Source of the DNA: Methylocapsa acidiphila B2
Lineage (GTDB): Bacteria; Pseudomonadota; Alphaproteobacteria; Rhizobiales; Beijerinckiaceae
Length of the DNA stretch: 64,000 nucleotides
Direction of reading: 5' to 3'
Assembly: GCF_000427445.1 (NCBI RefSeq)
Contig: NZ_KE386496.1
Coordinates: 1,840,506-1,904,505, forward strand
Under the pieces are notes generated by a model that did no database searches, was not told the DNA's origin, and worked only from the letters and a program-made list of their open reading frames with translations. Each line of letters opens with the position of its first letter. Position 1 is the first letter of the stretch. The position numbers were made by a program, and so were the translations under genes. Shown here piece by piece: positions 1-64,000 of this stretch.

Positions 1-250
1 AGTCACGGTGAAAATGGCCGACGACGGACCTTTAATTCGCGTCTCTGACACGGGGCCCGGGATCCCGCCGAACGAACGAGCCGAAATATTTAAGCGCTTC
101 TACCGATCAGAGAAATGCCGACACATTGCCGGCACCGGTCTTGGCTTGAGTATGGCGTCTACGATCACCCATCTGCATGGGCTCGATCTTCACGTCGAGG
201 ATAATAATCCGGGCTCTGTTTTCGAGATCTCATCACGTCAAATGAGCTGA
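1..250 (+). CDS. sensor histidine kinase, C-terminal fragment (5' end outside window)
   Basis: The reading frame is open from the left edge and ends at the TGA at 248-250, leaving about 82 residues. It shows the G1 box DTGPGI, an F-box-like segment (FKRFYRSE) and the G2 box GTGLGLSMA, then the closing strand of a HATPase_c domain (NNPGSVFEIS). This is the ATP-binding end of a two-component sensor kinase, which phosphorylates a response regulator after autophosphorylation on His. Its signal and H-box domains lie outside the window, so the stimulus is unknown. A decayed relative of the same domain is found near 5060-5372, upstream of the RND genes. Confidence 0.85.
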   Translation, partial: VTVKMADDGPLIRVSDTGPGIPPNERAEIFKRFYRSEKCRHIAGTGLGLSMASTITHLHGLDLHVEDNNPGSVFEISSRQMS

Positions 251-614
251 CTTTCAGCCTTTAGACGACACACGCCAAGAGTGACATTAAGCCAAGTTGT
301 ATTGTCTATCTAACACTTCGCCTCTCTCTGTTTAAATCCCTTCATCCAATCAAAAATGCATCTCTCAAACTCCGAAGAGGTCTATGATGCTCTCGCAAGG
401 CGTCGTGCACATCACAGCTCCAACTATATGTACTATCAATTGTTGCTCTTGGCGTAGACGTTAGCATTTTACATAAAGCAATTTTTATAAACTCGCCGAT
501 ATGAAACATATTTTAAATAAAAAGCATACCCCCACGCCTTTAAAGCTCATATATTATTGGCATATGCAACAGCATACAAATAGTTCGATATCTCGCCAAG
601 AATAGGAGCTGCCT
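251..614. other. intergenic region with AT-rich promoter-like motif
   Basis: No convincing gene lies here. The AT-rich block at 465-490 (TTTTACATAAA followed by a T-run and TATAA) closely resembles a block at 5508-5530 upstream of the RND permease and may be a shared promoter or regulator site. A good ribosome binding site (AGGAG) at about 604-608 belongs to the next gene. Confidence 0.4.
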
Positions 615-896
615 ATGTCTAGCTCGATCCGCAATGTCGTCATCAGCCATAGGATGCAGAAAATTGGGCTTACCGTCGCGGTTTTGATCGCATCTATCGG
701 GACGGTCTCGGCGCAAGATCATCAATCGCAATCTGCCTATCCGACTCAATATCAACGTCCTAGCGCAGCCGAAAGCCAAAACCTGGCTGTTTCGCGCTGG
801 GACCGGGCGCGTTTCGATCATTCCGGAACGCGCGGTCGGGAAGGTCTGGGCGCCTCCCCCATGCATCCCGAAGGACCCGGCGACCCATCCTATTAA
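615..896 (+). CDS. small exported protein with SGTRGR/HPEGPG C-terminus (paralogue 1)
   Basis: 93-residue protein of unknown function. ATG at 615 is chosen because AGGAG lies 7 bases upstream. The N-terminus is a signal peptide: a short basic stretch, the hydrophobic core IGLTVAVLIASIGTV and an SAQ cleavage site at about residue 33, so the mature protein is about 60 residues and periplasmic or secreted. The last ~30 residues (WDRARFDHSGTRGREGLGA, then HPEGPG and PSY) match the C-terminus of the gene ending at 1692 at about 24 of 32 positions, while the middle differs. It is therefore one of a local paralogue pair with a conserved C-terminal motif. I do not recognise a characterised family. 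Confidence 0.75.
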   Translation: MSSSIRNVVISHRMQKIGLTVAVLIASIGTVSAQDHQSQSAYPTQYQRPSAAESQNLAVSRWDRARFDHSGTRGREGLGASPMHPEGPGDPSY

Positions 897-1081
897 GTTA
901 AGCCGTTGCCTGTCGCCTGCAGTAACCAAAGCATCTGTTTCGACAGCTACGAGACGACCTGCCGGTCGAACCGACAGTCCATAAATAAGCGACGGAGGCG
1001 GAAGCCGCCGTCGATCGTCTTCCACCAGCGACTCGGTCAGTTCAGCGAATCCCGGCAATCTCCAAACGTATGGAGAGCGCG

Positions 1082-1378
1082 ATGATGAGCAAAGCGGCGG
1101 AAATCCTTCTCCTTGCAGTTTTCCTCGTGATGTCCGCGGCTAATGTCGGCATGGCGAGCGCTCTGCATGCTCCAAGCGTCAAAAATTGCTCAACACAAAT
1201 GAGCCGCGCGCTCAGAATGAGGGGCTGGCACGCTTACCTCGGACCAATGCCCAGTCCGGCGCCACGCATCCCCGACTTTACTGTCCAATACGGCTATATC
1301 GCAAATCCCGAGATGGTCAGCGGGAGTCTCGGGGCCATGCTCCAGGGAAAGAATCCTGCGGCGGGAGCAATCCCATGA
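1082..1378 (+). CDS. small exported protein, unknown function
   Basis: About 98 residues from the ATG at 1082, preceded by GGAG at a fitting distance; an in-frame ATG at 1070 is the alternative start. Residues 1-26 form a signal peptide (MMSKAAEILLLAVFLVMSA, with cleavage likely near GMASA). The remaining ~70 residues hold one Cys and several Pro/Tyr/Gly residues, with no recognisable domain. Its stop codon overlaps the likely ATG of the next gene (ATGA at 1375-1378), so the two are probably co-transcribed and translationally coupled. Exported character is well supported; function is unknown. Confidence 0.6.
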   Translation: MMSKAAEILLLAVFLVMSAANVGMASALHAPSVKNCSTQMSRALRMRGWHAYLGPMPSPAPRIPDFTVQYGYIANPEMVSGSLGAMLQGKNPAAGAIP

Positions 1379-1692
1379 TTGCGCAGCTGTCGTTTCAAGG
1401 CAACTGCTACCGCGCGCGCGGCCACGCTATGCTGACGACCGCGAAAGTCGCCACGCTAGTCGGCCTTATTATTCTGGCGCCAGCAGAGGCCGCCAGCGCT
1501 TGTCGCAGCAAATGTCCTGCGGCGCAGCCAGCGCACGCCTATCCGCAGTATGACCTTCCCCCGCACCTACGTCCTTGCTATTCGCTCGACGATTGCGATC
1601 GCAAAGCCTTCGACGAGTCGGGCACAAGAGGCAGAATGGGCTTAGGAGCAGATCCAGCCCATCCCGAAGGCCCCGGCAACCCTTCTTACTAG
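1375..1692 (+). CDS. small exported protein with SGTRGR/HPEGPG C-terminus (paralogue 2)
   Basis: The likely start is the ATG at 1375, which overlaps the stop of the upstream gene and has GGGAG about 8 bases before it; a shorter start at 1429 is possible. It encodes about 105 residues: a long basic n-region, the hydrophobic core VATLVGLIILAPA, an AEAASA cleavage region, then a mature part with four Cys. The C-terminus (FDESGTRGRMGLGA, HPEGPG, NPSY) is the same motif as in the gene at 615-896. The four Cys in CRSKCP, RPCYS and DDCDR suggest disulfides or metal binding in the periplasm; that is inference. Family not recognised. Confidence 0.7.
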   Translation: MIAQLSFQGNCYRARGHAMLTTAKVATLVGLIILAPAEAASACRSKCPAAQPAHAYPQYDLPPHLRPCYSLDDCDRKAFDESGTRGRMGLGADPAHPEGPGNPSY

Positions 1693-2341
1693 CCAACAAG
1701 TGATGCATAGGCCGCCTTGGTCCTGCGGACCTTCCGGCCTTCGACCTCACGACCGAGTCGGCTCATCCGACCAGCTTTGAACAAATGCTTAGCTCCATCG
1801 CGTTCATGGCGCTTGTCGATGCGTGTCCTCGCCTCAATTGCGAGACGCCACATACTCGCGACGGTATATAGGCGACTTTGCAGGCCTTACGTCCCTAAAT
1901 ACATAAATATAAATTTATTTTTCGTGACATAATCGACACTGCATCGTCAAACGTTGACCTGACAGCCCGCCGCCACTTGTCACAAGCCGTATCGTATTAT
2001 TTATATCTTATCACTCGATGAGAGAAACACGTCCGCTGTGCGCCATGTTGTATGCAACACGTCGCGCATGACTCCGAATGCAAATCACAATCATCAGAAG
2101 ACGCGCTAGTTCCGTCGCGCACGGAGCATAGCGGCGTGACGAAGATGCTTACTCTTTGAGGACGCCGTCGCTCGCACATCGCGTCGATCGGAAACCGGGC
2201 GTCAAGAGGATGGCGTCCAAACAACGCTGAACCTGACCGCCATGTATATCGCATATAGGAAAACAACCATCCGGCCGAGCGCAGGATTGCGCCGCTACAT
2301 TGGAGGCTATCGTGACATCGCCATTTGAACGAGAGAGAGCC
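1693..2341. other. intergenic region without recognisable gene
   Basis: About 650 bases, AT-rich between 1890 and 2010, with several short overlapping ORFs on both strands but none with a ribosome binding site or protein-like composition. The AT-rich part probably carries the promoter of the porin gene. A GAGAGAG purine run at about 2331-2337 serves as ribosome binding site for the ATG at 2342. Confidence 0.35.
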
Positions 2342-4150
2342 ATGCCGCCTATAACTCGCCGTAACCCCAAATCGCTCACTCATTATTTGCCGTTGGGCCT
2401 CACGGCTAGTCTTTTGATGACCTGCTCGCCAGCAGCGCTACGCGCAGAACCCACCTTGGCGGAACTCGCTGCGGAACTCGCAGCGCTGAAGGCGGAGAAT
2501 CGCGAGATGAAAGCTGAAATAAGCAACATGCGCGCCGATACGCGACGCACGCGAGAGCAGGTTCGCCAGGTCGCCGATCAGCCCAAACGCCAAACCGCCT
2601 CGGCGCCCGCTTATGTTCCGCCGCCGTCAGCGCCAGCAATCCCCGACGGAGCGACTCCAGCCTTTGTCACTGCAGATAAGAAGCTCGTGTTCGGCGGCGT
2701 CGTCCTCACGCCAGGCGGCTTTATGGCCGGCGAAAGCGTGTTTCGGTCTCGGACGACGAATTCGGACATCAATAGCGCATGGGCAAGCATTCCACTGGGC
2801 AATAATCCCATCTCGCACACAAACGAGTATAGGATGACCGGACGTCAGAGCCGCCTTTCGCTATTGGCCGAAGGCGTCATCACGCCGACAACCTTGGTGT
2901 CTGGCTATTCTGAATTTGACTTTCTGGGCGCCGGTACGCCGTCCAATGCAACAGACACAAACGGTTATGCTCCCCGTGTTCGTCAACTCTATGCAGCGCT
3001 CGATTGGAACGACTACGGTCTGCACATGATGGCCGGCCAAATGTGGTGATTAACGACGCTCAATAGCCATGGAATTACGCCGCGCAATGAGGTTCCTCCA
3101 CCCACGATCGACGGCCAGTTCCTCCCCGGCTTTATTTTCGCGCGACAGGCCGGCGTCCGTCTCACAAAAGACTTCGACCGAAAATTGTGGATTTCGATCG
3201 CCGCCGAAGAGGCCGCGACGACATTCCCGGGGGGAGCGACCGCGGCGTGCCAGGGCACCGCGGCGACCCTTGGCGCAGGAGCCTCGCCAATCACCGTCCC
3301 CGTTTCATCGTATGTCAACGCCATATGCGCCGCGACCGGCAGCGGCGCGGGCTTCAGCCAATATGGTCAGCCCTATTCGTTAAACCACGCGCCAGACGTG
3401 ATCGGCAAAGTCGCCTACGAGGCGGATTTGGGCGACCGCGATATCCATCTGGAGGCCATGGCTCTCTACAAGGATCTATACGACGCTTCCGCGGCAGCCG
3501 TCGGCGGCGTCTCGCTTCCAGGAAGCATATCCACGCATGACACTGCGGGATATGGCTTCGGCGGCGGCGTGATCGTGCCGATCATCCCAAAGATGCTCGA
3601 CTTCCAGGGAAGCGCCATGGTGGGACGCGGAATCGGCCGGTACGGCGCAGGCCTTCTCCCCGATTCAACAATAAATTGGAACGGATCGTTGCGGCCGATC
3701 GGCGAAGTGATGGGAATGGGTGGTTTCACTTTGCATGCGACTCCAGCGTTCGATCTTTATTTGTTCGCCGGGATGGAGAAAGAGAATCCAGCCTATAGCA
3801 TAGTCGGGTACACGTCCGCCGGGCCAATCTATTTTGGGTATGGGACCCCAAACGCATTGAATTCCGGCTGCGGTATCGTCAATGCGCCGTCGTCGACGTG
3901 CTCGGGTCAGACGCAAAGCCTTTGGCAGGTTACCGGCGGCTTGTGGGATAAGGTCTACAAAGGAGCGTTTGGCGAAGTGCGCGTCGGTCTGCAATACTCA
4001 TTTACGCAGCGCGATGTGTTTACGACGCAGTACACGGGAGCACTCGTGTCAGGACTGGGGCAAACGCTCGCGCAGCAGCACGCCGTCTATTCTCCAAAAG
4101 CAAACGAAAGCACAATTATGACGAGCATCCGCTACTACCCCTTTCAGTAG
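2342..4150 (+). pseudogene. outer-membrane porin interrupted by a single in-frame TGA
   Basis: One reading frame runs from the ATG at 2342 to TAG at 4150 with a single interruption, a TGA at 3047-3049 (codon 236). The frame is identical on both sides and the protein sequence continues smoothly through it (GLHMMAGQMW, stop, LTTLNSHGITPRN). The N-terminus has a signal peptide ending ALRA, then a Leu/Ala/Glu-rich coiled coil (AELAAELAALKAENREMKAE). The rest is a beta-barrel rich in Gly/Tyr and ending in Phe-Gln, as in alphaproteobacterial trimeric or DcaP-like porins of about 550-600 residues. A rho-independent terminator follows at 4178. The TGA may be a true nonsense mutation, a readthrough codon or a sequencing error. 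Without it this would be an intact general porin. Confidence 0.8.
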
Positions 4151-4177
4151 CGATGCTCCTACGTAAGGCGCTGAAAC

Positions 4178-4214
4178 TTGACCACGCTGGAAATTTATTA
4201 GCGTGGTCAATTTT
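4178..4214 (+). terminator. rho-independent terminator of the porin gene
   Basis: Perfect 11-bp inverted repeat (TTGACCACGCT at 4178-4188 and its complement at 4200-4210) around an 11-base loop, followed by TTTT. It begins 27 bases after the porin stop codon. Confidence 0.85.
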
Positions 4215-4608
4215 CGTCAAAGGGCCGGCTGAAAGGAGAACTATGATTTCAAGAGCACGCAGTTCGAGCGACTTCCCGTCGAATGAATGAGCCATTTGGC
4301 TGGAAACCGGTCTAGAATGAAACCATACAACCGCATTGTTCGGGTAAAGCCGGCCGCTATGCAAGTGGCTTGACAATCTGGCTCGCCCATAGGCATGGCT
4401 AGCTCGACCTTAATGCATAGAGCGCCGACAAAACCCTCGCAGGCGAGGCGGGAAATGCGTGCAATTGACCATGATCGTCGCCATAGGCGCAATTGATCAA
4501 CGGATAGACCAAAACTAACTCAATATTTAAATTGTGGGTCGGAACTTGCGCTCCGATGCAAAATTGTAATGAGGCGCAAGCCGAGAAGCTGCGACGTCGT
4601 GATTCGAC
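4215..4608. other. intergenic region, nothing recognised
   Basis: About 390 bases between the porin terminator and the next small exported protein. No ORF here has a signal peptide, domain or convincing ribosome binding site. Presumably it holds the promoter of the gene starting at 4624. Confidence 0.3.
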
Positions 4609-4623
4609 ATGGGAAATTTTACC

Positions 4624-4893
4624 ATGAAAAAGGTCCTATCTCCCTCTTTGGCTCTTGCCGTTATGATATTCAGCTTTGTCCACTCTCCCGCGATCGCGGG
4701 GCCGAAGGATTACGCTAACATGTTCCAAACGCCCCCGGCGATGCCGGTAGCGCCGCCCGACAATTATCAAGGACCCGACGGCGGCTATGATAGCACGTCC
4801 GATTTCATACGGTCGCTCAATGGAACGCCTTGTGGGTTAGAATGCTCCCAGAGAGCTCAGCTTCGCTGGGGATTGTCTAGTTCCAACCGGTAG
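4624..4893 (+). CDS. small exported protein, unknown function
   Basis: 89 residues from the ATG at 4624 (GGGAA upstream); an in-frame ATG at 4609 would add five residues. The N-terminus is a clear signal peptide: MKKVLSPSLALAVMIFSF, with cleavage near SPAIAG. The mature ~65 residues are Pro/Gly/Asp-rich, with two Cys (GTPCGLECSQ) four residues apart near the C-terminus. It resembles the other small exported proteins of this accessory stretch in size and style but lacks their HPEGPG motif. Function unknown. Confidence 0.6.
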   Translation: MKKVLSPSLALAVMIFSFVHSPAIAGPKDYANMFQTPPAMPVAPPDNYQGPDGGYDSTSDFIRSLNGTPCGLECSQRAQLRWGLSSSNR

Positions 4894-5059
4894 CGTTAAG
4901 GACGTCCTGCCCTACGCTTGCGATACATCAGGAAACCCGCGCCATTCAACCCCAATCCATCGCGCACCAAGACTAAACATGTTGGCGGCGGTCCACAAAA
5001 GCTCAATGGGATGAGCCGGCCTGGCCGCAGAGGACGCACAGCAAGCATCTGGCCGCCTC

Positions 5060-5372
5060 TGGTCGGCGACGATTTCGACCTCTTGAACAAATCGGCGGCG
5101 AACGCATCGATAACGCGGTCAAGTTCACGGCGAGTTGAGGCCCAGTCAAGCTCTTCGTGAAATTAAACGCAAATCGGGCAGTCTCTCGGAGCTCCGACGC
5201 CGAGCCGGCATCACAGTGATTGAACAGAGCGATCGAGAAATTCCGGCCTAGTACAGAGCGCGACCTTTGCGTAAACCGGTCGAACGCGATCGGCGATCTC
5301 GCCGGGGCCGCTTTTCGAGCCGAAAGCAATAATCCGGGCTCGCCTTTTAATATCTCACGTCGCCGAGCGCCC
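5060..5372 (+). pseudogene. decayed sensor histidine kinase (HATPase domain remnant)
   Basis: Translated in shifting frames, this stretch still shows an N-box-like IDNAVKFTA (about 5103-5132), a trace of the GPGI box (AGIT, about 5195-5210), an AIEKF segment as in F-box regions, and the final strand AESNNPGSPFNIS (about 5318-5358). That last strand matches the end of the intact kinase at the window start (EDNNPGSVFEIS) in both protein and DNA. Several stops and frame changes separate the pieces, so this is a dead relic of a paralogous two-component kinase. It lies just upstream of the RND efflux genes. Confidence 0.55.
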
Positions 5373-5656
5373 TTAATTTTGCACCCTTACGACAAAATCG
5401 GTCAATTCTGTCGTCAACGCTGCCGCATTGTCGTCGCACATAACCTCTGTATGACCTTGGTTAATAAGTAGGGCACAATAGTGTCGCGACGTCTGGCGAG
5501 CGTACGCCATTTACATAAAACTTTTTATAATATTCTCTGCGCGGCTTTTGCTGTATTCAACGATCTGGCGCGGTCGGCGATCACCGGCGCCCATGGGACA
5601 TATATTACCTAGCGCCGCATCTCAGGGCGAACCACACGCATTTAAGGCCGTTGCTT
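5373..5656. promoter_or_regulatory. probable control region of the RND efflux genes
   Basis: This region holds ACGACA at 5389-5394, its complement TGTCGT at 5409-5414, and a second TGTCGT at 5429-5434, spaced 20 bp apart as expected for a regulator binding one DNA face. An AT-rich block at 5508-5530 nearly repeats the block at 465-490. The permease ATG follows at 5657. The regulator is not identified. Confidence 0.35.
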
Positions 5657-8600
5657 ATGCCGAACATTGTGGCGTTAGCGCTTCGACGCCCCTACACGTT
5701 CTTCGTTCTTGCGATCCTTATTCTAATTTTTGGATCGCTCTCCGCGATTCGCACGCCGACTGATATTTTTCCGAATATTGGCATACCGGTAATCAGCGTG
5801 ATTTGGAGCTACAATGGACTGCCTCCAGACGACATGTCGGGCCGGATCGTCTATTTCTATGAGCGCGCCCTGACTGCGACGGTCAATGATATCGAACATA
5901 TCGAATCCCAATCGCTGGCCGGCTACGGCATTGTGAAGATCTTCTTTCAACCCACCGTGAACATCAATGCGGCCCAGGCTCAGGTGACCGCCATATCGCA
6001 AACGGTTCTGAAAACGCTTCCGCCAGGCGTCACTCCGCCGCAAATCCTGAGCTACAACGCATCAAGCGTCCCAATTATCCAGCTGGCTCTTTCGAGCGAC
6101 ACGCTTTCCCAGACAAAGCTCAATGATCTGGCGAGCAATTTCATCCGGCCGAACCTCGCGACAGTCGCCGGCGCCGCGGTCCCGTCACCCTACGGCGGCA
6201 TGATGCGGCAGGTTCAACTGGATCTCGATCAGCGCGCATTGCATTCCTATGGTCTATCGGCGCAGGACGTGGTCAACGCCCTTTCCGCGCAAAATCAGAT
6301 CACGCCTGTGGGCACCGAGAAAATCGGCAAGTTTGAGTACACAATAAATTTAAACGATTCGCCAAAGCGCATTCGTGATTTCAATAATATGCCGATCAAA
6401 GTCGTCAATGGCGCCGTCGTTTACATGCGCGATGTCGGCTTTGTGCATGATGGAAGCCCGCCGCAAACAAACGTCGTCCAGTTGGACGGACGCAAAGGCG
6501 TGTTGATGACGGTGATGAAAGCCGGATCCGCATCGACTCTGGACGTTATCGAGGGCGTGAAGAAACGCTTGCCGACCATAGCGGCGACGCTTCCGCCGGG
6601 CGTGGATCTGAAACTTGTCGGCGATCAGTCCGACTTCGTCAATTCCTCGGTCGCCAGCGTCGTCCGCGAAGGCGTGATCGCGGCGGCGTTGACTGGCCTA
6701 ATGATCCTCCTTTTTCTTGGAAGTTGGCGTTCGACGCTTATAACAACTGTATCGATTCCTCTTTCTGTGCTTGCTTCGCTAACCGTTCTTTCGACCTTGG
6801 GGCAGACAATCAACGTTATGACGCTCGGCGGCCTCGCGCTCGCCGTCGGCATCCTGGTCGACGAGGCGACAGTGACGATCGAAAACATCAACTGGCACCT
6901 TGAACATGGCAAGCCAGTGGAAACGGCGATTCTCCATGGCGCAGAACAAATCGTTGTGCCGGCCACTGTGTCGCTGCTTTGCATCTGCATCGCTTTCGTG
7001 CCGATGTTTGGACTTGGCGGCGTCGCCGGCTTTCTCTTTTGCCCGCTCGCCGAAGCCGTCGTCTTCGCGATGATCGCGTCCTACATCCTGTCCCGCACGC
7101 TTGTGCCAACAATGGCCAAATATCTCCTTCGTCCCCACGTTCACCATGCTCACGGGGCAGGTGAAGCGCCCGATGGGCCGCCGCAAATTGGAGGCTTCTT
7201 CTCGCGCTTCCAGACGGGCTTCGAGTCTTATTTCTCCAGAGTTCGCGACGCATATGTCGATCTTTTGGAGGCCGCGATCAATTGCCGTTGGCGGCTCGTT
7301 GGGGGATTCGTCGGCGTGACTGTTCTTTCGTTCAGCCTCGCGCCTTTTCTGGGCCAGACCTTCTTTCCGGATATAGACGGTCGCGCAATCAGAATTCATC
7401 TTCGCGGGCAGATCGGAACAAGAATTGAGGAGACGACGCGTCTAGCTAGTCAGGTCGAGCAAGAGATCCGCGCCATCATCTCCGCGAGCGAACTGACGAG
7501 CGTCGTCAATAACATCGGGATGCCTATCAGCGGGATCAATCTTTCCTATGGAAACTCCGGGACGATTGGCGTCGAGGACGCGGATATGTTGATCTCTCTG
7601 AAAGAGGGGCCGACGCCCACAAGCCATTATGTCGAAGTCCTACGGGGCAAATTGCCAAAGGATTTTCCGGGGACGACATTCTCATTTCTACCCGCGGATA
7701 TCGTGAGCCAAATCCTGAATTTCGGGGCGCCGGCGCCCATCGACCTTCAGATCGCCGGGGTCGATCAAAACGCCGACCGAGCCTTCGCCAATAAATTGCT
7801 CGCCAAGATTCGCCATGTTCCCGGCATTGCAGACGCACGCATTCAGGAGGCATTCGGGGCGCCCGCCTTGAAAATCGACTTTAATCGCTCGCTTGCAGGC
7901 CTGGTGGGGCTCACCGAGCGCGACGCCGCTACAAGCATTCAAGACACGCTCGCAGGCAGCACCCAAACAACGCCGGCCTATTGGCTGAACCCGAAAAGCG
8001 GGGTGTCCTACCCGGTTTCGATCCAGACGCCGCAATATGACATGGACGCGCTCGACGCTTTGAAGAATATTCCCGTGGCCGCCGGTTCATCAACACAGCT
8101 TCTCGGCGGCGTCTCGACAATATCGCCCGAACCCGCCGATGCGATCGTGTCCCACTATAATATTCGGCCGACGATCAACATTTACGCGACGACGCAAAGA
8201 CGAGATCTAGGCGCCGTCGCCGCCGATATTCAAATAATCATCGACGCGGCGCAGGCGGATCTGCCGAAGGGAGCGACCGCGGTGATTCGCGGGCAGGTGG
8301 TCACCATGACCAGCGCCTATCAGCAGCTCTATTTCGGCTTAGCTTTCGCCATTGTGCTGATCTACCTCCTGATCGTCGTCAACTTCCAATCCTGGTTCGA
8401 CCCATTTATAATTGTAATAGCGCTGCCGACAGCTCTCGCGGGAATCGTGTGGATGCTGTTCTTGACGCATACAAATTTATCGGTGCCCGCGCTAACTGGG
8501 GCGATCATGTGCATGGGCGTCGCAACGGCGAACAGCATCCTCGTCATCAGTTTCGCCCGGGAACAGCTTGCCGATGGAAAAAATGCAAGGACCGCTGCGC

Positions 8601-8851
8601 TTGCAGCGGGGAGCACGCGCTTTCGGCCCGTGGTCATGACCGCTCTCGCCATGATCATCGGCATGGGGCCTATGGCTATCGAACAAGGGCAGAACGCGCC
8701 GCTTGGTCGGGCCGTTATCGGCGGCCTGATTTTCGCCACTTGCGCCACTTTGTTCTTGGTGCCGACATTATTCAGCATAGTGCATGGACGGAAGCGAAGC
8801 GAGGCCCATGACGCGGGCGCGCGGCTTTCTGATAGACCTTCCCAAGCCTGA
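5657..8851 (+). CDS. RND-family efflux permease (AcrB/MdtB-like)
   Basis: 1064 residues from the ATG at 5657, with AAGG upstream; a TTG six bases earlier is the alternative. It has the full RND layout: TM1 near residues 10-30 (PYTFFVLAILILIFGS), a first periplasmic loop, TM2-6 at roughly 335-490, a second loop, and TM8-12 at roughly 870-1035. Such permeases export hydrophobic compounds across the envelope using proton flow, together with an adaptor and an outer-membrane channel. In TM4 the usual Asp-Asp pair appears as Asp402-Glu403 (GILVDEATVTIEN). The adaptor gene follows three bases downstream, the reverse of the common adaptor-permease order. No outer-membrane channel gene is in the window. 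Substrate unknown. Confidence 0.93.
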   Translation: MPNIVALALRRPYTFFVLAILILIFGSLSAIRTPTDIFPNIGIPVISVIWSYNGLPPDDMSGRIVYFYERALTATVNDIEHIESQSLAGYGIVKIFFQPTVNINAAQAQVTAISQTVLKTLPPGVTPPQILSYNASSVPIIQLALSSDTLSQTKLNDLASNFIRPNLATVAGAAVPSPYGGMMRQVQLDLDQRALHSYGLSAQDVVNALSAQNQITPVGTEKIGKFEYTINLNDSPKRIRDFNNMPIKVVNGAVVYMRDVGFVHDGSPPQTNVVQLDGRKGVLMTVMKAGSASTLDVIEGVKKRLPTIAATLPPGVDLKLVGDQSDFVNSSVASVVREGVIAAALTGLMILLFLGSWRSTLITTVSIPLSVLASLTVLSTLGQTINVMTLGGLALAVGILVDEATVTIENINWHLEHGKPVETAILHGAEQIVVPATVSLLCICIAFVPMFGLGGVAGFLFCPLAEAVVFAMIASYILSRTLVPTMAKYLLRPHVHHAHGAGEAPDGPPQIGGFFSRFQTGFESYFSRVRDAYVDLLEAAINCRWRLVGGFVGVTVLSFSLAPFLGQTFFPDIDGRAIRIHLRGQIGTRIEETTRLASQVEQEIRAIISASELTSVVNNIGMPISGINLSYGNSGTIGVEDADMLISLKEGPTPTSHYVEVLRGKLPKDFPGTTFSFLPADIVSQILNFGAPAPIDLQIAGVDQNADRAFANKLLAKIRHVPGIADARIQEAFGAPALKIDFNRSLAGLVGLTERDAATSIQDTLAGSTQTTPAYWLNPKSGVSYPVSIQTPQYDMDALDALKNIPVAAGSSTQLLGGVSTISPEPADAIVSHYNIRPTINIYATTQRRDLGAVAADIQIIIDAAQADLPKGATAVIRGQVVTMTSAYQQLYFGLAFAIVLIYLLIVVNFQSWFDPFIIVIALPTALAGIVWMLFLTHTNLSVPALTGAIMCMGVATANSILVISFAREQLADGKNARTAALAAGSTRFRPVVMTALAMIIGMGPMAIEQGQNAPLGRAVIGGLIFATCATLFLVPTLFSIVHGRKRSEAHDAGARLSDRPSQA

Positions 8852-8854
8852 AAT

Positions 8855-10075
8855 GTGGAGATGATGACGTCCAAACCCAATCCAACCGCAACACGCCGGC
8901 GTGTCCTTCTCATCAGCTCCGTCATTGGGGTTGCGGCGCTGGGGCTTGCGATATCTGGCATCGTCGATCGCGCAAGGAGCAAACAGGAGCTTATCGCCCT
9001 GACCAATGAACAAGCGATTCCCACGGTCCGACTCGTGCAGCCGGCGCACGGACCGAGCGAACAGCAACTTGTTCTCCCCGGCGATGTAAGCGCCTTCAAC
9101 ACAGGAGCCATCTATGCGCGCGCGAGCGGCTATGTGACAGATTGGTTCCAAGATATTGGGACCCATGTAAAAAAGGGCCAAGTGCTCGCCACGATTGACT
9201 CTCCCGAGCTCGATCAACAACTCGCGCAGGCGCGCGCCGACCTAGCGAGCGCTCGGGCAAATGAAAAGCTCGCTCAGGTGACGTTGGAGCGGTGGAAAAG
9301 TCTTGCGGCGAAAAGCATCGTTTCACAACAGGCGAAGGACGAGAAGGACGGCGACGCCGTATCCAAAGCTGCCGCCGTCGCAGCGGCTGAGGCCAATGTC
9401 GCTCGTCTCGAAGCATTGACCTCGTTCAAAGCGCTCACGGCGCCTTTCGACGGGATTGTCACGGCGCGGTCCGTCGATATCGGCGATCTCGTCAGCGCGG
9501 GCGGCACAATCGGCAAAGCCTTGTTTCAAGTCTCGGACATCCACCGCGTCCGGATTTATGTCAACGTTCCGCAGGCCTATCTCCGCGAAATGAAACCCGG
9601 TCTACGGGCTGTGCTGGAACTGCCGGGGAGCGACGAAACATTCGAGGCGACTTTGACCTCTACGTCGAATTCAATCTCGGAGAATTCCCGTACGGGGCTG
9701 GTCGAACTACAGGCTGACAATCCCAACGGCAGGCTATGGCCCGGCGCATTTGCCGAGGTTCATTTTCACATTCCGTCCGATCCGAGCACGCTGCTCATAC
9801 CCGCCACTGCTCTGGTCTTCAGCCCTGATGGCATGTCTGTGGCGACGGTCAGCGCGGACGGGAAAGTTATGTCGAAGAAAATACGCATTGGCCGCAATCT
9901 AGGCAATGACGTCGAGGTCATAGGCGGCCTGTCCGCGTCCGACCAAATCATCGACAGTCCGCAGGAATCGATCATCCCGGGCGACATCGTCAGGATTGCG
10001 GAGTCGAAGCGCGCGATCCCGGCAGCACAAGCTGTCAAGGAGGCTTCGGACAGCGTCGCCCGATCCGGCATTTGA
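8855..10075 (+). CDS. RND periplasmic adaptor (membrane fusion protein, HlyD/AcrA type)
   Basis: About 406 residues. The start is uncertain between GTG 8855 and ATGs at 8861/8864, because GGAG at 8857-8860 overlaps this area. An N-terminal TM anchor (LLISSVIGVAALGLAISGI) is followed by a beta-barrel/lipoyl segment (ASGYVTDWFQDIGTHVKKGQVLATID), a coiled-coil hairpin rich in Ala/Gln/Glu (about residues 110-185), the returning lipoyl half (FDGIVTARSVDIGD) and a C-terminal beta-barrel domain. It links the RND permease in the inner membrane to a TolC-like channel. It is co-transcribed with the permease (3-bp gap). The TM anchor lacks a lipobox, so it is membrane-anchored rather than a lipoprotein. 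Confidence 0.92.
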   Translation: MEMMTSKPNPTATRRRVLLISSVIGVAALGLAISGIVDRARSKQELIALTNEQAIPTVRLVQPAHGPSEQQLVLPGDVSAFNTGAIYARASGYVTDWFQDIGTHVKKGQVLATIDSPELDQQLAQARADLASARANEKLAQVTLERWKSLAAKSIVSQQAKDEKDGDAVSKAAAVAAAEANVARLEALTSFKALTAPFDGIVTARSVDIGDLVSAGGTIGKALFQVSDIHRVRIYVNVPQAYLREMKPGLRAVLELPGSDETFEATLTSTSNSISENSRTGLVELQADNPNGRLWPGAFAEVHFHIPSDPSTLLIPATALVFSPDGMSVATVSADGKVMSKKIRIGRNLGNDVEVIGGLSASDQIIDSPQESIIPGDIVRIAESKRAIPAAQAVKEASDSVARSGI

Positions 10076-10155
10076 ACGGAAGTCAGCGTCGCTTTTCGTG
10101 ATCGAAGCCTGCGAGGCTGTTAAGAAGTTGAGGGTCGATTAAGGGTCCGGTCGCC

Positions 10156-10450
10156 TCATATCGGCCGAGGCGCTGCGAGGGGTCGGCGGATGCGGGCCTC
10201 AGCAGCCGATTCCCTCCGGCTGCGATCCATCGCTAGCTCGGAAGCCGCGATGGCGCGTCGGCGACGGCCAAGGATCTTTCCTGCCTCGGCCTCCAAGGCC
10301 TGCCAGTCGCAGGTCTCGGCGACGATTAGGAGCCCAGCCGCCTTGCCTCCTCGGCGAGCCGGGCGAGGCTCTTCGATGGGGCGATGCGTTTCTCATGTGC
10401 GAGGATGCGGAGTTCCTCAACGGTCGTAAGCCCATAGCGGCCGATGACGA
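10156..10450 (-). pseudogene. frameshifted coding remnant, unidentified
   Basis: On the minus strand, one frame reads a helix-rich segment (YGLTTVEELRILAHEKRIAPS, then SLARLAEEARRLG) and stops at 10326-10328. Shifting frame at the same point lets it continue (LLIVAETCDWQALEAEAGKI, then RRRRAIAASELAMDRSRRES) to a TGA at 10156-10158. The protein-like composition across a frameshift suggests a broken gene. I do not recognise the family. It sits in the 590-base gap between the RND adaptor and dapD, which otherwise holds nothing I can name. Confidence 0.3.
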
Positions 10451-10665
10451 CACGGCGCGACCGAGTCCAGAGGCTGCGAGAGACTGGATAACGAAGCTCA
10501 GCAGTCGGACCCAGGTTCCTGGACCGGTCGCGCGCCGCCTACCCCGCCCAAATTATGCGGTGCTCGGCTTTCTCGACGGCCAGTTGATTCCGCCGCCCGA
10601 AGCTCGTACCCCCTGACGCGCGAGCCTCCGCAGCATCGAAGAGAATTAAGACGAAAGAGCGAAAC

Positions 10666-11523
10666 ATGCCGCATACCGCACTCGAAACGATCGTCGACGC
10701 CGCCTTCGAGGATCGCATCAACGTCAATGCGCAGACCCAGGGCGACATCCGCAAGGCGGTCGACGCGACGCTTCATCTGCTCGACGCCGGCAAGCTTCGC
10801 GTCGCCGAGAAAATTCCGGGCGCCGAGGGGCCGGCCTCCTGGAAAGTCAATCAATGGCTCAAGAAGGCCGTCCTTTTGTCCTTTCGCCTGAACGACATGG
10901 CGCCGATCTCGGGCGGCCCGGGCGGCGCTTTCTGGTGGGACAAGGTGCCTTCCAAATTCGCCGGCTGGGGGGAAAAAGAGCATGCCGAGGCGGGCTTCCG
11001 CTCCGTTCCCAATTGCATCGTGCGCCGCTCGGCCTATATCGCGCCGGGCGTCGTGCTGATGCCCTCCTTCGTCAATCTCGGCGCTTATGTCGATACAGGC
11101 ACCATGGTCGACACTTGGGCGACCGTCGGCTCCTGCGCCCAGATTGGCAAGAACGTCCACCTCTCGGGCGGCGTCGGCATCGGCGGGGTTCTGGAGCCGC
11201 TGCAGGCCAATCCGACCATTATCGAGGACGATTGCTTCATCGGCGCGCGCTCTGAGGTCGTCGAAGGCGTGATCGTCGGCCAGGGGGCGGTGATCGCGAT
11301 GGGCACGTTCATCTCGGCCTCGACCAAGATCATCGACCGCGGGACCGGCAAGATCCATGTCGGCTATGTCCCGCCTTATTCCGTCGTGGTCTCGGGCAAT
11401 TTGCCGGGCAAACCCCTGCCGGACGGCTCGCAAGGCCCCTCGCTTTATTGCGCGGTGATCGTGAAGACGGTCGACGCCCAGACGCGCTCCAAGACCGCGA
11501 TCAACGAGCTTTTGAGGGATTGA
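10666..11523 (+). CDS. dapD: 2,3,4,5-tetrahydropyridine-2,6-dicarboxylate N-succinyltransferase
   Basis: 285 residues, the usual DapD length. The N-terminal helical domain ([17 protein letters not shown]) is followed by left-handed beta-helix hexapeptide repeats ([20 protein letters not shown], then [20 protein letters not shown]) and the conserved [20 protein letters not shown]. The enzyme transfers succinyl from succinyl-CoA to tetrahydrodipicolinate in the lysine/diaminopimelate pathway, feeding peptidoglycan and lysine. lysA of the same pathway lies at 18432. The stop codon overlaps the ATG of the next gene (TGATG at 11521-11525), suggesting coupled translation. Confidence 0.97.
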
Positions 11524-12002
11524 TGGCTCCGTTCCTGGCCGACGGCCACGCCCGCTTCCTGTTCCGCACCGATGACGGGCGCATCGACGCGAAGACCTGG
11601 CGGCGCGGCACGGGATTGCTTCTGGCTGTTCTAGCTGTCCTCACGGCGATCTGGATTCCGCTGGAGCCGCTGACCCACCGCGATCTCGCCTCTTCGCCCT
11701 TCTTTGCCTGGGCGACCATCGCCGCCTTCGTCTATCTCGTATTCTACGCCTTCGCCGTCCTCCTGATCGCGATTTGCCATTATAATTTGAGCGCCAAGCG
11801 CTGGCGCGACCGCGGCTGGCCCTCGGGCCTCGCGGGCCTCCTGCCTTTGTTCGCGCTCTTCAGCGGCGCCGTCCATTGGCTGCAACCGCGGGTCGCAGAG
11901 GACGTCCCCTATTTTTACGTGGCGGGCATAGATCTGCTGCTCGTCGGGATCATCCTCTGGAATATTTTGGAGCTCGGCGTTTTCGACGAGCGATCCTCAT
12001 GA
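11523..12002 (+). CDS. DUF805-like integral membrane protein
   Basis: 159 residues from the ATG at 11523, which overlaps the dapD stop by one base. Four hydrophobic segments are visible (GLLLAVLAVLTAIWIPL; ATIAAFVYLVFYAFAVLL; GLAGLLPLFALFSGAV; YVAGIDLLLVGIILWNIL). Between the second and third is SAKRWRDRGWPSG, matching the R-R-x-x-D-x-G-x-S-G style signature of DUF805 inner-membrane proteins. Function unknown. Its position suggests co-expression with dapD, but no direct role in lysine synthesis is implied. Family assignment is from the motif and topology only. Confidence 0.75.
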   Translation: MAPFLADGHARFLFRTDDGRIDAKTWRRGTGLLLAVLAVLTAIWIPLEPLTHRDLASSPFFAWATIAAFVYLVFYAFAVLLIAICHYNLSAKRWRDRGWPSGLAGLLPLFALFSGAVHWLQPRVAEDVPYFYVAGIDLLLVGIILWNILELGVFDERSS

Positions 12003-12003
12003 T

Positions 12004-12035
12004 TTTCCGGCGCGAAGCAGGTCCCGCTTCGCGCG
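12004..12035. repeat. short hairpin between the DUF805-like gene and chorismate mutase
   Basis: CGCGAAGC and its complement GCTTCGCG flank a 7-base loop (about 12010-12033), with no T-tract. It could be an mRNA stability hairpin; no assigned role. Confidence 0.35.
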
Positions 12036-12081
12036 AATATGGCCTAAGACTGATTAAAAATCCTTGCGAGCTGGCGCGACC

Positions 12082-12951
12082 ATGCCTCAACCATCCTGTC
12101 AGGAGACGCTGGCCGATCTCAGGGTCGAGATCGACCGGATCGACGCCGATCTGCATAAGCTCCTCATGGAGCGCGGCGAGATCATCCATCGCCTGATCGA
12201 AGCCAAGGCCCGGCAGGGCGGCGGCTCGGCCTTCCGGCCGGGGCGGGAAGCTGACATGATGCGCACGCTCGCCTCCCGGCACGAGGGGCTGCTCCCGCTC
12301 GACACGGTCGAAAGCATCTGGCGGATCATCATTTCGACCTTCACCTATGTTCAGGCGAATTACAGCGTTCACGCCGATATTTCCGCCGGCGACGCGGCGA
12401 TGCGCGACTGCTGCCGGTTTCATTTCGGCTTCACCGTCCCCTATGTGGTCCATCAAGGCGCAAGCGCGGTGATCGACGCGGTCGCGAAATCGAACGGCGA
12501 CCTCGGCCTGGCGCCGGTCAAGGGCGGCGCAGCCTCCGGCCCTTGGTGGCGCGGCCTTATCGGGCCGGGCGCGCCAAAGGTCATCGCGCGGCTTCCGTTC
12601 GTCGAGCGCCCGGACCACCCTGCCGGGACGCCGCTTTTCGTCATTGCTCAACCCCTGGCGGAAGCGGCGGCGCGCGATGTGGTCGTCTATTCCATCGCGC
12701 TCGAGCGCTGGCTCGACGAGGGGCCGACGCGCCTCGCCGCGCTTGGAGCGGAGATCCTCGACAGCGCCGCCGACGGATTTGGGCTGTCTTTGATGGTCGC
12801 GGCGAGCGGGGCGGTCGGACCCGAACAGCTGCGCGAGGCCTTGATCCAAGCCGGGGCGGTGGAGCCGAGGATCGCTGAGATCGGCAGCCATGCCGCGCGA
12901 TTCGATTTTTCCTCGGCGCAGCGACCGGAAACGCAAGACGAGGCCGCCTGA
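12082..12951 (+). CDS. chorismate mutase (AroQ class) with extra C-terminal domain
   Basis: 289 residues from the ATG at 12082; a TTG at 12064 is also in frame, but neither has a strong ribosome binding site. Residues ~5-90 form an AroQ chorismate mutase helical domain (LADLRVEIDRIDADLHKLLM, ERGEIIHRLIEAKA) that rearranges chorismate to prephenate. The ~190-residue remainder is not a canonical prephenate dehydratase, though GDLGLAPVKGG recalls the VPIENS region of that fold and may be a degenerate relative. With hisC and tyrC downstream this makes a tyrosine/phenylalanine branch cluster. The enzyme name is secure from the N-terminal domain; the C-terminal role is open. Confidence 0.82.
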   Translation: MPQPSCQETLADLRVEIDRIDADLHKLLMERGEIIHRLIEAKARQGGGSAFRPGREADMMRTLASRHEGLLPLDTVESIWRIIISTFTYVQANYSVHADISAGDAAMRDCCRFHFGFTVPYVVHQGASAVIDAVAKSNGDLGLAPVKGGAASGPWWRGLIGPGAPKVIARLPFVERPDHPAGTPLFVIAQPLAEAAARDVVVYSIALERWLDEGPTRLAALGAEILDSAADGFGLSLMVAASGAVGPEQLREALIQAGAVEPRIAEIGSHAARFDFSSAQRPETQDEAA

Positions 12952-13024
12952 GGCGCCGCTGATCCGCAGCCAAAAACAAACTCCCGAAATCAACGGGTTG
13001 AACGGAGGCGGCGCCGAGTCGAAA

Positions 13025-13063
13025 GCGAAAATGCCGATCAACTTTTTCGCCGATATGCTCTAA
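13025..13063. repeat. dispersed palindromic intergenic repeat, copy 1
   Basis: GCGAAAA at 13025-13031 pairs with TTTTCGC at 13044-13050, followed by ATATGCTCTAAG. The same design occurs at 22515-22555 and 51552-51590. It lies directly before hisC. Confidence 0.5.
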
Positions 13064-13092
13064 GCAATGTTGAAATTTTGGAGTTGTCTTTG

Positions 13093-14226
13093 GTGACGAG
13101 AACCGCCGTGACCGACATCGAGCCTATAACCCCGCGCCCGCGGGAGGGCGTTTTCCGCATCGACCCTTATGTTCCGGGCAAAAGCGCGGCGCCGGGTGTC
13201 CCCAGGATCTTCAAGCTCTCGTCGAACGAGACGCCGCTCGGCCCTTCGCCGCGCGCGCAAGAAGCCGTACGCGCCTATGCCGACCATCTCGACGCCTATC
13301 CCGACGGGGCCGCGAAAGCCTTGCGGACGGCCATCGGGGAGAGTTTTGATCTCGATCCGGCGCGGATCATCTGCGGGGCCGGATCGGACGAACTCATTCA
13401 TCTCCTCGCCGCCGCCTATCTCGAGCCCGGCGACGAAGGCGTTTTCACCGAGCACGGCTTTCTGGTCTATAAAATCGCCATTCTCGCCGCCGGTGGAACG
13501 CCCGTGGTCGCGGCGGAGAAGAACCACACGGCGAATGTCGACGCGATCCTCGCAAAGGTCGGCCCGAAGACCAAAATGGTCTTCATCGCCAATCCGAACA
13601 ATCCGACTGGGACCTATCTGCCGGTCGCCGAGATCGAGCGGCTGGCCGCGCGCCTGCCCGCCCATGTCATTCTCGTTCTCGACGCGGCTTATGCGGAATA
13701 TGTGACCGCCCGAGATTATTCAGCCGGCGTCGAGCTCGTCGGCCCGAGCGAGAATGTGGTGATGACCCGCACATTCTCGAAGATCCACGGCCTCGCGGGC
13801 CTCCGCCTCGGCTGGTGTTACGCTCCGCTCGCGGTTGCGGATGCAATCAATCGCATCCGCCCGCCGTTCAACACCAATGGCGCGGCAATGGCCGCGGGGA
13901 TCGCCTCGCTGCAGGACCAAGGCCATATCGACAAGGCGGTCGCCCACAACAAAAGCTGGCTCGATTGGCTTGCGGCGGAACTCGGCGCGCTTGGACTTGA
14001 GACAACGCCGAGCGTCGCCAATTTTCTGCTGCTGCATTTCAAGGATGCGCAGGAGGCGGCGGCCGCGGATCATTTTCTGACGAGTCGAGGCCTCATCTTG
14101 CGTGCGGTCGCCGCCTATGGCCTGCCGCATTGCCTGCGCCTCACCGTCGGCTCGGACGAGGCCAATCGCCTGGTCGTCGAGGCGCTGCGTGATTTCCTCA
14201 AGCCTACGAGCGCGGCGCGTGCCTGA
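13093..14226 (+). CDS. hisC: histidinol-phosphate aminotransferase
   Basis: 377 residues from the GTG at 13093, chosen because GGAG lies 9 bases upstream; an upstream TTG at 13078 overlaps that site. This is a class I/II PLP aminotransferase: substrate/cofactor motifs [11 protein letters not shown], the conserved [13 protein letters not shown], the Asp of VLDAAYAEY, and the PLP lysine K230 in [15 protein letters not shown]. HisC converts imidazole acetol-phosphate to histidinol-phosphate, and members next to tyrC often also transaminate prephenate or aromatic keto acids. Here it lies between chorismate mutase and tyrC and overlaps tyrC by 8 bases, so an aromatic role is plausible. Confidence 0.93.
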
Positions 14227-15166
14227 CCGCCTCGGAGCGCCGCTGAACGAGCCGCTCTTCGAACGGCTCGCGCTGATCGGCATTGGGCTCATCGGCTCGT
14301 CGCTCGCGCGGGTCGCCCGCAGCAAAGGGCTCGCCCGCACGATCGTCGCCGCGGACGCTTCGGGAGAGGTTCGCGCCAAGACCGCCGAACTCGCGATCGC
14401 GGACAAAGTCGCGGAGACGGCCGCAGCGGCGGTCGCGGGCGCCGATCTCGTCATCCTTTGCGCGCCTGTCGGCGCGATGGGAACGATCGCGCAGGAGATC
14501 GGCCCATATCTCGCGCCGGGGGCCATTCTGTCCGACGTCGGCTCGGTCAAGGCCTCGATCATATCGGCGGTCGCGCCGCATCTGCCGGCCGGGGTTCATT
14601 TCGTCCCGGCCCATCCGGTAGCGGGCACCGAATATTCGGGGCCGGAAGCCGGGTTCGCGACGCTTTTCCTCAATCGCTGGTGCATCCTCACGCCGCCGGA
14701 CGGCGCGGATCCGAAAGCCGTGGAGCGGCTCTCAGCGTTTTGGCGCGCGGCCGGCGCCAATGTCGAGATCATGCAGCCGGCGCATCATGATCTGGTGCTC
14801 GCAATCACGAGCCATGTGCCGCATCTCATCGCCTATAACATTGTCGGGACCGCCGCCGATCTCGAGGAAGTGACGCGATCGGAGGTCATCAAATTCTCGG
14901 CCGGCGGATTTCGCGACTTCACCCGCATCGCGGCCTCCGACCCGATCATGTGGCGCGATATTTTCCTCAACAACAAGGAGGCCGTGCTCGAAATGCTCGG
15001 CCGCTTCACCGAGGATCTGACTGCGCTCCAGCGCATGATCCGGCGCGGCGACGGGCAAGGCCTGTCCGATCTCTTCACCCGGACGCGGGCGATCCGGCGC
15101 GGCATCATCGAGCAGGGCCAGGAAACCGCCGCGCCCGATTTTGGCCGGAGAGCCGGCGAGCGCTGA
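14219..15166 (+). CDS. tyrC: prephenate/arogenate dehydrogenase
   Basis: 315 residues from the GTG at 14219, which lies within the last codons of hisC. The N-terminal Rossmann NAD(P) motif is [21 protein letters not shown]. The conserved [13 protein letters not shown] and [20 protein letters not shown] follow, then the helical dimerisation domain ([38 protein letters not shown]). It oxidatively decarboxylates prephenate or arogenate in tyrosine synthesis. No ACT or chorismate mutase domain is fused; the mutase is separate, two genes upstream. The cyclohexadienyl (tyrC) versus strict prephenate (tyrA) specificity cannot be told from sequence alone. Confidence 0.92.
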
Positions 15167-15317
15167 TTTCGTTTTTGGAGGCAATCACCAGCCTTCGCAA
15201 CGCCGCCGAACCCTGTTTGATCTAAAGCATCTCCTTGTCGCAATAAGTCGGCAAGATCTCGAACGCCGCAGCGACTTCGCGGCGCGACTTTGATTGCAGA
15301 CCGAAAAGGCAGCTCGC

Positions 15318-17999
15318 ATGAACGGCTCGACGCTTCTCGACCGGCTGAGTTTTCGCCATCCGAAGCCCGCGCTCCATCTCAAGACGCATGGCGCCAATAT
15401 CATCCTCTCGGACGAGATCCTCGCGGTGAGCCGAGCGGAGGAAGCCGAGCTTTGGCCTCTGCTTCGGACCGCGCCCGAGGGGCTCGAGCCCTCCGAAGCG
15501 GCGACAAGGCTCGCCGCAGCCGGCCCCAATCTCGTGACCCGCGAAGGGCGGCCGAGCATCCTGCGGGAATTATGGGGACGGGCCAAGAATCCCTTGAACG
15601 CCCTGCTGCTGAGCCTCGCGGCGATTTCCTATTTTCTCGGCGACATGCGCGCGTCCGTCGTGATCGCGATCATGGTCGTCCTCGCCATCGCGACGGCCTT
15701 CGTCCAGGAACATCGCTCCAATGACGCCGCAGCCAAGCTTCGCGCCATGGTCAAGACCGCGGCCAGCGTCAAGCGCCGGGGCCTCGCCTTGGCCCAAGCC
15801 GACGATTCATCCAACGGCTTCGTTGACATTCCGATGGAGCAGCTCGTTCCGGGCGACATCGTGCGCCTTTCTGCCGGCGACATGATTCCCGCCGATCTGA
15901 GGCTCCTCAGCGCCAAGGATCTGTTCATCAATGAGTCGGCCCTCACCGGCGAGGCCATGCCCTCGGAAAAATCGCCGGGGCCAGCGGACGGCGCCATCAC
16001 CGACCCCTTCGACCTTCCCAATATCTGCTTCATGGGCGGCAGCGTGGTCAGCGGATTTGGGACCGGCGCAATTGTCCATACAGGGGTGAAAACTTATTTC
16101 GGCCAGCTTGCAGATCAGATCGCCGGACGGCGCGAGCTGACGAGCTTCGACAAAGGCGTCAACCGCTTCACTTGGCTGATGATCCAGTTCATGGCCGTGA
16201 TGGTTCCGGCGGTGTTCCTAATCAATGGCTTCACCAAGGGCGATTGGCTCGAAGCTCTATTGTTTGCCGTCGCCGTCGCGGTCGGCCTGACGCCGGAAAT
16301 GCTGCCGATGATCGTCACCGTCAATCTCGCCAAAGGCGCGATGGCGATGGCGAAAAAACAGGTGATTGTGAAGCGACTCAACGCGATCCAAAATTTCGGC
16401 GCAATGAATGTCCTCTGCACCGACAAGACCGGCACGCTCACGCAAGATAAAATTATCTTGAAGCTCAATCTCGACATTCGCGGCGACGACAGCGAGCGCG
16501 TGCTGGAATACGCCTATCTGAACAGCCATTATCAATCCGGGTTGAAGAACCTGCTCGACCTCGCGGTCCTCGAGCATATCGAGCTCGGCAAGAACCTTCA
16601 TTTGCATCATCGCTACGAGAATATCGACGAAATCCCCTTCGACTTCGTGCGCCGGCGGCTTTCCGTCATCCTATCCAGGGAAGACGGGACCCATGTGCTG
16701 ATCTGCAAGGGCGCGGTGGAGGAAGTTTTCGCTGCCAGCAAATTTTACGAGATCGACAATGAAAGCGGAACCCTCGACGCCTCTCATCTCGCGAGCGTGC
16801 AGGATCAGACGCGCAAGCTCAACGAGGATGGTTTCCGCGTCGTCGCCATCGCCTACAAGGAGCTCACCGATCTCAAGCAGAAGGCCTATTCGGTCGAGGA
16901 TGAACGCGACCTGACCCTGCTCGGCTTCATCGCCTTTCTCGATCCGCCGAAGGAGAGCGCCGGAGCGGCGATCGCCGCGCTCGAGCAATCTGGCGTCGCG
17001 GTCAAGATCCTGACCGGCGACAATGAAATCGTCACCCGCAAGATCTGCCACGAGGTCGGCCTCGCGGTCGATCGCATCGCGCTCGGGCCAGAGATCGAGA
17101 AGATGGACGACGCGGCATTGGCCGATCTCGCCTCTTCCGTCACCGTCTTCGCCAAGCTCTCGCCGACCCAGAAGGCGCGCGTGATCGGCGCGCTTCACGC
17201 CAGGGGCCATGTGGTCGGCTTCCTCGGCGACGGCATCAACGACAGTCCCGCGCTCAAATCCGCCGATGTCGGCATTTCAGTCGACACGGCGGTCGACATC
17301 GCCAAGGAATCCGCCGACATCATCCTGCTCGAGAAGAGCCTGATGGTGTTGCAGGAAGGCGTGATCGAGGGCCGCAAGGTCTTCGGCAACATCACGAAAT
17401 ACATCAAGATGGGCGCGAGCTCGAATTTCGGCAATATGTTCAGCGTGCTCGGCGCCAGCATCTTCCTGCCCTTCCTGCCGATGCTGCCGATCCAGGTGCT
17501 CACCAACAACCTGCTCTATGATTTCTCGCAGACCACTATCCCGACGGACAATGTCGACGAGGACTATCTCGAGGTCCCGCGCAAATGGGACATCGGCAAT
17601 ATTTTCAAATTCATGATCTTCATCGGGCCGATCAGCTCGATCTTCGATTACGCGACCTTTTTCACCATGCTTTATGTGTTCAACGCCTGGACCAATCCGA
17701 CGCTCTTCCAGACCGGCTGGTTCGTCGAATCTATTCTGACCCAGACGCTCATCATTCACATCATCCGCACCGCGAAGATCCCATTTTTTCAAAGCCATGC
17801 AAGCCCGGCCCTGATCGCGACGACTGTCCTCATCTGCGCGATCAGCATCTCACTGCCCTATGTGCCGATCGTCGCGGACGCCCTGAAGTTCACGCCCTTG
17901 CCGCCGCTCTATTGGCCGATCGTCGCAAGCTTTCTCCTGAGCTATGCGGTGCTGACCCATCTCGTCAAAAGCTGGTTCGTTCGCCGCTGGGGCATGTGA
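15318..17999 (+). CDS. mgtA: magnesium-translocating P-type ATPase
   Basis: 893 residues from the ATG at 15318 with AAGG upstream. This is a P3B-type ATPase: actuator motif TGEAMPSEK, phosphorylation motif DKTGTLT with Asp369, nucleotide-binding KGAVEE, hinge motif GDGINDSPALKSADVGISVD, and about ten TM segments (SLAAISYFLG, IQFMAVMVPAVFLI, and a C-terminal set). It imports Mg(2+) across the inner membrane at low external Mg, using ATP. mgtA and mgtB types are hard to separate here; no mgtC is adjacent. It stands alone between tyrC and lptM, with ~150 bases upstream where I see no recognisable Mg-sensing leader. Confidence 0.93.
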   Translation: MNGSTLLDRLSFRHPKPALHLKTHGANIILSDEILAVSRAEEAELWPLLRTAPEGLEPSEAATRLAAAGPNLVTREGRPSILRELWGRAKNPLNALLLSLAAISYFLGDMRASVVIAIMVVLAIATAFVQEHRSNDAAAKLRAMVKTAASVKRRGLALAQADDSSNGFVDIPMEQLVPGDIVRLSAGDMIPADLRLLSAKDLFINESALTGEAMPSEKSPGPADGAITDPFDLPNICFMGGSVVSGFGTGAIVHTGVKTYFGQLADQIAGRRELTSFDKGVNRFTWLMIQFMAVMVPAVFLINGFTKGDWLEALLFAVAVAVGLTPEMLPMIVTVNLAKGAMAMAKKQVIVKRLNAIQNFGAMNVLCTDKTGTLTQDKIILKLNLDIRGDDSERVLEYAYLNSHYQSGLKNLLDLAVLEHIELGKNLHLHHRYENIDEIPFDFVRRRLSVILSREDGTHVLICKGAVEEVFAASKFYEIDNESGTLDASHLASVQDQTRKLNEDGFRVVAIAYKELTDLKQKAYSVEDERDLTLLGFIAFLDPPKESAGAAIAALEQSGVAVKILTGDNEIVTRKICHEVGLAVDRIALGPEIEKMDDAALADLASSVTVFAKLSPTQKARVIGALHARGHVVGFLGDGINDSPALKSADVGISVDTAVDIAKESADIILLEKSLMVLQEGVIEGRKVFGNITKYIKMGASSNFGNMFSVLGASIFLPFLPMLPIQVLTNNLLYDFSQTTIPTDNVDEDYLEVPRKWDIGNIFKFMIFIGPISSIFDYATFFTMLYVFNAWTNPTLFQTGWFVESILTQTLIIHIIRTAKIPFFQSHASPALIATTVLICAISISLPYVPIVADALKFTPLPPLYWPIVASFLLSYAVLTHLVKSWFVRRWGM

Positions 18000-18107
18000 C
18001 CGTCGGACTCCTGCCCTTTGCGCCGGCGCGGTCGCTGCTCCGATCAAAAAATTCGCTTGGGCCAAAACCTCGTCTATAGTGGCGTTCCATCCGGGAGCCC
18101 CTTCGCG

Positions 18108-18416
18108 ATGTTTTTTGTTCGCCCAAATTTCGGCGCCCTGCCTATTCTTGGCGCGCTAGCCCTTTGCGCGCTCTGCCTCAGCGGCTGCGGGCGGCGCGGG
18201 CCGCTCGAGCCTCCCCCGGGAGCGGCGGCCTCGAACGCGCCTTTGACCGGCACGCCGGACGCGGTCCAAGGGCCTAAAAATTCGCCCGACCCGTCGGCGC
18301 CGAACCCCGCCGTGGCCGCTGAAGCCCAAGCTGAGGGCAAGACAGAGCCTGCAAAGGCCCTTCCTCCACGCGCGACGGTCCCGCCGAAACCCTTCTTCCT
18401 CGATCCCCTGCTCTGA
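18108..18416 (+). CDS. lptM: small lipoprotein, LptM-like
   Basis: 102 residues from the ATG at 18108 with GGGAG upstream. A lipoprotein signal peptide (LPILGALALCALCLSGC) ends in the lipobox LSGC, immediately followed by GRRGPLEPPPG, the signature of LptM/YifL proteins, which help mature the LPS transport protein LptD. The rest is Pro/Ala-rich and probably disordered. Location just before lysA is the classic position of this gene across Proteobacteria. It probably shares a transcript with lysA (15-bp gap). Confidence 0.85.
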   Translation: MFFVRPNFGALPILGALALCALCLSGCGRRGPLEPPPGAAASNAPLTGTPDAVQGPKNSPDPSAPNPAVAAEAQAEGKTEPAKALPPRATVPPKPFFLDPLL

Positions 18417-18431
18417 CGCGCCGCCAACTCC

Positions 18432-19703
18432 ATGCACCATTTTGAAATGAAGAACGGCGTGCTGCACGCCGAAGACGTCGATCTCGCCGCTCTCGCCGCC
18501 GAGGTCGGCACGCCTTTCTATTGCTATTCGCTGGCGACGATCGCCCGCCATTACGACGTCTTCAAATCCGCTTTTGCCAGCCTCGATTCGCTCGTCTGCT
18601 ACGCCGTCAAGGCCAATTCCAATCAGGCGGTCCTCACCGCATTGGCGCGGCGCGGCGCCGGCATGGACGTTGTGTCGGAGGGCGAGCTGCGGCGCGCGCT
18701 CGCGGCGGGCGCGGACCCCGGCAAGATCACATTTTCCGGAGTCGGCAAGACCCAAGGGGAAATGGCCTTCGCGCTCGATCGCGGCATTTTCTGCTTCAAC
18801 GTCGAATCGGAACCGGAGCTTCACGCTCTATCGAGCGTCGCGGCCGGCAAAGGCGTGGTCGCCCCGGTCGCAATCCGCCTCAATCCCGACGTCGACGCGA
18901 AGACCCACGCCAAGATCTCGACAGGAAAGGCGGAGAATAAGTTCGGCATTCCCGTGAGCCGCGCGCGGAAGGTTTTTGCCGAGGCGGCGGCGCTGCCGGG
19001 ACTGGAGGTCGCCGGCGTCGATCTCCACATCGGCTCGCAAATCACCGATCTCGCCCCCTTCGACGACGCTTTCAGCCTCGTCGCCGATCTCGTGCGCGAG
19101 CTACGCGCCGACGGACGCGCGATTTCGCATGTCGACCTTGGCGGCGGCCTCGGCATTCCCTATAGCGACCGGGACGACCCGGAAACCTATCATCCCGACC
19201 GCTATGCAGCCATCGTCAAGGCAAGGCTCGGCAATCTCGGCTGCCGACTGATTTTCGAGCCCGGCCGGCTCATCGTCGGCAATGCCGGGGTTCTCGTGAC
19301 CCGCGTCATTTTCGTGAAGCGCGGCGAAGCCAAGACCTTCGTGATCGTCGACGCGGCGATGAACGATCTGGTCCGCCCGACCCTTTACGAAGCGCATCAC
19401 GACGTCGAATCCGTCCGCGCCGCGCCTCCGGGAACGCCAGAGATCGTTGCCGACGTCGTCGGTCCCGTCTGCGAGACCGGCGATTTCCTCGCGCTTGGGC
19501 GCAAGCTGCCGGAGCCTTCGCCGGGCGATCTTCTGGCGGTCATGTCCGCCGGCGCCTATGGCGCGGTCCAAGCCGGGACCTATAATTCACGGCTGCTCGT
19601 TCCCGAGGTTCTCGTCAGCGGAGCGCGGGCGGCCGTCGTGCGCCCGCGCAAAACATACGAGGAATTGATCGGACTCGACAGAATTCCGGCTTGGTTGGAC
19701 TAA
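18432..19703 (+). CDS. lysA: diaminopimelate decarboxylase
   Basis: 423 residues, normal for the family. Fold-type III PLP decarboxylase: PLP lysine K60 in CYAVKANSN, glycine-rich phosphate-binding GGGLGIPY, HIGSQI, and the catalytic Cys/Glu loop GPVCETGDFLA. It removes CO2 from meso-diaminopimelate to give lysine, the last step of the pathway to which dapD (10666) also belongs. It follows lptM by 15 bases. A strong unambiguous family match by motifs. Confidence 0.97.
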   Translation: MHHFEMKNGVLHAEDVDLAALAAEVGTPFYCYSLATIARHYDVFKSAFASLDSLVCYAVKANSNQAVLTALARRGAGMDVVSEGELRRALAAGADPGKITFSGVGKTQGEMAFALDRGIFCFNVESEPELHALSSVAAGKGVVAPVAIRLNPDVDAKTHAKISTGKAENKFGIPVSRARKVFAEAAALPGLEVAGVDLHIGSQITDLAPFDDAFSLVADLVRELRADGRAISHVDLGGGLGIPYSDRDDPETYHPDRYAAIVKARLGNLGCRLIFEPGRLIVGNAGVLVTRVIFVKRGEAKTFVIVDAAMNDLVRPTLYEAHHDVESVRAAPPGTPEIVADVVGPVCETGDFLALGRKLPEPSPGDLLAVMSAGAYGAVQAGTYNSRLLVPEVLVSGARAAVVRPRKTYEELIGLDRIPAWLD

Positions 19704-19797
19704 ATAATCTGCGCCATTCTCTGGCGCTCTGCCGTTAAAGTGCTAGCTTTTCCGCTTTGTCGCCGCGGCCAGGTCTGAGGAGATAAGTCAGCTGGCG

Positions 19798-22443
19798 TTG
19801 GAACAGCCACTTTCATCGCGGTCCGAGGCCTCGCCTCAGGGTCCCGCAAGACGACGTCTCGATCGCCTCGCGGCGAGGGGCCGCCTCGTCCTTTTGCTGG
19901 AGCGCGTCTGGCGTCTCGTCACGCCGCCTCTTCTCGTGATCGGCCTGTTCATTTGCGTATCCTGGACCGGGATTTGGCTCGGAGCTCCGAGCCTCGAGCG
20001 AAGCCTCGGCGTCGGTCTCTTCGGCCTCGGATTGCTCGTTTCCCTCCTTTCCTTGCGCAAGTTCCGCTTTCCCTCGCGCGCCGAGGCTCTGGCGCGGATC
20101 GACCGAGTCTCGGGCTTCGCCCATGGTCCCGCCCGCGTCCTCGAGGACCGGCTCGGCAATGGCGAGGACGACGCAGCGACCCGCGCCTTGTGGGGCCTCC
20201 ACCAGCGCCGCGCGGAGCAAAAGCTCGGCTTGCTTAGAACCGGCGCGCCCTCGCCGCGTCTGGTCGATCTCGATCGCTACGCCTTGCGCGCCGCCATACT
20301 CGCGAGCTTGGTCGCCATGGCCTTCGTCGCGGGCCCGGAAAGATACGCTAGGCTCGCCGCCGCTTTTGAGTGGCGCTTCGAGGGCATGTCGCGTCCGGGC
20401 GCGCGTCTCGACGCCTGGATCGATCCACCCGCCTATACAGGCAAGACGCCGATCATTCTCGATCTCGGCGCCGCTCGGGCAGAGGCTGCCCAGAAAGTCG
20501 AGGCGCCGGCCGGCTCTCTCGTCATTGTCAGTGCATCGGGCGGCGCGCCGAGGCTAGAAATAAAAGGCGCGCTCGCCGCGCCGGAGAAGGATAAAGCCGA
20601 CACTGCCGTACCGCCGCCCTCTCCTCCGGCGGCAAGAAGCGGCGCGGCGACGCGGCTTGTCCTGCGCGGCGACGCCCACCTTACGCTCGGCCTGCCCGAC
20701 GGGCGCACCCGCGCCTTCGATCTGATCGCAATCCCCGACCAGCCGCCGACCATCGCCCTCACCGACGTCCCCCGGACCAATGCGCGGGGTTCGCTGACGC
20801 TCGCCTACCAGCTCGCCGACGATTATGGCGTCGTCAACGCCGAGGCCGGATTCGCCCATCCGACCCTGCCGGGCGGACGGCCGGCGACGCGCTCCCTCGT
20901 CGATCCGCCGCGTATTTCGCTCACGCTGCCGCCGGGGCCCCAGTCCGGCGGCGAAGCCGAAACCACGGCTGATCTCTCCGAGCATCCCTGGGCCGGCGCG
21001 CAGGTCGAGATGACCCTGATCGCCCACGACGAAGGCGGCAATGAAGGCAAGGCTCAGCCGATCGAAATCGTCCTTCCGCAAAAGCCTTTTGTGAAGCCTC
21101 TCGCCCGCGCGCTCGCGGAACAGCGCCGCAACCTCGTTCTCGCGCCGGACGACAAGGCGAGGGTCGAAAACGCGCTCGAAGGGCTGATGATCGCGCCGGA
21201 GGCCTTCGGCACGAGCGCTAGCATCTATCTCGGATTGCGGACGGCGCTGACTCGGCTGCAAACTTCCGGCAATGACGCGGATCTCGTCGCGGTCGCGGAT
21301 TTCCTCTGGGAGATGGCGCTGCGCATCGAAAACGGCGATCTCTCCGACGCCGAGCGCGATCTTCGCGCGGCCGAACAAAGCCTGCGCGAGGCCCTGGAGC
21401 GCGAGGCGCCCGAGGAGGAGATTCGCAAGCTCAGCGAAAATCTCCGCGCCGCTATGGACAAGTTCCTCAGCGAGCTCGCAGGACGGAGGCAGGAGCAGGC
21501 GGACCGGAACGATCGCGGCGGCGAGGCTGGTCGGACGATCAATCCGAAGCAATTGCAGGCCATGCTCGACAAGATGGAGCAAATGGCGCGCTCCGGCGAC
21601 CTTGCCGACGCCCGGAAAATGCTGGAGCAGCTGCAAAATATTCTCGAAAATCTGCAGGCGGCGCGGCCGCACAAGGCCGATCCGCGGACGCGGGAAATGA
21701 GCCGCGCGCTCGACGAGCTTGGCGAGATGAGCCGCGACCAGCAGGATTTGCGCGACGAGACCTATCAGAACGGCGAGGAAGACAGGCGGAGGCAAAGGCG
21801 CCAGCAAGAGCAAATGGGCCTGTCCGGCCAATTCGGATCAGGCGATCGCGCCGACGACGGCGACGAGGCGGACCAGCGAAACGCCGCGCCCAAGAAATCA
21901 TCGCCGCAGAGCGACGCCAAGGCGGGCGAGCTCGCCAAGCGCCAACAGGCGCTACGCGAGCGTCTCGACAAACTCGAGCAGCGGCTGCGGCAGTTGGGCC
22001 AGGACGAAAAGGATCTCGACGAGGCGCAGGACGCGATGAATGACGCCGCGAAGGCGCTGGGCCAAGGCGCGCGGAGCGGCGAGGAAGCGGTCGAGGCGCA
22101 GGGGCGCGCCGTCGACGCCTTGCGCGAAGGCGCGCAAAAGCTCGCCGACGCCATGCGACAGCAAGGTGAGGGCGGCGCTTCGGGCGAGGCGCAAGACGGC
22201 GATGGCGAAGGCGAGGAAGGCCAAGGGGGGAACGGCCGTTTCGGCCAGGAGGACTCAGACCCGCTGGGGCGGCCGACGAGCGGCGATCGGGTATTCAATC
22301 CGCGCGCTCGGTTCGATCCCATGGGGGCGCCCGCGGCGCAACGCGCCCAGCGCGTCCTCGAGGAATTGCGCCGTCGCCTAGGGGAGCCCGCGCGTCCGCA
22401 AGAGGAGCTCGATTATCTGGAGCGCCTTCTGCGGCGATATTGA
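19798..22443 (+). CDS. TIGR02302/DUF4175 family membrane protein
   Basis: 881 residues, with TTG 19798 as start and GAGGAG about 15 bases upstream, so the start is not certain. Two N-terminal TM segments (LLVIGLFICVSWTGIWLG; LGLFGLGLLVSLLSL) and a third near residue 165 precede a soluble domain and a long charged coiled coil (residues ~430-800) rich in Gln, Glu, Arg and Asp. The C-terminus (AQRVLEELRRRLGEPARPQE, then LDYLERLLRRY) is typical for this alphaproteobacterial family of unknown function. It is commonly found next to lysA in Rhizobiales, as here. Envelope location is inferred from the TM segments. Confidence 0.85.
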   Translation: MEQPLSSRSEASPQGPARRRLDRLAARGRLVLLLERVWRLVTPPLLVIGLFICVSWTGIWLGAPSLERSLGVGLFGLGLLVSLLSLRKFRFPSRAEALARIDRVSGFAHGPARVLEDRLGNGEDDAATRALWGLHQRRAEQKLGLLRTGAPSPRLVDLDRYALRAAILASLVAMAFVAGPERYARLAAAFEWRFEGMSRPGARLDAWIDPPAYTGKTPIILDLGAARAEAAQKVEAPAGSLVIVSASGGAPRLEIKGALAAPEKDKADTAVPPPSPPAARSGAATRLVLRGDAHLTLGLPDGRTRAFDLIAIPDQPPTIALTDVPRTNARGSLTLAYQLADDYGVVNAEAGFAHPTLPGGRPATRSLVDPPRISLTLPPGPQSGGEAETTADLSEHPWAGAQVEMTLIAHDEGGNEGKAQPIEIVLPQKPFVKPLARALAEQRRNLVLAPDDKARVENALEGLMIAPEAFGTSASIYLGLRTALTRLQTSGNDADLVAVADFLWEMALRIENGDLSDAERDLRAAEQSLREALEREAPEEEIRKLSENLRAAMDKFLSELAGRRQEQADRNDRGGEAGRTINPKQLQAMLDKMEQMARSGDLADARKMLEQLQNILENLQAARPHKADPRTREMSRALDELGEMSRDQQDLRDETYQNGEEDRRRQRRQQEQMGLSGQFGSGDRADDGDEADQRNAAPKKSSPQSDAKAGELAKRQQALRERLDKLEQRLRQLGQDEKDLDEAQDAMNDAAKALGQGARSGEEAVEAQGRAVDALREGAQKLADAMRQQGEGGASGEAQDGDGEGEEGQGGNGRFGQEDSDPLGRPTSGDRVFNPRARFDPMGAPAAQRAQRVLEELRRRLGEPARPQEELDYLERLLRRY

Positions 22444-22514
22444 CCCTCGAGCGCGCTCCAATTGGACGAAATCTTCCAATCGAGAAGAACGCGCTCCGGA
22501 TCAAAGAGTTGGAC

Positions 22515-22555
22515 CATGTTCCAATCGAAAAAATCGATCAGTTTTTTCGGAACAT
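22515..22555. repeat. dispersed palindromic intergenic repeat, copy 2
   Basis: CATGTTC at 22515-22521 and GAACATG at 22549-22555 enclose CGAAAAAA and its complement TTTTTTCG, a long interrupted hairpin 70 bases after the stop of the DUF4175 gene. It may serve as a terminator, but the same design recurs at 13025 and 51552. Confidence 0.5.
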
Positions 22556-22652
22556 GCCGTTATCGATCGCGCCCGCTGCGGCGTCGCGCGCCTAATGGCG
22601 AGATTTGATCACGATCTCGCCGCGCCACAGCTTTCTAGAGGAACAGCCCTTT

Positions 22653-22841
22653 ATGAGATTAGCTTGCAATCTTCTCGTCGCGACCTCTCTGGGCGCCGTG
22701 GTCGTCGTGCTTCTGCTGGGCCTCTACAACACGTTGCGCGGCGGTCCCGCGAACCGGTCGCAGCTCTTCATGCGTTGGCGGATCGGACTTCAATTTTTCG
22801 CCATCGTCCTCATCATGGGAGTCCTCTGGCTGCGCGGCTGA
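22653..22841 (+). CDS. small twin-transmembrane protein (HIG1-like)
   Basis: 62 residues from the ATG at 22653; GAGGAA lies 9 bases upstream, which excludes the longer frame beginning at 22605. Two TM helices (ATSLGAVVVVLLLGLYNTL and FFAIVLIMGVLWL) flank a short basic loop RGGPANRSQLFMRWRIG. Proteins of this type, annotated as twin TM or HIG1-domain proteins, sit upstream of PduO-type cobalamin adenosyltransferase in many Rhizobiales, as here. HIG1 relatives modulate respiratory complexes, but that role is only inference for this protein. Confidence 0.8.
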   Translation: MRLACNLLVATSLGAVVVVLLLGLYNTLRGGPANRSQLFMRWRIGLQFFAIVLIMGVLWLRG

Positions 22842-22970
22842 AATTCAGAGCCGGCCCTTAACGACTGCTCGAACCCGCGCGACGGCACCGTTTCGGCTCG
22901 GCGCACCGCAGGCTCGCCGGCGCACGATTGAGAAAATCCAGTCGGGAATCTCCAAGACAGCGGAACAGCC

Positions 22971-23558
22971 ATGGTCGTCTTGAACAAGATCTACACGCGG
23001 ACCGGCGACAAAGGCGCGACCGCGCTCGGCACCGGCGAACGCCGCCTGAAAAACGATCTCCGGGTCGAAGCCTATGGCGCGGTCGACGAAACCAATTCGG
23101 CCATCGGCCTCGCCCGCGTCTCGACCACGATGGACCCCGAATGCGCCCGGGTCGACGCTATGCTGCTCTGCGTGCAGAATGATCTCTTCGATCTCGGCGC
23201 CGACCTTTGCGTCCCCTCGTCGGACGCTGCTCCGGGTCGCGAGCCTTTGCGCATCGTCCAATCGCAGGTCGATCGGCTCGAACGTGAGATCGACGAATTG
23301 AATGCCGATCTCACGCCTCTCTTGTCTTTTGTGCTGCCGGGCGGCTCCCCTGCGGCGGCGGCGCTTCATCTCGCCCGCGCGATCGCGCGACGCGCAGAGC
23401 GGCGGATCGTCTCCCTCGCGCAATGCCCCGGCGAGATCGTCGGCGAGCCCGCGCTCAAGTATGTCAATCGCCTGTCCGACTTTTTGTTCGTCGCCGCGCG
23501 CCACGTCAATCGCAAGGGAGAAGGCGATATTTTATGGGTGCCGGGGCAAAATCGATAA
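22971..23558 (+). CDS. PduO-type ATP:cob(I)alamin adenosyltransferase
   Basis: 195 residues from the ATG at 22971. The ATP-binding N-terminus is intact (IYTRTGDKGATALGTGERR), followed by VEAYGAVDETNSAIG, and the C-terminal helix bundle shows HLARAIARRAERRIVSL and YVNRLSDFLFVAAR. The enzyme adds the adenosyl group to cob(I)alamin, making coenzyme B12 for mutases. Unlike CobA/CobO it is an all-helical trimer. In Rhizobiales it is often followed by electron-transfer flavoprotein genes; those are not present here, so the neighbourhood has been rearranged. Confidence 0.93.
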   Translation: MVVLNKIYTRTGDKGATALGTGERRLKNDLRVEAYGAVDETNSAIGLARVSTTMDPECARVDAMLLCVQNDLFDLGADLCVPSSDAAPGREPLRIVQSQVDRLEREIDELNADLTPLLSFVLPGGSPAAAALHLARAIARRAERRIVSLAQCPGEIVGEPALKYVNRLSDFLFVAARHVNRKGEGDILWVPGQNR

Positions 23559-24037
23559 GGCGCGATCGGCTTTACGGCGGAGTTAATCTCGATCCGGCGA
23601 TCCGCCGATCGGAACGCGCTCAAGATGCGCGAAGGACCCCGGCGCTTTGGAGCGGCAGCGGGGCCCTGCTTCGGCGTTCCGAAGCGATCTGTACTGTTGC
23701 AGATGATGTCGTCTGAAGGAGACGCCCGCCTTAGCGAACGCTCCAATTTGAAGATTTGGCTTGTCCGACGCTACCGATGAGGCCTAGCCTTCAGGCCTTG
23801 GCGACGTCGTGACCCTGTCGCCTCAGGGTCAAATAATCCGACCAGGTGGAGTCATGGCTCCTCGCTTGACGTGACGTTGGAGATTGACGTGACGTAGACG
23901 CGTTCCTGACGAGACCTTTCTTTGTCGATCGCCGTTCCCATTAACGGCGAAAGCAACGTTAACGTGCTCTTGTCATGCCTCTATGTCAATTGTGACACAC
24001 GGTCGCTGGCCACGGGGATCGAAGCCGGCCTCGGCGC
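23559..24037. other. intergenic region with repeats and hairpins
   Basis: No gene recognised in ~480 bases. It holds a hairpin with ACCCTG/CAGGGT arms at about 23812-23829 and a 12-bp direct repeat TTGACGTGACGT at 23866-23877 and 23884-23895 (18-bp period). Genes on both sides point toward this region, so it carries their 3' ends; the repeat has no obvious target promoter. Confidence 0.35.
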
Positions 24038-25654
24038 TCAATCCGGCGCGATCGAGACATAACGGCCATAATGGGCGGCGAGCGCATTCGGCTCCCAGCC
24101 GCGCAATTTCGTCGAGACGAGATACGCGGATTTATAGGTCAGGAGAACGAGATAAGGCTGTTCGTCGAGCAGCAGGGCCTCGGCCTCGCGCAGAAAGCGC
24201 CGGCGGCGCTCCGGCGAGGGCTCCGTCGTCGCCTCGCGCATCAGCGCGTCATAGGCTGCGTTGGAAAAATTCGACGAATTAAGGCTCTTATTGTCGCTCT
24301 CGGCGAGAAAGAGAAAATTCTGCGCGTCAGGATAATCGGCGAACCAACCCGACCGCGCGACGTCGAACGCGCCCTTCTCGCGCATAAACGCGTAATGGCT
24401 TGCGGCGTCGGTTCCGAGAAGCCTAGTCTCGACACCAAGCGTTTTCCACATATCGGCGATCGCGACAGCCGTCGCACGATGATTTTCCGAATTGTTGAAG
24501 CGGATCTCGACCTCGAGCTTTCGTCCGCCTTCGCCGAAGCCCGCCTCGCGCAGCAGACGTTTGGCCTCATCCTCACGATCGAAAAGGCTCGTGCTTTTCC
24601 AGGCGACGGCACAGGGCGGACCGTAGCTCGAAATGCCCGGCGGCACGAAGCCATAGGCGGGCTCCATCGCGCCGCGCCAAATTTTTTCTGCGAGAAACTC
24701 GCGATCGACGGCCATCGAGAGGGCTTGGCGAACCCTTCGATCATTGAAGGGTTCGCGGCGCGTGTCGAAAACGTAAAAATAGCTGGCGAGGCTCGGCGCG
24801 ATCCGCAGTTGCGCTCCCAAATGCGCCCGTACGAAAGCCAGCTGCTCGGCCGGGACATCGTCATAGGAATAGATCTCGCCCGCCATGAAACGACGCAGGC
24901 CGGCGGCGCGGTCTTCAATGGGTATAAAGATCTCGCCGTCGAGCGCGACTTGCGCCGCATCGTGAAAATAGGGGTTTTTGGCGAGGACGAGCTGGTCGTT
25001 CGGTGTGAACGCCTTCAGCCTGAAAGGACCATTCGTCACGATATGGGCCGGCCGCACGAAATCCGCGCCATAGGCCTCGACCGAGGCGCGATGCAAAGGC
25101 AGAGCGGTCATATGGGCGAGTTGATCGATGAAATAGCGCGCCGGCCGCTCAAGCGTGATTTCGAGCGTGGCTTCTCCCAGGGCCCGCGCGCCGAGGCTCT
25201 CCACCGGCAATCGACCCTTGTTGATTTTTTCGGCGTTCTTCAACGTGTAGAGAATATTGGCGTAGGGCGCGCCTGTCGCGGGCGCCATCAGCCGGCGGAA
25301 GGCGTAGACGAAATCCTCCGCGACGACCTTGTCGCCATTCGACCATCTCGCATCCTCGCGAAGGTGAAACGTGTAAATGGCGCCGTCGGCGCTTTCGGTC
25401 CAGCTTCGCGCGACGCCCGGAACGATCGCCCCCCGCGCGTCGCGGGTGACGAGCCCCTCGAAGAGCTCATCGAGAACATCGCTCTCGATAACCTTGGTCC
25501 CCTTATGCGGATCGAGCGATCCAGGATCGGCGAGCGCGCCGCGCCGCCAAATCATTTCCGCCCGTAATTCGTCAAACTGACTCGCGACAAGCCAAGCGGG
25601 CAAAAGAAGGAGAACGAGCCGAGCCGCGGTGCTGAAACTCCCCGTTGCGCGCAT
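24038..25654 (-). CDS. periplasmic oligopeptide-binding protein (ABC transporter substrate-binding, family 5)
   Basis: 538 residues, standard for OppA/DppA-type proteins. An N-terminal signal sequence (LVLLLLPAWLVASQF) is followed by the family signature region (PGSLDPHKGTKVIESDVLDE, then LFEGLVT), DFVYAFRRLMAP and VRQALSMAVDREFLAEKI. It would deliver peptides or similar solutes to an ABC permease. No permease or ATPase gene accompanies it, so it is an orphan that must use components encoded elsewhere or have a different role. It follows the nitrilase-family gene by 11 bases on the same strand and is probably co-transcribed with it. Confidence 0.92.
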   Translation of the reverse strand: MRATGSFSTAARLVLLLLPAWLVASQFDELRAEMIWRRGALADPGSLDPHKGTKVIESDVLDELFEGLVTRDARGAIVPGVARSWTESADGAIYTFHLREDARWSNGDKVVAEDFVYAFRRLMAPATGAPYANILYTLKNAEKINKGRLPVESLGARALGEATLEITLERPARYFIDQLAHMTALPLHRASVEAYGADFVRPAHIVTNGPFRLKAFTPNDQLVLAKNPYFHDAAQVALDGEIFIPIEDRAAGLRRFMAGEIYSYDDVPAEQLAFVRAHLGAQLRIAPSLASYFYVFDTRREPFNDRRVRQALSMAVDREFLAEKIWRGAMEPAYGFVPPGISSYGPPCAVAWKSTSLFDREDEAKRLLREAGFGEGGRKLEVEIRFNNSENHRATAVAIADMWKTLGVETRLLGTDAASHYAFMREKGAFDVARSGWFADYPDAQNFLFLAESDNKSLNSSNFSNAAYDALMREATTEPSPERRRRFLREAEALLLDEQPYLVLLTYKSAYLVSTKLRGWEPNALAAHYGRYVSIAPD

Positions 25655-25665
25655 CAGACAAGGCC

Positions 25666-26493
25666 TCAGACGCGCGCCAAAGGAACTTTGTGCTGCGCAA
25701 CCGGAATTTGCCGCCGCACCGTCTTGACCCGATCGAGATCGATCCGCGTCGAGACGACGCCCGCGCCGTCCGAGGCTTTGGCGACGACATGGCCCCAGGG
25801 GTCGACGACAAGGGAATGGCCGTAGGAATGGCGCGTCTCGTCGCCGATCTTATGCGCGCCTGTTTGGGCGGGGGCGCAAAAATAGGTTTGCGTCTCGATC
25901 GCGCGGGCGCGGCATAGAACCTCCCAATGATCCTTCCCGGTTTGCTGGGTGAAGGCGGCGGGAAGCACGATCATTTCCGCGCCTTTGGCGACGAGAACCT
26001 GAAACAAGTCGGGAAATCTGATGTCGTAGCAAATGGAGCAGCCGACGATCATGTCCTCGCAGGGATAGACCGCGACCGCCTCGCCCGGTGCGAAGGCCGC
26101 GCTCTCGCGATATTCGGTCCCGTCGGGGGCGGTAATGTCGAACATATGGATCTTGCGATAGCGCGCGATCTCGGCGCCGTCGCGGTCGAAGACAACGGTC
26201 GTGTTGCGCAGCCGCTCCTCGCCTTCGGCCTTTTCCAGGATCGATCCGGCATGGATGAAGACGCGATGGCGACGCGCGAGTTCCTGCATGGCGCGATAGG
26301 CGGGCCCCTCGGGCAGCCGCTCGGCGGCCGCTTCCTTGTCGGCGCGACGACCGCCGATGAAGTCGAAACATTCTGGCAGCCCGATCCAGTCCGGCCGCTC
26401 CTCGGCGACGGCCTGCTCGATCAGCCTGGTCGCGGCGGCGATATTCGCCGGCTTGTCGTTGATCGAATTCATCTGGATCAAGGAAATTTTCAT
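25666..26493 (-). CDS. carbon-nitrogen hydrolase (nitrilase superfamily, Nit/omega-amidase type)
   Basis: 275 residues. The Glu-Lys-Cys triad is visible: E41 in LPECFDF, K114 in RYRKIHMFD and C155 in CSICYDIRFPDLF. The sequence most resembles the Nit1/Nit2 branch, which hydrolyses omega-amides such as deaminated glutathione or alpha-ketoglutaramate. It is cytosolic, with no signal peptide. It is the first gene of a two-gene minus-strand unit with the peptide-binding protein. The exact substrate cannot be set from sequence. Confidence 0.92.
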   Translation of the reverse strand: MKISLIQMNSINDKPANIAAATRLIEQAVAEERPDWIGLPECFDFIGGRRADKEAAAERLPEGPAYRAMQELARRHRVFIHAGSILEKAEGEERLRNTTVVFDRDGAEIARYRKIHMFDITAPDGTEYRESAAFAPGEAVAVYPCEDMIVGCSICYDIRFPDLFQVLVAKGAEMIVLPAAFTQQTGKDHWEVLCRARAIETQTYFCAPAQTGAHKIGDETRHSYGHSLVVDPWGHVVAKASDGAGVVSTRIDLDRVKTVRRQIPVAQHKVPLARV

Positions 26494-27075
26494 CTCACGC
26501 TCCGCTGAGGCCGGGCGCCGTCATGATAGTCCATTTTGGACGATCGCGGATGGGTTCGATCGAGAAGTGGATGCAGGCGCGAATGGGCGGGTTTCGGGAC
26601 GTTTCGAGTGCCTGCCCGGCCTCTTGGGCGCTCGCCGCGCAAGCCGAGACGAGACATAAGGCTCGATCGCGCGATTCCAATAGATGCGTTTTCGAAACCC
26701 GCGCCGAACTACCGCCGCGAACGATCGGAAACGGCGGCTGGCTCGGCCGCGGCCCATGATCGGGAAGGCTGGAAGGGCGTTCGCTCCGCCCCGGAGATGG
26801 GTTCGTTCGAACCCTCGTCGAATGATCGGAAACCGCCCGCAGGCGATGCGAACGACCCCTGCCCCTATTACGCTGAGACTGGCCTGTGCGCCCTGGGCAC
26901 GCTCGCAGACAAAAATGCGATGCGCGCCAGCGCATCTAGCAACAATGAACCGGTCAGACCATTCGCGATGTGCGCCAGCGCACATATTGATGAAAGCGAC
27001 GCACCTATTGTGCAAACACTTCAGCACGCAGATCTTAATCCAAAAATTTTAGCACGTACCTAATTTTGATCCAGG
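26494..27075. other. gene-poor region with inverted repeats, possible small RNA or broken ORF
   Basis: Long open frames exist on both strands but they are shadow-like. Between 26885 and 27020 lie several short hairpins: GATGCGCGCCAGCGCATC at 26919-26936, ATGTGCGCCAGCGCACAT at 26968-26985 (centres 49 bp apart), a looser GTGC/GCAC pair at about 26885-26902 and GCAC/GTGC at about 27003-27015. A strong plus-strand terminator follows at 27076. The layout suits a structured plus-strand transcript, but nothing identifies it. Confidence 0.35.
26919..26985. repeat. pair of related palindromes
   Basis: Two palindromes sharing a CGCCAGCGCA core, with 7- and 8-bp arms, lie 49 bp centre to centre (26919-26936 and 26968-26985). 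They could be REP-like elements, paired operators or RNA hairpins. Confidence 0.6.
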
Positions 27076-27117
27076 GCGGCGCCGGATCCGACTGAATGTC
27101 GGCGGCGCCGCTTTTTT
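27076..27117 (+). terminator. rho-independent terminator
   Basis: GCGGCGCCG at 27076-27084 pairs with CGGCGCCGC at 27103-27111, followed by six T. The T-tract is on the plus strand, so it ends a plus-strand transcript from the left, yet no accepted plus-strand gene lies in the preceding 3.5 kb. Confidence 0.8.
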
Positions 27118-27382
27118 GCGTTCGAGGCGATGCAAGCCGACGCAGCGCGGCGGGTCGCCCTCTTTGCGCAGCGCTCTGGACGAAACGCGGGCCAACCGAT
27201 ATTGGGACATTGAGCGATGGACAGGCAAGACGCTCGTCCTTGCGCGCGTCTCGATTGGACGGGGCCGTCTGATCTGAAGCATGCTCCAGGAAGTCGATCT
27301 AAATCAAGGACTTGAAGCTGGCCCGATCGCAAAGGCCTATCGCCTTTTTCGAGCGCCGCTCAAGTCAAGCACGAGGTTGATT

Positions 27383-27556
27383 ATGAACGCATCGGCCAAG
27401 ATGTCGTTGAAGCAGAAAGTCATCTTTTTCGCTGTCCTGATTATCGGCGCGATTATTTGGAAATTCGGCTCCGTCTATTTTGTAAAGTCCGAGCCGGAAG
27501 ACGACTCGCCCTATGAAGTCGAGCAGATGGACGTCAAGCCGATCCAATCGCCCTGA
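27383..27556 (+). CDS. small single-TM membrane protein
   Basis: 57 residues from the ATG at 27383 with GAGG 7 bases upstream. One TM helix (VIFFAVLIIGAIIWKFGSVYF) follows a short basic N-terminus (MNASAKMSLKQK). The C-terminal ~25 residues are acidic (SEPEDDSPYEVEQMD) and probably periplasmic or cytosolic tail. No family recognised; size, ribosome binding site and topology support it as real. Confidence 0.6.
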   Translation: MNASAKMSLKQKVIFFAVLIIGAIIWKFGSVYFVKSEPEDDSPYEVEQMDVKPIQSP

Positions 27557-27755
27557 CCCGCGTCCCCATCGGACGACGCGGCGATTCAAAATTTCAGTTT
27601 CGATCGAGCCGGCGCGAATTTGGTCGCCTGCGTTGCGGCACGAGATCCGCCGGATGGTTCCGCGCCCGCCCTCGAATCAACGCGATCTTTCCACATCTTC
27701 GCGCCATGAGCGGTTCAAGACGCTCCAGACGCGTCGGACAGGAGGGAGATTCGAG

Positions 27756-27998
27756 TTGAAACGCGCGCTTGCAATCATGATTGCGATCATCAGCTTCTCG
27801 TGCATCTCCGCCGTCGCATCCGCGCAGGAGCGTCTCGGCGACGGCGCGATGGGAGCGCTCGCGGGCGCCGTGGTCGGCGGCCCAATCGGTCTGGTCGCCG
27901 GCGGCGTCATCGGCTATACGGCCGGCCCGGGAATCGCCAACAGCTGGGGTCTCCGTCATCACCATAAACGTCGGCATTACGCGCATCATCACGGCTAG
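27756..27998 (+). CDS. small exported glycine-zipper protein with His-rich tail
   Basis: 80 residues from a TTG start at 27756, chosen because GGAGGGAG lies about 7 bases upstream and the signal peptide begins there (LKRALAIMIAIISFSCISAV, cleavage near ASAQ). The mature part has a glycine-zipper-like segment (GAMGALAGAVVGGPIGLVAG, then GVIGYTAGPGI) and ends in HHHKRRHYAHHHG. Such proteins associate with the cell envelope. The His cluster may bind metal; that is inference. It converges on recN with a 29-base gap. Confidence 0.65.
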   Translation: MKRALAIMIAIISFSCISAVASAQERLGDGAMGALAGAVVGGPIGLVAGGVIGYTAGPGIANSWGLRHHHKRRHYAHHHG

Positions 27999-28027
27999 CC
28001 GGCGCAATAGGACGAAGCAAAAGCGTT

Positions 28028-29692
28028 TCACCGCGTCTCTTTTATCAGACGCGTCGCCGCCGCCCTCGCCTCGTCGGTGACCGTGGCGCCGGCGAGCATG
28101 CGCGCGATTTCCTCGCGCCGCGCGTCCTTGCTGAGATCAGTCACCCGCGTTGCGACCCGACGCCCGCGCTCGGTCTGATCCTTGGCGATGCGGAAATGAC
28201 CCTCCGCGCGGGCAGCGACTTGCGGCGCATGGGTCACCGCCAGCACCTGCACGCGCGATGCGAGCCGCTCCAGTCTGTGCCCGATCGCATCGGCCACGGC
28301 GCCGCCGACGCCGGTGTCGATCTCGTCAAACACGAGCGTCGGGGCGGAGCCCTTGTCCGCGAGCACCACCTTGAGCGCCAGCATGAAACGCGCGAGTTCG
28401 CCCCCCGATGCGACTTTCATCAGAGGACCCGGCCTCGTTCCCGGATTGGTCCGCACCCAGAACTCGATCTGGTCGCGCCCTTCCGCTCCGGCGGGCTCGA
28501 CGCCGATCTCCGTCGAGAACTGCGCGCCTTCGAGCTTCAACGGGGCGAGCTCGGCGTTTACGGCGCGGTCGAGCGCGCCGGCGGATTTCTTTCGCGCCTC
28601 CGACAAGATCCGGGCGGCGGCCTCATAGTCTGCTTCCGCGGTCTTGACTGCCTCCTGGAGCTGGAGAAGTCTGGCTTCGCCGGCGTCGAGATCGGCCAGG
28701 CTCGCGGAAAAATTTGCGGCAAGCTCCGCCAAGGCCTCGACCGGAACCGAAAATTTACGGCCGGCCGCGCGCAAGGCGAAAAGCCGTTCCTCGGCCTGCT
28801 CCAACTCGCGCGGATCGTAATCAGCGTCGCGCAGCGCTTGCTCGAGCGTCTGGGCCGCGAGATCGAGCGCCGTCAAAGCGGCGTCGAGGGCTTGCGCAGC
28901 CGGCGCGACGAGGCCCGGCGCCAGCTCTCGCCGACGCTCGAGCCGTCGCAGCGCCGAGGAGAGGCTCGCAAGAGGCGATCCGCCGCCGGAAAGCATCTCA
29001 TGCACGTCGCGCAGCTCGGCCGTCACCTTTTCGGCCTGCATCATAGCCGAGCGTCGTTGCGCCAAAGCCTCTTCCTCGCCCGGTTGCGGCGAGAGCCTGT
29101 CTAGCTCGGCGAAGGCATGGCGAAGATAATCCGCCTCGACGCGCACTTTTTCGACGCGCGCCTGTTCTCTGAGGCTTTCGGATTTCGCCTCGCCCAGCCG
29201 CGCATGTGCGGCGCGAACGGCGGCGCATTGCGGACCGAGCCCGCCATAGGCGTCGACCAGCTGCCGATGGGTGCTCGCATTGACGAGCGCGCGATCGTCA
29301 TGCTGCCCATGAATTTCGACGAGCTCGCGGGCGATCGCCTTGAGCGCCTGGGTCGTGACCCGCTGATCATTGACGAAGGCCCGGGTGCGGCCGTCCGCGA
29401 GCTGAACCCGGCGCAGAATCAGGCCGCCATCAACCTCGATGTCTTGGGCTTTCGCCGCGGCGATCGCCGGATGGCGCGCGTCGAGCTCGAAGACCGCCGT
29501 CACCTGGCCTTGCGCCTCGCCATGTCGCACCAGCGCGCCGTCGCCGCGCGCGCCGAGCGTAAGGGAAAAGGCGTCAAGCAGGATCGATTTGCCGGCGCCG
29601 GTCTCGCCGGTCAGCACGGTGAGCCCCGAGCCGAGCTCGAGATCGAGCCTGTCGATGAGAACGATGTCGCGGATGGAGAGCTGAACGAGCAT
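28028..29692 (-). CDS. recN: DNA repair protein RecN
   Basis: 554 residues, usual length. SMC-like ATPase: Walker A GETGAGKS at residues 29-36, the long coiled coil through the middle, then the conserved LARFMLALKVVLADKG, Walker B TLVFDEIDTGVGG and QVLAVTHAPQVAARAEGHF. RecN acts in the cytosol in recombinational repair of double-strand breaks. It is the last gene of the minus-strand dcw/bamD block, 41 bases after bamD. ligA, which often follows recN in alphaproteobacteria, is not here. Confidence 0.97.
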   Translation of the reverse strand: MLVQLSIRDIVLIDRLDLELGSGLTVLTGETGAGKSILLDAFSLTLGARGDGALVRHGEAQGQVTAVFELDARHPAIAAAKAQDIEVDGGLILRRVQLADGRTRAFVNDQRVTTQALKAIARELVEIHGQHDDRALVNASTHRQLVDAYGGLGPQCAAVRAAHARLGEAKSESLREQARVEKVRVEADYLRHAFAELDRLSPQPGEEEALAQRRSAMMQAEKVTAELRDVHEMLSGGGSPLASLSSALRRLERRRELAPGLVAPAAQALDAALTALDLAAQTLEQALRDADYDPRELEQAEERLFALRAAGRKFSVPVEALAELAANFSASLADLDAGEARLLQLQEAVKTAEADYEAAARILSEARKKSAGALDRAVNAELAPLKLEGAQFSTEIGVEPAGAEGRDQIEFWVRTNPGTRPGPLMKVASGGELARFMLALKVVLADKGSAPTLVFDEIDTGVGGAVADAIGHRLERLASRVQVLAVTHAPQVAARAEGHFRIAKDQTERGRRVATRVTDLSKDARREEIARMLAGATVTDEARAAATRLIKETR

Positions 29693-29733
29693 GGGGTCGA
29701 ACTCTCCCCCCGGTCGGCCCGCGAAAGCCGCGT

Positions 29734-30645
29734 CTAGCCGAGACCCATTTTATGAAACGCCTTGGAGATCCAGGAGCCCTGGTCCTCGTGCGGCTCTAAC
29801 CCGTCGCTCTGGAGGCGCGCATAGGCGTCCTTGTACCAGACCGAGTCCGGGAAATTATGACCGAGCACGGCGGCGGCCGTCTGCGCCTCATTGGTGATGC
29901 CGAGGGCCAAATAGGCCTCGGTCAGCCGCATCAAGGCTTCCTCGGTGTGGCGGGTCGTTTGATATTTCGCGAGAACCTCGCGGAAGCGATTGATGGCCGC
30001 AGCGTAATTATGCTGGTTAAGATAATAGCGCCCGACCAGCATTTCCTTCCCGGCGAGCTGATCGCGCGCGACTTGCAGCTTGTAGCGCGCATCTTCCGCA
30101 TATTCCGATTTCGGATATTTTTCGAGGATCAAAGCGAATAATTCGGCGGCCTTCGCGGCCCGGTCCTGATCGCGGCTGATTTCCGGGATCTGATTATAAT
30201 AGGACATGGCCTCGAGATAATAGGCGTAGGAGATGTCCGGCGACGAAGGATAAAGCTGAATATAGCGCTTGGCGGACGCGATCGCGTCGTCATAGCTTCC
30301 GGCTTGATATTGGCTGAAGGTGGTCATCATCAGACCTTTCCTCTGCCATTGCGAATAGGGATATTGCTTATCCAAATCGGCGAATTTCTTCGCCGCCGCC
30401 GCATAGTCCTTCTTCTGCAGACGAGCGAGGCCCTGATTGTAAAGGTCGTCCGCAGGGACGTCGGGAACGATCTCGGTCTTATATTTCTCGCCGCCGAAAA
30501 TATTCAAAGGGTTGAACGAATCGGCCGACGAACAGGCCGAGGCCGACAGGGCCAAAGCCCCCGCCGCCGCCAGCCGGAAGCCGCGAGCCGCCGCGCGGGG
30601 CAGAACCGTCGCCCGCCGCTCGATCATGTTTGACGCGTCATTCAT
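29734..30645 (-). CDS. bamD: outer-membrane assembly lipoprotein BamD
   Basis: 303 residues from the ATG at 30645; an in-frame upstream ATG at 30711 would add an unlikely leader. A lipoprotein signal (LAAAGALALSASACSS) is followed by TPR-like repeats typical of BamD/ComL (LYNQGLARLQKKDYAAAAKK; SYAYYLEAMSYYNQI; KYPKSEYAEDARYKL). It is part of the BAM complex that inserts beta-barrel proteins. It lies downstream of ftsZ, but the lpxC gene often found between them is missing (246-base gap). Confidence 0.95.
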   Translation of the reverse strand: MNDASNMIERRATVLPRAAARGFRLAAAGALALSASACSSADSFNPLNIFGGEKYKTEIVPDVPADDLYNQGLARLQKKDYAAAAKKFADLDKQYPYSQWQRKGLMMTTFSQYQAGSYDDAIASAKRYIQLYPSSPDISYAYYLEAMSYYNQIPEISRDQDRAAKAAELFALILEKYPKSEYAEDARYKLQVARDQLAGKEMLVGRYYLNQHNYAAAINRFREVLAKYQTTRHTEEALMRLTEAYLALGITNEAQTAAAVLGHNFPDSVWYKDAYARLQSDGLEPHEDQGSWISKAFHKMGLG

Positions 30646-30891
30646 GCGTTTCGCTCGATCATCGCCAAAAAGCCAATCGGCCCGAAAGCTTCCTAACCCA
30701 ACCAGCGCCATTCCGCCAGCTTCGCCCTCGTTAGGTGCGGCGACTAAACGGCATTAGTGTGGCGGCGGCCATCAAGGGTCGAAATTCGATGGCGGCGGCC
30801 GCGGCCTGCGTCTCCCCGGCCGGCTCGACGATCGCGAGCGGGACGCCGGCCGAAAGCTGGCACCCCTCTTTTCTGAAAGCGCTTTTCGTCC

Positions 30892-32634
30892 TTAGCTCGA
30901 CTGACGACGAAGGAAGGCCGGAATCTCGAGCTGATCCTCCTCGCTCGAACGCTGCTGATAATGCCCGCGGCCCTGCTGATCATATTGCGGCTGCGGAGCC
31001 CTCTGCGGCGCCGGCGGATGGGCCCGCTTGCCGGCATATTCGGCGTGAACGGCGTTGGGAGCCGACGGCCGCTGCGCCGGCGCGGGCTGCGCTTGAAGCT
31101 GCGGCCGCGCCTGCGGCGCGGGCCTCTCGTGAGAAGCCGGGGCGCCTGACTCTTCGGCCCGACCGGCGCCGAAGGAGGCCAGTCGTTCGAGCAGCGAGCG
31201 GCGCTTGACCTCGGGATGCGGCTGCGCCTGCATCTCGCCGCGATGCGCGCGCATTTGATTTTGGCCGGGCAACGGCAAATCGTCGATCTGCGGCATTCTC
31301 TGCTGCCGGATCACCGGAGAATCTGGCGCGCTCGGGATGAAGGGACCGGATTCGAAATGGTCGTCATAGTCGCGATTTTGCTGCGGATTGCCGAAATGAT
31401 GCGCTTGGGGCGCCGGCTCCTGGAGATAGACGGCGTGTTGCGGCCCGTTTGGCCCGGGGCCGAAATTCGGCTGCTGTGCGGGCGCAATGCGCTCCTCGTT
31501 CAGAAGCGAGTCCCGCCGCGCCGCGGCATGGGTCTCGATCGAGGGAACCGGATGCTGCGCCTGCAGCGGATGCGCGCCTTCGCCTGACCGCGCGGCGGTT
31601 TGCGCCCGCAAGCGGTTCGCCACCTCGGTGATGCGCGTTTCGGCGGCGTTCAGCTCATAGGCGTCCACGGGATGGTCGATTCCGGTCGCGACCACCGACA
31701 CGCGGACGATGCCGTCGAGGCTTTGATCGAAGGTCGCGCCGAGAATGATGTTGGCGTCCTCGTCGACCTCCTGGCGGATCCGGCCCGCCGCTTCATCGAC
31801 TTCGTAAAGGGTCAGATCGTTGCCGCCGGTGATCGAGATGAGGAGTCCGCGCGCGCCCTTCATGGAGACTTCGTCGAGCAGCGGATTGGCGATCGCGGCT
31901 TCGGCGGCAAGGATGGCCCGGCGGTCGCCGGTCGCCTCGCCCGTGCCCATCATCGCTTTGCCCATCTCGCGCATGATGGCGCGGACATCGGCGAAATCGA
32001 GATTGATGAGGCCTTCCTTCACCATCAGATCGGTGATGCAGGCGACGCCGGAGTAGAGAACCTGATCCGCCATCGCGAAAGCGTCGGCGAATGTGGTCTT
32101 CTCATTGGCGATGCGGAACAGATTCTGGTTCGGGATGATGATCAGCGTGTCGACCGCTTTTTGCAATTCGGTGATGCCGGCCTCGGCGACCCGCATCCGC
32201 CGCGCGCCTTCAAACTGGAAGGGCTTGGTCACCACGCCAACGGTCAAAATGCCCATGTCGCGGGCGCAGCGGGCGATGACCGGTGCCGCCCCGGTGCCCG
32301 TGCCGCCGCCCATGCCGGCGGTGACGAAGACCATATGCGCCCCGGCGAGGTGATCGCGGATCTCCTCGATCGCCTCCTCGGCCGCCGCGCGCCCCACTTC
32401 CGGCTGCGACCCGGCGCCCAATCCTTCGGTCACCTGCAGTCCCATCTGGATGATTCGCTCGGCCCGCGACGAAGTGAGCGCCTGGGCGTCGGTGTTGGCC
32501 ACGATGAAATCGACGCCGACCAGACCGGATACGATCATATTGTTGACGGCGTTGCCGCCCGCGCCGCCCGTGCCGCATACCATGATGCGCGGCTTTAGCT
32601 CCCGGAGCTCCGGAGCTTTGAGATTGATCGTCAT
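30892..32634 (-). CDS. ftsZ: cell division GTPase FtsZ
   Basis: 580 residues from the ATG at 32634; an upstream open frame to 32745 lacks conserved sequence. The tubulin/FtsZ core is intact: [12 protein letters not shown], the GTP signature [13 protein letters not shown], and T7-loop region [11 protein letters not shown]. The core ends near residue 320 and is followed by a ~240-residue linker rich in Pro, Gln and His, an internal [12 protein letters not shown] seen in alphaproteobacterial FtsZ, and the conserved tail [13 protein letters not shown] that binds FtsA and other partners. FtsZ forms the Z-ring at midcell. Confidence 0.98.
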
Positions 32635-32756
32635 CGTCTGGCCTCTCGACGTTGGAGCGCCGGTCAGGGTCGCCCAGGGTTCACATCTTGTTATTTTCAA
32701 CGAAGATGACGACGAAAATGAAGGGGTCCGCCACCCCTCCTTCACGTCGTCAACAG

Positions 32757-34067
32757 TTAAAAGCTATTCTTGAGCCATTGTCCGACTCGTCCAATGTAGC
32801 CGCTCGCTTCGGTAGCCGGCGCAGCGGCCCGGCCCGAGGACCGGAAATGTTCGCCGCCGCTTACCTGTGGGTAGATGAGAAGCCCGACCGCCGCCGAAAA
32901 AGCCGGGCTTTTCGCCGATTCAGGCAAGCCTTGCACGCCGAGCGGCCGCCCCATCCGAACCTGGCCGGAGATGATGCGCTTGGCCGCGTCCTGCATGCCG
33001 GTGAGTTGGCTTCCGCCGCCGGTCAACACGAGTCGGCGTCCGGCGTGAGTCGGCAATCCGGCATTTTTCAGACGATCGCGCACGATCTCCAGAATCTCCT
33101 CGGCGCGCGGCTTGATGATTCGGATCAGATGCGCCTTCGGCAAATGTCCCGGATGTTCGCCGTCCTCGCCGACCTGAACCACGGAAATCGTCTCCCGCTC
33201 GTCCGAGGCCGAGGGCAGGCAGGCGCCGTAGAGAGTCTTTAGCCGCTCCGCGTCTGCGACGCGTATGCTGAGCCCGCGCGCGACGTCAGTGGTCACATGA
33301 TTTCCGCCGACGGCGAACGCATCGACATGGGTGAGATTGCCGCCGGAGAATATGCTGATCGACGTCGTGCCGGCGCCGATGTCGATCAAGGCCGCGCCGA
33401 GCTCCGCCTCATCGTCGGCGAGCGTCGCGAGCCCAGCCGCATAAGGCGTCGCCACGAGCGCGTCGACTCCCAAATGGCAGCGCTCGACCGCCAGCATGAG
33501 ATTGCGGGCGACGGCCGCGTCGCAGCTCAGCAAGTGCATGTCGGCGCCAAGCTCGTCGCCGATCATGCCGCGCGGGTCGCGAATCTGGCGCGTTTCGCCG
33601 AGCGAGAAGCCGATCGGCAATCTGTGCAGCGCCGCCCGGCCCTGGCGCCCGCCGCGCGATGCGCAAGCCTCGAGCACGCGATGGACGTCGGCGTCGGTCA
33701 CGGCGCGGCCCGCCATGGGCACGCGCGCGTCGAGAAGATCGGACGACAACCGGCCGCCGGTGGCGTTGACGATCACGCTTTCGACCTGCACGCCCGCCAT
33801 GCGCTCGGCCGCGTCGACGGCGAGCCTGATCGCGCCTTCAAGCGCGTCCATGTCGACCACGACGCCGCTCTTGATGCCGCGTGAGCGTTGGTGCCCGATC
33901 CCGAGAATCCGGCAGCGGTGGGTGCGTCCGCGCAGCGCATCGGACGGCGCCGAGGGGTTGAGCCGCGCGATCAGGCAGACGATCTTCGAGGTCCCGATGT
34001 CGAGCACCGAGAGGATCGCGCTTTTGCGCGCCGGCAGGGGACGAAGGCGAGGCGGTTGCGAGATCAT
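32757..34067 (-). CDS. ftsA: cell division protein FtsA
   Basis: 436 residues. Actin/Hsp70-like ATPase: phosphate-1 motif [15 protein letters not shown], the 1C subdomain ([15 protein letters not shown]), phosphate-2 motif [15 protein letters not shown], and the adenosine motif [13 protein letters not shown]. The C-terminus ends in an amphipathic helix ([12 protein letters not shown]) that attaches FtsA to the membrane, tethering FtsZ. Its start overlaps the ftsQ stop by four bases; ftsZ follows after a 122-base gap. Confidence 0.97.
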
Positions 34068-35041
34068 GTCTGGCCGCCTTTCGCTTTCGGTTTGCGGGCC
34101 GTCAGTTCGGCGCGCGCCGCCGCGCCGTCTTCGGTCAAGCGCGCGACGACGCGTCCAGCCTGGCGCAAGTCGAGCGAGAGAATGTCCTTATCGAGGATAT
34201 GCGAGTCGCGTTGAAGCTGAACGAGAGCGGCGAGCGCCTGCGCCGGGTCGCGCTCGGGCAAGAGAATGTCGACGCCATCGGTGGTCTTCAAGGTCCAGCG
34301 CCGCTCCGCGACGAGCATGCCGGCGCGGATTCTTTCGCGCAGATCGCCGGCCGCGGCGAGCAGCGCCAGATATTCGGCGAGCCGCGCATTGGCGCCGGCG
34401 CCGACGACGAGAGGCAAATGAATGAAGCGCTGGTCGCGCATGGCGTCGAGCGGCATGCCGTCGGCCGCGACGATCTGGACATGGCCGTCCTTTTGCCACA
34501 GCGCGGAGGGCTGGCGCTCCTCGATCTCGATCAGGAGGCGATTGGGATAAAGCTTGGTGACGCTCACATCCTTGATGAGCGGAAGCTCGCGCAGCCTGTC
34601 CCTGACCCGCGCGACGTCGAGAAAGGCCAGCGAATTGCGCGGGCCTATGTCCGCTGTCGCGAGGATTTCCGCTTCACGCAGCTCGCTTTGGCCCGCGATC
34701 GTCACCGCGTCGATGCCAAAGCCGAAAACCTTCGCCATAATGTCGGCCGGAGCGCCATGCTCGGCCTTGAAGGCCTCGTAATGACCGCCCTTCACAAAGC
34801 CATAGGCGCCGGTCGCGAGAAACAGGACGGCCGCGAAGGTGATCCCCGTGCCTGGACCGGCCAGGCGCTCGAGGAGCCTGTTGCGCAAACCCGGCTTCGA
34901 TTTCCGCGCGCGAATGCGCGCCGCGACCTTCGGCGCCTCGGGCTCGCGCAGGGCGATCGCCCCCGCGTAAGCAAATCGCGCCGGAGCAAAGCCGATGTCC
35001 ATCGTCTTCACCGATCGCAAGAGGCGTCTTCGACCATCCAT
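34064..35041 (-). CDS. ftsQ: cell division protein FtsQ
   Basis: 325 residues if it starts at 35041, overlapping the end of ddl by 34 bases; an ATG at 35002 just after the ddl stop is the alternative. One TM helix (GITFAAVLFLATGAYGFVKGG) is followed by a POTRA domain (VTIAGQSELREAEILATADI) and the FtsQ-type domain (IKDVSVTKLYPNRLLIEIEE). The protein bridges early and late divisome proteins in the periplasm. Four-base overlap with ftsA indicates coupling. Confidence 0.94.
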   Translation of the reverse strand: MDGRRRLLRSVKTMDIGFAPARFAYAGAIALREPEAPKVAARIRARKSKPGLRNRLLERLAGPGTGITFAAVLFLATGAYGFVKGGHYEAFKAEHGAPADIMAKVFGFGIDAVTIAGQSELREAEILATADIGPRNSLAFLDVARVRDRLRELPLIKDVSVTKLYPNRLLIEIEERQPSALWQKDGHVQIVAADGMPLDAMRDQRFIHLPLVVGAGANARLAEYLALLAAAGDLRERIRAGMLVAERRWTLKTTDGVDILLPERDPAQALAALVQLQRDSHILDKDILSLDLRQAGRVVARLTEDGAAARAELTARKPKAKGGQT

Positions 35042-35931
35042 CGAACAAGCTCACCGAATGACATGCCCGCATAAGCGGCGATTTCGGGCACGAGGGAGGT
35101 CTCGGTCATGCCGGGCTGGCTGTTAACTTCCAACACGACGAGATCGCCCGTTCCATCTGGGGAATCGTCGTAACGGAAGTCGGTCCGGCTCACGCCGCGA
35201 CAGCCGAGCGCCCTATGCGCCACTAGCGCCAACTCTTGAACAGTTTGGTAAATATTTCCTTTAAGATTTGCGGGCAGGACGTGAATCGAGCCGCCCGGGG
35301 CGTATTTTGCGTCATAATCGTACCATCCGCCGTCCGCCGCGAGGATCTCGATGACGGCATGAGCCTTATCGCCGATGACGGCGCAGGTGAGCTCCCGCCC
35401 GGCGACGAAGCTTTCGACCAGGACTTGCTCGCCGAAGGACCAATCCTCGCGCGTTAACTCTTGGGGCGGATGGGCCTGATCCTTTCGCACGATGATCACG
35501 CCGAATGAGGAGCCTTCGGCGACGGGCTTCACCACATAGGGCGGCGGCAGGACATGAGTCTTGGCCGCGACGAGCCTATCAATCGTCGCGCCCTTGGCGA
35601 CCGGAACGCCCGCCGCGCGCAGAACATCCTTCGCGCGGTCCTTGCGCATGGCGAGCGCGGAGGCGAGCACGCCGGAATGGGTGTAGGGGATCTGCAGCAA
35701 TTCGAGAATGCCCTGGATGATCCCATCCTCGCCGAAGCGGCCATGCAGCGCGTTGAAGGCGACGTCGGGACGCAGGATCGCCAGCGTCTCGGCGACGCGG
35801 CGATCGACGTCAAGCCGGGTGACGCGAAAGCCCTCGGCCTCAAGCGCCTTGGCGCAGGCCTCGCCCGAGCGCAGCGACACGTCGCGCTCCGCCGAAAGCC
35901 CGCCCATGAGCACCGCGACATGTTTGGTCAT
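35008..35931 (-). CDS. ddlB: D-alanine--D-alanine ligase
   Basis: 307 residues. ATP-grasp enzyme with MGGLSAERDVSLRSGEAC at the N-terminus, the conserved HGRFGEDGIIQGILELL, PYVVKPVAEGSSFGV, and the metal/D-Ala site VLEVNSQPGMTETSLVPEIA. It joins two D-Ala for the UDP-MurNAc pentapeptide. It lies between murB and ftsQ, the usual place; the 144-base gap to murB holds a palindromic repeat. Confidence 0.96.
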   Translation of the reverse strand: MTKHVAVLMGGLSAERDVSLRSGEACAKALEAEGFRVTRLDVDRRVAETLAILRPDVAFNALHGRFGEDGIIQGILELLQIPYTHSGVLASALAMRKDRAKDVLRAAGVPVAKGATIDRLVAAKTHVLPPPYVVKPVAEGSSFGVIIVRKDQAHPPQELTREDWSFGEQVLVESFVAGRELTCAVIGDKAHAVIEILAADGGWYDYDAKYAPGGSIHVLPANLKGNIYQTVQELALVAHRALGCRGVSRTDFRYDDSPDGTGDLVVLEVNSQPGMTETSLVPEIAAYAGMSFGELVRWMVEDASCDR

Positions 35932-36008
35932 GTGGAATATCCGGCTTTGCTTGTAAGGAAATTTAAGGGAATCTTACCAAAAGGTTTCATGTGAAACGTT
36001 GCGGCGCT

Positions 36009-36049
36009 CTCATCCTTCGAGGCGCCATCTGCGCGCTCCTCAGGATGAG
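36009..36049. repeat. palindromic intergenic repeat (CTCATCCT...AGGATGAG type)
   Basis: CTCATCCT at 36009-36016 and AGGATGAG at 36042-36049 flank a GC-rich centre. This matches a repeat type common between genes in Rhizobiales genomes. It lies between murB and ddlB. Confidence 0.6.
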
Positions 36050-36075
36050 GGGTTTAATTAGGCGCAGCCTGGACG

Positions 36076-37035
36076 TCATGGCCGCCCCACCCGCAAAATT
36101 TCCCATTCGAGCGTCACGCCGCTCGTCTCGAGCACGCGGGCGCGAACGAGCTCGCCTAAGGCCTCGAGATCAGCCGCGCTCGCCGCGCCGCGATTGACCA
36201 GAAAATTGCAATGAAGCTCCGAGACCTGCGCGTCGCCGAGAACGAGGCCCCGGCAGCCCGCCTTGTCGATCAACTCCCAGGCCTTTTGGCCCGGCGGGTT
36301 CTTGAAGGTCGATCCCCCAGTGCGCGTGTTGACCGGCTGGCTCGCCGCGCGGGCTTTTGTGATCTCGGCCATTTCGGCGAGGATTTTCTCCGGCTCGCCG
36401 GCGGCGCCCGCGAATGTCGCCTCGGTGAAGATAATGTCCGGCGCGACGCCGCAATGGCGATAGGAAAATCCCATCTCGGCATTGGAAAAGACGTGAATGG
36501 CGCCAGCGCGGTCGACGCCACGGCAGGAGACGAAGACATCCTTGATCTCGGCGCCATAGGACCCGGCGTTCATGCGCAGCGCGCCGCCGATCGAGCCCGG
36601 AATGCCGCGCAGAAATGCAAGCCCCGCGACGCCGGCCTTGGCGGCGGCGGAGGCGAGCTTCACATCCGCGGCGCCCGCCCCGGCGATCAGCGAAAGGCCG
36701 TCGACCGAAATCTTCTGGAACGGCTTGCCGAGGCGGATGACGACGCCCGCGACGCCGCCGTCGCGGGCGAGAAGATTGGAGCCGAGCCCGAGCGCCAGAA
36801 CGGGAATCTCGGGATCGAGACGAGAGAGAAAATAGGCGAGATCCTCTTCGTCCGCCGGCTCGAACAAAGCCTGCGCGGGACCGCCGGTTTTGAAATAGGA
36901 CAACGGGGCGAGCGGCGCCTCGCCCGCGAGCGCCCCGCGCAGCCCCGGCGCTTTTTCGCGCAATTCCCGCACGAGATCGCCGCGAGACCCGAGCCCCGCA
37001 GCGTCCTCCGCGGCGAGGGGTCCCTCGCGCGTCAC
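36076..37035 (-). CDS. murB: UDP-N-acetylenolpyruvoylglucosamine reductase MurB
   Basis: 319 residues from GTG 37035, which overlaps the murC stop (GTGA). FAD-binding motifs ([57 protein letters not shown]) and the catalytic Ser region ([20 protein letters not shown]) are present. It makes UDP-MurNAc by NADPH reduction. A longer open frame upstream would begin inside murC without a better start. Confidence 0.95.
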
Positions 37036-38441
37036 CCTTCGTCTCCCGCCGCGAGCTGGCCTGGCAGGGCATAGGCCCATTGGGTGATGTTGCCGGCGCC
37101 GAGAAAGACGACATAATCGCCTGGCTTGGCGAGGCCGCGAATGAGCTCCGGCAAATCCTCCGGCCGCTTCAACGGCAAGGCTTGGCGATGGCCATGCGCC
37201 TTCAGGGCGGTGACGAGCCCGTCGCGGTCGGCGCCCTCGATCGGCGCCTCGCCGGCCGCGTAGACATCAGCGACGATCACCACATCGGCGTCGTTGAAGC
37301 AGCTCGCGAAATCATTGAAGAGCGAATGCAGCCGCGTGTAGCGATGCGGCTGCACGATGGCGATGACCTGGTTCTTGGTCGAGGCGCGCGCGGCGCGCAG
37401 GACGGCGGCGATCTCGACGGGATGATGGCCGTAATCGTCGAAGATGAGCGCGCCATTCCATTCGCCGGTCTTGGTGAAGCGCCGCTTCACCCCGCCGAAG
37501 CCGGCGAGCGCGGCGCGGATCTGGTCGCCGCTCATGCCGAGCTGATGCGCCACGGCGAGCGCCGCCGTGGCGTTCAGCGCGTTGTGGCGCCCGGGCATGG
37601 GCATGACGATGTTTTCGAGCGTGGTTTCGCGCCCCGTCTTACGGTCTCGAATGACGACGGTGAAGCGCGAGACGCCATTGGCGAGGTCGATGTCGGCCAG
37701 CCGAACGTCGGCCTGAGGATTTTCGCCATAGGTGACGACGCGCCGGTCCTCGATCTGGCCGACGAGCTCCTGCACGGTTGGATGATCGAGGCACATCACC
37801 GCGAAGCCGTAGAAGGGGATGTTCTCGACAAAGGCGCGAAAGGCCGCCTTGATGGCGTCGAAGGTCTTGAAATGATCGAGATGCTCGGGATCGATATTGG
37901 TGACGACCGCGACGTCGGCTGGAAGCTTCAGGAAGGTGCCGTCGCTTTCATCGGCCTCGACGACCATCCAATCGCCGGCGCCGAGCCGCGCGTTGGTGCC
38001 ATAGGCGTTGATGATCCCGCCATTGATCACGGTCGGATCGAACTTGCCCGCCTCGAGCAGCGTGGCGACGAGCGAGGTCGTCGTCGTCTTGCCATGGGTG
38101 CCGGCGATGGCGACGCATTGCTTGAGCCGCATCAACTCGGCAAGCATCTCGGCGCGCCGCACGACGGGCAAGCGTTTCTCGCGCGCGAGAACGAGCTCCG
38201 GGTTGTCGCGCTTGATCGCGGTCGAGACCACGACCACTTCCGCCGCTTCGAGATTCTCGGCTCGATGGCCGATATGGACCAGCGCGCCCTTGGCGCGCAG
38301 GCGCAAGACATTGGCGTTCTCGGCGGCGTCTGACCCCTGGATGCGATAGCCGAGATTGAGCAGGACCTCGGCGATGCCGGACATGCCGATGCCGCCAATG
38401 CCGATGAAATGGATGGGACCTAATTCATGCGGCAGCTTCAT
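37032..38441 (-). CDS. murC: UDP-N-acetylmuramate--L-alanine ligase MurC
   Basis: 469 residues from the ATG at 38441, overlapping the murG stop (ATGA); the open frame continues upstream inside murG but is not coding. Motifs: nucleotide-binding [22 protein letters not shown]-loop [22 protein letters not shown], and central-domain [12 protein letters not shown]. It adds L-Ala to UDP-MurNAc, the first residue of the stem peptide. Cytosolic; coupled to murG and murB by overlaps. Confidence 0.97.
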
Positions 38442-39550
38442 GGTTTGTCCTTGGAGCGGGATGCGAGGCTCAACACGAGATCGGCGAGCCGTTCGGCGGC
38501 GTCGGCGACGCCCACCTGCTTCGCCGCGGCGGCGCGGCGGGCGAGGTCCGGCAGGTCGGCCTGCGCTTCGAGCAAAGAAGTCGCCAGCCATTGCGGCGAA
38601 AATGCGCTCTGGTCCACGACGATCGCCGCGCCCGTCGCCGCGAATTGCGCGGCGTTCGCAGCCTGATCCTGGTCGAGCGCATGTGGGAGAGGAACGAGAA
38701 TCGCGGGGCGCCCGATGACCGCGAGCTCGGAGACGGTCGAGGCGCCCGCCCGCGCGACGACGAGATGCGCTTTGGCGATGCGCATCGGCAGGTCCGCGAA
38801 AAAGGCGGCGACCTCGGCCTCGAGACCGAGCCGGAGATAGGTCTCCTCGACTCTCGCGATGTCTTCGGGACGCGCCTGCTGGACGATGACGAGCCTTCGC
38901 CGTTCCTCCTCCGGCATGAGCGCGACCGCGGCCGGAACCACGTCGGACATGATGCGCGCGCCCTGTGAGCCGCCGGTGACGAGGAGCCGCAGCTTGCCGT
39001 CGGCGAAATCGGGAAAGGCGATTTTCGCGGCTTCGATCACCATAGGCCGGACCGGATTGCCGGTCCGATGCGTCTTGGCGCCGATTTTCGCGCTGACCCC
39101 GCCGAGCGCGTCGAATCCCTTGGCGATGGCGTCCACGCGGTCGGCGAGAAAATGGTTCGCCTTGCCGATGACGGCGTTGCCCTCGTGCAGGATCGTCGGC
39201 ACCCTGAGCCAGGAGGCGGCGAGCGCCGGCGACACGGTCGGATAGCCGCCGAAGCCCACGAAGGCCCGGGGCCGGATCTTCTTGAAAAGACGGCGCGCTT
39301 CAAGAGTCCCCCGCGCCAGCGTGAGAACCGCGCCGATGCGGGCTTGAAGCGAGCCGCCGCGCGGCGTCGCCGCGGCGATCTGATGGATGGCGCGGGCGGG
39401 AAAGGCCGCGCCATATTTCGTTGCGCGCGCGTCGGTGACGAGCTCAACGGCGACGCCGCGCGCGGCGAGCGCATTGCTCAAGGCCTCGGCCGGGAACAAA
39501 TGCCCGCCCGTGCCTCCCGCCGCAACCACGACCGGACGATCATCAACCAT
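38438..39550 (-). CDS. murG: UDP-GlcNAc transferase MurG
   Basis: 370 residues. GT-B glycosyltransferase with the N-terminal G loop [21 protein letters not shown], a second [27 protein letters not shown], the central [13 protein letters not shown], and the nucleotide-sugar region [15 protein letters not shown]. It adds GlcNAc to lipid I at the inner face of the inner membrane. Overlaps ftsW by 8 bases upstream and murC by 4 downstream. Confidence 0.97.
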
Positions 39551-40691
39551 GCGAGTAGCTCAGCGAATGAGAATTGGCGAGGATCTCCGAGCCGGGACGC
39601 TTGCGCGTGACGGCGATCAGGAATCCGATCGCGAGCGCCAGGGAGACGAGGGACGAGCCGCCATAGGAGATGAAGGGCAAGGTCATGCCCTTGGCCGGCA
39701 TCAGGTGTAGATTCACCGCCATATTTATGGCGCTCTGAATGGCGAACAGCATGACGAGGCCGGCCGCGGCGAAGCGGCAGAACGGATCCTCGTTGCGCGC
39801 CGCCATCAACAGGCCGCGCAGCGCGATGAAGGTGAAAATGCCGACGAGCACGAGGCAGGCGATAATGCCGAACTCTTCTCCGGTGACGGCGAAAATGAAA
39901 TCCGTATGGGCGTCGGGAAGGATGCGCTTGACCGTGCCTTCGCCGGGGCCTTTGCCGAACCATCCGCCGGCCAGGAAACTATCGAGCGCCGTATCCACCT
40001 GAAACGTGTCGACGATCCCGCCGCCGGAGGCCGGGTCGATGAATTTAAGCACGCGCGCGCGCACATGCGGCACGAATTTATAGGCGAGCAAGGCGCCGCT
40101 GACGCCGGCTCCGCCGATGCCCACGACCCAGAACCAATGCAGCCCGGCCATGAAGAAGAGCGCCGCCCAGACCAGCGAAATGAGCATCGTCTGGCCGAAG
40201 TCCGGCTGCAAGATCAGGGGAACGATCGTCGCCGGCAGCAGGAACAGCGCGATCAGATTGGCCGGGACGTCGCGCCGCTTGCCGCCTTCGGCGAAAGCCC
40301 AGGAGACGAGAATGACGAAGGCTGGCTTGAGGAATTCCGAAGGCTGGATGCCGAGGATCCAGCGCTTGGAGCCTTTGACCTCATGACCGAAAACCAGCGC
40401 AGTGAGGATGAGCGCCATAGATACGAGAAAGACGATGAGCGCCGTCCGCCGCACCTGACGCGGCGTGAGGAAGGATGTGGCGAAGAGCACGACGATCGCC
40501 GGCGCGAGATAAAGCGCCTGGCGATGCACGAAATGGAAAGACGGCAAGCCGAGGCGCTCGGCGACCGGCGGGCTGCCCGCCATAGTGAGCACGAGCCCAA
40601 GGACAATCAGCGACCCGATGGCGGCGAGCATCCATCGATCGATCGTCCACCACCAATTGGCCAAGGCCGTACGTTCCGCGCGCGAAGCCAT
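39543..40691 (-). CDS. ftsW: SEDS glycosyltransferase FtsW
   Basis: 382 residues from the ATG at 40691, with AAAAGGAGG upstream, which fixes the start. About ten TM helices (MLAAIGSLIVLGLVLTMA; ALIVFLVSMALILTALVFG; LVWAALFFMAGLHWFWVVG). SEDS motifs include GSKRWILGIQPSEFLKPAFV, FAVTGEEFGIIACLVLVG and the C-terminal KGMTLPFISYGGSSLVSLAL. It polymerises septal glycan with FtsI. The GST gene on the other strand starts 78 bases upstream, so the two are divergently transcribed here. Confidence 0.96.
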   Translation of the reverse strand: MASRAERTALANWWWTIDRWMLAAIGSLIVLGLVLTMAGSPPVAERLGLPSFHFVHRQALYLAPAIVVLFATSFLTPRQVRRTALIVFLVSMALILTALVFGHEVKGSKRWILGIQPSEFLKPAFVILVSWAFAEGGKRRDVPANLIALFLLPATIVPLILQPDFGQTMLISLVWAALFFMAGLHWFWVVGIGGAGVSGALLAYKFVPHVRARVLKFIDPASGGGIVDTFQVDTALDSFLAGGWFGKGPGEGTVKRILPDAHTDFIFAVTGEEFGIIACLVLVGIFTFIALRGLLMAARNEDPFCRFAAAGLVMLFAIQSAINMAVNLHLMPAKGMTLPFISYGGSSLVSLALAIGFLIAVTRKRPGSEILANSHSLSYSHG

Positions 40692-40769
40692 GCGGCCTCC
40701 TTTTAGATCCAATATGAGCAATGTTGTCGAGTTTTGGTTAATGATTCCTCTTTATACAAAGGAACCACA

Positions 40770-41582
40770 GTGACGAAGCCCAGCGAAACCATAGGCGCAA
40801 AGCCGCACCTATATCATGCGCCTCCCTCCTATTATTCGATGATCGCGCGGCTCGCGCTCGCCGAGGGGGGCGTCGCCTATGAGCCCGTCTTCGTAGACAT
40901 CCATTTCAGGCTCAACCAAGAACAGCCCGACTATGTCCGGCTCAATCCGAACATGACCGTGCCGACCCTTGTGCTGGCGGACCGTGTTCTCGATCAAAGC
41001 CGCGACATCGCCGAATATGCGTTCGGCGTCAGCGAGGCGACGTTGAGCGCGGACGCCAAATCTTGGCTCGATCTCCATTACGCCCTCCCGATCGAAGAGC
41101 TGACCTTCGGAACCTTTCTCGCCCGCAATCCCCTGGCGCGGCTCATGATCCCGAAAGTGCTGGCGAGGAGCCATCGACGATTGCTGGAGCGCGCCGTCCA
41201 GAATCCCGATCTCGCGCCGCTCTATCAGGCGCGGGCGAAGGTCTTCGCCGAGCGGCTCCGCATCTTCAGTCCTGCGGCGGCGGAGCAGCTCGCGGACCGC
41301 CGTCGCGCCCAGGCGATCGACATTTTGGACCGGATGGAGCGCGCCCTCGGAGACGGCCGCGCGACTCTGACGCCGCCCGCCTATGGCGTCGCGGACGCGG
41401 TGCTGACCGTGTTCCTCGCGCGCATCGCGTTCATCGGCCTCGGCGCGGAATTGTCGAGGCGTCCGGCGCTCGAGCGCTATTGGCGCGCCATGCAAGCCCG
41501 CCCCAGCTTCGCCGCAGCTGACATTTGGACAAAGGCGCATATTTTCCGCCTGCTCAAAGGAATTCTGCTCGATAGAGCGTGA
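40770..41582 (+). CDS. glutathione S-transferase family protein
   Basis: 270 residues from GTG 40770, with AAAGGA about 7 bases upstream. A thioredoxin-like N-terminal domain (HLYHAPPSYYSMIARLALAE, then YVRLNPNMTVPTLVLADRVL and QSRDIAEY) has the cis-Pro (VPTL) and glutathione-contacting Gln-Ser. It is followed by an all-helical C-terminal domain. The N-terminal Ser/Tyr pair could be catalytic. It is oriented against the flanking cell-wall genes and sits between ftsW and murD, an insertion into an otherwise contiguous dcw cluster. The substrate is unknown; the fold call is firm. Confidence 0.85.
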   Translation: MTKPSETIGAKPHLYHAPPSYYSMIARLALAEGGVAYEPVFVDIHFRLNQEQPDYVRLNPNMTVPTLVLADRVLDQSRDIAEYAFGVSEATLSADAKSWLDLHYALPIEELTFGTFLARNPLARLMIPKVLARSHRRLLERAVQNPDLAPLYQARAKVFAERLRIFSPAAAEQLADRRRAQAIDILDRMERALGDGRATLTPPAYGVADAVLTVFLARIAFIGLGAELSRRPALERYWRAMQARPSFAAADIWTKAHIFRLLKGILLDRA

Positions 41583-41749
41583 CGGCTGCGGAATCCGATA
41601 CCGCCGGCCTGCGTCGCCGAAGTTCAGAGGCGTCGGCAGAGCATCTCGCGATCGTCGAATTGCGGCCGGGCGGCGGCTGATGGCTGATCAACGGCTTGAC
41701 CGGGTCGGCTCCGACCGCCGCCTCCAGCGTTGACCGAACGATCATGACG

Positions 41750-43144
41750 TCATGTCCCCGTCGGCGCGCTGATGATCGCTTTCGCGATCTCGCGAAACCG
41801 GTCGCCGCGCTTCTCGAAATCGGAAAATTGATCGAAGGAGGCGCAGGCAGGCGATAACAGGACCACGGGTTCCGCGAGCGCGCTCGCCTCGGCGTCGGCC
41901 GAAGCGCGCGGAACCGCGGTCTCGAGCGCGCCGCAAAGCTCGAATGGAAAAGCGTCGCCGATCGTCTTCGCGAAGGCCTCGCTGGCCTCGCCGATGAGAT
42001 AGGCCTTGACGACTTTCGGGAACAAGGGCCGTAGCGCCTCTATGCCGCCTTGCTTCGCCCGACCACCCAGAATCCAGAAGACTTTATCGAAAGACAAAAG
42101 CGCTTTCTCGGCGGCGTCGGCGTTGGTCGCCTTGGAATCATTGACGAAGAGAACGCGGCCTTTGCGTCCGACCTCCTCCAGGCGATGGGCGAGGCCTGGA
42201 AAGCTCCGCAGACCTTTCGCCACGCGCTCGAGCTCGAAGCCGAGCGGGCCGAGAGCGGCGACCGCCGCCGCGGCGTTCTGGCCGTTATGCGCGCCGCGCA
42301 ACGAAGCGATTCCCGCGAGATCGGCGATATCGCTCGAGCGTCCCTCGGCGCGGCGCACGAGATGCGCGCCGTCGAGGACGACGCCGTTCTCGATGGTGGG
42401 ACTTTCGACGGAGACGAGGGTCGGCCGCAGGCCGGCCGCGCGCAAATCGTCGGCGATCGCACGGGTGAAGCGATCGTCGGCGCCGATGACGGCCTGATCG
42501 GCCTGACGCACAAGCCGCGCCTTGATCGCGGCGTAATTTTCAATCGTCCCGTGCCGATCGAGATGGTCCGGCGTGACGTTCAGCAATATGCCGACCGTCG
42601 GATCGAGCGTCGGCGCGAGATCGATCTGGAAGGAGGAGCACTCGACCACATGGACGCGGTCCGGCGCCGGCGGGGAAAGCGCCAGGATCGGCGTGCCTAT
42701 ATTGCCGCCGACCGCGACCTCATAGCCAAAGCTGCGGAAAAGATGCGCGACGAGCGCGGTGGTCGTCGATTTCCCATTGGTGCCGGTGATGGCCACGAAG
42801 GGAGATTTGGGCGCGATCTTGCGCCGCTCCCGGCAAAAAAGCTCGATGTCGCCGATGATCTCGACCCCGGCGGCCTTCGCCTTCAAGACGGTCCAATGCG
42901 GCGCCGGATGGGTGAGAGGAACGCCGGGCGATAAGATCAACGAGTCGAGGCCGCTCCAATCGGCGCTCGCCAGATTTTCGATCCGGAGCCCGGCCGCCCG
43001 CGCTTTTTCCCGCGCGTGCTCATTATCGTCCCAGACGATGACCCGGGCGCCGCCGGCGACCAAGGCCTGCGCGGTGACGAATCCGGAGCCGCCGAGGCCG
43101 AAAACGGCGACATGCTTGTCCTTATAGGCGGTGACCGGCGTCAT
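41750..43144 (-). CDS. murD: UDP-N-acetylmuramoylalanine--D-glutamate ligase MurD
   Basis: 464 residues from the ATG at 43144, two bases after the mraY stop. N-terminal dinucleotide-like motif [18 protein letters not shown]-loop [32 protein letters not shown], and C-terminal [12 protein letters not shown] with [10 protein letters not shown]. It adds D-Glu to UDP-MurNAc-L-Ala. It is the last dcw gene before the GST insertion; about 165 bases lie between the convergent ends. Confidence 0.97.
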
Positions 43145-43146
43145 CG

Positions 43147-44229
43147 TCACCTCAGCTTCAGGGTGGAAAGGCCGATCAGCGCCAGGACGAAAGCGATGAT
43201 CCAAAATCGGACCACGACTTGAGGCTCGGACCAGCCAAGCTGCTCAAAGTGATGATGAATGGGCGCCATCTTGAAGACGCGCTTGCCGGTCAGCTTGAAC
43301 GAAGCCACTTGAATCACGACCGAAAGGGTCTCGACCACGAACAGTCCGCCGACGATGATGAGGACGATCTCATGCTTCACCGCGACCGCGATCGTGCCGA
43401 GCAGGCCGCCGAGCGCGAGCGAGCCTGTGTCGCCCATGAAGATTTGCGCCGGAGGCGCGTTGAACCAGAGAAAGCCGAGCCCCGCTCCGATCAGGCCGCC
43501 GCAGACAATCGCGAGCTCGCCCGCGCCGGGGACGAAATTGATCCCGAGATAGGTCGAGAAGATCGCATTGCCGGCGAGATAGGCGATGATTCCGAACGTC
43601 CCCGAGGCGATCATGACCGGCACGATGGCGAGGCCGTCGAGCCCGTCGGTGAGATTGACGGCGTTGCCGGCGGCGACGATGACGAAAGGCCCGAAGATGA
43701 GAAAGAACAGGCCGAGATCGGCGACAAAGCCGTTGACGGCGGGAAAGGCGAGCGCGGTCGTGTGCGGCGTTCCATATTTGATCATCGCATAGCAAGCGAT
43801 CACGGCGATCGCCGCCTCGAGGCCGAGCCGCAGCCGCCCAGAGAAGCCCTTATGCGTCTGCTTCGTCACTTTCAGGAAGTCGTCGTAGAAGCCGATCAGG
43901 CCGAAGCCGATCATGACCAGGAGGACGATCCATACATAATGATTGCGGAGATTGGCCCAAAGCAGGGTCGAGACGATGAGGCCCGAGAGGATCATCAGGC
44001 CGCCCATGGTCGGCGTGCCCTTTTTGGTGAGCAGATGCGACTGAGGCCCATCGTCGCGGATCGGCTGGCCCTTGCCCTGCTTGAGGCGTAGCGCGGCGAT
44101 GACCCTCGGCCCGAAGAAGAACACGAAGAACAGCGCCGTGGCGGTCGCCCCGCCGGTGCGGAAGGTGATGTAGCGAAAGAGGTTGAGCGGCCCGAAGACG
44201 CTCGAAAATTCAGCGAGCCAGGTCAGCAT
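43147..44229 (-). CDS. mraY: phospho-N-acetylmuramoyl-pentapeptide-transferase MraY
   Basis: 360 residues, ten predicted TM helices. Conserved cytosolic motifs are present: [47 protein letters not shown] and the HHHFE motif ([13 protein letters not shown]). It transfers phospho-MurNAc-pentapeptide to undecaprenyl phosphate, making lipid I. Almost abuts murF (1-base gap) and murD (2 bases). Confidence 0.97.
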
Positions 44230-44230
44230 G

Positions 44231-45688
44231 TCAGTTTTCCCGCCCTGCTTGCGCCGCTCCGGGCGTGAATGGACCCTGCTTCAACGCCGCGACGATTGCG
44301 CTCATCTGGCTTCCGTTCGAGCCCTTGACGACGACCACGTCGCCGCCGCGAATGGCCGCGCAGGCGATGGGCAAAAGCTCGCTCGCGCTTTCACGCCAGG
44401 CGCCTTGAAATTGTCCGGGCAGCGCCAGGAACAAATGTTTCATTAAAGGACCCGCCGCATAGACAAGATCGATGTGATTGGCTTCGATGTCGCGTGCGAG
44501 CCCGGCGTGCATGGAGGCTTCTTCCCGCCCCAGCTCGAGCATGTCGCCCAGGATCGCGATCCGCCGGCCCGTCTCCGACGCGGGCAAGGCCCCGGCGAGC
44601 GCGAAAGCCGCGCGCATCGAGGCCGGATTGGCGTTATAGCTCTCGTCGATCAAGGTGAAGGCGCCGCCTTTCGCCTCGAGGGTCAGCTGCTGGCCCCGCC
44701 CGGCCCCCGCGGCAAAGGAAGCAAGCGCAGCCGCAGCCGCGTCGAGATCGACCCCGACCGCCTTAGCGGCGAGAAGCACGGCGAGCGAGTTCAGCGCGAG
44801 ATGGCGCCCAGGCGCGCCGAGCCGATAGGTCAGCGCTCGGCCGCAAATCTCCGCCTCGATCACGGAATGATCCGCCGCGAGCGCGACATTCACGAGCCTG
44901 GCGTCCGCTTTTTCATGTTCGCCGAAGCTCGCGACATAGCCGGCGGCCGAGGCCTCCGCTTGCGCGAGAAGCCGGTCATACTGTGCGATGTCGCGATGGA
45001 GGATCACGACCCCGCCTGGCGCGAGGCCTGAGAAAATCTCCGCCTTGGCGTCGGCGATCTCGTCGAGATTCGCGAAATTCTCGAGATGGACCGGCGCGAT
45101 GGTCGTGACGATCGCGACATGCGGGCGAACCATGGCGACGAGCGGCGCAATCTCGCCCTTGTGGTTCATGCCGATCTCGAAAACGCCGAACCGGCTCTGC
45201 TTCGGCATGCGCGCGAGCGTCAGCGGAACGCCAAAATGATTATTGTAGGACGCGACCGACGCATGCACGGCGCCGCCCGGGGCGAGCGCGACGCGCAAGG
45301 CCTCCTTGGTCGAGGTCTTCCCGACGGATCCGGTCACGGCGATAATGCGCGCGGCGGTGCGGTCCCGGGCGGCGACGCCGAGGCCTTCGAGGGCGCGCAG
45401 AACGTCGCGCACGACAAAAAGCGAGCCCTGCCCTGCGAGCGCGTCGGCATGGGCCTCGTCGACGACCGCCGCAAGCGCCCCTTTGTCGAAAGCCGCCGCG
45501 ACATGGTCATGGCCGTCGCTGTTCTCGCCCTTGATCGCGAAAAAAAGCTCGTCCTCGCGGAGGCTGCGGGTGTCGATGGATATGCCGGTCGCACCGCGTT
45601 TCGGCATGCCGCCGCTGACCCGCGCCGCGAGGGGGGCGACGAGTCCGAGCCCGGTCCATAAAGCCTCGTTCGAGGCACCGTCGGTCAT
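44231..45688 (-). CDS. murF: UDP-MurNAc-tripeptide--D-alanyl-D-alanine ligase MurF
   Basis: 485 residues from the ATG at 45688, overlapping the murE stop. Substrate-binding N-terminus ([20 protein letters not shown]), P-loop [30 protein letters not shown], and C-terminal [17 protein letters not shown] with [10 protein letters not shown]. It adds D-Ala-D-Ala (product of Ddl, 35008) to complete the pentapeptide. Confidence 0.97.
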
Positions 45689-47142
45689 GCGGCAAATTCC
45701 TTCAATGCCGCTCGCGCGCAATCGGAATCGGAGAAAGGAAGCGTCCTGTCGCCAATGATTTGGCCGGTTTCATGGCCTTTGCCGGCGATGACGAGACCGT
45801 CGCCGGGCTCGAGCAGCGCGATCGCCTGCGAAATCGCCGCAGCTCGGTCGGCGATCTCCTGGACATTTTCCCTATTCCCCGCGCCGGCGAGGATCGCTTT
45901 GCGAATCGCCGCTGGGTCCTCGCTGCGCGGATTGTCGTCGGTGACGATGACGCGATCGGCGAGCCGCGCGGCGACCTCGCCCATGATGGGCCTTTTGCCC
46001 GCGTCGCGATCGCCGCCGCAGCCGAAGACCACGACGAGCGTCTTTGTCACAAAAGGCCGCAGCGCGCTCAAGACCTTGTCGAGCGCGTCGGGCTTATGCG
46101 CGTAATCGACAAAGACCGGAGCGCCGTTGCGGCGGCCGACGAGCTCGAGCCGGCCCAGCGCCCCTTCGAGCCGCTCCAGCGCGGCGAAAACCGACTCCGG
46201 CGGGCTTCCGCTCGCGATGCAAAGCCCGGCGGCGACAAGCGCGTTCGAGGCCTGAAAAGCCCCGGCGAGGGGCAGTCGAACCATGACCTCCCCGCCGCCA
46301 TACGCGAAACGCAGCCGCGTTGAAAAATTTTCGGCCTCGGCTTCGATGAGACGCAGCGCCTCGCCTTTCCTCCCGACCGAAAAGAGACGCAGGCCACGTC
46401 TCTCGCAGGCGGCCATGACCTTGTCCGCGACATCGCTGTCGGCGTCGACGACGGCCGTCTGACCCGGACGCAGCAACGCCTCGAAGAGCCGGAGCTTGGC
46501 CGCGAGATAATCCTCGAGCGTCGCATGATAGTCGAGATGGTCGCGCGAAAGATTGGTGAAGCCTGCCGCCGCAATGCGGACGCCGTCGAGACGGCGCTGC
46601 TCGATCCCATGCGAGGAGGCTTCCAGCGCGAGATGCGTGACCCCGTCGCGCGCGAGCGCGTCGAGCGTCTTATGCAGCGTGATCGGGTCCGGCGTGGTCA
46701 AGGCGCCATAGACGGCGCCAGAAGGCGCGGCCAGGCCAAGCGTGCCGAGCGACGCCGCGCCGACGCCGAGCGTCGCCCAGATCTGGCGCGCGAAGGAGGC
46801 CACCGACGTTTTGCCGCTCGTACCCGTGATCGCAACGATTGTCTCGGGCTGGCGCGGATAGAGGAGCGCCGCGGCTTGCGCCAAGGCGGCGCGCGCGTCC
46901 TCGACCTTGATGAAGGCCGCATCGCCGATCGGCGTTTCCGGCGTGCGCTCGGCTACGATGACGACGGCGCCCCGCCGCGCCGCCTCCCCGGCGAAGGCGA
47001 GGCCGTCCGCTTTAACTCCGGGCACGGCGAAAAACACGCCGCCTTCGACCACATTGCGGCTGTCGAAGGCGATGTCTGCGACCGCGCGCCCGCGCAACGG
47101 CTCCGGCAGCTCGACGTTCGGGAAGAGCTCGGCGAGCCGCAT
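45685..47142 (-). CDS. murE: UDP-MurNAc-L-Ala-D-Glu--2,6-diaminopimelate ligase MurE
   Basis: 485 residues; the start is ATG 47142, overlapping the ftsI stop (TGATG). FDSRNVVEGGVFFAVPGVK, P-loop ITGTSGKTSVASFARQIW, NLSRDHLDYHATLEDYLAAK, and the DNPRSEDP motif that selects meso-diaminopimelate rather than lysine. It links the cluster to the dapD-lysA pathway elsewhere in this window. Confidence 0.97.
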   Translation of the reverse strand: MRLAELFPNVELPEPLRGRAVADIAFDSRNVVEGGVFFAVPGVKADGLAFAGEAARRGAVVIVAERTPETPIGDAAFIKVEDARAALAQAAALLYPRQPETIVAITGTSGKTSVASFARQIWATLGVGAASLGTLGLAAPSGAVYGALTTPDPITLHKTLDALARDGVTHLALEASSHGIEQRRLDGVRIAAAGFTNLSRDHLDYHATLEDYLAAKLRLFEALLRPGQTAVVDADSDVADKVMAACERRGLRLFSVGRKGEALRLIEAEAENFSTRLRFAYGGGEVMVRLPLAGAFQASNALVAAGLCIASGSPPESVFAALERLEGALGRLELVGRRNGAPVFVDYAHKPDALDKVLSALRPFVTKTLVVVFGCGGDRDAGKRPIMGEVAARLADRVIVTDDNPRSEDPAAIRKAILAGAGNRENVQEIADRAAAISQAIALLEPGDGLVIAGKGHETGQIIGDRTLPFSDSDCARAALKEFAA

Positions 47143-48950
47143 CAATGCCCGCCTCCGCCGCTAGCCGGCGTGTTGGCTATGCCATAGCCGAGCTTCGCGA
47201 GAAGCGGAAAGGGCTGGGTCGGCAATTCGATGCGCGGCGGAATGCCGAGCAAGGGCCCGGTCCGCTCGATAATCTTGCCGGTGACCGAGCCCGCGTTATG
47301 AGCAGCCGTATGATAATAGCCGTCCTCGGGCAGGCCCTGCGGCTCGTCGAGCAGGGTGAGGTAGAGGTATTTCGGCTTATCTGACGGCAGGATCGCCATG
47401 AACGTCGTGAACACCTTGTCCGTCGCGTAGTGGCCATGCACGATCTTATCGGCCGTGCCCGTCTTTCCGCCGACGAAATAGCCTTTGATGTCGGCGATCT
47501 TCGCGGTTCCGATCTCGGCGTTGAGGCGCATGAGATAGCGCATCGATTCCGACGTCTCAGGCTTGACCACGCGGACCGCGACCTGCTTCGCCTCGGCCTC
47601 GCCGCGCTTCAGAAAGGTCGGCGCCATCAAGAGGCCGCCGTTGACGAGCGCCCCCACAGCCATCACCGCCTGCAATGGGGCGACATTGAGGCCCTGGCCG
47701 AAGGCTATGGTCATTGTGTTGAGCTCGCCCCAGTTTCTCGGAACGAGCGGATCGGCCGTTTCCGGCAATTCGGTGCGCAAGCGCGTGAGTTGCCCCATCT
47801 TGCGCAAGAACGCCTTGTGGCCTTCGACTCCGACCATCAGCGCCATGCGGGCGACGCCGATGTTGGAGGAATAGGTGAAGACCTCCGGCACGCTCAGCAC
47901 CCGGTGCTGGGCGTGATAATCATGGATCGTGAAGCGGCCGTGGCGCAGTGAGTCCCGCGCGTCGATCCGCGAATGAAGATTGACCTTGCCGAGATCGAGC
48001 GCCATCGCGATGGAGATCGCCTTAAAGGTCGAGCCCATCTCATAAACGCCAACGGAAAGTCGGTTGATATGATTGGGATCGAGCGCGTCTGCCGGCGTGT
48101 TCGGATCGTAATCCGGCAGCGACGCCATGGCGACGACCTCGCCGGTGTCGACGTCGAGAATGGTCGCCGCGCCGGCTTTCGCCCTGAACTTGGCGATGCC
48201 TTTGGCGAGCTCGTCGCGAACCGCATAGGTCGCCTTGAGATCGAGAGAGGTCGTGATCGGCTTCAAATTGTCCGGTGTCAGGCTGAATCCCGCGCCGTGA
48301 AGATCGGCCAGGCCTTGACCGTCGATATATTTCTCCAGCCCGGAAATGCCGACGCCGTCGAGATTGGCGAAGCCTAAGACATGCGCGGCAAGCGGGCCGT
48401 TCGGATAGATCCGCTTATTCTCGGGGAGGAAGCCGACGCCCGGAAGGCCGAGCCTATAGACTTCCTGCTGCTGCTTCGGCGTGACCGCGCGCTTGACCCA
48501 GATAAACCCCTTGCGCGAGCCCAATCTCGTCCGCAATTCACGCGCGTCGACATCGGGCAGGACCGCCGTGAGAAGCTCAACCGCCTCATCCTTGTCGATA
48601 ATGCGCCTCGGCTCGGCGAACACCGACATGACCTTGACGTCAGTGGCGAGAACCTCGCCATTGCGGTCGAGAATGTCCGGCCGCGCGGCCGCAATCACAT
48701 CGGAGCCCGAGCGCTTGCCCCCTTGAGGCTGTTCCGGCTTTAGGCCGAAAAGTATGAGTCTGCCGCCAATGATCCCATAGACGGCCAGAAAAACGCAGGC
48801 GACGAGGAAAATACGGGGCCTGCTTTTGTCGAGCTTGGTCGAAAACAGGTCGCCGAGCGCCGCTTTGAGCCAGCCCGCGAAGGACCGTTTCGGGCGGCCG
48901 GGCGGGCCTTGCTCTCCCTTCCTCGCCAATGGGTCGAACCGATCGCTCAT
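47142..48950 (-). CDS. ftsI: septal transpeptidase FtsI (PBP3)
   Basis: 602 residues. A short basic N-terminus, one TM helix (IFLVACVFLAVYGIIGGRLI), a PBP dimerisation domain, then the transpeptidase with catalytic SxxK (GSTFKAIS), SxN (YSSNIGVAR) and KTG (VGGKTGTAD) motifs. It cross-links septal peptidoglycan with FtsW. The 15-base gap from ftsL and overlap with murE place it in the same transcript. Confidence 0.97.
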   Translation of the reverse strand: MSDRFDPLARKGEQGPPGRPKRSFAGWLKAALGDLFSTKLDKSRPRIFLVACVFLAVYGIIGGRLILFGLKPEQPQGGKRSGSDVIAAARPDILDRNGEVLATDVKVMSVFAEPRRIIDKDEAVELLTAVLPDVDARELRTRLGSRKGFIWVKRAVTPKQQQEVYRLGLPGVGFLPENKRIYPNGPLAAHVLGFANLDGVGISGLEKYIDGQGLADLHGAGFSLTPDNLKPITTSLDLKATYAVRDELAKGIAKFRAKAGAATILDVDTGEVVAMASLPDYDPNTPADALDPNHINRLSVGVYEMGSTFKAISIAMALDLGKVNLHSRIDARDSLRHGRFTIHDYHAQHRVLSVPEVFTYSSNIGVARMALMVGVEGHKAFLRKMGQLTRLRTELPETADPLVPRNWGELNTMTIAFGQGLNVAPLQAVMAVGALVNGGLLMAPTFLKRGEAEAKQVAVRVVKPETSESMRYLMRLNAEIGTAKIADIKGYFVGGKTGTADKIVHGHYATDKVFTTFMAILPSDKPKYLYLTLLDEPQGLPEDGYYHTAAHNAGSVTGKIIERTGPLLGIPPRIELPTQPFPLLAKLGYGIANTPASGGGGH

Positions 48951-48965
48951 CTCGATTCCCGATCG

Positions 48966-49355
48966 TCAGCGCGGGGACATGGCGGGCGTCGCCGGCGCCC
49001 CAGCGCCGATGCGCGGCGTATTGGTCGGCTCGGTCAAGCCGAGCAGCTCCATCTTGCGCCCGATGGAGTCGATTTTCTGCGCCTTGGACGGCAATGCGTC
49101 CGCGCCGACGATTTGGGTCAGGGCGACGGGCTGCAGGTCGAGAAGCTTGTCGGCGAGCGCCTGGATTCGCTCCGGCCTAGTCAAATGCGCCCATTCGGCG
49201 CGCAGCATCCCGATCTGGTCCTGCTCGGCCTTGATCTCATGCTTCAGCTTAACAATCCTCTCGGCGTGATAGATCGTCTCATATTTGATCGAATAGGCGT
49301 AGATGGCGGAGCCGATGAGGGCCACGACCGCGAGAAGATTTAAAATCCGCACCAT
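48966..49355 (-). CDS. ftsL: cell division protein FtsL
   Basis: 129 residues from the ATG at 49355, just after rsmH (1-base gap). One TM helix (ILNLLAVVALIGSAIYAYSI) then a periplasmic coiled coil (ERIVKLKHEIKAEQDQIGML) ending in a Pro-rich tail. FtsL is poorly conserved but its size, topology and position between rsmH and ftsI are diagnostic. It forms a complex with FtsB and FtsQ that activates FtsWI. Confidence 0.9.
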   Translation of the reverse strand: MVRILNLLAVVALIGSAIYAYSIKYETIYHAERIVKLKHEIKAEQDQIGMLRAEWAHLTRPERIQALADKLLDLQPVALTQIVGADALPSKAQKIDSIGRKMELLGLTEPTNTPRIGAGAPATPAMSPR

Positions 49356-49356
49356 G

Positions 49357-50397
49357 TCAACGCCCTCCAGCCTTGGCCTGCGGCAGCTGCGCCAGAGCCA
49401 GCAATTTCTCGTCGAGGGCGCGAGCGTCCGCGCGGGTACGCACGCCATATCTGAGCTTGGCCGAGCGCGCCCTCGGATTGGCGTCGATTTCGGCCTCGGA
49501 CGGAGCGATCGGCTGCTTGCCGGGCAAGAAGAAAGTCGGCTCGGGCGGCGCGGCTTCGCCCGGCAAGCGTCGCGACGCCGTTTGCCCGCGCCCCGAGCGC
49601 GCCGCGAAGAATTGCTTGACGATTCTGTCCTCGAGCGAATGAAAGGTCACGACGACGAGGCGGCCGCCCGGCTTCAACAGAGCTTCCGCCGCGACAAGCG
49701 CGTGCACGAGTTCCCCGAGTTCATCATTGACCGCAATTCTGAGCGCCTGAAAGGCGCGCGTCGCTGGATGCACGTCTCCCGGCTTGGCCGGAGCGACCCG
49801 GGCAATCATCGAGGCGAGTGCGGCGGTCGTCAAAAAGGGCGCTTTGGCGCGATCGACGACGATCGCCCGCGCAATGCGGCGCGAGGCCCGCTCCTCGCCG
49901 AAATAATAAAAAATATTCGCCAGCGTTTCCTCGTCCGCGGCATTGACAAGATCGGCTGCGCTCGGGCCCGAGCAGGCCATGCGCATGTCGAGCGGGCCTT
50001 CGGCGCGAAAGGAAAAGCCGCGCTCGGCATTGTCGAGCTGCATGGAAGACACGCCGATGTCGAACACGATGGCGTCGAAATCGGCGAGCCCAATCCGCTT
50101 CGCCGCCTGGCCGAGGCAAGAGAACCGCTCTTGCGCCAAGATAAGGCGCCCTTGGGCGCGCCGCACGAGTTCGGCGCCCTCGCGGATCGCGTTGGGATCT
50201 CGGTCCAACGCCAGAACCCTTGTTCGGGGCTTCGACAGGATCGCGCGCGCGTAGCCGCCAGCCCCGAAGGTCGCATCGAGATAAAGACCATCCTCGCGCG
50301 GGTCGAGCGCGCGCATGGCGTCCTCACGAAGCACGGGAACGTGTCGGGCCGGTCCGCCAGCGGCGAGGTCTTCCTCTTCGCCGCGGCCCGACGTCAT
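49357..50397 (-). CDS. rsmH: 16S rRNA (cytosine1402-N4)-methyltransferase RsmH
   Basis: 346 residues from the ATG at 50397, overlapping the mraZ stop (ATGA). SAM-binding region YLDATFGAGGYARAIL with LALDRDPNAI, the conserved FDIGVSSMQLDNAERGFSF, and C-terminal VVVTFHSLEDRIVKQFF. It methylates C1402 in the decoding centre of 16S rRNA. Formerly MraW. It has a full-length match to the family's usual ~310-345 residues. Confidence 0.97.
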   Translation of the reverse strand: MTSGRGEEEDLAAGGPARHVPVLREDAMRALDPREDGLYLDATFGAGGYARAILSKPRTRVLALDRDPNAIREGAELVRRAQGRLILAQERFSCLGQAAKRIGLADFDAIVFDIGVSSMQLDNAERGFSFRAEGPLDMRMACSGPSAADLVNAADEETLANIFYYFGEERASRRIARAIVVDRAKAPFLTTAALASMIARVAPAKPGDVHPATRAFQALRIAVNDELGELVHALVAAEALLKPGGRLVVVTFHSLEDRIVKQFFAARSGRGQTASRRLPGEAAPPEPTFFLPGKQPIAPSEAEIDANPRARSAKLRYGVRTRADARALDEKLLALAQLPQAKAGGR

Positions 50398-50885
50398 TCC
50401 CGTGCTCCATGCGGTCGCGGCGCCAAATCCGGCGCCGCGTGTCTGGCGCTGAGCTGTTTTCGTAATTCGCGCACCCGGTTTCTGGCCTCGTCCAGATGCG
50501 CCTGAAAACGGCCCGGCTCCCAGAGCTGAAACTTGTGCCCGTGTCCCACGAAAGTCACTTCCGTCCCTATTTGGGCGTAGGATTTTAGACTTTCGGTCAG
50601 GATCACGCGCCCTTCCGAATCGACTTTCAATATTTCGCTCGTGCCGATGAGCGCGGTCGAAAACAGATCGCGCTCTTCCGAATAAGGGGAAAGCCGGCCG
50701 AGAAGCTCGTCGATTTCCCGCAATATGGCGTGACCGCCGCAATCGAGCGCCTCCTGATCGATCGAGGGATGAACGTAAAGCCCCTCGAAACCGTCACGCG
50801 CCAGCACGGCCCGAAATGGCGCTGGAATCGACACGCGTCCCTTGGCGTCGAGCCGGTTGGTGTAGTTCGAGCGATATCCGTCCAC
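50394..50885 (-). CDS. mraZ: transcriptional regulator MraZ
   Basis: 163 residues from GTG 50885, with GGGGGA just upstream; this start begins the conserved YRSNYTNRLDAKGRVSIPA. Two SpoVT/AbrB-like MraZ domains are visible (NRLDAKGRVSIPAPFRAVLA and KVDSEGRVILTESLKSYAQI), each with the DxxGRxxxP-like core. MraZ represses its own dcw operon by binding repeated TGGG motifs. Such a repeat lies 87-122 bases upstream. First gene of the minus-strand dcw cluster. Confidence 0.96.
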   Translation of the reverse strand: MDGYRSNYTNRLDAKGRVSIPAPFRAVLARDGFEGLYVHPSIDQEALDCGGHAILREIDELLGRLSPYSEERDLFSTALIGTSEILKVDSEGRVILTESLKSYAQIGTEVTFVGHGHKFQLWEPGRFQAHLDEARNRVRELRKQLSARHAAPDLAPRPHGARE

Positions 50886-50971
50886 TCCCCCACCCCGAAC
50901 CCGGCGCGTTGCGCCATCGGCCGATCCAGACCCCACGCAAAGGCGGCGCAGACCGACGAACAAGAACGCAA

Positions 50972-51007
50972 CGGGATGATTTGGGATAGCATGGGATAAT
51001 ATGGGGG
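50972..51007. promoter_or_regulatory. probable MraZ operator: four 10-bp-period GGG repeats
   Basis: On the plus strand CGGGAT (50972), TGGGAT (50982), TGGGAT (50992) and TGGGGG (51002) recur exactly every 10 bp. MraZ of E. coli is known to bind TGGGN direct repeats separated by 5 nt upstream of mraZ. Position and spacing fit; here the repeats read TGGG on the strand opposite to mraZ. Confidence 0.75.
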
Positions 51008-51070
51008 TCAATGTGAATTGCGGAGCTACAGGGGGCGCCCCGGCCCTGGCGAGGGTCGTATGTTCTTGAT

Positions 51071-51271
51071 ATGTTCAAGATGGCGCTCAAGCGCGTCGGA
51101 TCGGCGCCCCCCAGCCTTGAAGACCGTCCAATCATCTCGCTTTTGTCGGAGGCGGCGAAACCGGAGGCTGAGATCAAAACCCGCGCCTCGGATGCGCCTA
51201 TGCGCAAAAAACGCCGTCCCGCTCAGTTCGCGGCCTTGTCAGCTCCGCCCTGCCTCTTCGGGCGGGCATGA
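51071..51271 (+). CDS. possible small protein, unknown
   Basis: A 66-residue open frame beginning MFKMALKRVGSAPPSLEDRP with a mixed, protein-like composition and a basic C-terminal part (MRKKRRPAQF). The ribosome binding site is weak, and its end overlaps the convergent gene at 51223 by 49 bases. It could equally be non-coding sequence between mraZ and that gene. Low confidence. Confidence 0.25.
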   Translation: MFKMALKRVGSAPPSLEDRPIISLLSEAAKPEAEIKTRASDAPMRKKRRPAQFAALSAPPCLFGRA

Positions 51272-51414
51272 TTCGGCCGCCCGACTTTCCCGCTCGGTTG
51301 CGTCATCGAGACCGGATCGCTAGCCGGGAAAGTATCCAAGAGGGCGTCGTCGAGCTCGTCGCTCAACGCTCGCGCCAGTTTCTCTTTCGATTTCGCCTTA
51401 GCTTCATTGGTCAT
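51223..51414 (-). CDS. small conserved protein with DTFPASDP motif
   Basis: 63 residues starting MTNEAKAKSKEKLARALSDE. The middle LDDALLDTFPASDPVSMTQP is a motif I recall in many short rhizobial proteins of unknown function. The N-terminus is Lys/Glu helical and the C-terminus is Arg/Lys-rich (GRPNHARPKRQGG). No TM segment or signal. Likely a real but uncharacterised, possibly stress-related, cytosolic protein; the stress idea is a guess. Confidence 0.65.
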   Translation of the reverse strand: MTNEAKAKSKEKLARALSDELDDALLDTFPASDPVSMTQPSGKVGRPNHARPKRQGGADKAAN

Positions 51415-51551
51415 CGGTCTCTCGCTCTCTTTTCGTTTAGACGCGAAAGGAACGACGCCGTTGCCCGAATGTTCCGCGACTGATTTTTGCGGCGCGGGTC
51501 AGCCGCAACCCTGAAATGCCATCAATCTTGAACGTGAGAGCAGGATTTTCC

Positions 51552-51590
51552 GCGAAAAACCGGTTTTCCCTTTTTCGCATCCCGCTCTAG
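51552..51590. repeat. dispersed palindromic intergenic repeat, copy 3
   Basis: GCGAAAAA at 51552-51559 and TTTTTCGC at 51571-51578 form a perfect 8-bp hairpin, followed by CCGCTCTAG. Same family as 13025-13063 and 22515-22555. It lies directly behind the ArsR-family gene and could serve as its terminator. Confidence 0.55.
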
Positions 51591-51886
51591 GAGAAATCCT
51601 CCTTCAGGCGCCGCAAGAATGCGTCGATCACGTCCCGCCGCAACGCGTAGCTCGCGAATTTGCCCTCACGGAAAACCTCGACCAATCCAGCGAGTTCGAG
51701 CTCGCGCATATGATGAGACAGGGTGGCTGGACTAATTGAGAAGCAGTCGCGCATCGCGACGCAAGGAACGGCGTCCCGGCGTTTGCCGAGACGCTGCAGA
51801 ATTTCATAACGGCGCCTATCGGCCAAGGCCCGAGCAATAAGGAGAAACTGATCCTCCGTCAGGGTCTTGCCGATCGAGCCAGACAT
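51587..51886 (-). CDS. ArsR-family winged-helix transcriptional regulator
   Basis: 99 residues from the ATG at 51886 (AAGG upstream). Winged HTH: DQFLLIARALADRRRYEILQ then the recognition region SISPATLSHHMRELELAGLV and a beta-wing (VFREGKFASYALR). Metal-type Cys pairs (ELCVCDL in ArsR) are absent; the Cys residues in PCVAMRDC may or may not sense. It lies 87 bases downstream of the SDR gene on the same strand. A perfect 12-bp inverted repeat ahead of the SDR is a candidate operator. Confidence 0.88.
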   Translation of the reverse strand: MSGSIGKTLTEDQFLLIARALADRRRYEILQRLGKRRDAVPCVAMRDCFSISPATLSHHMRELELAGLVEVFREGKFASYALRRDVIDAFLRRLKEDFS

Positions 51887-51973
51887 TCGCCAACCTTTGC
51901 GCAAAAGCGCTTTGCCGACCTCGCGCCTCCTCGCGCGAGCCGGCCTCAGGCATTCGTCCGGCCCGACTGCGTC

Positions 51974-52723
51974 TTAGCGCAAGCCGCCGGAGACGGCCAG
52001 CGTCTCGCCAGTCACCCATGCGGCCTCATCCGAGGCGAGGAAGACAACCGCCGGCGATATGTCCGCCGGCAAGCCGACGCGCCCGAGCGGCGTCATCCCG
52101 ACCATGGCCTTTTCGGCCTCGCTTCCGACAATGCCCATGGCGTCTGTTCCTTCGGTCGCGACCAGCCCCGGATTGATCGAGTTCACCCTGATTTTCTTCG
52201 GCCCGAGTTCCTTGGCGAGTACGCGGGTCACGCCGTTCACGGCGTGCTTGGTCGCTGTGTAGATGACCGATTCAGGCGGATTGATCGTGCTCGCCACGGA
52301 GCCAATGTTGATGACGCTGCCGCCCTCGGGACCGAACTGGCGGGCGGCCTCCTGCGTCGCAAGCAGCAAGCCGAGTACGTTGATGTTGAATTCCCGATGA
52401 AACTCTTCCTCGGTCACCGCGTCGAGCGGCAAAAACTTGTAAACGCCGGCATTGTTCACAAGTATGTCCAGCCGCCCGAAGGCTTGCTTCGCCTCGGCGA
52501 AAATTCTCTTCACGTCGCCGAGCTTGGCGACGTCGCCCTGAACGGCGATCGCCTGTCCGCCCTTGCCCTTGATCTCCGCGACAACTTTTTCCGCGCCTTG
52601 CTTGTCGGAGGCGTAATTCACAACGACAGCCGCGCCCTGGGCCGCGAATTCCCTGGCGATTCCAGCGCCAATCCCTTTCGAAGCGCCTGTGACCACCGCT
52701 GTCTTGCCCGATAATTTTGCCAT
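51974..52723 (-). CDS. short-chain dehydrogenase/reductase (SDR)
   Basis: 249 residues from the ATG at 52723; the upstream extension to 52792 would run through the operator. Classical SDR: cofactor motif TGASKGIG, structural NNAG (ILVNNAGVYKF), catalytic Ser in NIGSVAST and YxxxK in YTATKHAV, and the C-terminal ASDEAAWVTGETLAVSGG. FabG-like oxidoreductase; NAD(P)H-dependent reduction of a carbonyl compound, substrate unknown. Transcribed together with, and probably repressed by, the downstream ArsR-type regulator. Confidence 0.92.
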   Translation of the reverse strand: MAKLSGKTAVVTGASKGIGAGIAREFAAQGAAVVVNYASDKQGAEKVVAEIKGKGGQAIAVQGDVAKLGDVKRIFAEAKQAFGRLDILVNNAGVYKFLPLDAVTEEEFHREFNINVLGLLLATQEAARQFGPEGGSVINIGSVASTINPPESVIYTATKHAVNGVTRVLAKELGPKKIRVNSINPGLVATEGTDAMGIVGSEAEKAMVGMTPLGRVGLPADISPAVVFLASDEAAWVTGETLAVSGGLR

Positions 52724-52752
52724 GTCTGGTAACTCCGCAAATTCACGATGAT

Positions 52753-52782
52753 TTGATATTTCGACAAGTATCGAAATATCAA
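52753..52782. promoter_or_regulatory. perfect inverted repeat, candidate ArsR-type operator
   Basis: TTGATATTTCGA and its exact complement flank a 6-base spacer (12-bp arms). It begins 30 bases upstream of the SDR start codon, a position expected for a repressor site, and its AT-rich ATAT/TCGA design resembles ArsR-family operators. Confidence 0.75.
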
Positions 52783-52996
52783 CCAGGCTCATCTAAGGCG
52801 CCGACGGCATTGTTTCAAGCGGCGTCGAAAGAGGCGAGAAAGCGGTCCGCCGGTCGCTCGGACATCGCCAGAAATCAAATTGAAATCTGAAGGCGCGCCG
52901 AGCGCTCGAAACAACCCCCGCGACGCGCCCCGAGTTCTCGGCTCGAGCGCATCGATCGCCCTGAAAAGCCAGTGGTTTTGTTTGGAAGCGCGAAGC

Positions 52997-55816
52997 TCAG
53001 TTGGCGAGGACGCGAGCCGAGGGAAAGGCGATCTCGACCAAGGTTCCTTCGTCCTTTTTGCTCTTGATCGAGAAAAAAGCCCGATTGGCCTCGACAAGGG
53101 CCTTGGTCAGGGGAAGGCCGAGCCCCGTGCCCCCCGTCGGGCGCGACACGGCGAGCTGGCGGAAGGGCTCGAGAGCGATCTCAATATCGGCCTCCGACAT
53201 CCCGACGCCTGTGTCGCGGACGCGCAGTGAGACATGGCCGGCGTCGCTCAGCGCGGTCGTGACGATCACCTGGCCGCCCGGCTGATTGAACTTCACCGCA
53301 TTGGAGAGGAGATTCAGCACGATCTGTCGGAGCGAGCGTTCATCGGCGAAAAGATGCGGCAAGCCGGGCGCGAGCGACAGCCTGATGACGACGCGCGCGC
53401 GGCTCGCCTGCGGCTGCATGATGGAGACGCATTGCGAGATGATGCGATTGGCGTCGACCTCACGAAAATCGAGATCCATCTTGCCGGCCTCGATCTTCGA
53501 CAAGTCCAGAAGATCGTTGACGAGGCTCATGACGAGCGCGCCGGAATTATGAATATCCTTGAGATATTCCTTGTAGCGCTCATTGCCGACTGGACCGAAA
53601 CGCTCGTCCATGATGACTTCGGCGAAGCCGATAATCGCATTGAGCGGCGTGCGAATCTCGTGGCTGACCCTGGCGAGGAATTCTGATTTCAGCGCGCTCG
53701 CCCGTTCGGCTTCCTTGCGCGCCTCATCGAGCTCCCGCTCAACTTTCTTCCAATGGGTAACGTCGCGCAAAAGCGCGCAAAAGCGGGTCTCGAGATCGCG
53801 CGCGCCGCCGCCCGGCGCGGCGCCGATGCTAATTCGGCCGAGCGTCATGAATATCGGGATCACGCCGCCTCTGCGGGCGAGGCCCATGACCTCGCGCCCG
53901 TCATTGAGCAGGCTGGCGACGCCGCCCGATTTGACGCCCTCGAAATAATCGTCGACGCAGGCCCGGCTTTCGGGCGCGATCAGCGTCATGAAAGGCTGGC
54001 CGATAATATCGGCCTCGTCATAGCCGAACAAAGCCTCGCCGGACCGGTTCAGGGCGAGTATGCGCCCTTGCGAATCGAAGGTCAGGACGCCGTCCATGAC
54101 CGTGTCCAAAATGGCGCTGAGCTCCCGCGCCTCGCTCTTGTAACGCCGCCGCTCCCCATCGATGTCGGCGACGGGACTGGGCAGGAGACTGACCAATTCG
54201 GCCTCTCGTCCATCCCATTCGATCGCCTCGCGACGCGCGCGCATCGCCGCGTTGCCGCCAGCCGGCCCGCGCAGCTCTACGAGTTCGCCGTCGCTATTCG
54301 CGTCCAGGCGGGCGACGGACGCGAAGACGCGGGCCTCGAGCGCCGCTTCGAGGCTGGCGCAACCGACCAGGTTCAACAAAAATCGGTTGGCGAAGACAGG
54401 CGCTTCGTCGCGGCATATCAGAACGCCCATCGAGAGCTGGTCGAACCAAGCGGCTTGCCCGCCGCCGGACTGGGGCGTTTTCGCGTCCGGCTTTTGAGCC
54501 GCGGCAAGGCCCAATCGCGTCCGAGCCGCGTCGATTCCATGCGGGACCGCTTCGGCCGGCGAATCGCCCGAGCCGCTCGTCTCGCGCGCTGCCGCGGCTA
54601 ATCTGGAGCCGAGCATGCTTGCGATGGCGTCGAAGGCGTCGCGCTCATCCGAGGTCAGATCCGGCCCCCGTCGGCCGCCCGTCGCGGCCCGCATCGGGCT
54701 CGATGCGCTTTTCGCAGCTTCGTCCGATGCGGGAGAGGGGCGAAGCGGGATCACATTGATCGCCTCCGCCGTCGGGAAAGCGGGTCGCCGCTCTTTCACG
54801 ATCGGACTTGCCGGAACCGAGACAGGATCCTGCGCTTGCTCGCGGACGCGCTCGCTTGGCCGCGCGCCTGAACGTGACGACTGGTCCAGTTGCGTTCGGT
54901 CGATATGAATCACGCCGAAACCGCGATAGCCGACAAAGCATCGATCCCGGTCATAGGTCGGCGCCGCGCCGAAACTAATCCGAACCGCCGCGTCCGCGCC
55001 ATCGATCGGCCATAAAACTTCGACGCCGCTCCATGGCTCTCGCCGCGCCATCAAATCCGCGACCCGCGGTCCCTGACGAGCGTCGAGGCCGCGCACGAGA
55101 TCGACCCAATTCTGGCCGACCAGATTCCCTGCCGTCGCGCCCACGACCTCGCCGAGTTGCGGCGTGACCGCGACGATTCGATCCTCGGCGTCGGTGCGCC
55201 AGACAAATCGAACGGCGCTGATGTCGCCTTTATTCGCCGACGGGCGCTGGTCCCCGTCTTCGCCCGCTTGGGAAAGCGTTCTTGCGCCAGCCTCCGCTCC
55301 AATGCGGAAATCCTCGCGCGCGGCGTCGTCCGGTCTATCAAGAAGATCCAAGGCCGCGGCGGCGAATAGAGTAGACCCGTCCTCACGGGACATCCGGCGA
55401 CATATAAGCGTGACGCTTCGCGTCGCTGGAGGCAGGACGAAGCGCAGCCTTTCGACCGAGGGGCCGCCATCGATCGGCAAGGCGCGCGCGAGATGGGCGA
55501 GACGCCTCGCGCCGGGATCGTCCGCAGAAAAAAGCCGATCCGACAGATCCTCGAGGCAGCTCGCACCGAAGAGGCGCATGAGGGATCGGCCGGCGAAAAT
55601 AGCCTGCCGCGATTGCGCGCTCTCAAGGACGACGAGCCCATCCGCGCCTAGGCTCAACGGCAGATCCCGCAGGACCCTGGCGACGTCTTCCTCGTTCAAA
55701 TCGGCCTCGAAACGAGATTCCAAAAATGGCTCCAATAGGCCACGTCCCCGAGCCAAGCGTCGTCGCGGCTGCGTTCGAGAAGCGTAAAAAGAATCGAGTC
55801 CACGCCGCGACCGCAC
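52997..55816 (-). CDS. PAS-domain sensor histidine kinase
   Basis: 939 residues with no TM segment, so cytosolic. PAS-like modules occupy at least residues ~205-310 (RFVWRTDAEDRIVAVTPQLG) and ~575-690 (ILDTVMDGVLTFDSQGRILA). They precede a HisKA domain with His719 in RVSHEIRTPLNAIIGFAEVI, then HATPase boxes NLLSNAVKFNQPGG, VRDTGVGMSEADI and GGTGLGLPLTKALVEA. The domain order and HisKA sequence resemble the PleC/DivJ/PdhS group controlling cell cycle and polarity in alphaproteobacteria, but the assignment to one member is not secure. There is no receiver domain. The start could be later, as the first ~30 residues are Arg-rich. Confidence 0.88.
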   Translation of the reverse strand: MRSRRGLDSFYASRTQPRRRLARGRGLLEPFLESRFEADLNEEDVARVLRDLPLSLGADGLVVLESAQSRQAIFAGRSLMRLFGASCLEDLSDRLFSADDPGARRLAHLARALPIDGGPSVERLRFVLPPATRSVTLICRRMSREDGSTLFAAAALDLLDRPDDAAREDFRIGAEAGARTLSQAGEDGDQRPSANKGDISAVRFVWRTDAEDRIVAVTPQLGEVVGATAGNLVGQNWVDLVRGLDARQGPRVADLMARREPWSGVEVLWPIDGADAAVRISFGAAPTYDRDRCFVGYRGFGVIHIDRTQLDQSSRSGARPSERVREQAQDPVSVPASPIVKERRPAFPTAEAINVIPLRPSPASDEAAKSASSPMRAATGGRRGPDLTSDERDAFDAIASMLGSRLAAAARETSGSGDSPAEAVPHGIDAARTRLGLAAAQKPDAKTPQSGGGQAAWFDQLSMGVLICRDEAPVFANRFLLNLVGCASLEAALEARVFASVARLDANSDGELVELRGPAGGNAAMRARREAIEWDGREAELVSLLPSPVADIDGERRRYKSEARELSAILDTVMDGVLTFDSQGRILALNRSGEALFGYDEADIIGQPFMTLIAPESRACVDDYFEGVKSGGVASLLNDGREVMGLARRGGVIPIFMTLGRISIGAAPGGGARDLETRFCALLRDVTHWKKVERELDEARKEAERASALKSEFLARVSHEIRTPLNAIIGFAEVIMDERFGPVGNERYKEYLKDIHNSGALVMSLVNDLLDLSKIEAGKMDLDFREVDANRIISQCVSIMQPQASRARVVIRLSLAPGLPHLFADERSLRQIVLNLLSNAVKFNQPGGQVIVTTALSDAGHVSLRVRDTGVGMSEADIEIALEPFRQLAVSRPTGGTGLGLPLTKALVEANRAFFSIKSKKDEGTLVEIAFPSARVLAN

Positions 55817-56023
55817 GCAAAAAGTTTAATTTTTATATTATGCGCCTCATGCCTCGCCAAATCAACGACGAAGCCTCAGTTTGCCGGCGCGCGGGACCTT
55901 GCGCGTCCGAGATCGAAGGTGGCGAAATTCATTGCCCGCGGCGGGCCGCCGCCAAACCCTTGCAATCCGGCCCTTGCAATCCGGAAACGTTCCTCTTAGG
56001 GTCCCGCGCTGAAAATAGGCCGC

Positions 56024-56100
56024 GCCGCCATAGCTCAGTTGGTTAGAGCGCTAGATTGTGGATCTAGAGGTCCCCCGTTCGAGCCGGGGTGGCGGTACCA
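56024..56100 (+). tRNA. tRNA-His (anticodon GTG)
   Basis: 77 nt including an encoded CCA. Acceptor GCCGCCA pairs with TGGCGGT; D-stem GCTC/GAGC; anticodon stem CTAGA/TCTAG with loop TTGTGGA, giving GTG (His); T-stem CCCCG/CGGGG. The discriminator is A73 and the base before G1 is C, so this tRNA-His lacks the G-1/C73 used by most bacteria, as known for many alphaproteobacteria whose HisRS has adapted. A phage-like region begins downstream, so its 3' end may be an attachment site. Confidence 0.95.
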
Positions 56101-56442
56101 ATAAAATCAATGGCTTACTAGATAATCCGAGCGGCTTTTCACCTCCAAAAATAAGTTTGTCGCCACCGGATAGCCACGCGAGCCGTCTTCAAGCGCCTGC
56201 ATGGTCCGGCGGCCATTCGCCAGGAAACCGCCGACCTCCATCGCGATCGACCAGCAGCGGCATCCCCTTCGTCGCCCGCCAAGCAACTTCCCAGGCTCGC
56301 TGTTCCGGCGAATCGCGCTTGATCCAAACGCCCAGTAAAGAGGGCTTAGCGAGTAACGCCGCGCCGCCGCAAACGTCGGTCGGAGGCAACCCAGCTCGCG
56401 GCCGCTTTCATCCCCCATTGGCGGTGGGGAAACTCGTGGTTT
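56101..56442. other. region between tRNA-His and phage-like genes
   Basis: No integrase is seen here. A minus-strand ORF at 56189-56389 (66 residues, MPPTDVCGGAALLAKPSLLG, later VWIKRDSPEQRAWEVAW) reads like a protein but ends in a stop after which the same frame carries on without a clear start. It may be a small or truncated phage gene. Confidence 0.35.
56189..56389 (-). CDS. possible small phage-region protein
   Basis: 66 residues ending FPGEWPPDHAGA. Composition is plausible (WIKRDSPEQRAWEVAWRATK), but the ribosome binding site is weak and no family is recognised. It may be a truncated relic next to the probable attachment site. Confidence 0.3.
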   Translation of the reverse strand: MPPTDVCGGAALLAKPSLLGVWIKRDSPEQRAWEVAWRATKGMPLLVDRDGGRRFPGEWPPDHAGA

Positions 56443-56889
56443 TCAGATCGCGAGAAGATCTTGGAGCAGACGAGCAGCGCCGAACATGTCGCGCGTCAGT
56501 GGCCAATGATCATCCTTAAAAACATCATCGCTAACAATTTCATCCGCGCGACACCAAAGGAACGCACGCGCCTTCACCTTCAGACCAGCCAAGGTCTCGG
56601 CACGCAATTCAATAATTTGATCGACGATCTCCGAATTCTCGGACGAGATCTTCTCGAAAACCTCTTCGGTCACGAGTAGATTATCGCTCCCGTCAAAGCA
56701 GGCCTTCTCTCGCTTCCAGCCCTTCTCAAGCACGGCTCCAAGGGCCAGCAGTTCCGCATCTGCGGGAATGGTCGCTTTTCCCGCCGCTATGGCCAAAGCT
56801 CCGAAGGCGGCGCCGGCCGATCCGGCGGCGATGAAACGACGGCGATTCGGCGAGCCGGGATTACTTACTGGAATGGTGACGTCCTGCAT
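56443..56889 (-). CDS. protein with twin-arginine (Tat) signal, unknown function
   Basis: 148 residues. The N-terminus carries NRRRFIAAGSAGAAFGALAI, a consensus-like Tat signal (RR, hydrophobic core), so export of a folded protein is likely. The remaining ~110 residues are acidic and helical (VLEKGWKREKACFDGSDNLL; EIVDQIIELRAETLAGLKVK). Transcribed divergently from the XRE regulator with an 82-base shared promoter region containing a palindrome. I do not recognise a characterised family. Confidence 0.7.
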   Translation of the reverse strand: MQDVTIPVSNPGSPNRRRFIAAGSAGAAFGALAIAAGKATIPADAELLALGAVLEKGWKREKACFDGSDNLLVTEEVFEKISSENSEIVDQIIELRAETLAGLKVKARAFLWCRADEIVSDDVFKDDHWPLTRDMFGAARLLQDLLAI

Positions 56890-56913
56890 TAGAAAGCTCC
56901 ACGAATGGTTGTA

Positions 56914-56932
56914 ATCAACAGTTTATGTTGAT
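56914..56932. promoter_or_regulatory. palindromic operator between divergent Tat protein and XRE genes
   Basis: ATCAACAGTTTATGTTGAT has perfect 7-bp arms around 5 bases, in the 82-bp divergent intergenic region. A further half site TGTTGA lies at about 56964, close to the XRE start. Likely bound by the adjacent XRE regulator; that is inference. Confidence 0.65.
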
Positions 56933-56971
56933 ACCATCCGCGGAGTTATTCCGTCAATAGAAAATGTTGAA

Positions 56972-57205
56972 ATGATACCTTCCCAATGCCGCGCGGCCCG
57001 CGCTCTGCTCGACTGGACACAACCCAAGCTGGCCGAAGCCGCGGGCCTCGGCCTCTCGACGATCGTGGATTTAGAACGCCAACGCCGCGCAGTTTCCGCG
57101 GAAACCCTTTCAACTATCCGCACTGCCCTTGAGTCCGCCGGCGTCGAGTTCATTGCCGAGAATGGCGGCGGCGCCGGCGTGCGGCTGAGGAAAAACACAA
57201 CGTGA
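56972..57205 (+). CDS. XRE-family HTH regulator
   Basis: 77 residues from the ATG at 56972. Cro/CI-type HTH: CRAARALLDWTQPKLAEAAG then LGLSTIVDLERQRRAVSAET. The C-terminus is GVEFIAENGGGAGVRLRKNT. It lacks a signal-peptidase-like domain, so it is a small repressor. It likely controls the divergent promoter via the palindrome at 56914. Its stop overlaps the GTG of the next gene (GTGA). Confidence 0.88.
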   Translation: MIPSQCRAARALLDWTQPKLAEAAGLGLSTIVDLERQRRAVSAETLSTIRTALESAGVEFIAENGGGAGVRLRKNTT

Positions 57206-57456
57206 GAAGCTGGAATTATAGGATTGTCCGCTATGCGGACGGGCGGGGCTTCGGGCTCCATGAGATTTTCTACGACGAAGCCGGCGTCCCCGAAACAATG
57301 ACGGCCGAGCCGATCGCGTTCACGGTCGAGGCGGAAGAAGGCCCGTCGGATCTTGTCGACATGCTCAAGGAAGCGGTTTTCGACGCGGAAAATAGCGGCG
57401 TGCTGGATGAAGCCGTTATCCTCGGCCGCGGCGCCCGCTCCGACTCGACTGGATGA
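57202..57456 (+). CDS. small protein co-translated with XRE regulator
   Basis: 84 residues from a GTG start that overlaps the XRE stop codon. Begins MRSWNYRIVRYADGRGFGLH, then EIFYDEAGVPETMTAEPIAF and an acidic helical C-terminus. This resembles short rhizobial proteins that I recall near prophage or XRE genes; function unknown. The stop-start overlap suggests a working pair with the regulator. Confidence 0.7.
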   Translation: MRSWNYRIVRYADGRGFGLHEIFYDEAGVPETMTAEPIAFTVEAEEGPSDLVDMLKEAVFDAENSGVLDEAVILGRGARSDSTG

Positions 57457-57473
57457 ACGCTCTGCGGACCACA

Positions 57474-57513
57474 GAGGCGGCGCAGGTGTGCGGCTGAGGA
57501 AGGGCGCAAAGTG
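57474..57513 (+). repeat. duplicated 3' end of the XRE gene
   Basis: About 40 bases repeat the XRE gene's end at 57166-57205: both encode GGAGVRLRK in one frame and end in a stop overlapping a GTGAG start. The second copy ends in GAK and has no gene ahead of it, so an upstream XRE-like gene was lost or the junction was duplicated. Confidence 0.65.
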
Positions 57514-57741
57514 AGCTTGATCCACAATGAACGAACCAAGCTGACGGCAGCCTGGCTTAATGCCTTGGCTGGCGCGGCATCGGCCGCCGGGGTCATAGCG
57601 CCGCTCGCCGCGGCATTCTATGGCGTCGCGAGCGCGCCGGCCAACGGCGCCCTGCTTCTCGCCGGCGTCACAATTTGGCTTTTCGCCGGGATAGGCCTAC
57701 ATTTTGCCGCGAGATATGTCCTTCGGAACTTAAAGCCATGA
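57511..57741 (+). CDS. small membrane protein, two TM helices
   Basis: 76 residues from GTG 57511. Begins MSLIHNERTKLTAAWLNALA and has two hydrophobic helices (AGVIAPLAAAFYGVA; ALLLAGVTIWLFAGIGLHFA) and a short basic tail (LRNLKP). It is followed by a 35-residue membrane protein whose ATG overlaps its stop. The pair could be a holin-like or other membrane module of the phage region, but no family is established. Confidence 0.65.
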   Translation: MSLIHNERTKLTAAWLNALAGAASAAGVIAPLAAAFYGVASAPANGALLLAGVTIWLFAGIGLHFAARYVLRNLKP

Positions 57742-57845
57742 CCGAGCTTCAACTCATCGGCTTTTTCGTCGCGCCGCTCGCGCTTCTCGCCGTCGGCTGG
57801 GCCGTGGCGCTCGCCGTCGATTGGCGGGCCCATCACGGCGACTGA
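57738..57845 (+). CDS. 35-residue membrane protein, coupled to the previous gene
   Basis: ATG 57738 overlaps the previous stop (ATGA). It encodes 35 residues: one TM helix (LIGFFVAPLALLAVGWAVAL) and a short C-terminal tail (VDWRAHHGD). Its stop is at 57843-57845. Short, but the overlap and clear helix support it. Confidence 0.55.
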   Translation: MTELQLIGFFVAPLALLAVGWAVALAVDWRAHHGD

Positions 57846-57974
57846 GCATCAGCGTTACAGGCACTCCATGCACCGGTGGCCCTCAAACTTTTTCTGCTTC
57901 GGATAACGACTGGATCGAGACTCCCCGCGAGTTCGGCATGAGATTGCCGCGCCGTCAAAATATCGCGAGCCGGC

Positions 57975-60554
57975 CTAGAAGTCAGGCCGCAAAGACGGAT
58001 TGTAGCGCAGCTCCGTCTGCAGCATTTTCGCAATCTCACGCGAGTGCTGACGAAGTTTGTCGAGCGTGGTGCCCTTCTCAGCGCTGTAATTGACCGCGAT
58101 GTTGAAGGTATGGCCGCCCTGCGGCTGGGCCGCACCGCCTCCTGAAAGCGCGCCGCGTAGCGCCGCGGCCGGGCCGGCTGGCACGATCATCTCGCCCTGA
58201 TGGACCTGCGCGATCATGTCGCCGGGGAGTTCCCAAGCGCCGGTGGCGAAGCCAGGAATACCGATCGCGTGTAAGATCGAGCCGAATATGCCGCTACCGC
58301 CGCCCCCACCGCCGGCGCCGCCGAGCAACGATCCGATCGCCGAATTCTGGAGCGCTGTCTTGATGGCGTTCTCCATCGAAGTCAGCAAGGAATTCCCGAC
58401 ATCCTCGGCAAGCTGGACCGCGAATTGTCGGCCGGCGCTCCTGTTGCCCTGAATGAGCGCCGACGTGATCGCCGAATTGAGCTGGCCCGTGACCGCGCTC
58501 CAGCCCTGATCAAAAGGCTGCTGCGCCTTCTTGGCGTTCTCTTCTTCGATCTTAGCCCTACGCGCGGCCTCTTCACTCGCGATCTCAGTTTTTTTCAATT
58601 CCGCATTGCGATATGCGTTTGTGCCTTCACCCCAGATCTGCATCAATTTGTCTTGCAGCTGCGTCTCGCGCGCGGCTCGATCCGAGGCCACGGTTTCAAG
58701 CTGTTGGGTCTCCTGCTGAACGGAGATCTTATGCTGAGCGGCCTCGGCTTTGATCAGCGCCTCCCGCAAAGCGAAGCCGTTCAAGGCGATCTGATATTGC
58801 GATTGCGCGGTCGCCGCCGCATCCTGCTGCCCCTGCCGATCGGCTGCGGCTTGCGCCGTCCTGACGCGCGTTTCAGCATCGATCCGCGCTTGCGTTCCTT
58901 GGGCATAGACCTGATTAATTGCGGTCTGATTGGCCCTGGCCTCAGTCAGGGCTGCCTTGGCGTCCGTGTCGCCGCTCTTCGCCTTGATCAAGGCGTTCTG
59001 TGACCTTACCAGGTCGAGTTCCTGTTGCCGGACACGCAATTCCTGCCGAGCAGCTTCCGTCCCGAGCTGGGTTTTGGTCGCGAGATCAGTTGCGGCGGCC
59101 TGTTGCTCACGAAGCGCGGCGAGCGTGGCGCGAGCCGTCCGCAATTGATCTTCGCCGCCCTGAATGTCTTTCTGCGCGCTGGCAAGGTCCGCGAGTTGCG
59201 TCGGCGTTCCGCCCGCAGCTTGCGCCTTGAGACCCGTCATTTCTTGCCGGAGCTTGGCGAGCGTCGTCGTCGCCTTCTCCATGTCGGCGTTCCAGGTCGA
59301 ACCATCCGGCGATGTGGTGAAGCTCTGCCAATCGCTATTCAGCCCTTCGATCCGGCGCTGAACCGCATCGATCTTCCCTTGGAGCGCATCCATCTGCGTC
59401 GAAATCGGATTAGCTTCGCCCGTCACCTTGTCGGATTGAAGCTTGATCTGCTCTGGCGTTAAGGGCGTTGCGCCGATCGCTGCTTTTCGAGCATTCCATC
59501 CTTCGACGACCTTACCGATCAACTCTGTTTCACGTTCAAGTTTTGAAGCTGTAATGTCCGCAGCGATGTCGAGACCGCCCTCCGCTGCCGCCGCTTGGCC
59601 AATTGTCTCAATAAGATCACGCACTTTGGCGGCTAACCCACCGACGGCAGTGCCAGCCCTTCCCCACCTTTCAACCAACATCCCCAAAATTGCGCCGATA
59701 GCTGTCATTTGATTGCCGCTTCGCGCCGCAGCATCGGCATTAGCCAGCTCAGCCGCGGTCACATTCGGCATTTCCGCCGCGATCTGTTTGACCTTCATAA
59801 GCGGATCATCAAGTGCTTTTGCAAGCCTGCTCCAGGCTTCAGGCAACTTTTCCCCGGAAGCCTTGGCGAAGGCCGGCAGAACATCGATAAGCAGCGACTC
59901 AAGCTCAACTGAATAATTGTGAATTGAGGTGATCTGCGCCTGCATGGCCGCGGCGGTCTGCGCCGAAACGTCCGGGATTTGCTGGAACTTAGCCAACCAT
60001 CGCGCCGTACCCTGGCCAGCGTAATTATAGGCCTGCTCGACCGCCGTCAGGTTCCCGGCAAATGCCGCCTGCGTGGAAACCGCCGCGATCATCGCGCTTC
60101 TGCTTTGATCAATCCCCGCGCGCCATCGCTCCGCCGAACTGATCCAACGATCAACCCCACTCGCGCCGGAATTAATGGCCGCGATATAAGCCTGAATGCT
60201 CGAAACGCCACTCCTCGCTGCGGCTGCTGCACTTCCAATCCCGGATGCAATAGATCCAAAAGCCGAGCCGACGCCGCCGCCGATCGAGCTGGTCGCATCA
60301 ATGACGCCACGAAGCGCGATTGTCGTGGCGGCGGCTGTTACCGCAAAATCACGAAGACCGTGCTGATCCGGTTCGACCTTAACCGAAGCCAGTTTCGAAA
60401 TCGAATCATCGAGCCGCGCAAATGTATTGTTCAGCGCAAGGACGTTGACACTCGACGCAGAGGAAAACCGTGAAATATTGGTCTGTAGCTGGGCGGTCGC
60501 GGCAACGACGCCGGCAATATCCGCGCCAAATTTGATGTCGACGCCATTCGCCAT
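57975..60554 (-). CDS. phage tail tape-measure protein
   Basis: 859 residues, starting 3 bases after the tail chaperone stop. N-terminal part is helical (VDIKFGADIAGVVAATAQLQ); the centre is a long Ala/Gln/Lys coiled coil (AKKAQQPFDQGWSAVTGQL near the end). The C-terminus has a Gly-rich hinge (LLGGAGGGGGG) and VHQGEMIVPAGPAAALRGAL, the tape-measure ending that I recognise from many siphophages. It sets tail length. Genes for distal tail proteins, expected next, are missing: the next plus-strand genes are the small membrane proteins. Confidence 0.88.
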   Translation of the reverse strand: MANGVDIKFGADIAGVVAATAQLQTNISRFSSASSVNVLALNNTFARLDDSISKLASVKVEPDQHGLRDFAVTAAATTIALRGVIDATSSIGGGVGSAFGSIASGIGSAAAAARSGVSSIQAYIAAINSGASGVDRWISSAERWRAGIDQSRSAMIAAVSTQAAFAGNLTAVEQAYNYAGQGTARWLAKFQQIPDVSAQTAAAMQAQITSIHNYSVELESLLIDVLPAFAKASGEKLPEAWSRLAKALDDPLMKVKQIAAEMPNVTAAELANADAAARSGNQMTAIGAILGMLVERWGRAGTAVGGLAAKVRDLIETIGQAAAAEGGLDIAADITASKLERETELIGKVVEGWNARKAAIGATPLTPEQIKLQSDKVTGEANPISTQMDALQGKIDAVQRRIEGLNSDWQSFTTSPDGSTWNADMEKATTTLAKLRQEMTGLKAQAAGGTPTQLADLASAQKDIQGGEDQLRTARATLAALREQQAAATDLATKTQLGTEAARQELRVRQQELDLVRSQNALIKAKSGDTDAKAALTEARANQTAINQVYAQGTQARIDAETRVRTAQAAADRQGQQDAAATAQSQYQIALNGFALREALIKAEAAQHKISVQQETQQLETVASDRAARETQLQDKLMQIWGEGTNAYRNAELKKTEIASEEAARRAKIEEENAKKAQQPFDQGWSAVTGQLNSAITSALIQGNRSAGRQFAVQLAEDVGNSLLTSMENAIKTALQNSAIGSLLGGAGGGGGGSGIFGSILHAIGIPGFATGAWELPGDMIAQVHQGEMIVPAGPAAALRGALSGGGAAQPQGGHTFNIAVNYSAEKGTTLDKLRQHSREIAKMLQTELRYNPSLRPDF

Positions 60555-60556
60555 TT

Positions 60557-60835
60557 TTAATGATCCGCTTCGTTCGTAACGTTTGGCTTGAGAAAGCCGC
60601 CCAGCGTGAGAATTGCTGTCGCCGCCGCGTCAAGTTCCGTGAACGATCCTTCAAGCCCATCGAAATCCATGATGTTTTCGATGTGATCTCGCGCGAGAGC
60701 CGCCCGTAAGACGCCGATGCTTTTTTGCGCCGGCGGGTCATCGTTCTTGAGGACCTTCTCTACACTGATGAGTTGACGCAACGTGAGAGGCCTAATGGTC
60801 CAAGTTGACGGCCCAACTTTAATTTCAATGCTCAT
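60557..60835 (-). CDS. phage tail assembly chaperone
   Basis: 92 residues from the ATG at 60835 with GAGGAG 9 bases upstream. Starts MSIEIKVGPSTWTIRPLTLR, the conserved beginning of tail assembly chaperones, then QLISVEKVLK and an Ala-rich C-terminus. It lies directly before the tape-measure gene, the expected place. I see no slippery site for a frameshifted longer product. Confidence 0.75.
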   Translation of the reverse strand: MSIEIKVGPSTWTIRPLTLRQLISVEKVLKNDDPPAQKSIGVLRAALARDHIENIMDFDGLEGSFTELDAAATAILTLGGFLKPNVTNEADH

Positions 60836-60848
60836 ATGATTTTCTCCT

Positions 60849-61028
60849 CTATGGCCACGCGCGGCGATCGCGCGGACGCGTCTGTTGATAGGCGATCTTA
60901 AATTTCTGCTTCGCCTGGCGATCATGATCGCGTCGCAGATCGGCAAGACGTCGTTTGCCGTCGGCCCAAGTTGCGGCTGCCCGCGCCATAGCCTGCGAGG
61001 TCGTATCGTCGCGAGCGTCCTTCAACAT
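60849..61028 (-). CDS. small basic protein between chaperone and capsid
   Basis: 59 residues from the ATG at 61028 (GGGAGG upstream; longer frame to 61106 is unlikely). Sequence is Arg/Lys/Asp-rich (ATWADGKRRLADLRRDHDRQ) and ends in PRDRRAWP. It may be an internal capsid or tail-accessory protein; no family recognised. It is the only ORF between the two-capsid block and the chaperone, where neck and major-tail genes would normally be. Confidence 0.55.
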   Translation of the reverse strand: MLKDARDDTTSQAMARAAATWADGKRRLADLRRDHDRQAKQKFKIAYQQTRPRDRRAWP

Positions 61029-61167
61029 ATCCTGCCTCCCAGAAGAAAGCGCCGCGAGAGCGACAGAGCCACTAACTCTCTCGCGGCGCTCCTCCGCCGG
61101 CCGCATGTCGCAAGCCGGCAGTTATCGAGGCGGCGCGTCGGGATCACGCCCCTCAATAACTATTGAA

Positions 61168-62565
61168 CTATTGCAGCGACGGCGCCCAACGCACGAGCTG
61201 CGCGACAGCAACAGCCGCCGGATGGCGCATCTGGAAATCATGCGCCTGGATAGCCCGGATCGCGGTAGAATCCTCTACGAAAAGAGAGTGCAGATTTCCT
61301 TGCGAATCGTATATTGAGCCTTCCCTCGAGGCCGCGAGCTCGAGCTCCATCGAATCGAGAACGATCGCTTCCGTCATCTCGGCGAGAATGACGAAGGAGC
61401 AATCCTTATTCATTCCGGCCGCATCCCAGATGTTAATCGGGATCTGATTAGACACGTAGACGGGGATGCCCCAAATTTTCCGCGTGCGAAGCAGATCTGG
61501 AAACATCGGCAAGGCGATCGAATTGTAGAGCTGCGCAAGACCAACCAGAGTGCGGCCGTGCATAAAGAAAGCGCGGCGATCATTGGGCACATTGGCGATT
61601 TCGAGCTTGGCGATTAGCCCGTACAATTCGGCGAGGATAGTCGAGAGCGTATAGTTTCCCGCCGACGTGATGAAGTTTCCACCAACCGCCGCAGTGGAAT
61701 TGGCGCTGGAGGACCAAAGCCCGGCCGACCCGCCCGTGAGCATGGCCCATTGATTGGCGAAGCTGAGGAAGCCACGAGGTGTGTCTTGCGTGCCGTCGCC
61801 AACAATGAAGTGATAATCCTGCTTTAGCGCCAGTACACGAATTAGGTCATTGCGCACCATCGCATCGATGCCGGGGTCGTCGCCATACCTAAGCAGGTCA
61901 TTGCTTAGGCGGACCATTCCGGTCAATTTTTTGTATTGGCCGATGATCTGACCAAACGAAGGTTGAGACTCGGCGATCGCGCCGCGCTCGCCTTGGTACG
62001 TCGCCGCCGCGACTGAGGTCTGGATCGGCAAAGTGAGCGTTCCATGCGGCATAGAAATGGTGAGCGGCTCAGCCGCTCGAACCGCGATCTTCGGATAGAG
62101 GAAATCGACGATTTCCGTAGCCTGCTCCGGCGGGACAAGAAAGCCCCCCGATGAACCAATGCCTGCGATCAACGCCTTGTTGACGGCCTCGCGCACCGGA
62201 TGCCGTTCGCCGTAGAGCGATTTGACGTGCCCCTTTAACGCGACGTGCGAGCCGCCCGCTGCGGCCGCGGCGCGAACCATGGCGCCGACGACGAGACCCT
62301 TGCTCGAGCCGAGGCCGCGCTGCTGGGCCGCGGCGTCCGACGTAAAGGGATCGTCCTGGGCCTGAGCGTAGACGGTCCGGCCGGCCCTGAGCGCGGCAAT
62401 ATCGGCGTTGATGTCGTCGATTTCTTTGTCGATAAAGTCGTAGCTTTTCGACTCCGCCGCCGTGAGCGTCGAGCGGCCGGCAAGATAGTCGAGCCGCGAC
62501 GCCTTCTCCTTGCGTCTTGCCGTCAACGCGTCGATCCGCGCCTGTTGTGCTTGTGTGGTTGGCAT
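61168..62565 (-). CDS. HK97-fold major capsid protein (second copy)
   Basis: 465 residues. An N-terminal charged coiled coil (QQARIDALTARRKEKASRLD), possibly a delta-like scaffold domain, is followed by the HK97 capsid domain: GSSGGFLVPPEQATEIVDFL, GTLTLPIQTSVAAATYQGER, AESQPSFGQI, the P-domain stretch RLSNDLLRYG and QDTPRGFLSFAN. It is a paralogue of the capsid domain in the neighbouring gene (shared SQPxFGQI, LSxDxLR and QPRGxxSFA patterns), with clear divergence. Two consecutive capsid genes are unusual. Confidence 0.88.
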   Translation of the reverse strand: MPTTQAQQARIDALTARRKEKASRLDYLAGRSTLTAAESKSYDFIDKEIDDINADIAALRAGRTVYAQAQDDPFTSDAAAQQRGLGSSKGLVVGAMVRAAAAAGGSHVALKGHVKSLYGERHPVREAVNKALIAGIGSSGGFLVPPEQATEIVDFLYPKIAVRAAEPLTISMPHGTLTLPIQTSVAAATYQGERGAIAESQPSFGQIIGQYKKLTGMVRLSNDLLRYGDDPGIDAMVRNDLIRVLALKQDYHFIVGDGTQDTPRGFLSFANQWAMLTGGSAGLWSSSANSTAAVGGNFITSAGNYTLSTILAELYGLIAKLEIANVPNDRRAFFMHGRTLVGLAQLYNSIALPMFPDLLRTRKIWGIPVYVSNQIPINIWDAAGMNKDCSFVILAEMTEAIVLDSMELELAASREGSIYDSQGNLHSLFVEDSTAIRAIQAHDFQMRHPAAVAVAQLVRWAPSLQ

Positions 62566-62581
62566 TCTTATAAACCTCAGA

Positions 62582-64000
62582 TCATAGATGATAGGTCGCG
62601 CCCTGGATCATCGCGGCGGCGAGGCGAAACTTGAGGGCGAAGTCTCTCCCGGCAACACAACGCAGGAGGAGCGCGTCCTCCGCAAAGGCCGAATGCGTTC
62701 CTCCGCTATCTGTCCACAAGCCGTTTTGGGCAAGCGCAAGCTCAAATTGCGGGCCTTCAAAAATGATGGCCGTATCGGCGTCGCAAATATAGATTTCGGT
62801 CGTGTTCGAAGTCGAACCAACAGTGAGATTTGTGGGAATAGTCGTGGTCGAGAAGAACGGAAAGCCAAGCAGCGTCCCCCCCGCCATTTCGCGTCCAAAC
62901 ACCGGATAGCCGGACGTATCGAGCCAGGTGCGAAGAAACAATTCCGTCGCCGGATTGAAAGCCCAAGTTGGCTTAATCATCGGCACGTTTGCGGTAAGCA
63001 AAAATTGCGCGGCCGCCGCGAACTCGCTTAAGATCGAGGTCGTGCTCACCGAGGGATTTGAGGTGACGACCTGGCTAGAACCTATCGCGAAGGAGCGCAG
63101 GCCGCGCGGTTGAGATTGCATGCCATCGGATCGAATGTAGGAACTGTCCTCTGCCCATGCGATCTCGGCCGCTAGATGGGTGCCGATGATCTTATCCGTG
63201 CCCGGCCCGGCAAATCTCAAAAAATCGCCACTAAGGGGGATCAGCGCAACGAGCCGGTTCGCAGCCGCGCGGATTTGCCCGAAGGCGGGTTGCGATTGCG
63301 GAATAACGACATTGCTTTGCGAGAGCCAAGCCGTCGATGCGCCGGCCATAATGGTCGGGATGGATAAATTGCCGCGAGGAAGGTTAACGACCTGGGCGCC
63401 GGCCCGGCGCATCACAGTTCTCGGCAACAGAAGCGGAATCATATAGTCGGCGGCGAAATCATCGGGGATCAAAAAGGCACCGGAAGCGCCGTAGTTAGAC
63501 GATAAAGCCTTTGCGAAAGTTTTCGGGATGAAATGGCGTTCGCCGAAGCTTTTCTCAGCGATCTCGATTTTTCTCGAGCTGTCGCGTTCATGTGCGGTCG
63601 ACGCGACAAGGCGCACATAGCCGCCGAGCGCAGCGGCGGGATCATTATAAGGATCGCGGGCAATCGGCGCGGCGTAGGGCATGGGAGGATCCTGTTCAGA
63701 CAATGACTTTGCAATGACCAGGGCGCTGGGATTGGCGGGGATGGCGACCCCACTTAGCTCGAGAGGCGTCCAGCGCTTGAACCGGAAGCCGCCGCCCTTT
63801 ATCGGCTCCGGAGGATCGAGAGCCATAAAGCCAACCGAAACTCCGCGTAAGTGACCTGACTTGAAGAGCGCGCAAATCTCATCGCCTTTCGCCGAAACGC
63901 CCTCAGGCGCAAAAGTGATGTGAGCCTTGACGTTGGCGGCGCTGACGCTGAGCTTCGCACTCCCGAGCGGCTGCATCGGGTCATGCCCGAACAGGAAGGG
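62582..64000 (-). CDS. prohead protease-capsid fusion (5' end outside window)
   Basis: The frame is open to the window edge, so the N-terminus is missing; about 472 residues are visible. First comes the end of an HK97-type prohead protease: FLFGHDP holds the likely catalytic His and RGVSVGFMALDP the likely catalytic Ser, then WTPLELSGVAIPANPSALVI. A linker (residues ~100-160) leads into an HK97 capsid domain (NYGASGAFLIPDDFAADYMI; SQPAFGQIRAAANRL; SQPRGLRSFAIG). The protease normally cleaves scaffold peptides during head maturation; here both are one polypeptide. It is 16 bases upstream of the second capsid gene. Confidence 0.85.
   Translation of the reverse strand, partial: PFLFGHDPMQPLGSAKLSVSAANVKAHITFAPEGVSAKGDEICALFKSGHLRGVSVGFMALDPPEPIKGGGFRFKRWTPLELSGVAIPANPSALVIAKSLSEQDPPMPYAAPIARDPYNDPAAALGGYVRLVASTAHERDSSRKIEIAEKSFGERHFIPKTFAKALSSNYGASGAFLIPDDFAADYMIPLLLPRTVMRRAGAQVVNLPRGNLSIPTIMAGASTAWLSQSNVVIPQSQPAFGQIRAAANRLVALIPLSGDFLRFAGPGTDKIIGTHLAAEIAWAEDSSYIRSDGMQSQPRGLRSFAIGSSQVVTSNPSVSTTSILSEFAAAAQFLLTANVPMIKPTWAFNPATELFLRTWLDTSGYPVFGREMAGGTLLGFPFFSTTTIPTNLTVGSTSNTTEIYICDADTAIIFEGPQFELALAQNGLWTDSGGTHSAFAEDALLLRCVAGRDFALKFRLAAAMIQGATYHL

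Follow-up and report, generated by a model that had tools for sequence, protein, structure and literature searches.

The window (the whole stretch of DNA analysed, 64,000 nucleotides, G000:C2:1840506-1904505) contains two adjacent HK97-type capsid genes, one of which is fused in frame to a prohead protease. Both lie in an element of 14,405 bp, at each end of which is a copy of a 58-bp repeat (exact match) that holds the last 48 nt (3′ end) of a tRNA-His gene. The best reading, to which we give a probability of about 0.4, is that of a reduced, satellite-like element with a head made from two subunits. The features are listed in Table 1.

Table 1. Features of the element and of its integration site. 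Positions are those of the window; features that lie beyond its edge are given by their positions in locus L006 and by window-equivalent positions.
Feature	Position	Strand	Basis or remark
tRNA-His, integration target	56024..56100	+	ARAGORN
Left att repeat, 58 bp	56053..56110	+	identical to L006:16964-17021
148-aa ORF, twin-arginine-like N-terminus (by eye)	56443..56889	-	within the element
84-aa ORF	57202..57456	+	phrog_21321 (unknown function), E 1.1e-11; within the element
Tape-measure-like protein, 859 aa	57975..60554	-	homology to the G870 1036-aa protein and to the resident-cluster tape measure
Tail-assembly-chaperone-like protein, up to 129 aa	60557..60946	-	position before the tape measure; putative name
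Capsid 2, complete HK97-type major capsid protein, 465 aa	61168..62565	-	PF05065 1.5e-31; TIGR01554 1.5e-36
Capsid 2, residues 1-70, putative delta (scaffold) region	62356..62565	-	predicted long helices; alignment
Capsid 2, residues 115-462, HK97 capsid domain	61180..62223	-	profile match
Fused prohead protease-capsid gene	62582..64000 (window part)	-	ATG start at L006:10659 = window-equivalent 64153
Fused protein, residues 4-156, S78 protease domain	63686..64000	-	PF04586 3.3e-07; first 51 residues outside the window
Fused protein, residues 197-522, second, diverged HK97 capsid domain	62588..63565	-	PF05065 2.3e-22
Right (far) att repeat	L006:16964-17021 = window-equivalent 70458-70515		identical to the left copy

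The earlier note had reported two adjacent HK97-type capsid genes with one of them fused to a protease, and this stands: both frames are open and the Pfam families are matched over their curated cut-offs. Protease and capsid do share one frame in the gene that it placed at 62582-64000, but this extent is too short: the window edge cuts the gene, which continues to 64153. Read whole in the host genome, the gene covers L006:9088-10659 (minus strand) and encodes 523 aa; its frame is continuous, and the missed stop between protease and capsid that had been allowed for is not there.

The protease part of the fused protein scores 31.0 bits with PF04586 (cut-off, 21) and contains the HD and SVGF motifs; the His in FLFGHDP and the Ser in RGVSVGF, both pointed out earlier, are found and are presumably the catalytic residues. 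Its capsid part is above the curated cut-offs (PF05065, 80.1 bits for 24.2; TIGR01554, 88.3 for 27.5) and matches a capsid profile from end to end (E 6e-107), this profile having been built with the window rows included. With the fusion family NF045541, the protein scores 40 bits, under the curated cut-off of 525. The model of its window part has a pLDDT of 62.9, with a best HK97-type match at E 1.1e-4 and a TM of about 0.4 by target.

Capsid 2 is further above the same cut-offs (PF05065, 110.3 bits; TIGR01554, 126.4). Its model (pLDDT 75) matches HK97 and GTA capsids, with a best E of 1.4e-13, and reaches a TM by target of up to 0.80 with HK97 prohead chains. The nearest capsids are 48-57% identical. 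As far as its sequence tells, capsid 2 is an ordinary prophage capsid. The fused capsid was described earlier as sharing with it the patterns SQPxFGQI, LSxDxLR and QPRGxxSFA; the first two are shared, whereas the third is common only in the form PRGxxSFA, the fused protein having QPRG and capsid 2 having TPRG. The two are indeed diverged, with 29% identity over capsid 2 residues 70-456 (E 2.1e-34, far above chance). According to the alignment and the secondary structure, the protease of the fused protein occupies the site of the predicted N-terminal helices of capsid 2.

The main genes make up 82% of the element and are all on the minus strand; the integrase gene adjoins the far att repeat. 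From this end, the order is integrase, proteins of 237 and 115 aa, a 589-aa ATPase-like protein, proteins of 164 and 165 aa, a 275-aa coiled-coil-like protein, the fused protein, capsid 2, the chaperone-like protein and the tape-measure-like protein. The fused gene and the capsid 2 gene are separated by 16 nt, a 4-nt overlap precedes the fused gene and 2 nt precede the tape measure gene. The integrase (423 aa) is a tyrosine integrase (PF00589, 9.3e-17). The 589-aa primase/ATPase-like protein matches phrog_29234 (unknown function) at 4e-126 and phrog_19930 (DNA polymerase/primase) at 4.9e-19. It is without the N-terminal part of most relatives, seven of the 11 being 806-923 aa long, and no capsid match is found at the 11 loci that encode these relatives (L089-L099). 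The 275-aa gene beside the fusion has a match (E<=0.001) in 2 of 99 family genomes, its own and one in which the match is weak and has stops. The tape-measure-like protein gives no Pfam or PHROG match, and its NCBIfam matches are weak, far below cut-off; the chaperone-like protein gives no Pfam, PHROG or NCBIfam match. The left 1.9 kb includes small ORFs only, among them the 148-aa one, which matches neither a Pfam family above its cut-off nor a PHROG. With Pfam and PHROGs, which a very diverged protein could escape, no terminase or portal is matched by any of the 15 element ORFs scanned. No broken gene is recognised in the element. The third-position G+C of element genes is 0.59-0.71, versus 0.79-0.84 in four host genes. 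A scan for defence genes gave one match, at 0.005, taken as chance.

Capsid 2 has a match in 2 of 15 same-genus genomes, its own and G870; together with the att repeats and the own integrase of a bounded element, this does not support the domesticated particle that the earlier note had considered. The G870 prophage includes a portal, a protease of 462 aa and, after 0.9 kb, a single capsid of 473 aa, the only one in the region, which was checked apart from the 214 loci described below. The G870 protease is 42% identical to the fused protease domain over 151 aa. At the tape-measure position, a 1036-aa protein (no PHROG match) aligns with the 859-aa protein of the element in two long stretches, residues 2-408 (29%, E 2e-23) and 479-809 (33%, E 1e-28) of the latter. 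The interval from capsid to tape measure is 5.1 kb in G870 versus about 0.6 kb in the element. The remaining element genes, the chaperone-like one included, have no clear match in the G870 prophage. In a prophage of Ancylobacter polymorphus DSM 2457 (L054, identical to L132), terminase, portal, protease and one capsid follow in a row. Both prophages resemble the element in that a protease precedes a capsid of the capsid-2 type (48% identical to capsid 2 in G870; 46%, over 463 aa, in Ancylobacter), and the tape measure of G870 is homologous. They differ from it in having portal and tail genes, one capsid, and a separate protease of about 460 aa with a C-terminal extension of its own. To judge from these alignments, the protease, capsid 2 and the tape measure most likely derive from a G870-like phage, in the same order and with the intervening and flanking genes removed.

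A resident phage head-tail-lysis cluster is found on the same chromosome (about C2:1707500-1731831). It includes a terminase (phrog_979), a portal, a protease-like gene, a head-tail adaptor, tail genes and a tail lysozyme (PF18013); the capsid position is taken by a 505-aa protein of phrog_13692, a candidate capsid of another family. This genome has no PF05065 capsid beyond the pair. It also gives no terminase with PF03354, although PHROG identifies one, so that this search is no evidence of absence. The cluster terminase is found in 13 of the 15 genus genomes (own included), mostly at about 80% identity, and the cluster therefore looks long resident; three of the 13 are found only as fragments, and some of the 13 have a stop. 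Residues 741-826 of the element tape measure are 50% identical to the 418-aa tape measure of the cluster (phrog_2854); among 297 sampled order genomes, with three candidates scored in each, this C-terminal match occurs only in the own genome and in G014. Between the chaperone-like protein and the one that precedes the cluster tape measure, identity is 31% over 83 aa (E 1.5e-11). The G870 tape measure also matches that of the cluster (E 2.3e-31), and matches that of the element better and over more length. The match between element and cluster is thus not specific, and that the cluster acts as helper is only a possibility.

The protease domain of the fused protein belongs to an 8-row clade (SH-aLRT 100); five of the seven other proteases in this clade adjoin capsids of the capsid-2 clade, and two (L157 and L159) do not. 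In the capsid tree (108 rows), the fused copy is outside the capsid-2 clade, on a branch of 2.52 (third longest; median, 0.21); the end branch of capsid 2 is 1.26 (seventh longest of 108). With the 58-row set, a constraint that sets the fused copy beside capsid 2 loses 32.9 log units (p-AU 0.109) and one that sets it inside the capsid-2 clade loses 5.2 (p-AU 0.363); neither is rejected. The capsid tree cannot place the fused copy. Two features of the junction point inside the clade. A DP[YFW] motif is found before the capsid domain in both window capsids, and in 20/48 rows of the capsid-2 clade versus 0/55 outside (3 of 106 rows were dropped for a short N-terminus; the motif was first noticed in the alignment and then counted). 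The spacer is four residues longer in both window capsids, a length shared by 3 of the 59 others that have that segment (106 rows examined, 47 without it); the longer spacer is absent from the G870 capsid. It is because of these motifs that the fused capsid domain is read as a likely duplicate from the same capsid lineage, fused in frame, with the delta helices lost.

Among columns conserved in at least 90% of 108 rows, the fused copy keeps 32/54, the lowest of all; the distant phage capsids L055 (32/53) and L067 (36/57) are close to it, and capsid 2 is sixth lowest (44/54). Variable columns are kept at 21/96 by the fused copy and at 35/94 by capsid 2. An earlier 58-row set, in which the fused copy was lowest (37/65) and capsid 2 second lowest (50/64), left out the most distant capsids and made both window copies look exceptional. 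On these counts, the fused copy appears unusually changed and capsid 2 moderately, neither of them freely; constraint has plausibly changed for the fused copy, less clearly so for capsid 2. Of 64 conserved positions, 28 are lost in the fused capsid domain, nine of these being at the C-terminal end of the domain (residues 495-523). Losses common to both copies are found at 5 of the 64 positions, about 6 being expected if the 28 and 14 losses were independent. A regional anticorrelation of losses, sought after the data had been seen, is weak (-0.69; 4/63 circular shifts reach as low a value). A complementary loss of conserved sites was set aside as weak, the overlap being as independence predicts.

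Neutral simulation from the L131 capsid gives a mean of 6.2 stops when identity has fallen to 57% and of 8.7 when it has fallen to 38%, with minima of 1 and 2 stops, respectively, in 200 runs each; the real frames have none. At higher identity, the means are 2.7 (80%) and 1.6 (90%), and some runs have none. The simulation puts the whole divergence on one branch and therefore overstates the stops. That both copies have diverged with their frames fully open speaks against a long neutral decay. Since the divergence was built up with the frames open, selection probably acted for much of that time, and if function was lost, only a recent loss fits. The decaying duplicate that the earlier note had proposed is thus not favoured: about 6 and 9 stops are expected by simulation, whereas both frames are open and tightly packed.

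A second pair was sought around related capsids. At each of 214 loci (177 distinct capsid ORFs), profile search gave a single capsid ORF, and at no locus a pair, which agrees with the view that a two-capsid layout is unusual. This set comprises 31 viral and nine genome relatives of capsid 2, 16 earlier loci, the best 80 of at least 545 viral relatives (alignment A3) and the best 80 of 169 (A7); some places were fetched twice, many flanks are short, and loci L010-L053 and L089-L099 are outside the count. The 214 loci include 19 fused protease-capsid ORFs (16 distinct), each the sole capsid of its locus. An upstream protease match is found in 33 of the 40 capsid-2 relatives, always as a separate ORF followed by one capsid; in the other seven, the contig starts less than 0.9 kb from the capsid, and near-identical entries occur among the 40. 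The matches listed for the phage and plasmid collections (40, 40, 15 and 12) give one piece per place, except in two Azospirillum plasmids; there, one piece is a protease gene and the other a capsid gene, separate from each other. No relative was found when viral_contigs was scanned with each single protein. PF05065 gives a long list of strong capsid matches over 397 order genomes, in a search that is blind to adjacency. Neither the 214 loci nor searches of the open-licence PMC literature gave two capsids with one of them fused to a protease. The passage found in PMC6199706 mentions 'two capsid genes' for a Bacteroides prophage, without detail, and the passages on JBD30 in PMC11445458 concern adjacent subunits of a single protein. 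The same pair, which the earlier note proposed to look for in related genomes, was not found there a second time, and there is thus no sign of selection keeping it across genomes.

The preferred reading brings these results together as follows. The 14.4-kb element in tRNA-His would have taken protease, capsid 2 and tape measure from a G870-like phage; the upstream capsid domain would be a same-lineage duplicate, joined in frame to the protease with loss of the delta region. The two capsids would co-assemble, capsid 2 with its delta region being the main subunit; through the fused subunit, the protease would enter the procapsid at the site of delta, and this subunit may occupy special positions (e.g. 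vertices) or determine how large a small shell becomes. For packaging and most of the tail, the element, having no recognised terminase or portal, would depend on a helper phage, as phage satellites do. The att repeats and integrase, the tight one-directional genes, the protease clade, the junction motifs, the open frames, the separate upstream protease of relatives, the G870 homology and the satellite-like size count for this reading; the tree placement, the independent losses, the single element and the poor model of the fused protein count against it. A more detailed version, in which the subunit ratio of a two-subunit satellite head would set protease dose and shell size while the helper gives portal, motor and tail parts, is rather unlikely. 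The main rival, a real possibility, is a young defective prophage: the terminase, the portal, the connectors and most tail parts would have gone by deletion, a chance recombination would have joined the protease to a duplicate capsid, and the genes, inert by now, would still be open for lack of time to decay. The element does contain only scattered head-tail parts, with the interval after capsid 2 shortened relative to G870; the fused copy has the fewest conserved positions of the 108 rows and capsid 2 is also low, the ATPase-like protein is short at its N-terminus, the left 1.9 kb has small ORFs only, and the low third-position G+C is as in recent arrivals. Against this, no broken gene is recognised, the junctions are tight, and divergence in open frames is compatible only with a function lost recently.

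Two further explanations give the fused protein another role. It could, perhaps with capsid 2, mix into the shells of a helper and shrink or poison them, which is improbable. Satellites that redirect helper capsids are established, as a passage of PMC12409344 states; the genus has a phage of the G870 type, whose capsid is a relative of capsid 2, and an element without recognised terminase or portal would suit such interference. A complete capsid 2 with its delta region nevertheless exceeds what interference needs, and the own genome has no other PF05065 capsid, the resident candidate being of phrog_13692. Alternatively, capsid 2 alone would build the shell and the fused protein would serve as protease, its capsid domain being a low-copy procapsid anchor that is then degraded. 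The lost conserved positions, clustered in part at the C-terminal end, and the retained His and Ser motifs are in keeping with such an anchor; the fused domain still matches the whole capsid profile, in which the window rows are included, and keeps conserved columns far above variable ones (32/54 vs 21/96), and we consider this very improbable. If the two-subunit reading holds, the element would be a natural pair that lets the sharing of one procapsid position by delta and protease be tested directly, and it bears on the ways in which small elements acquire their own shell. Even as a young defective prophage, the element would clearly illustrate how a capsid is duplicated and genes are fused.

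HK97-type heads are mostly made from one major capsid protein. Protease-capsid fusions are already known (phrog_617, phrog_4523, NCBIfam NF045541), as the earlier note had said of such fusions in general, and are alike in having an S78 domain N-terminal to an HK97 capsid in one frame; they differ in that, in the 19 ORFs above, no other capsid accompanies the fusion at its locus and the interdomain spacer has 66-209 residues, versus about 41 here. A fusion of protease and major capsid is also described, in a passage of PMC6563490, for thaumarchaeal proviruses. The fusion alone is therefore known; paired capsids with one of them protease-fused were not seen in the relatives examined. Two HK97-fold paralogues in one shell are known in T4, whose major capsid protein gp23 and vertex protein gp24 are thought to result from gene duplication, according to PMC9958956. 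The likeness to gp23/gp24 lies in the two HK97-fold paralogues and is an analogy only. To our knowledge, neither T4 paralogue is fused to a protease. The element resembles cf-PICIs in being integrated, att-bounded and about 14 kb long, with an integrase and an HK97 capsid of its own; their average size is 14 kb (as given in a passage of PMC10803314), and the profile of capsid 2 matches the capsid of the cf-PICI EcCI2 (PDB 9gyi) at 3.5e-12, GTA and phage capsids being matched too. According to PMC12409344, cf-PICIs encode every protein for their own small capsids and packaging; the element is unlike them in its two capsids, its tape-measure-like gene and the lack of a recognised terminase or portal.

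Three elements of the genus, namely the integrated element, the resident cluster elsewhere on the same chromosome and a related prophage of another genome (G870), carry one tape-measure family, judged from protein sequence. The C-terminal part of the element's tape measure is common to that of the resident cluster; the G870 protein resembles the element's tape measure over most of the latter's length. The frame of the prophage's terminase large subunit is apparently broken about 100 residues in.

Coordinates of the features. G000, own genome; L, fetched loci.
Feature	Coordinates	Remark
Tape measure, element	window 57975-60554	
Tape-measure relative, resident cluster	G000:C2:1720666-1720917	
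Tape-measure relative, G870 prophage	L315:1363-4473	
G870 prophage, terminase	L314:5475-8400	
Resident cluster	G000:C2 ~1707500-1731831 (L222, L220)	outside the window
Coiled-coil-like gene, 275 aa	L006:10656-11483	4-nt overlap with the fused gene
Direct copies, 53 nt	window 57154-57206; 57463-57515	75% alike

The resident cluster compactly groups head, tail and lysis genes; no integrase was seen beside it, without a profile search for one. Of 15 genomes of the genus, with the own one counted, 13 carry the cluster's terminase, mostly at about 80% identity, some copies being fragments or containing a stop. The cluster may be gene-transfer-agent-like or a long-kept prophage, and its capsid may belong to a family without a name (phrog_13692).

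Within the element, the direct copies flank the small phrog_21321 ORF close to the left end. The coiled-coil-like gene, which has nearly no relatives among 99 family genomes, could encode a scaffold. Relatives of the ATPase-like protein (31-41% identity, 558-923 aa, seven of 11 exceeding 800 aa) occur at L089-L099; an integrase is matched in five of these 11 loci and a capsid in none. They perhaps mark a broader class of integrated elements.

Protease-capsid fusions are also encoded by viral contigs of 13.6-19.4 kb (L289-L292, L294, L299, L300). Terminase, fusion and portal follow in a row in L291, and a terminase precedes the fusion in L299. These contigs look like capsid-forming satellites.
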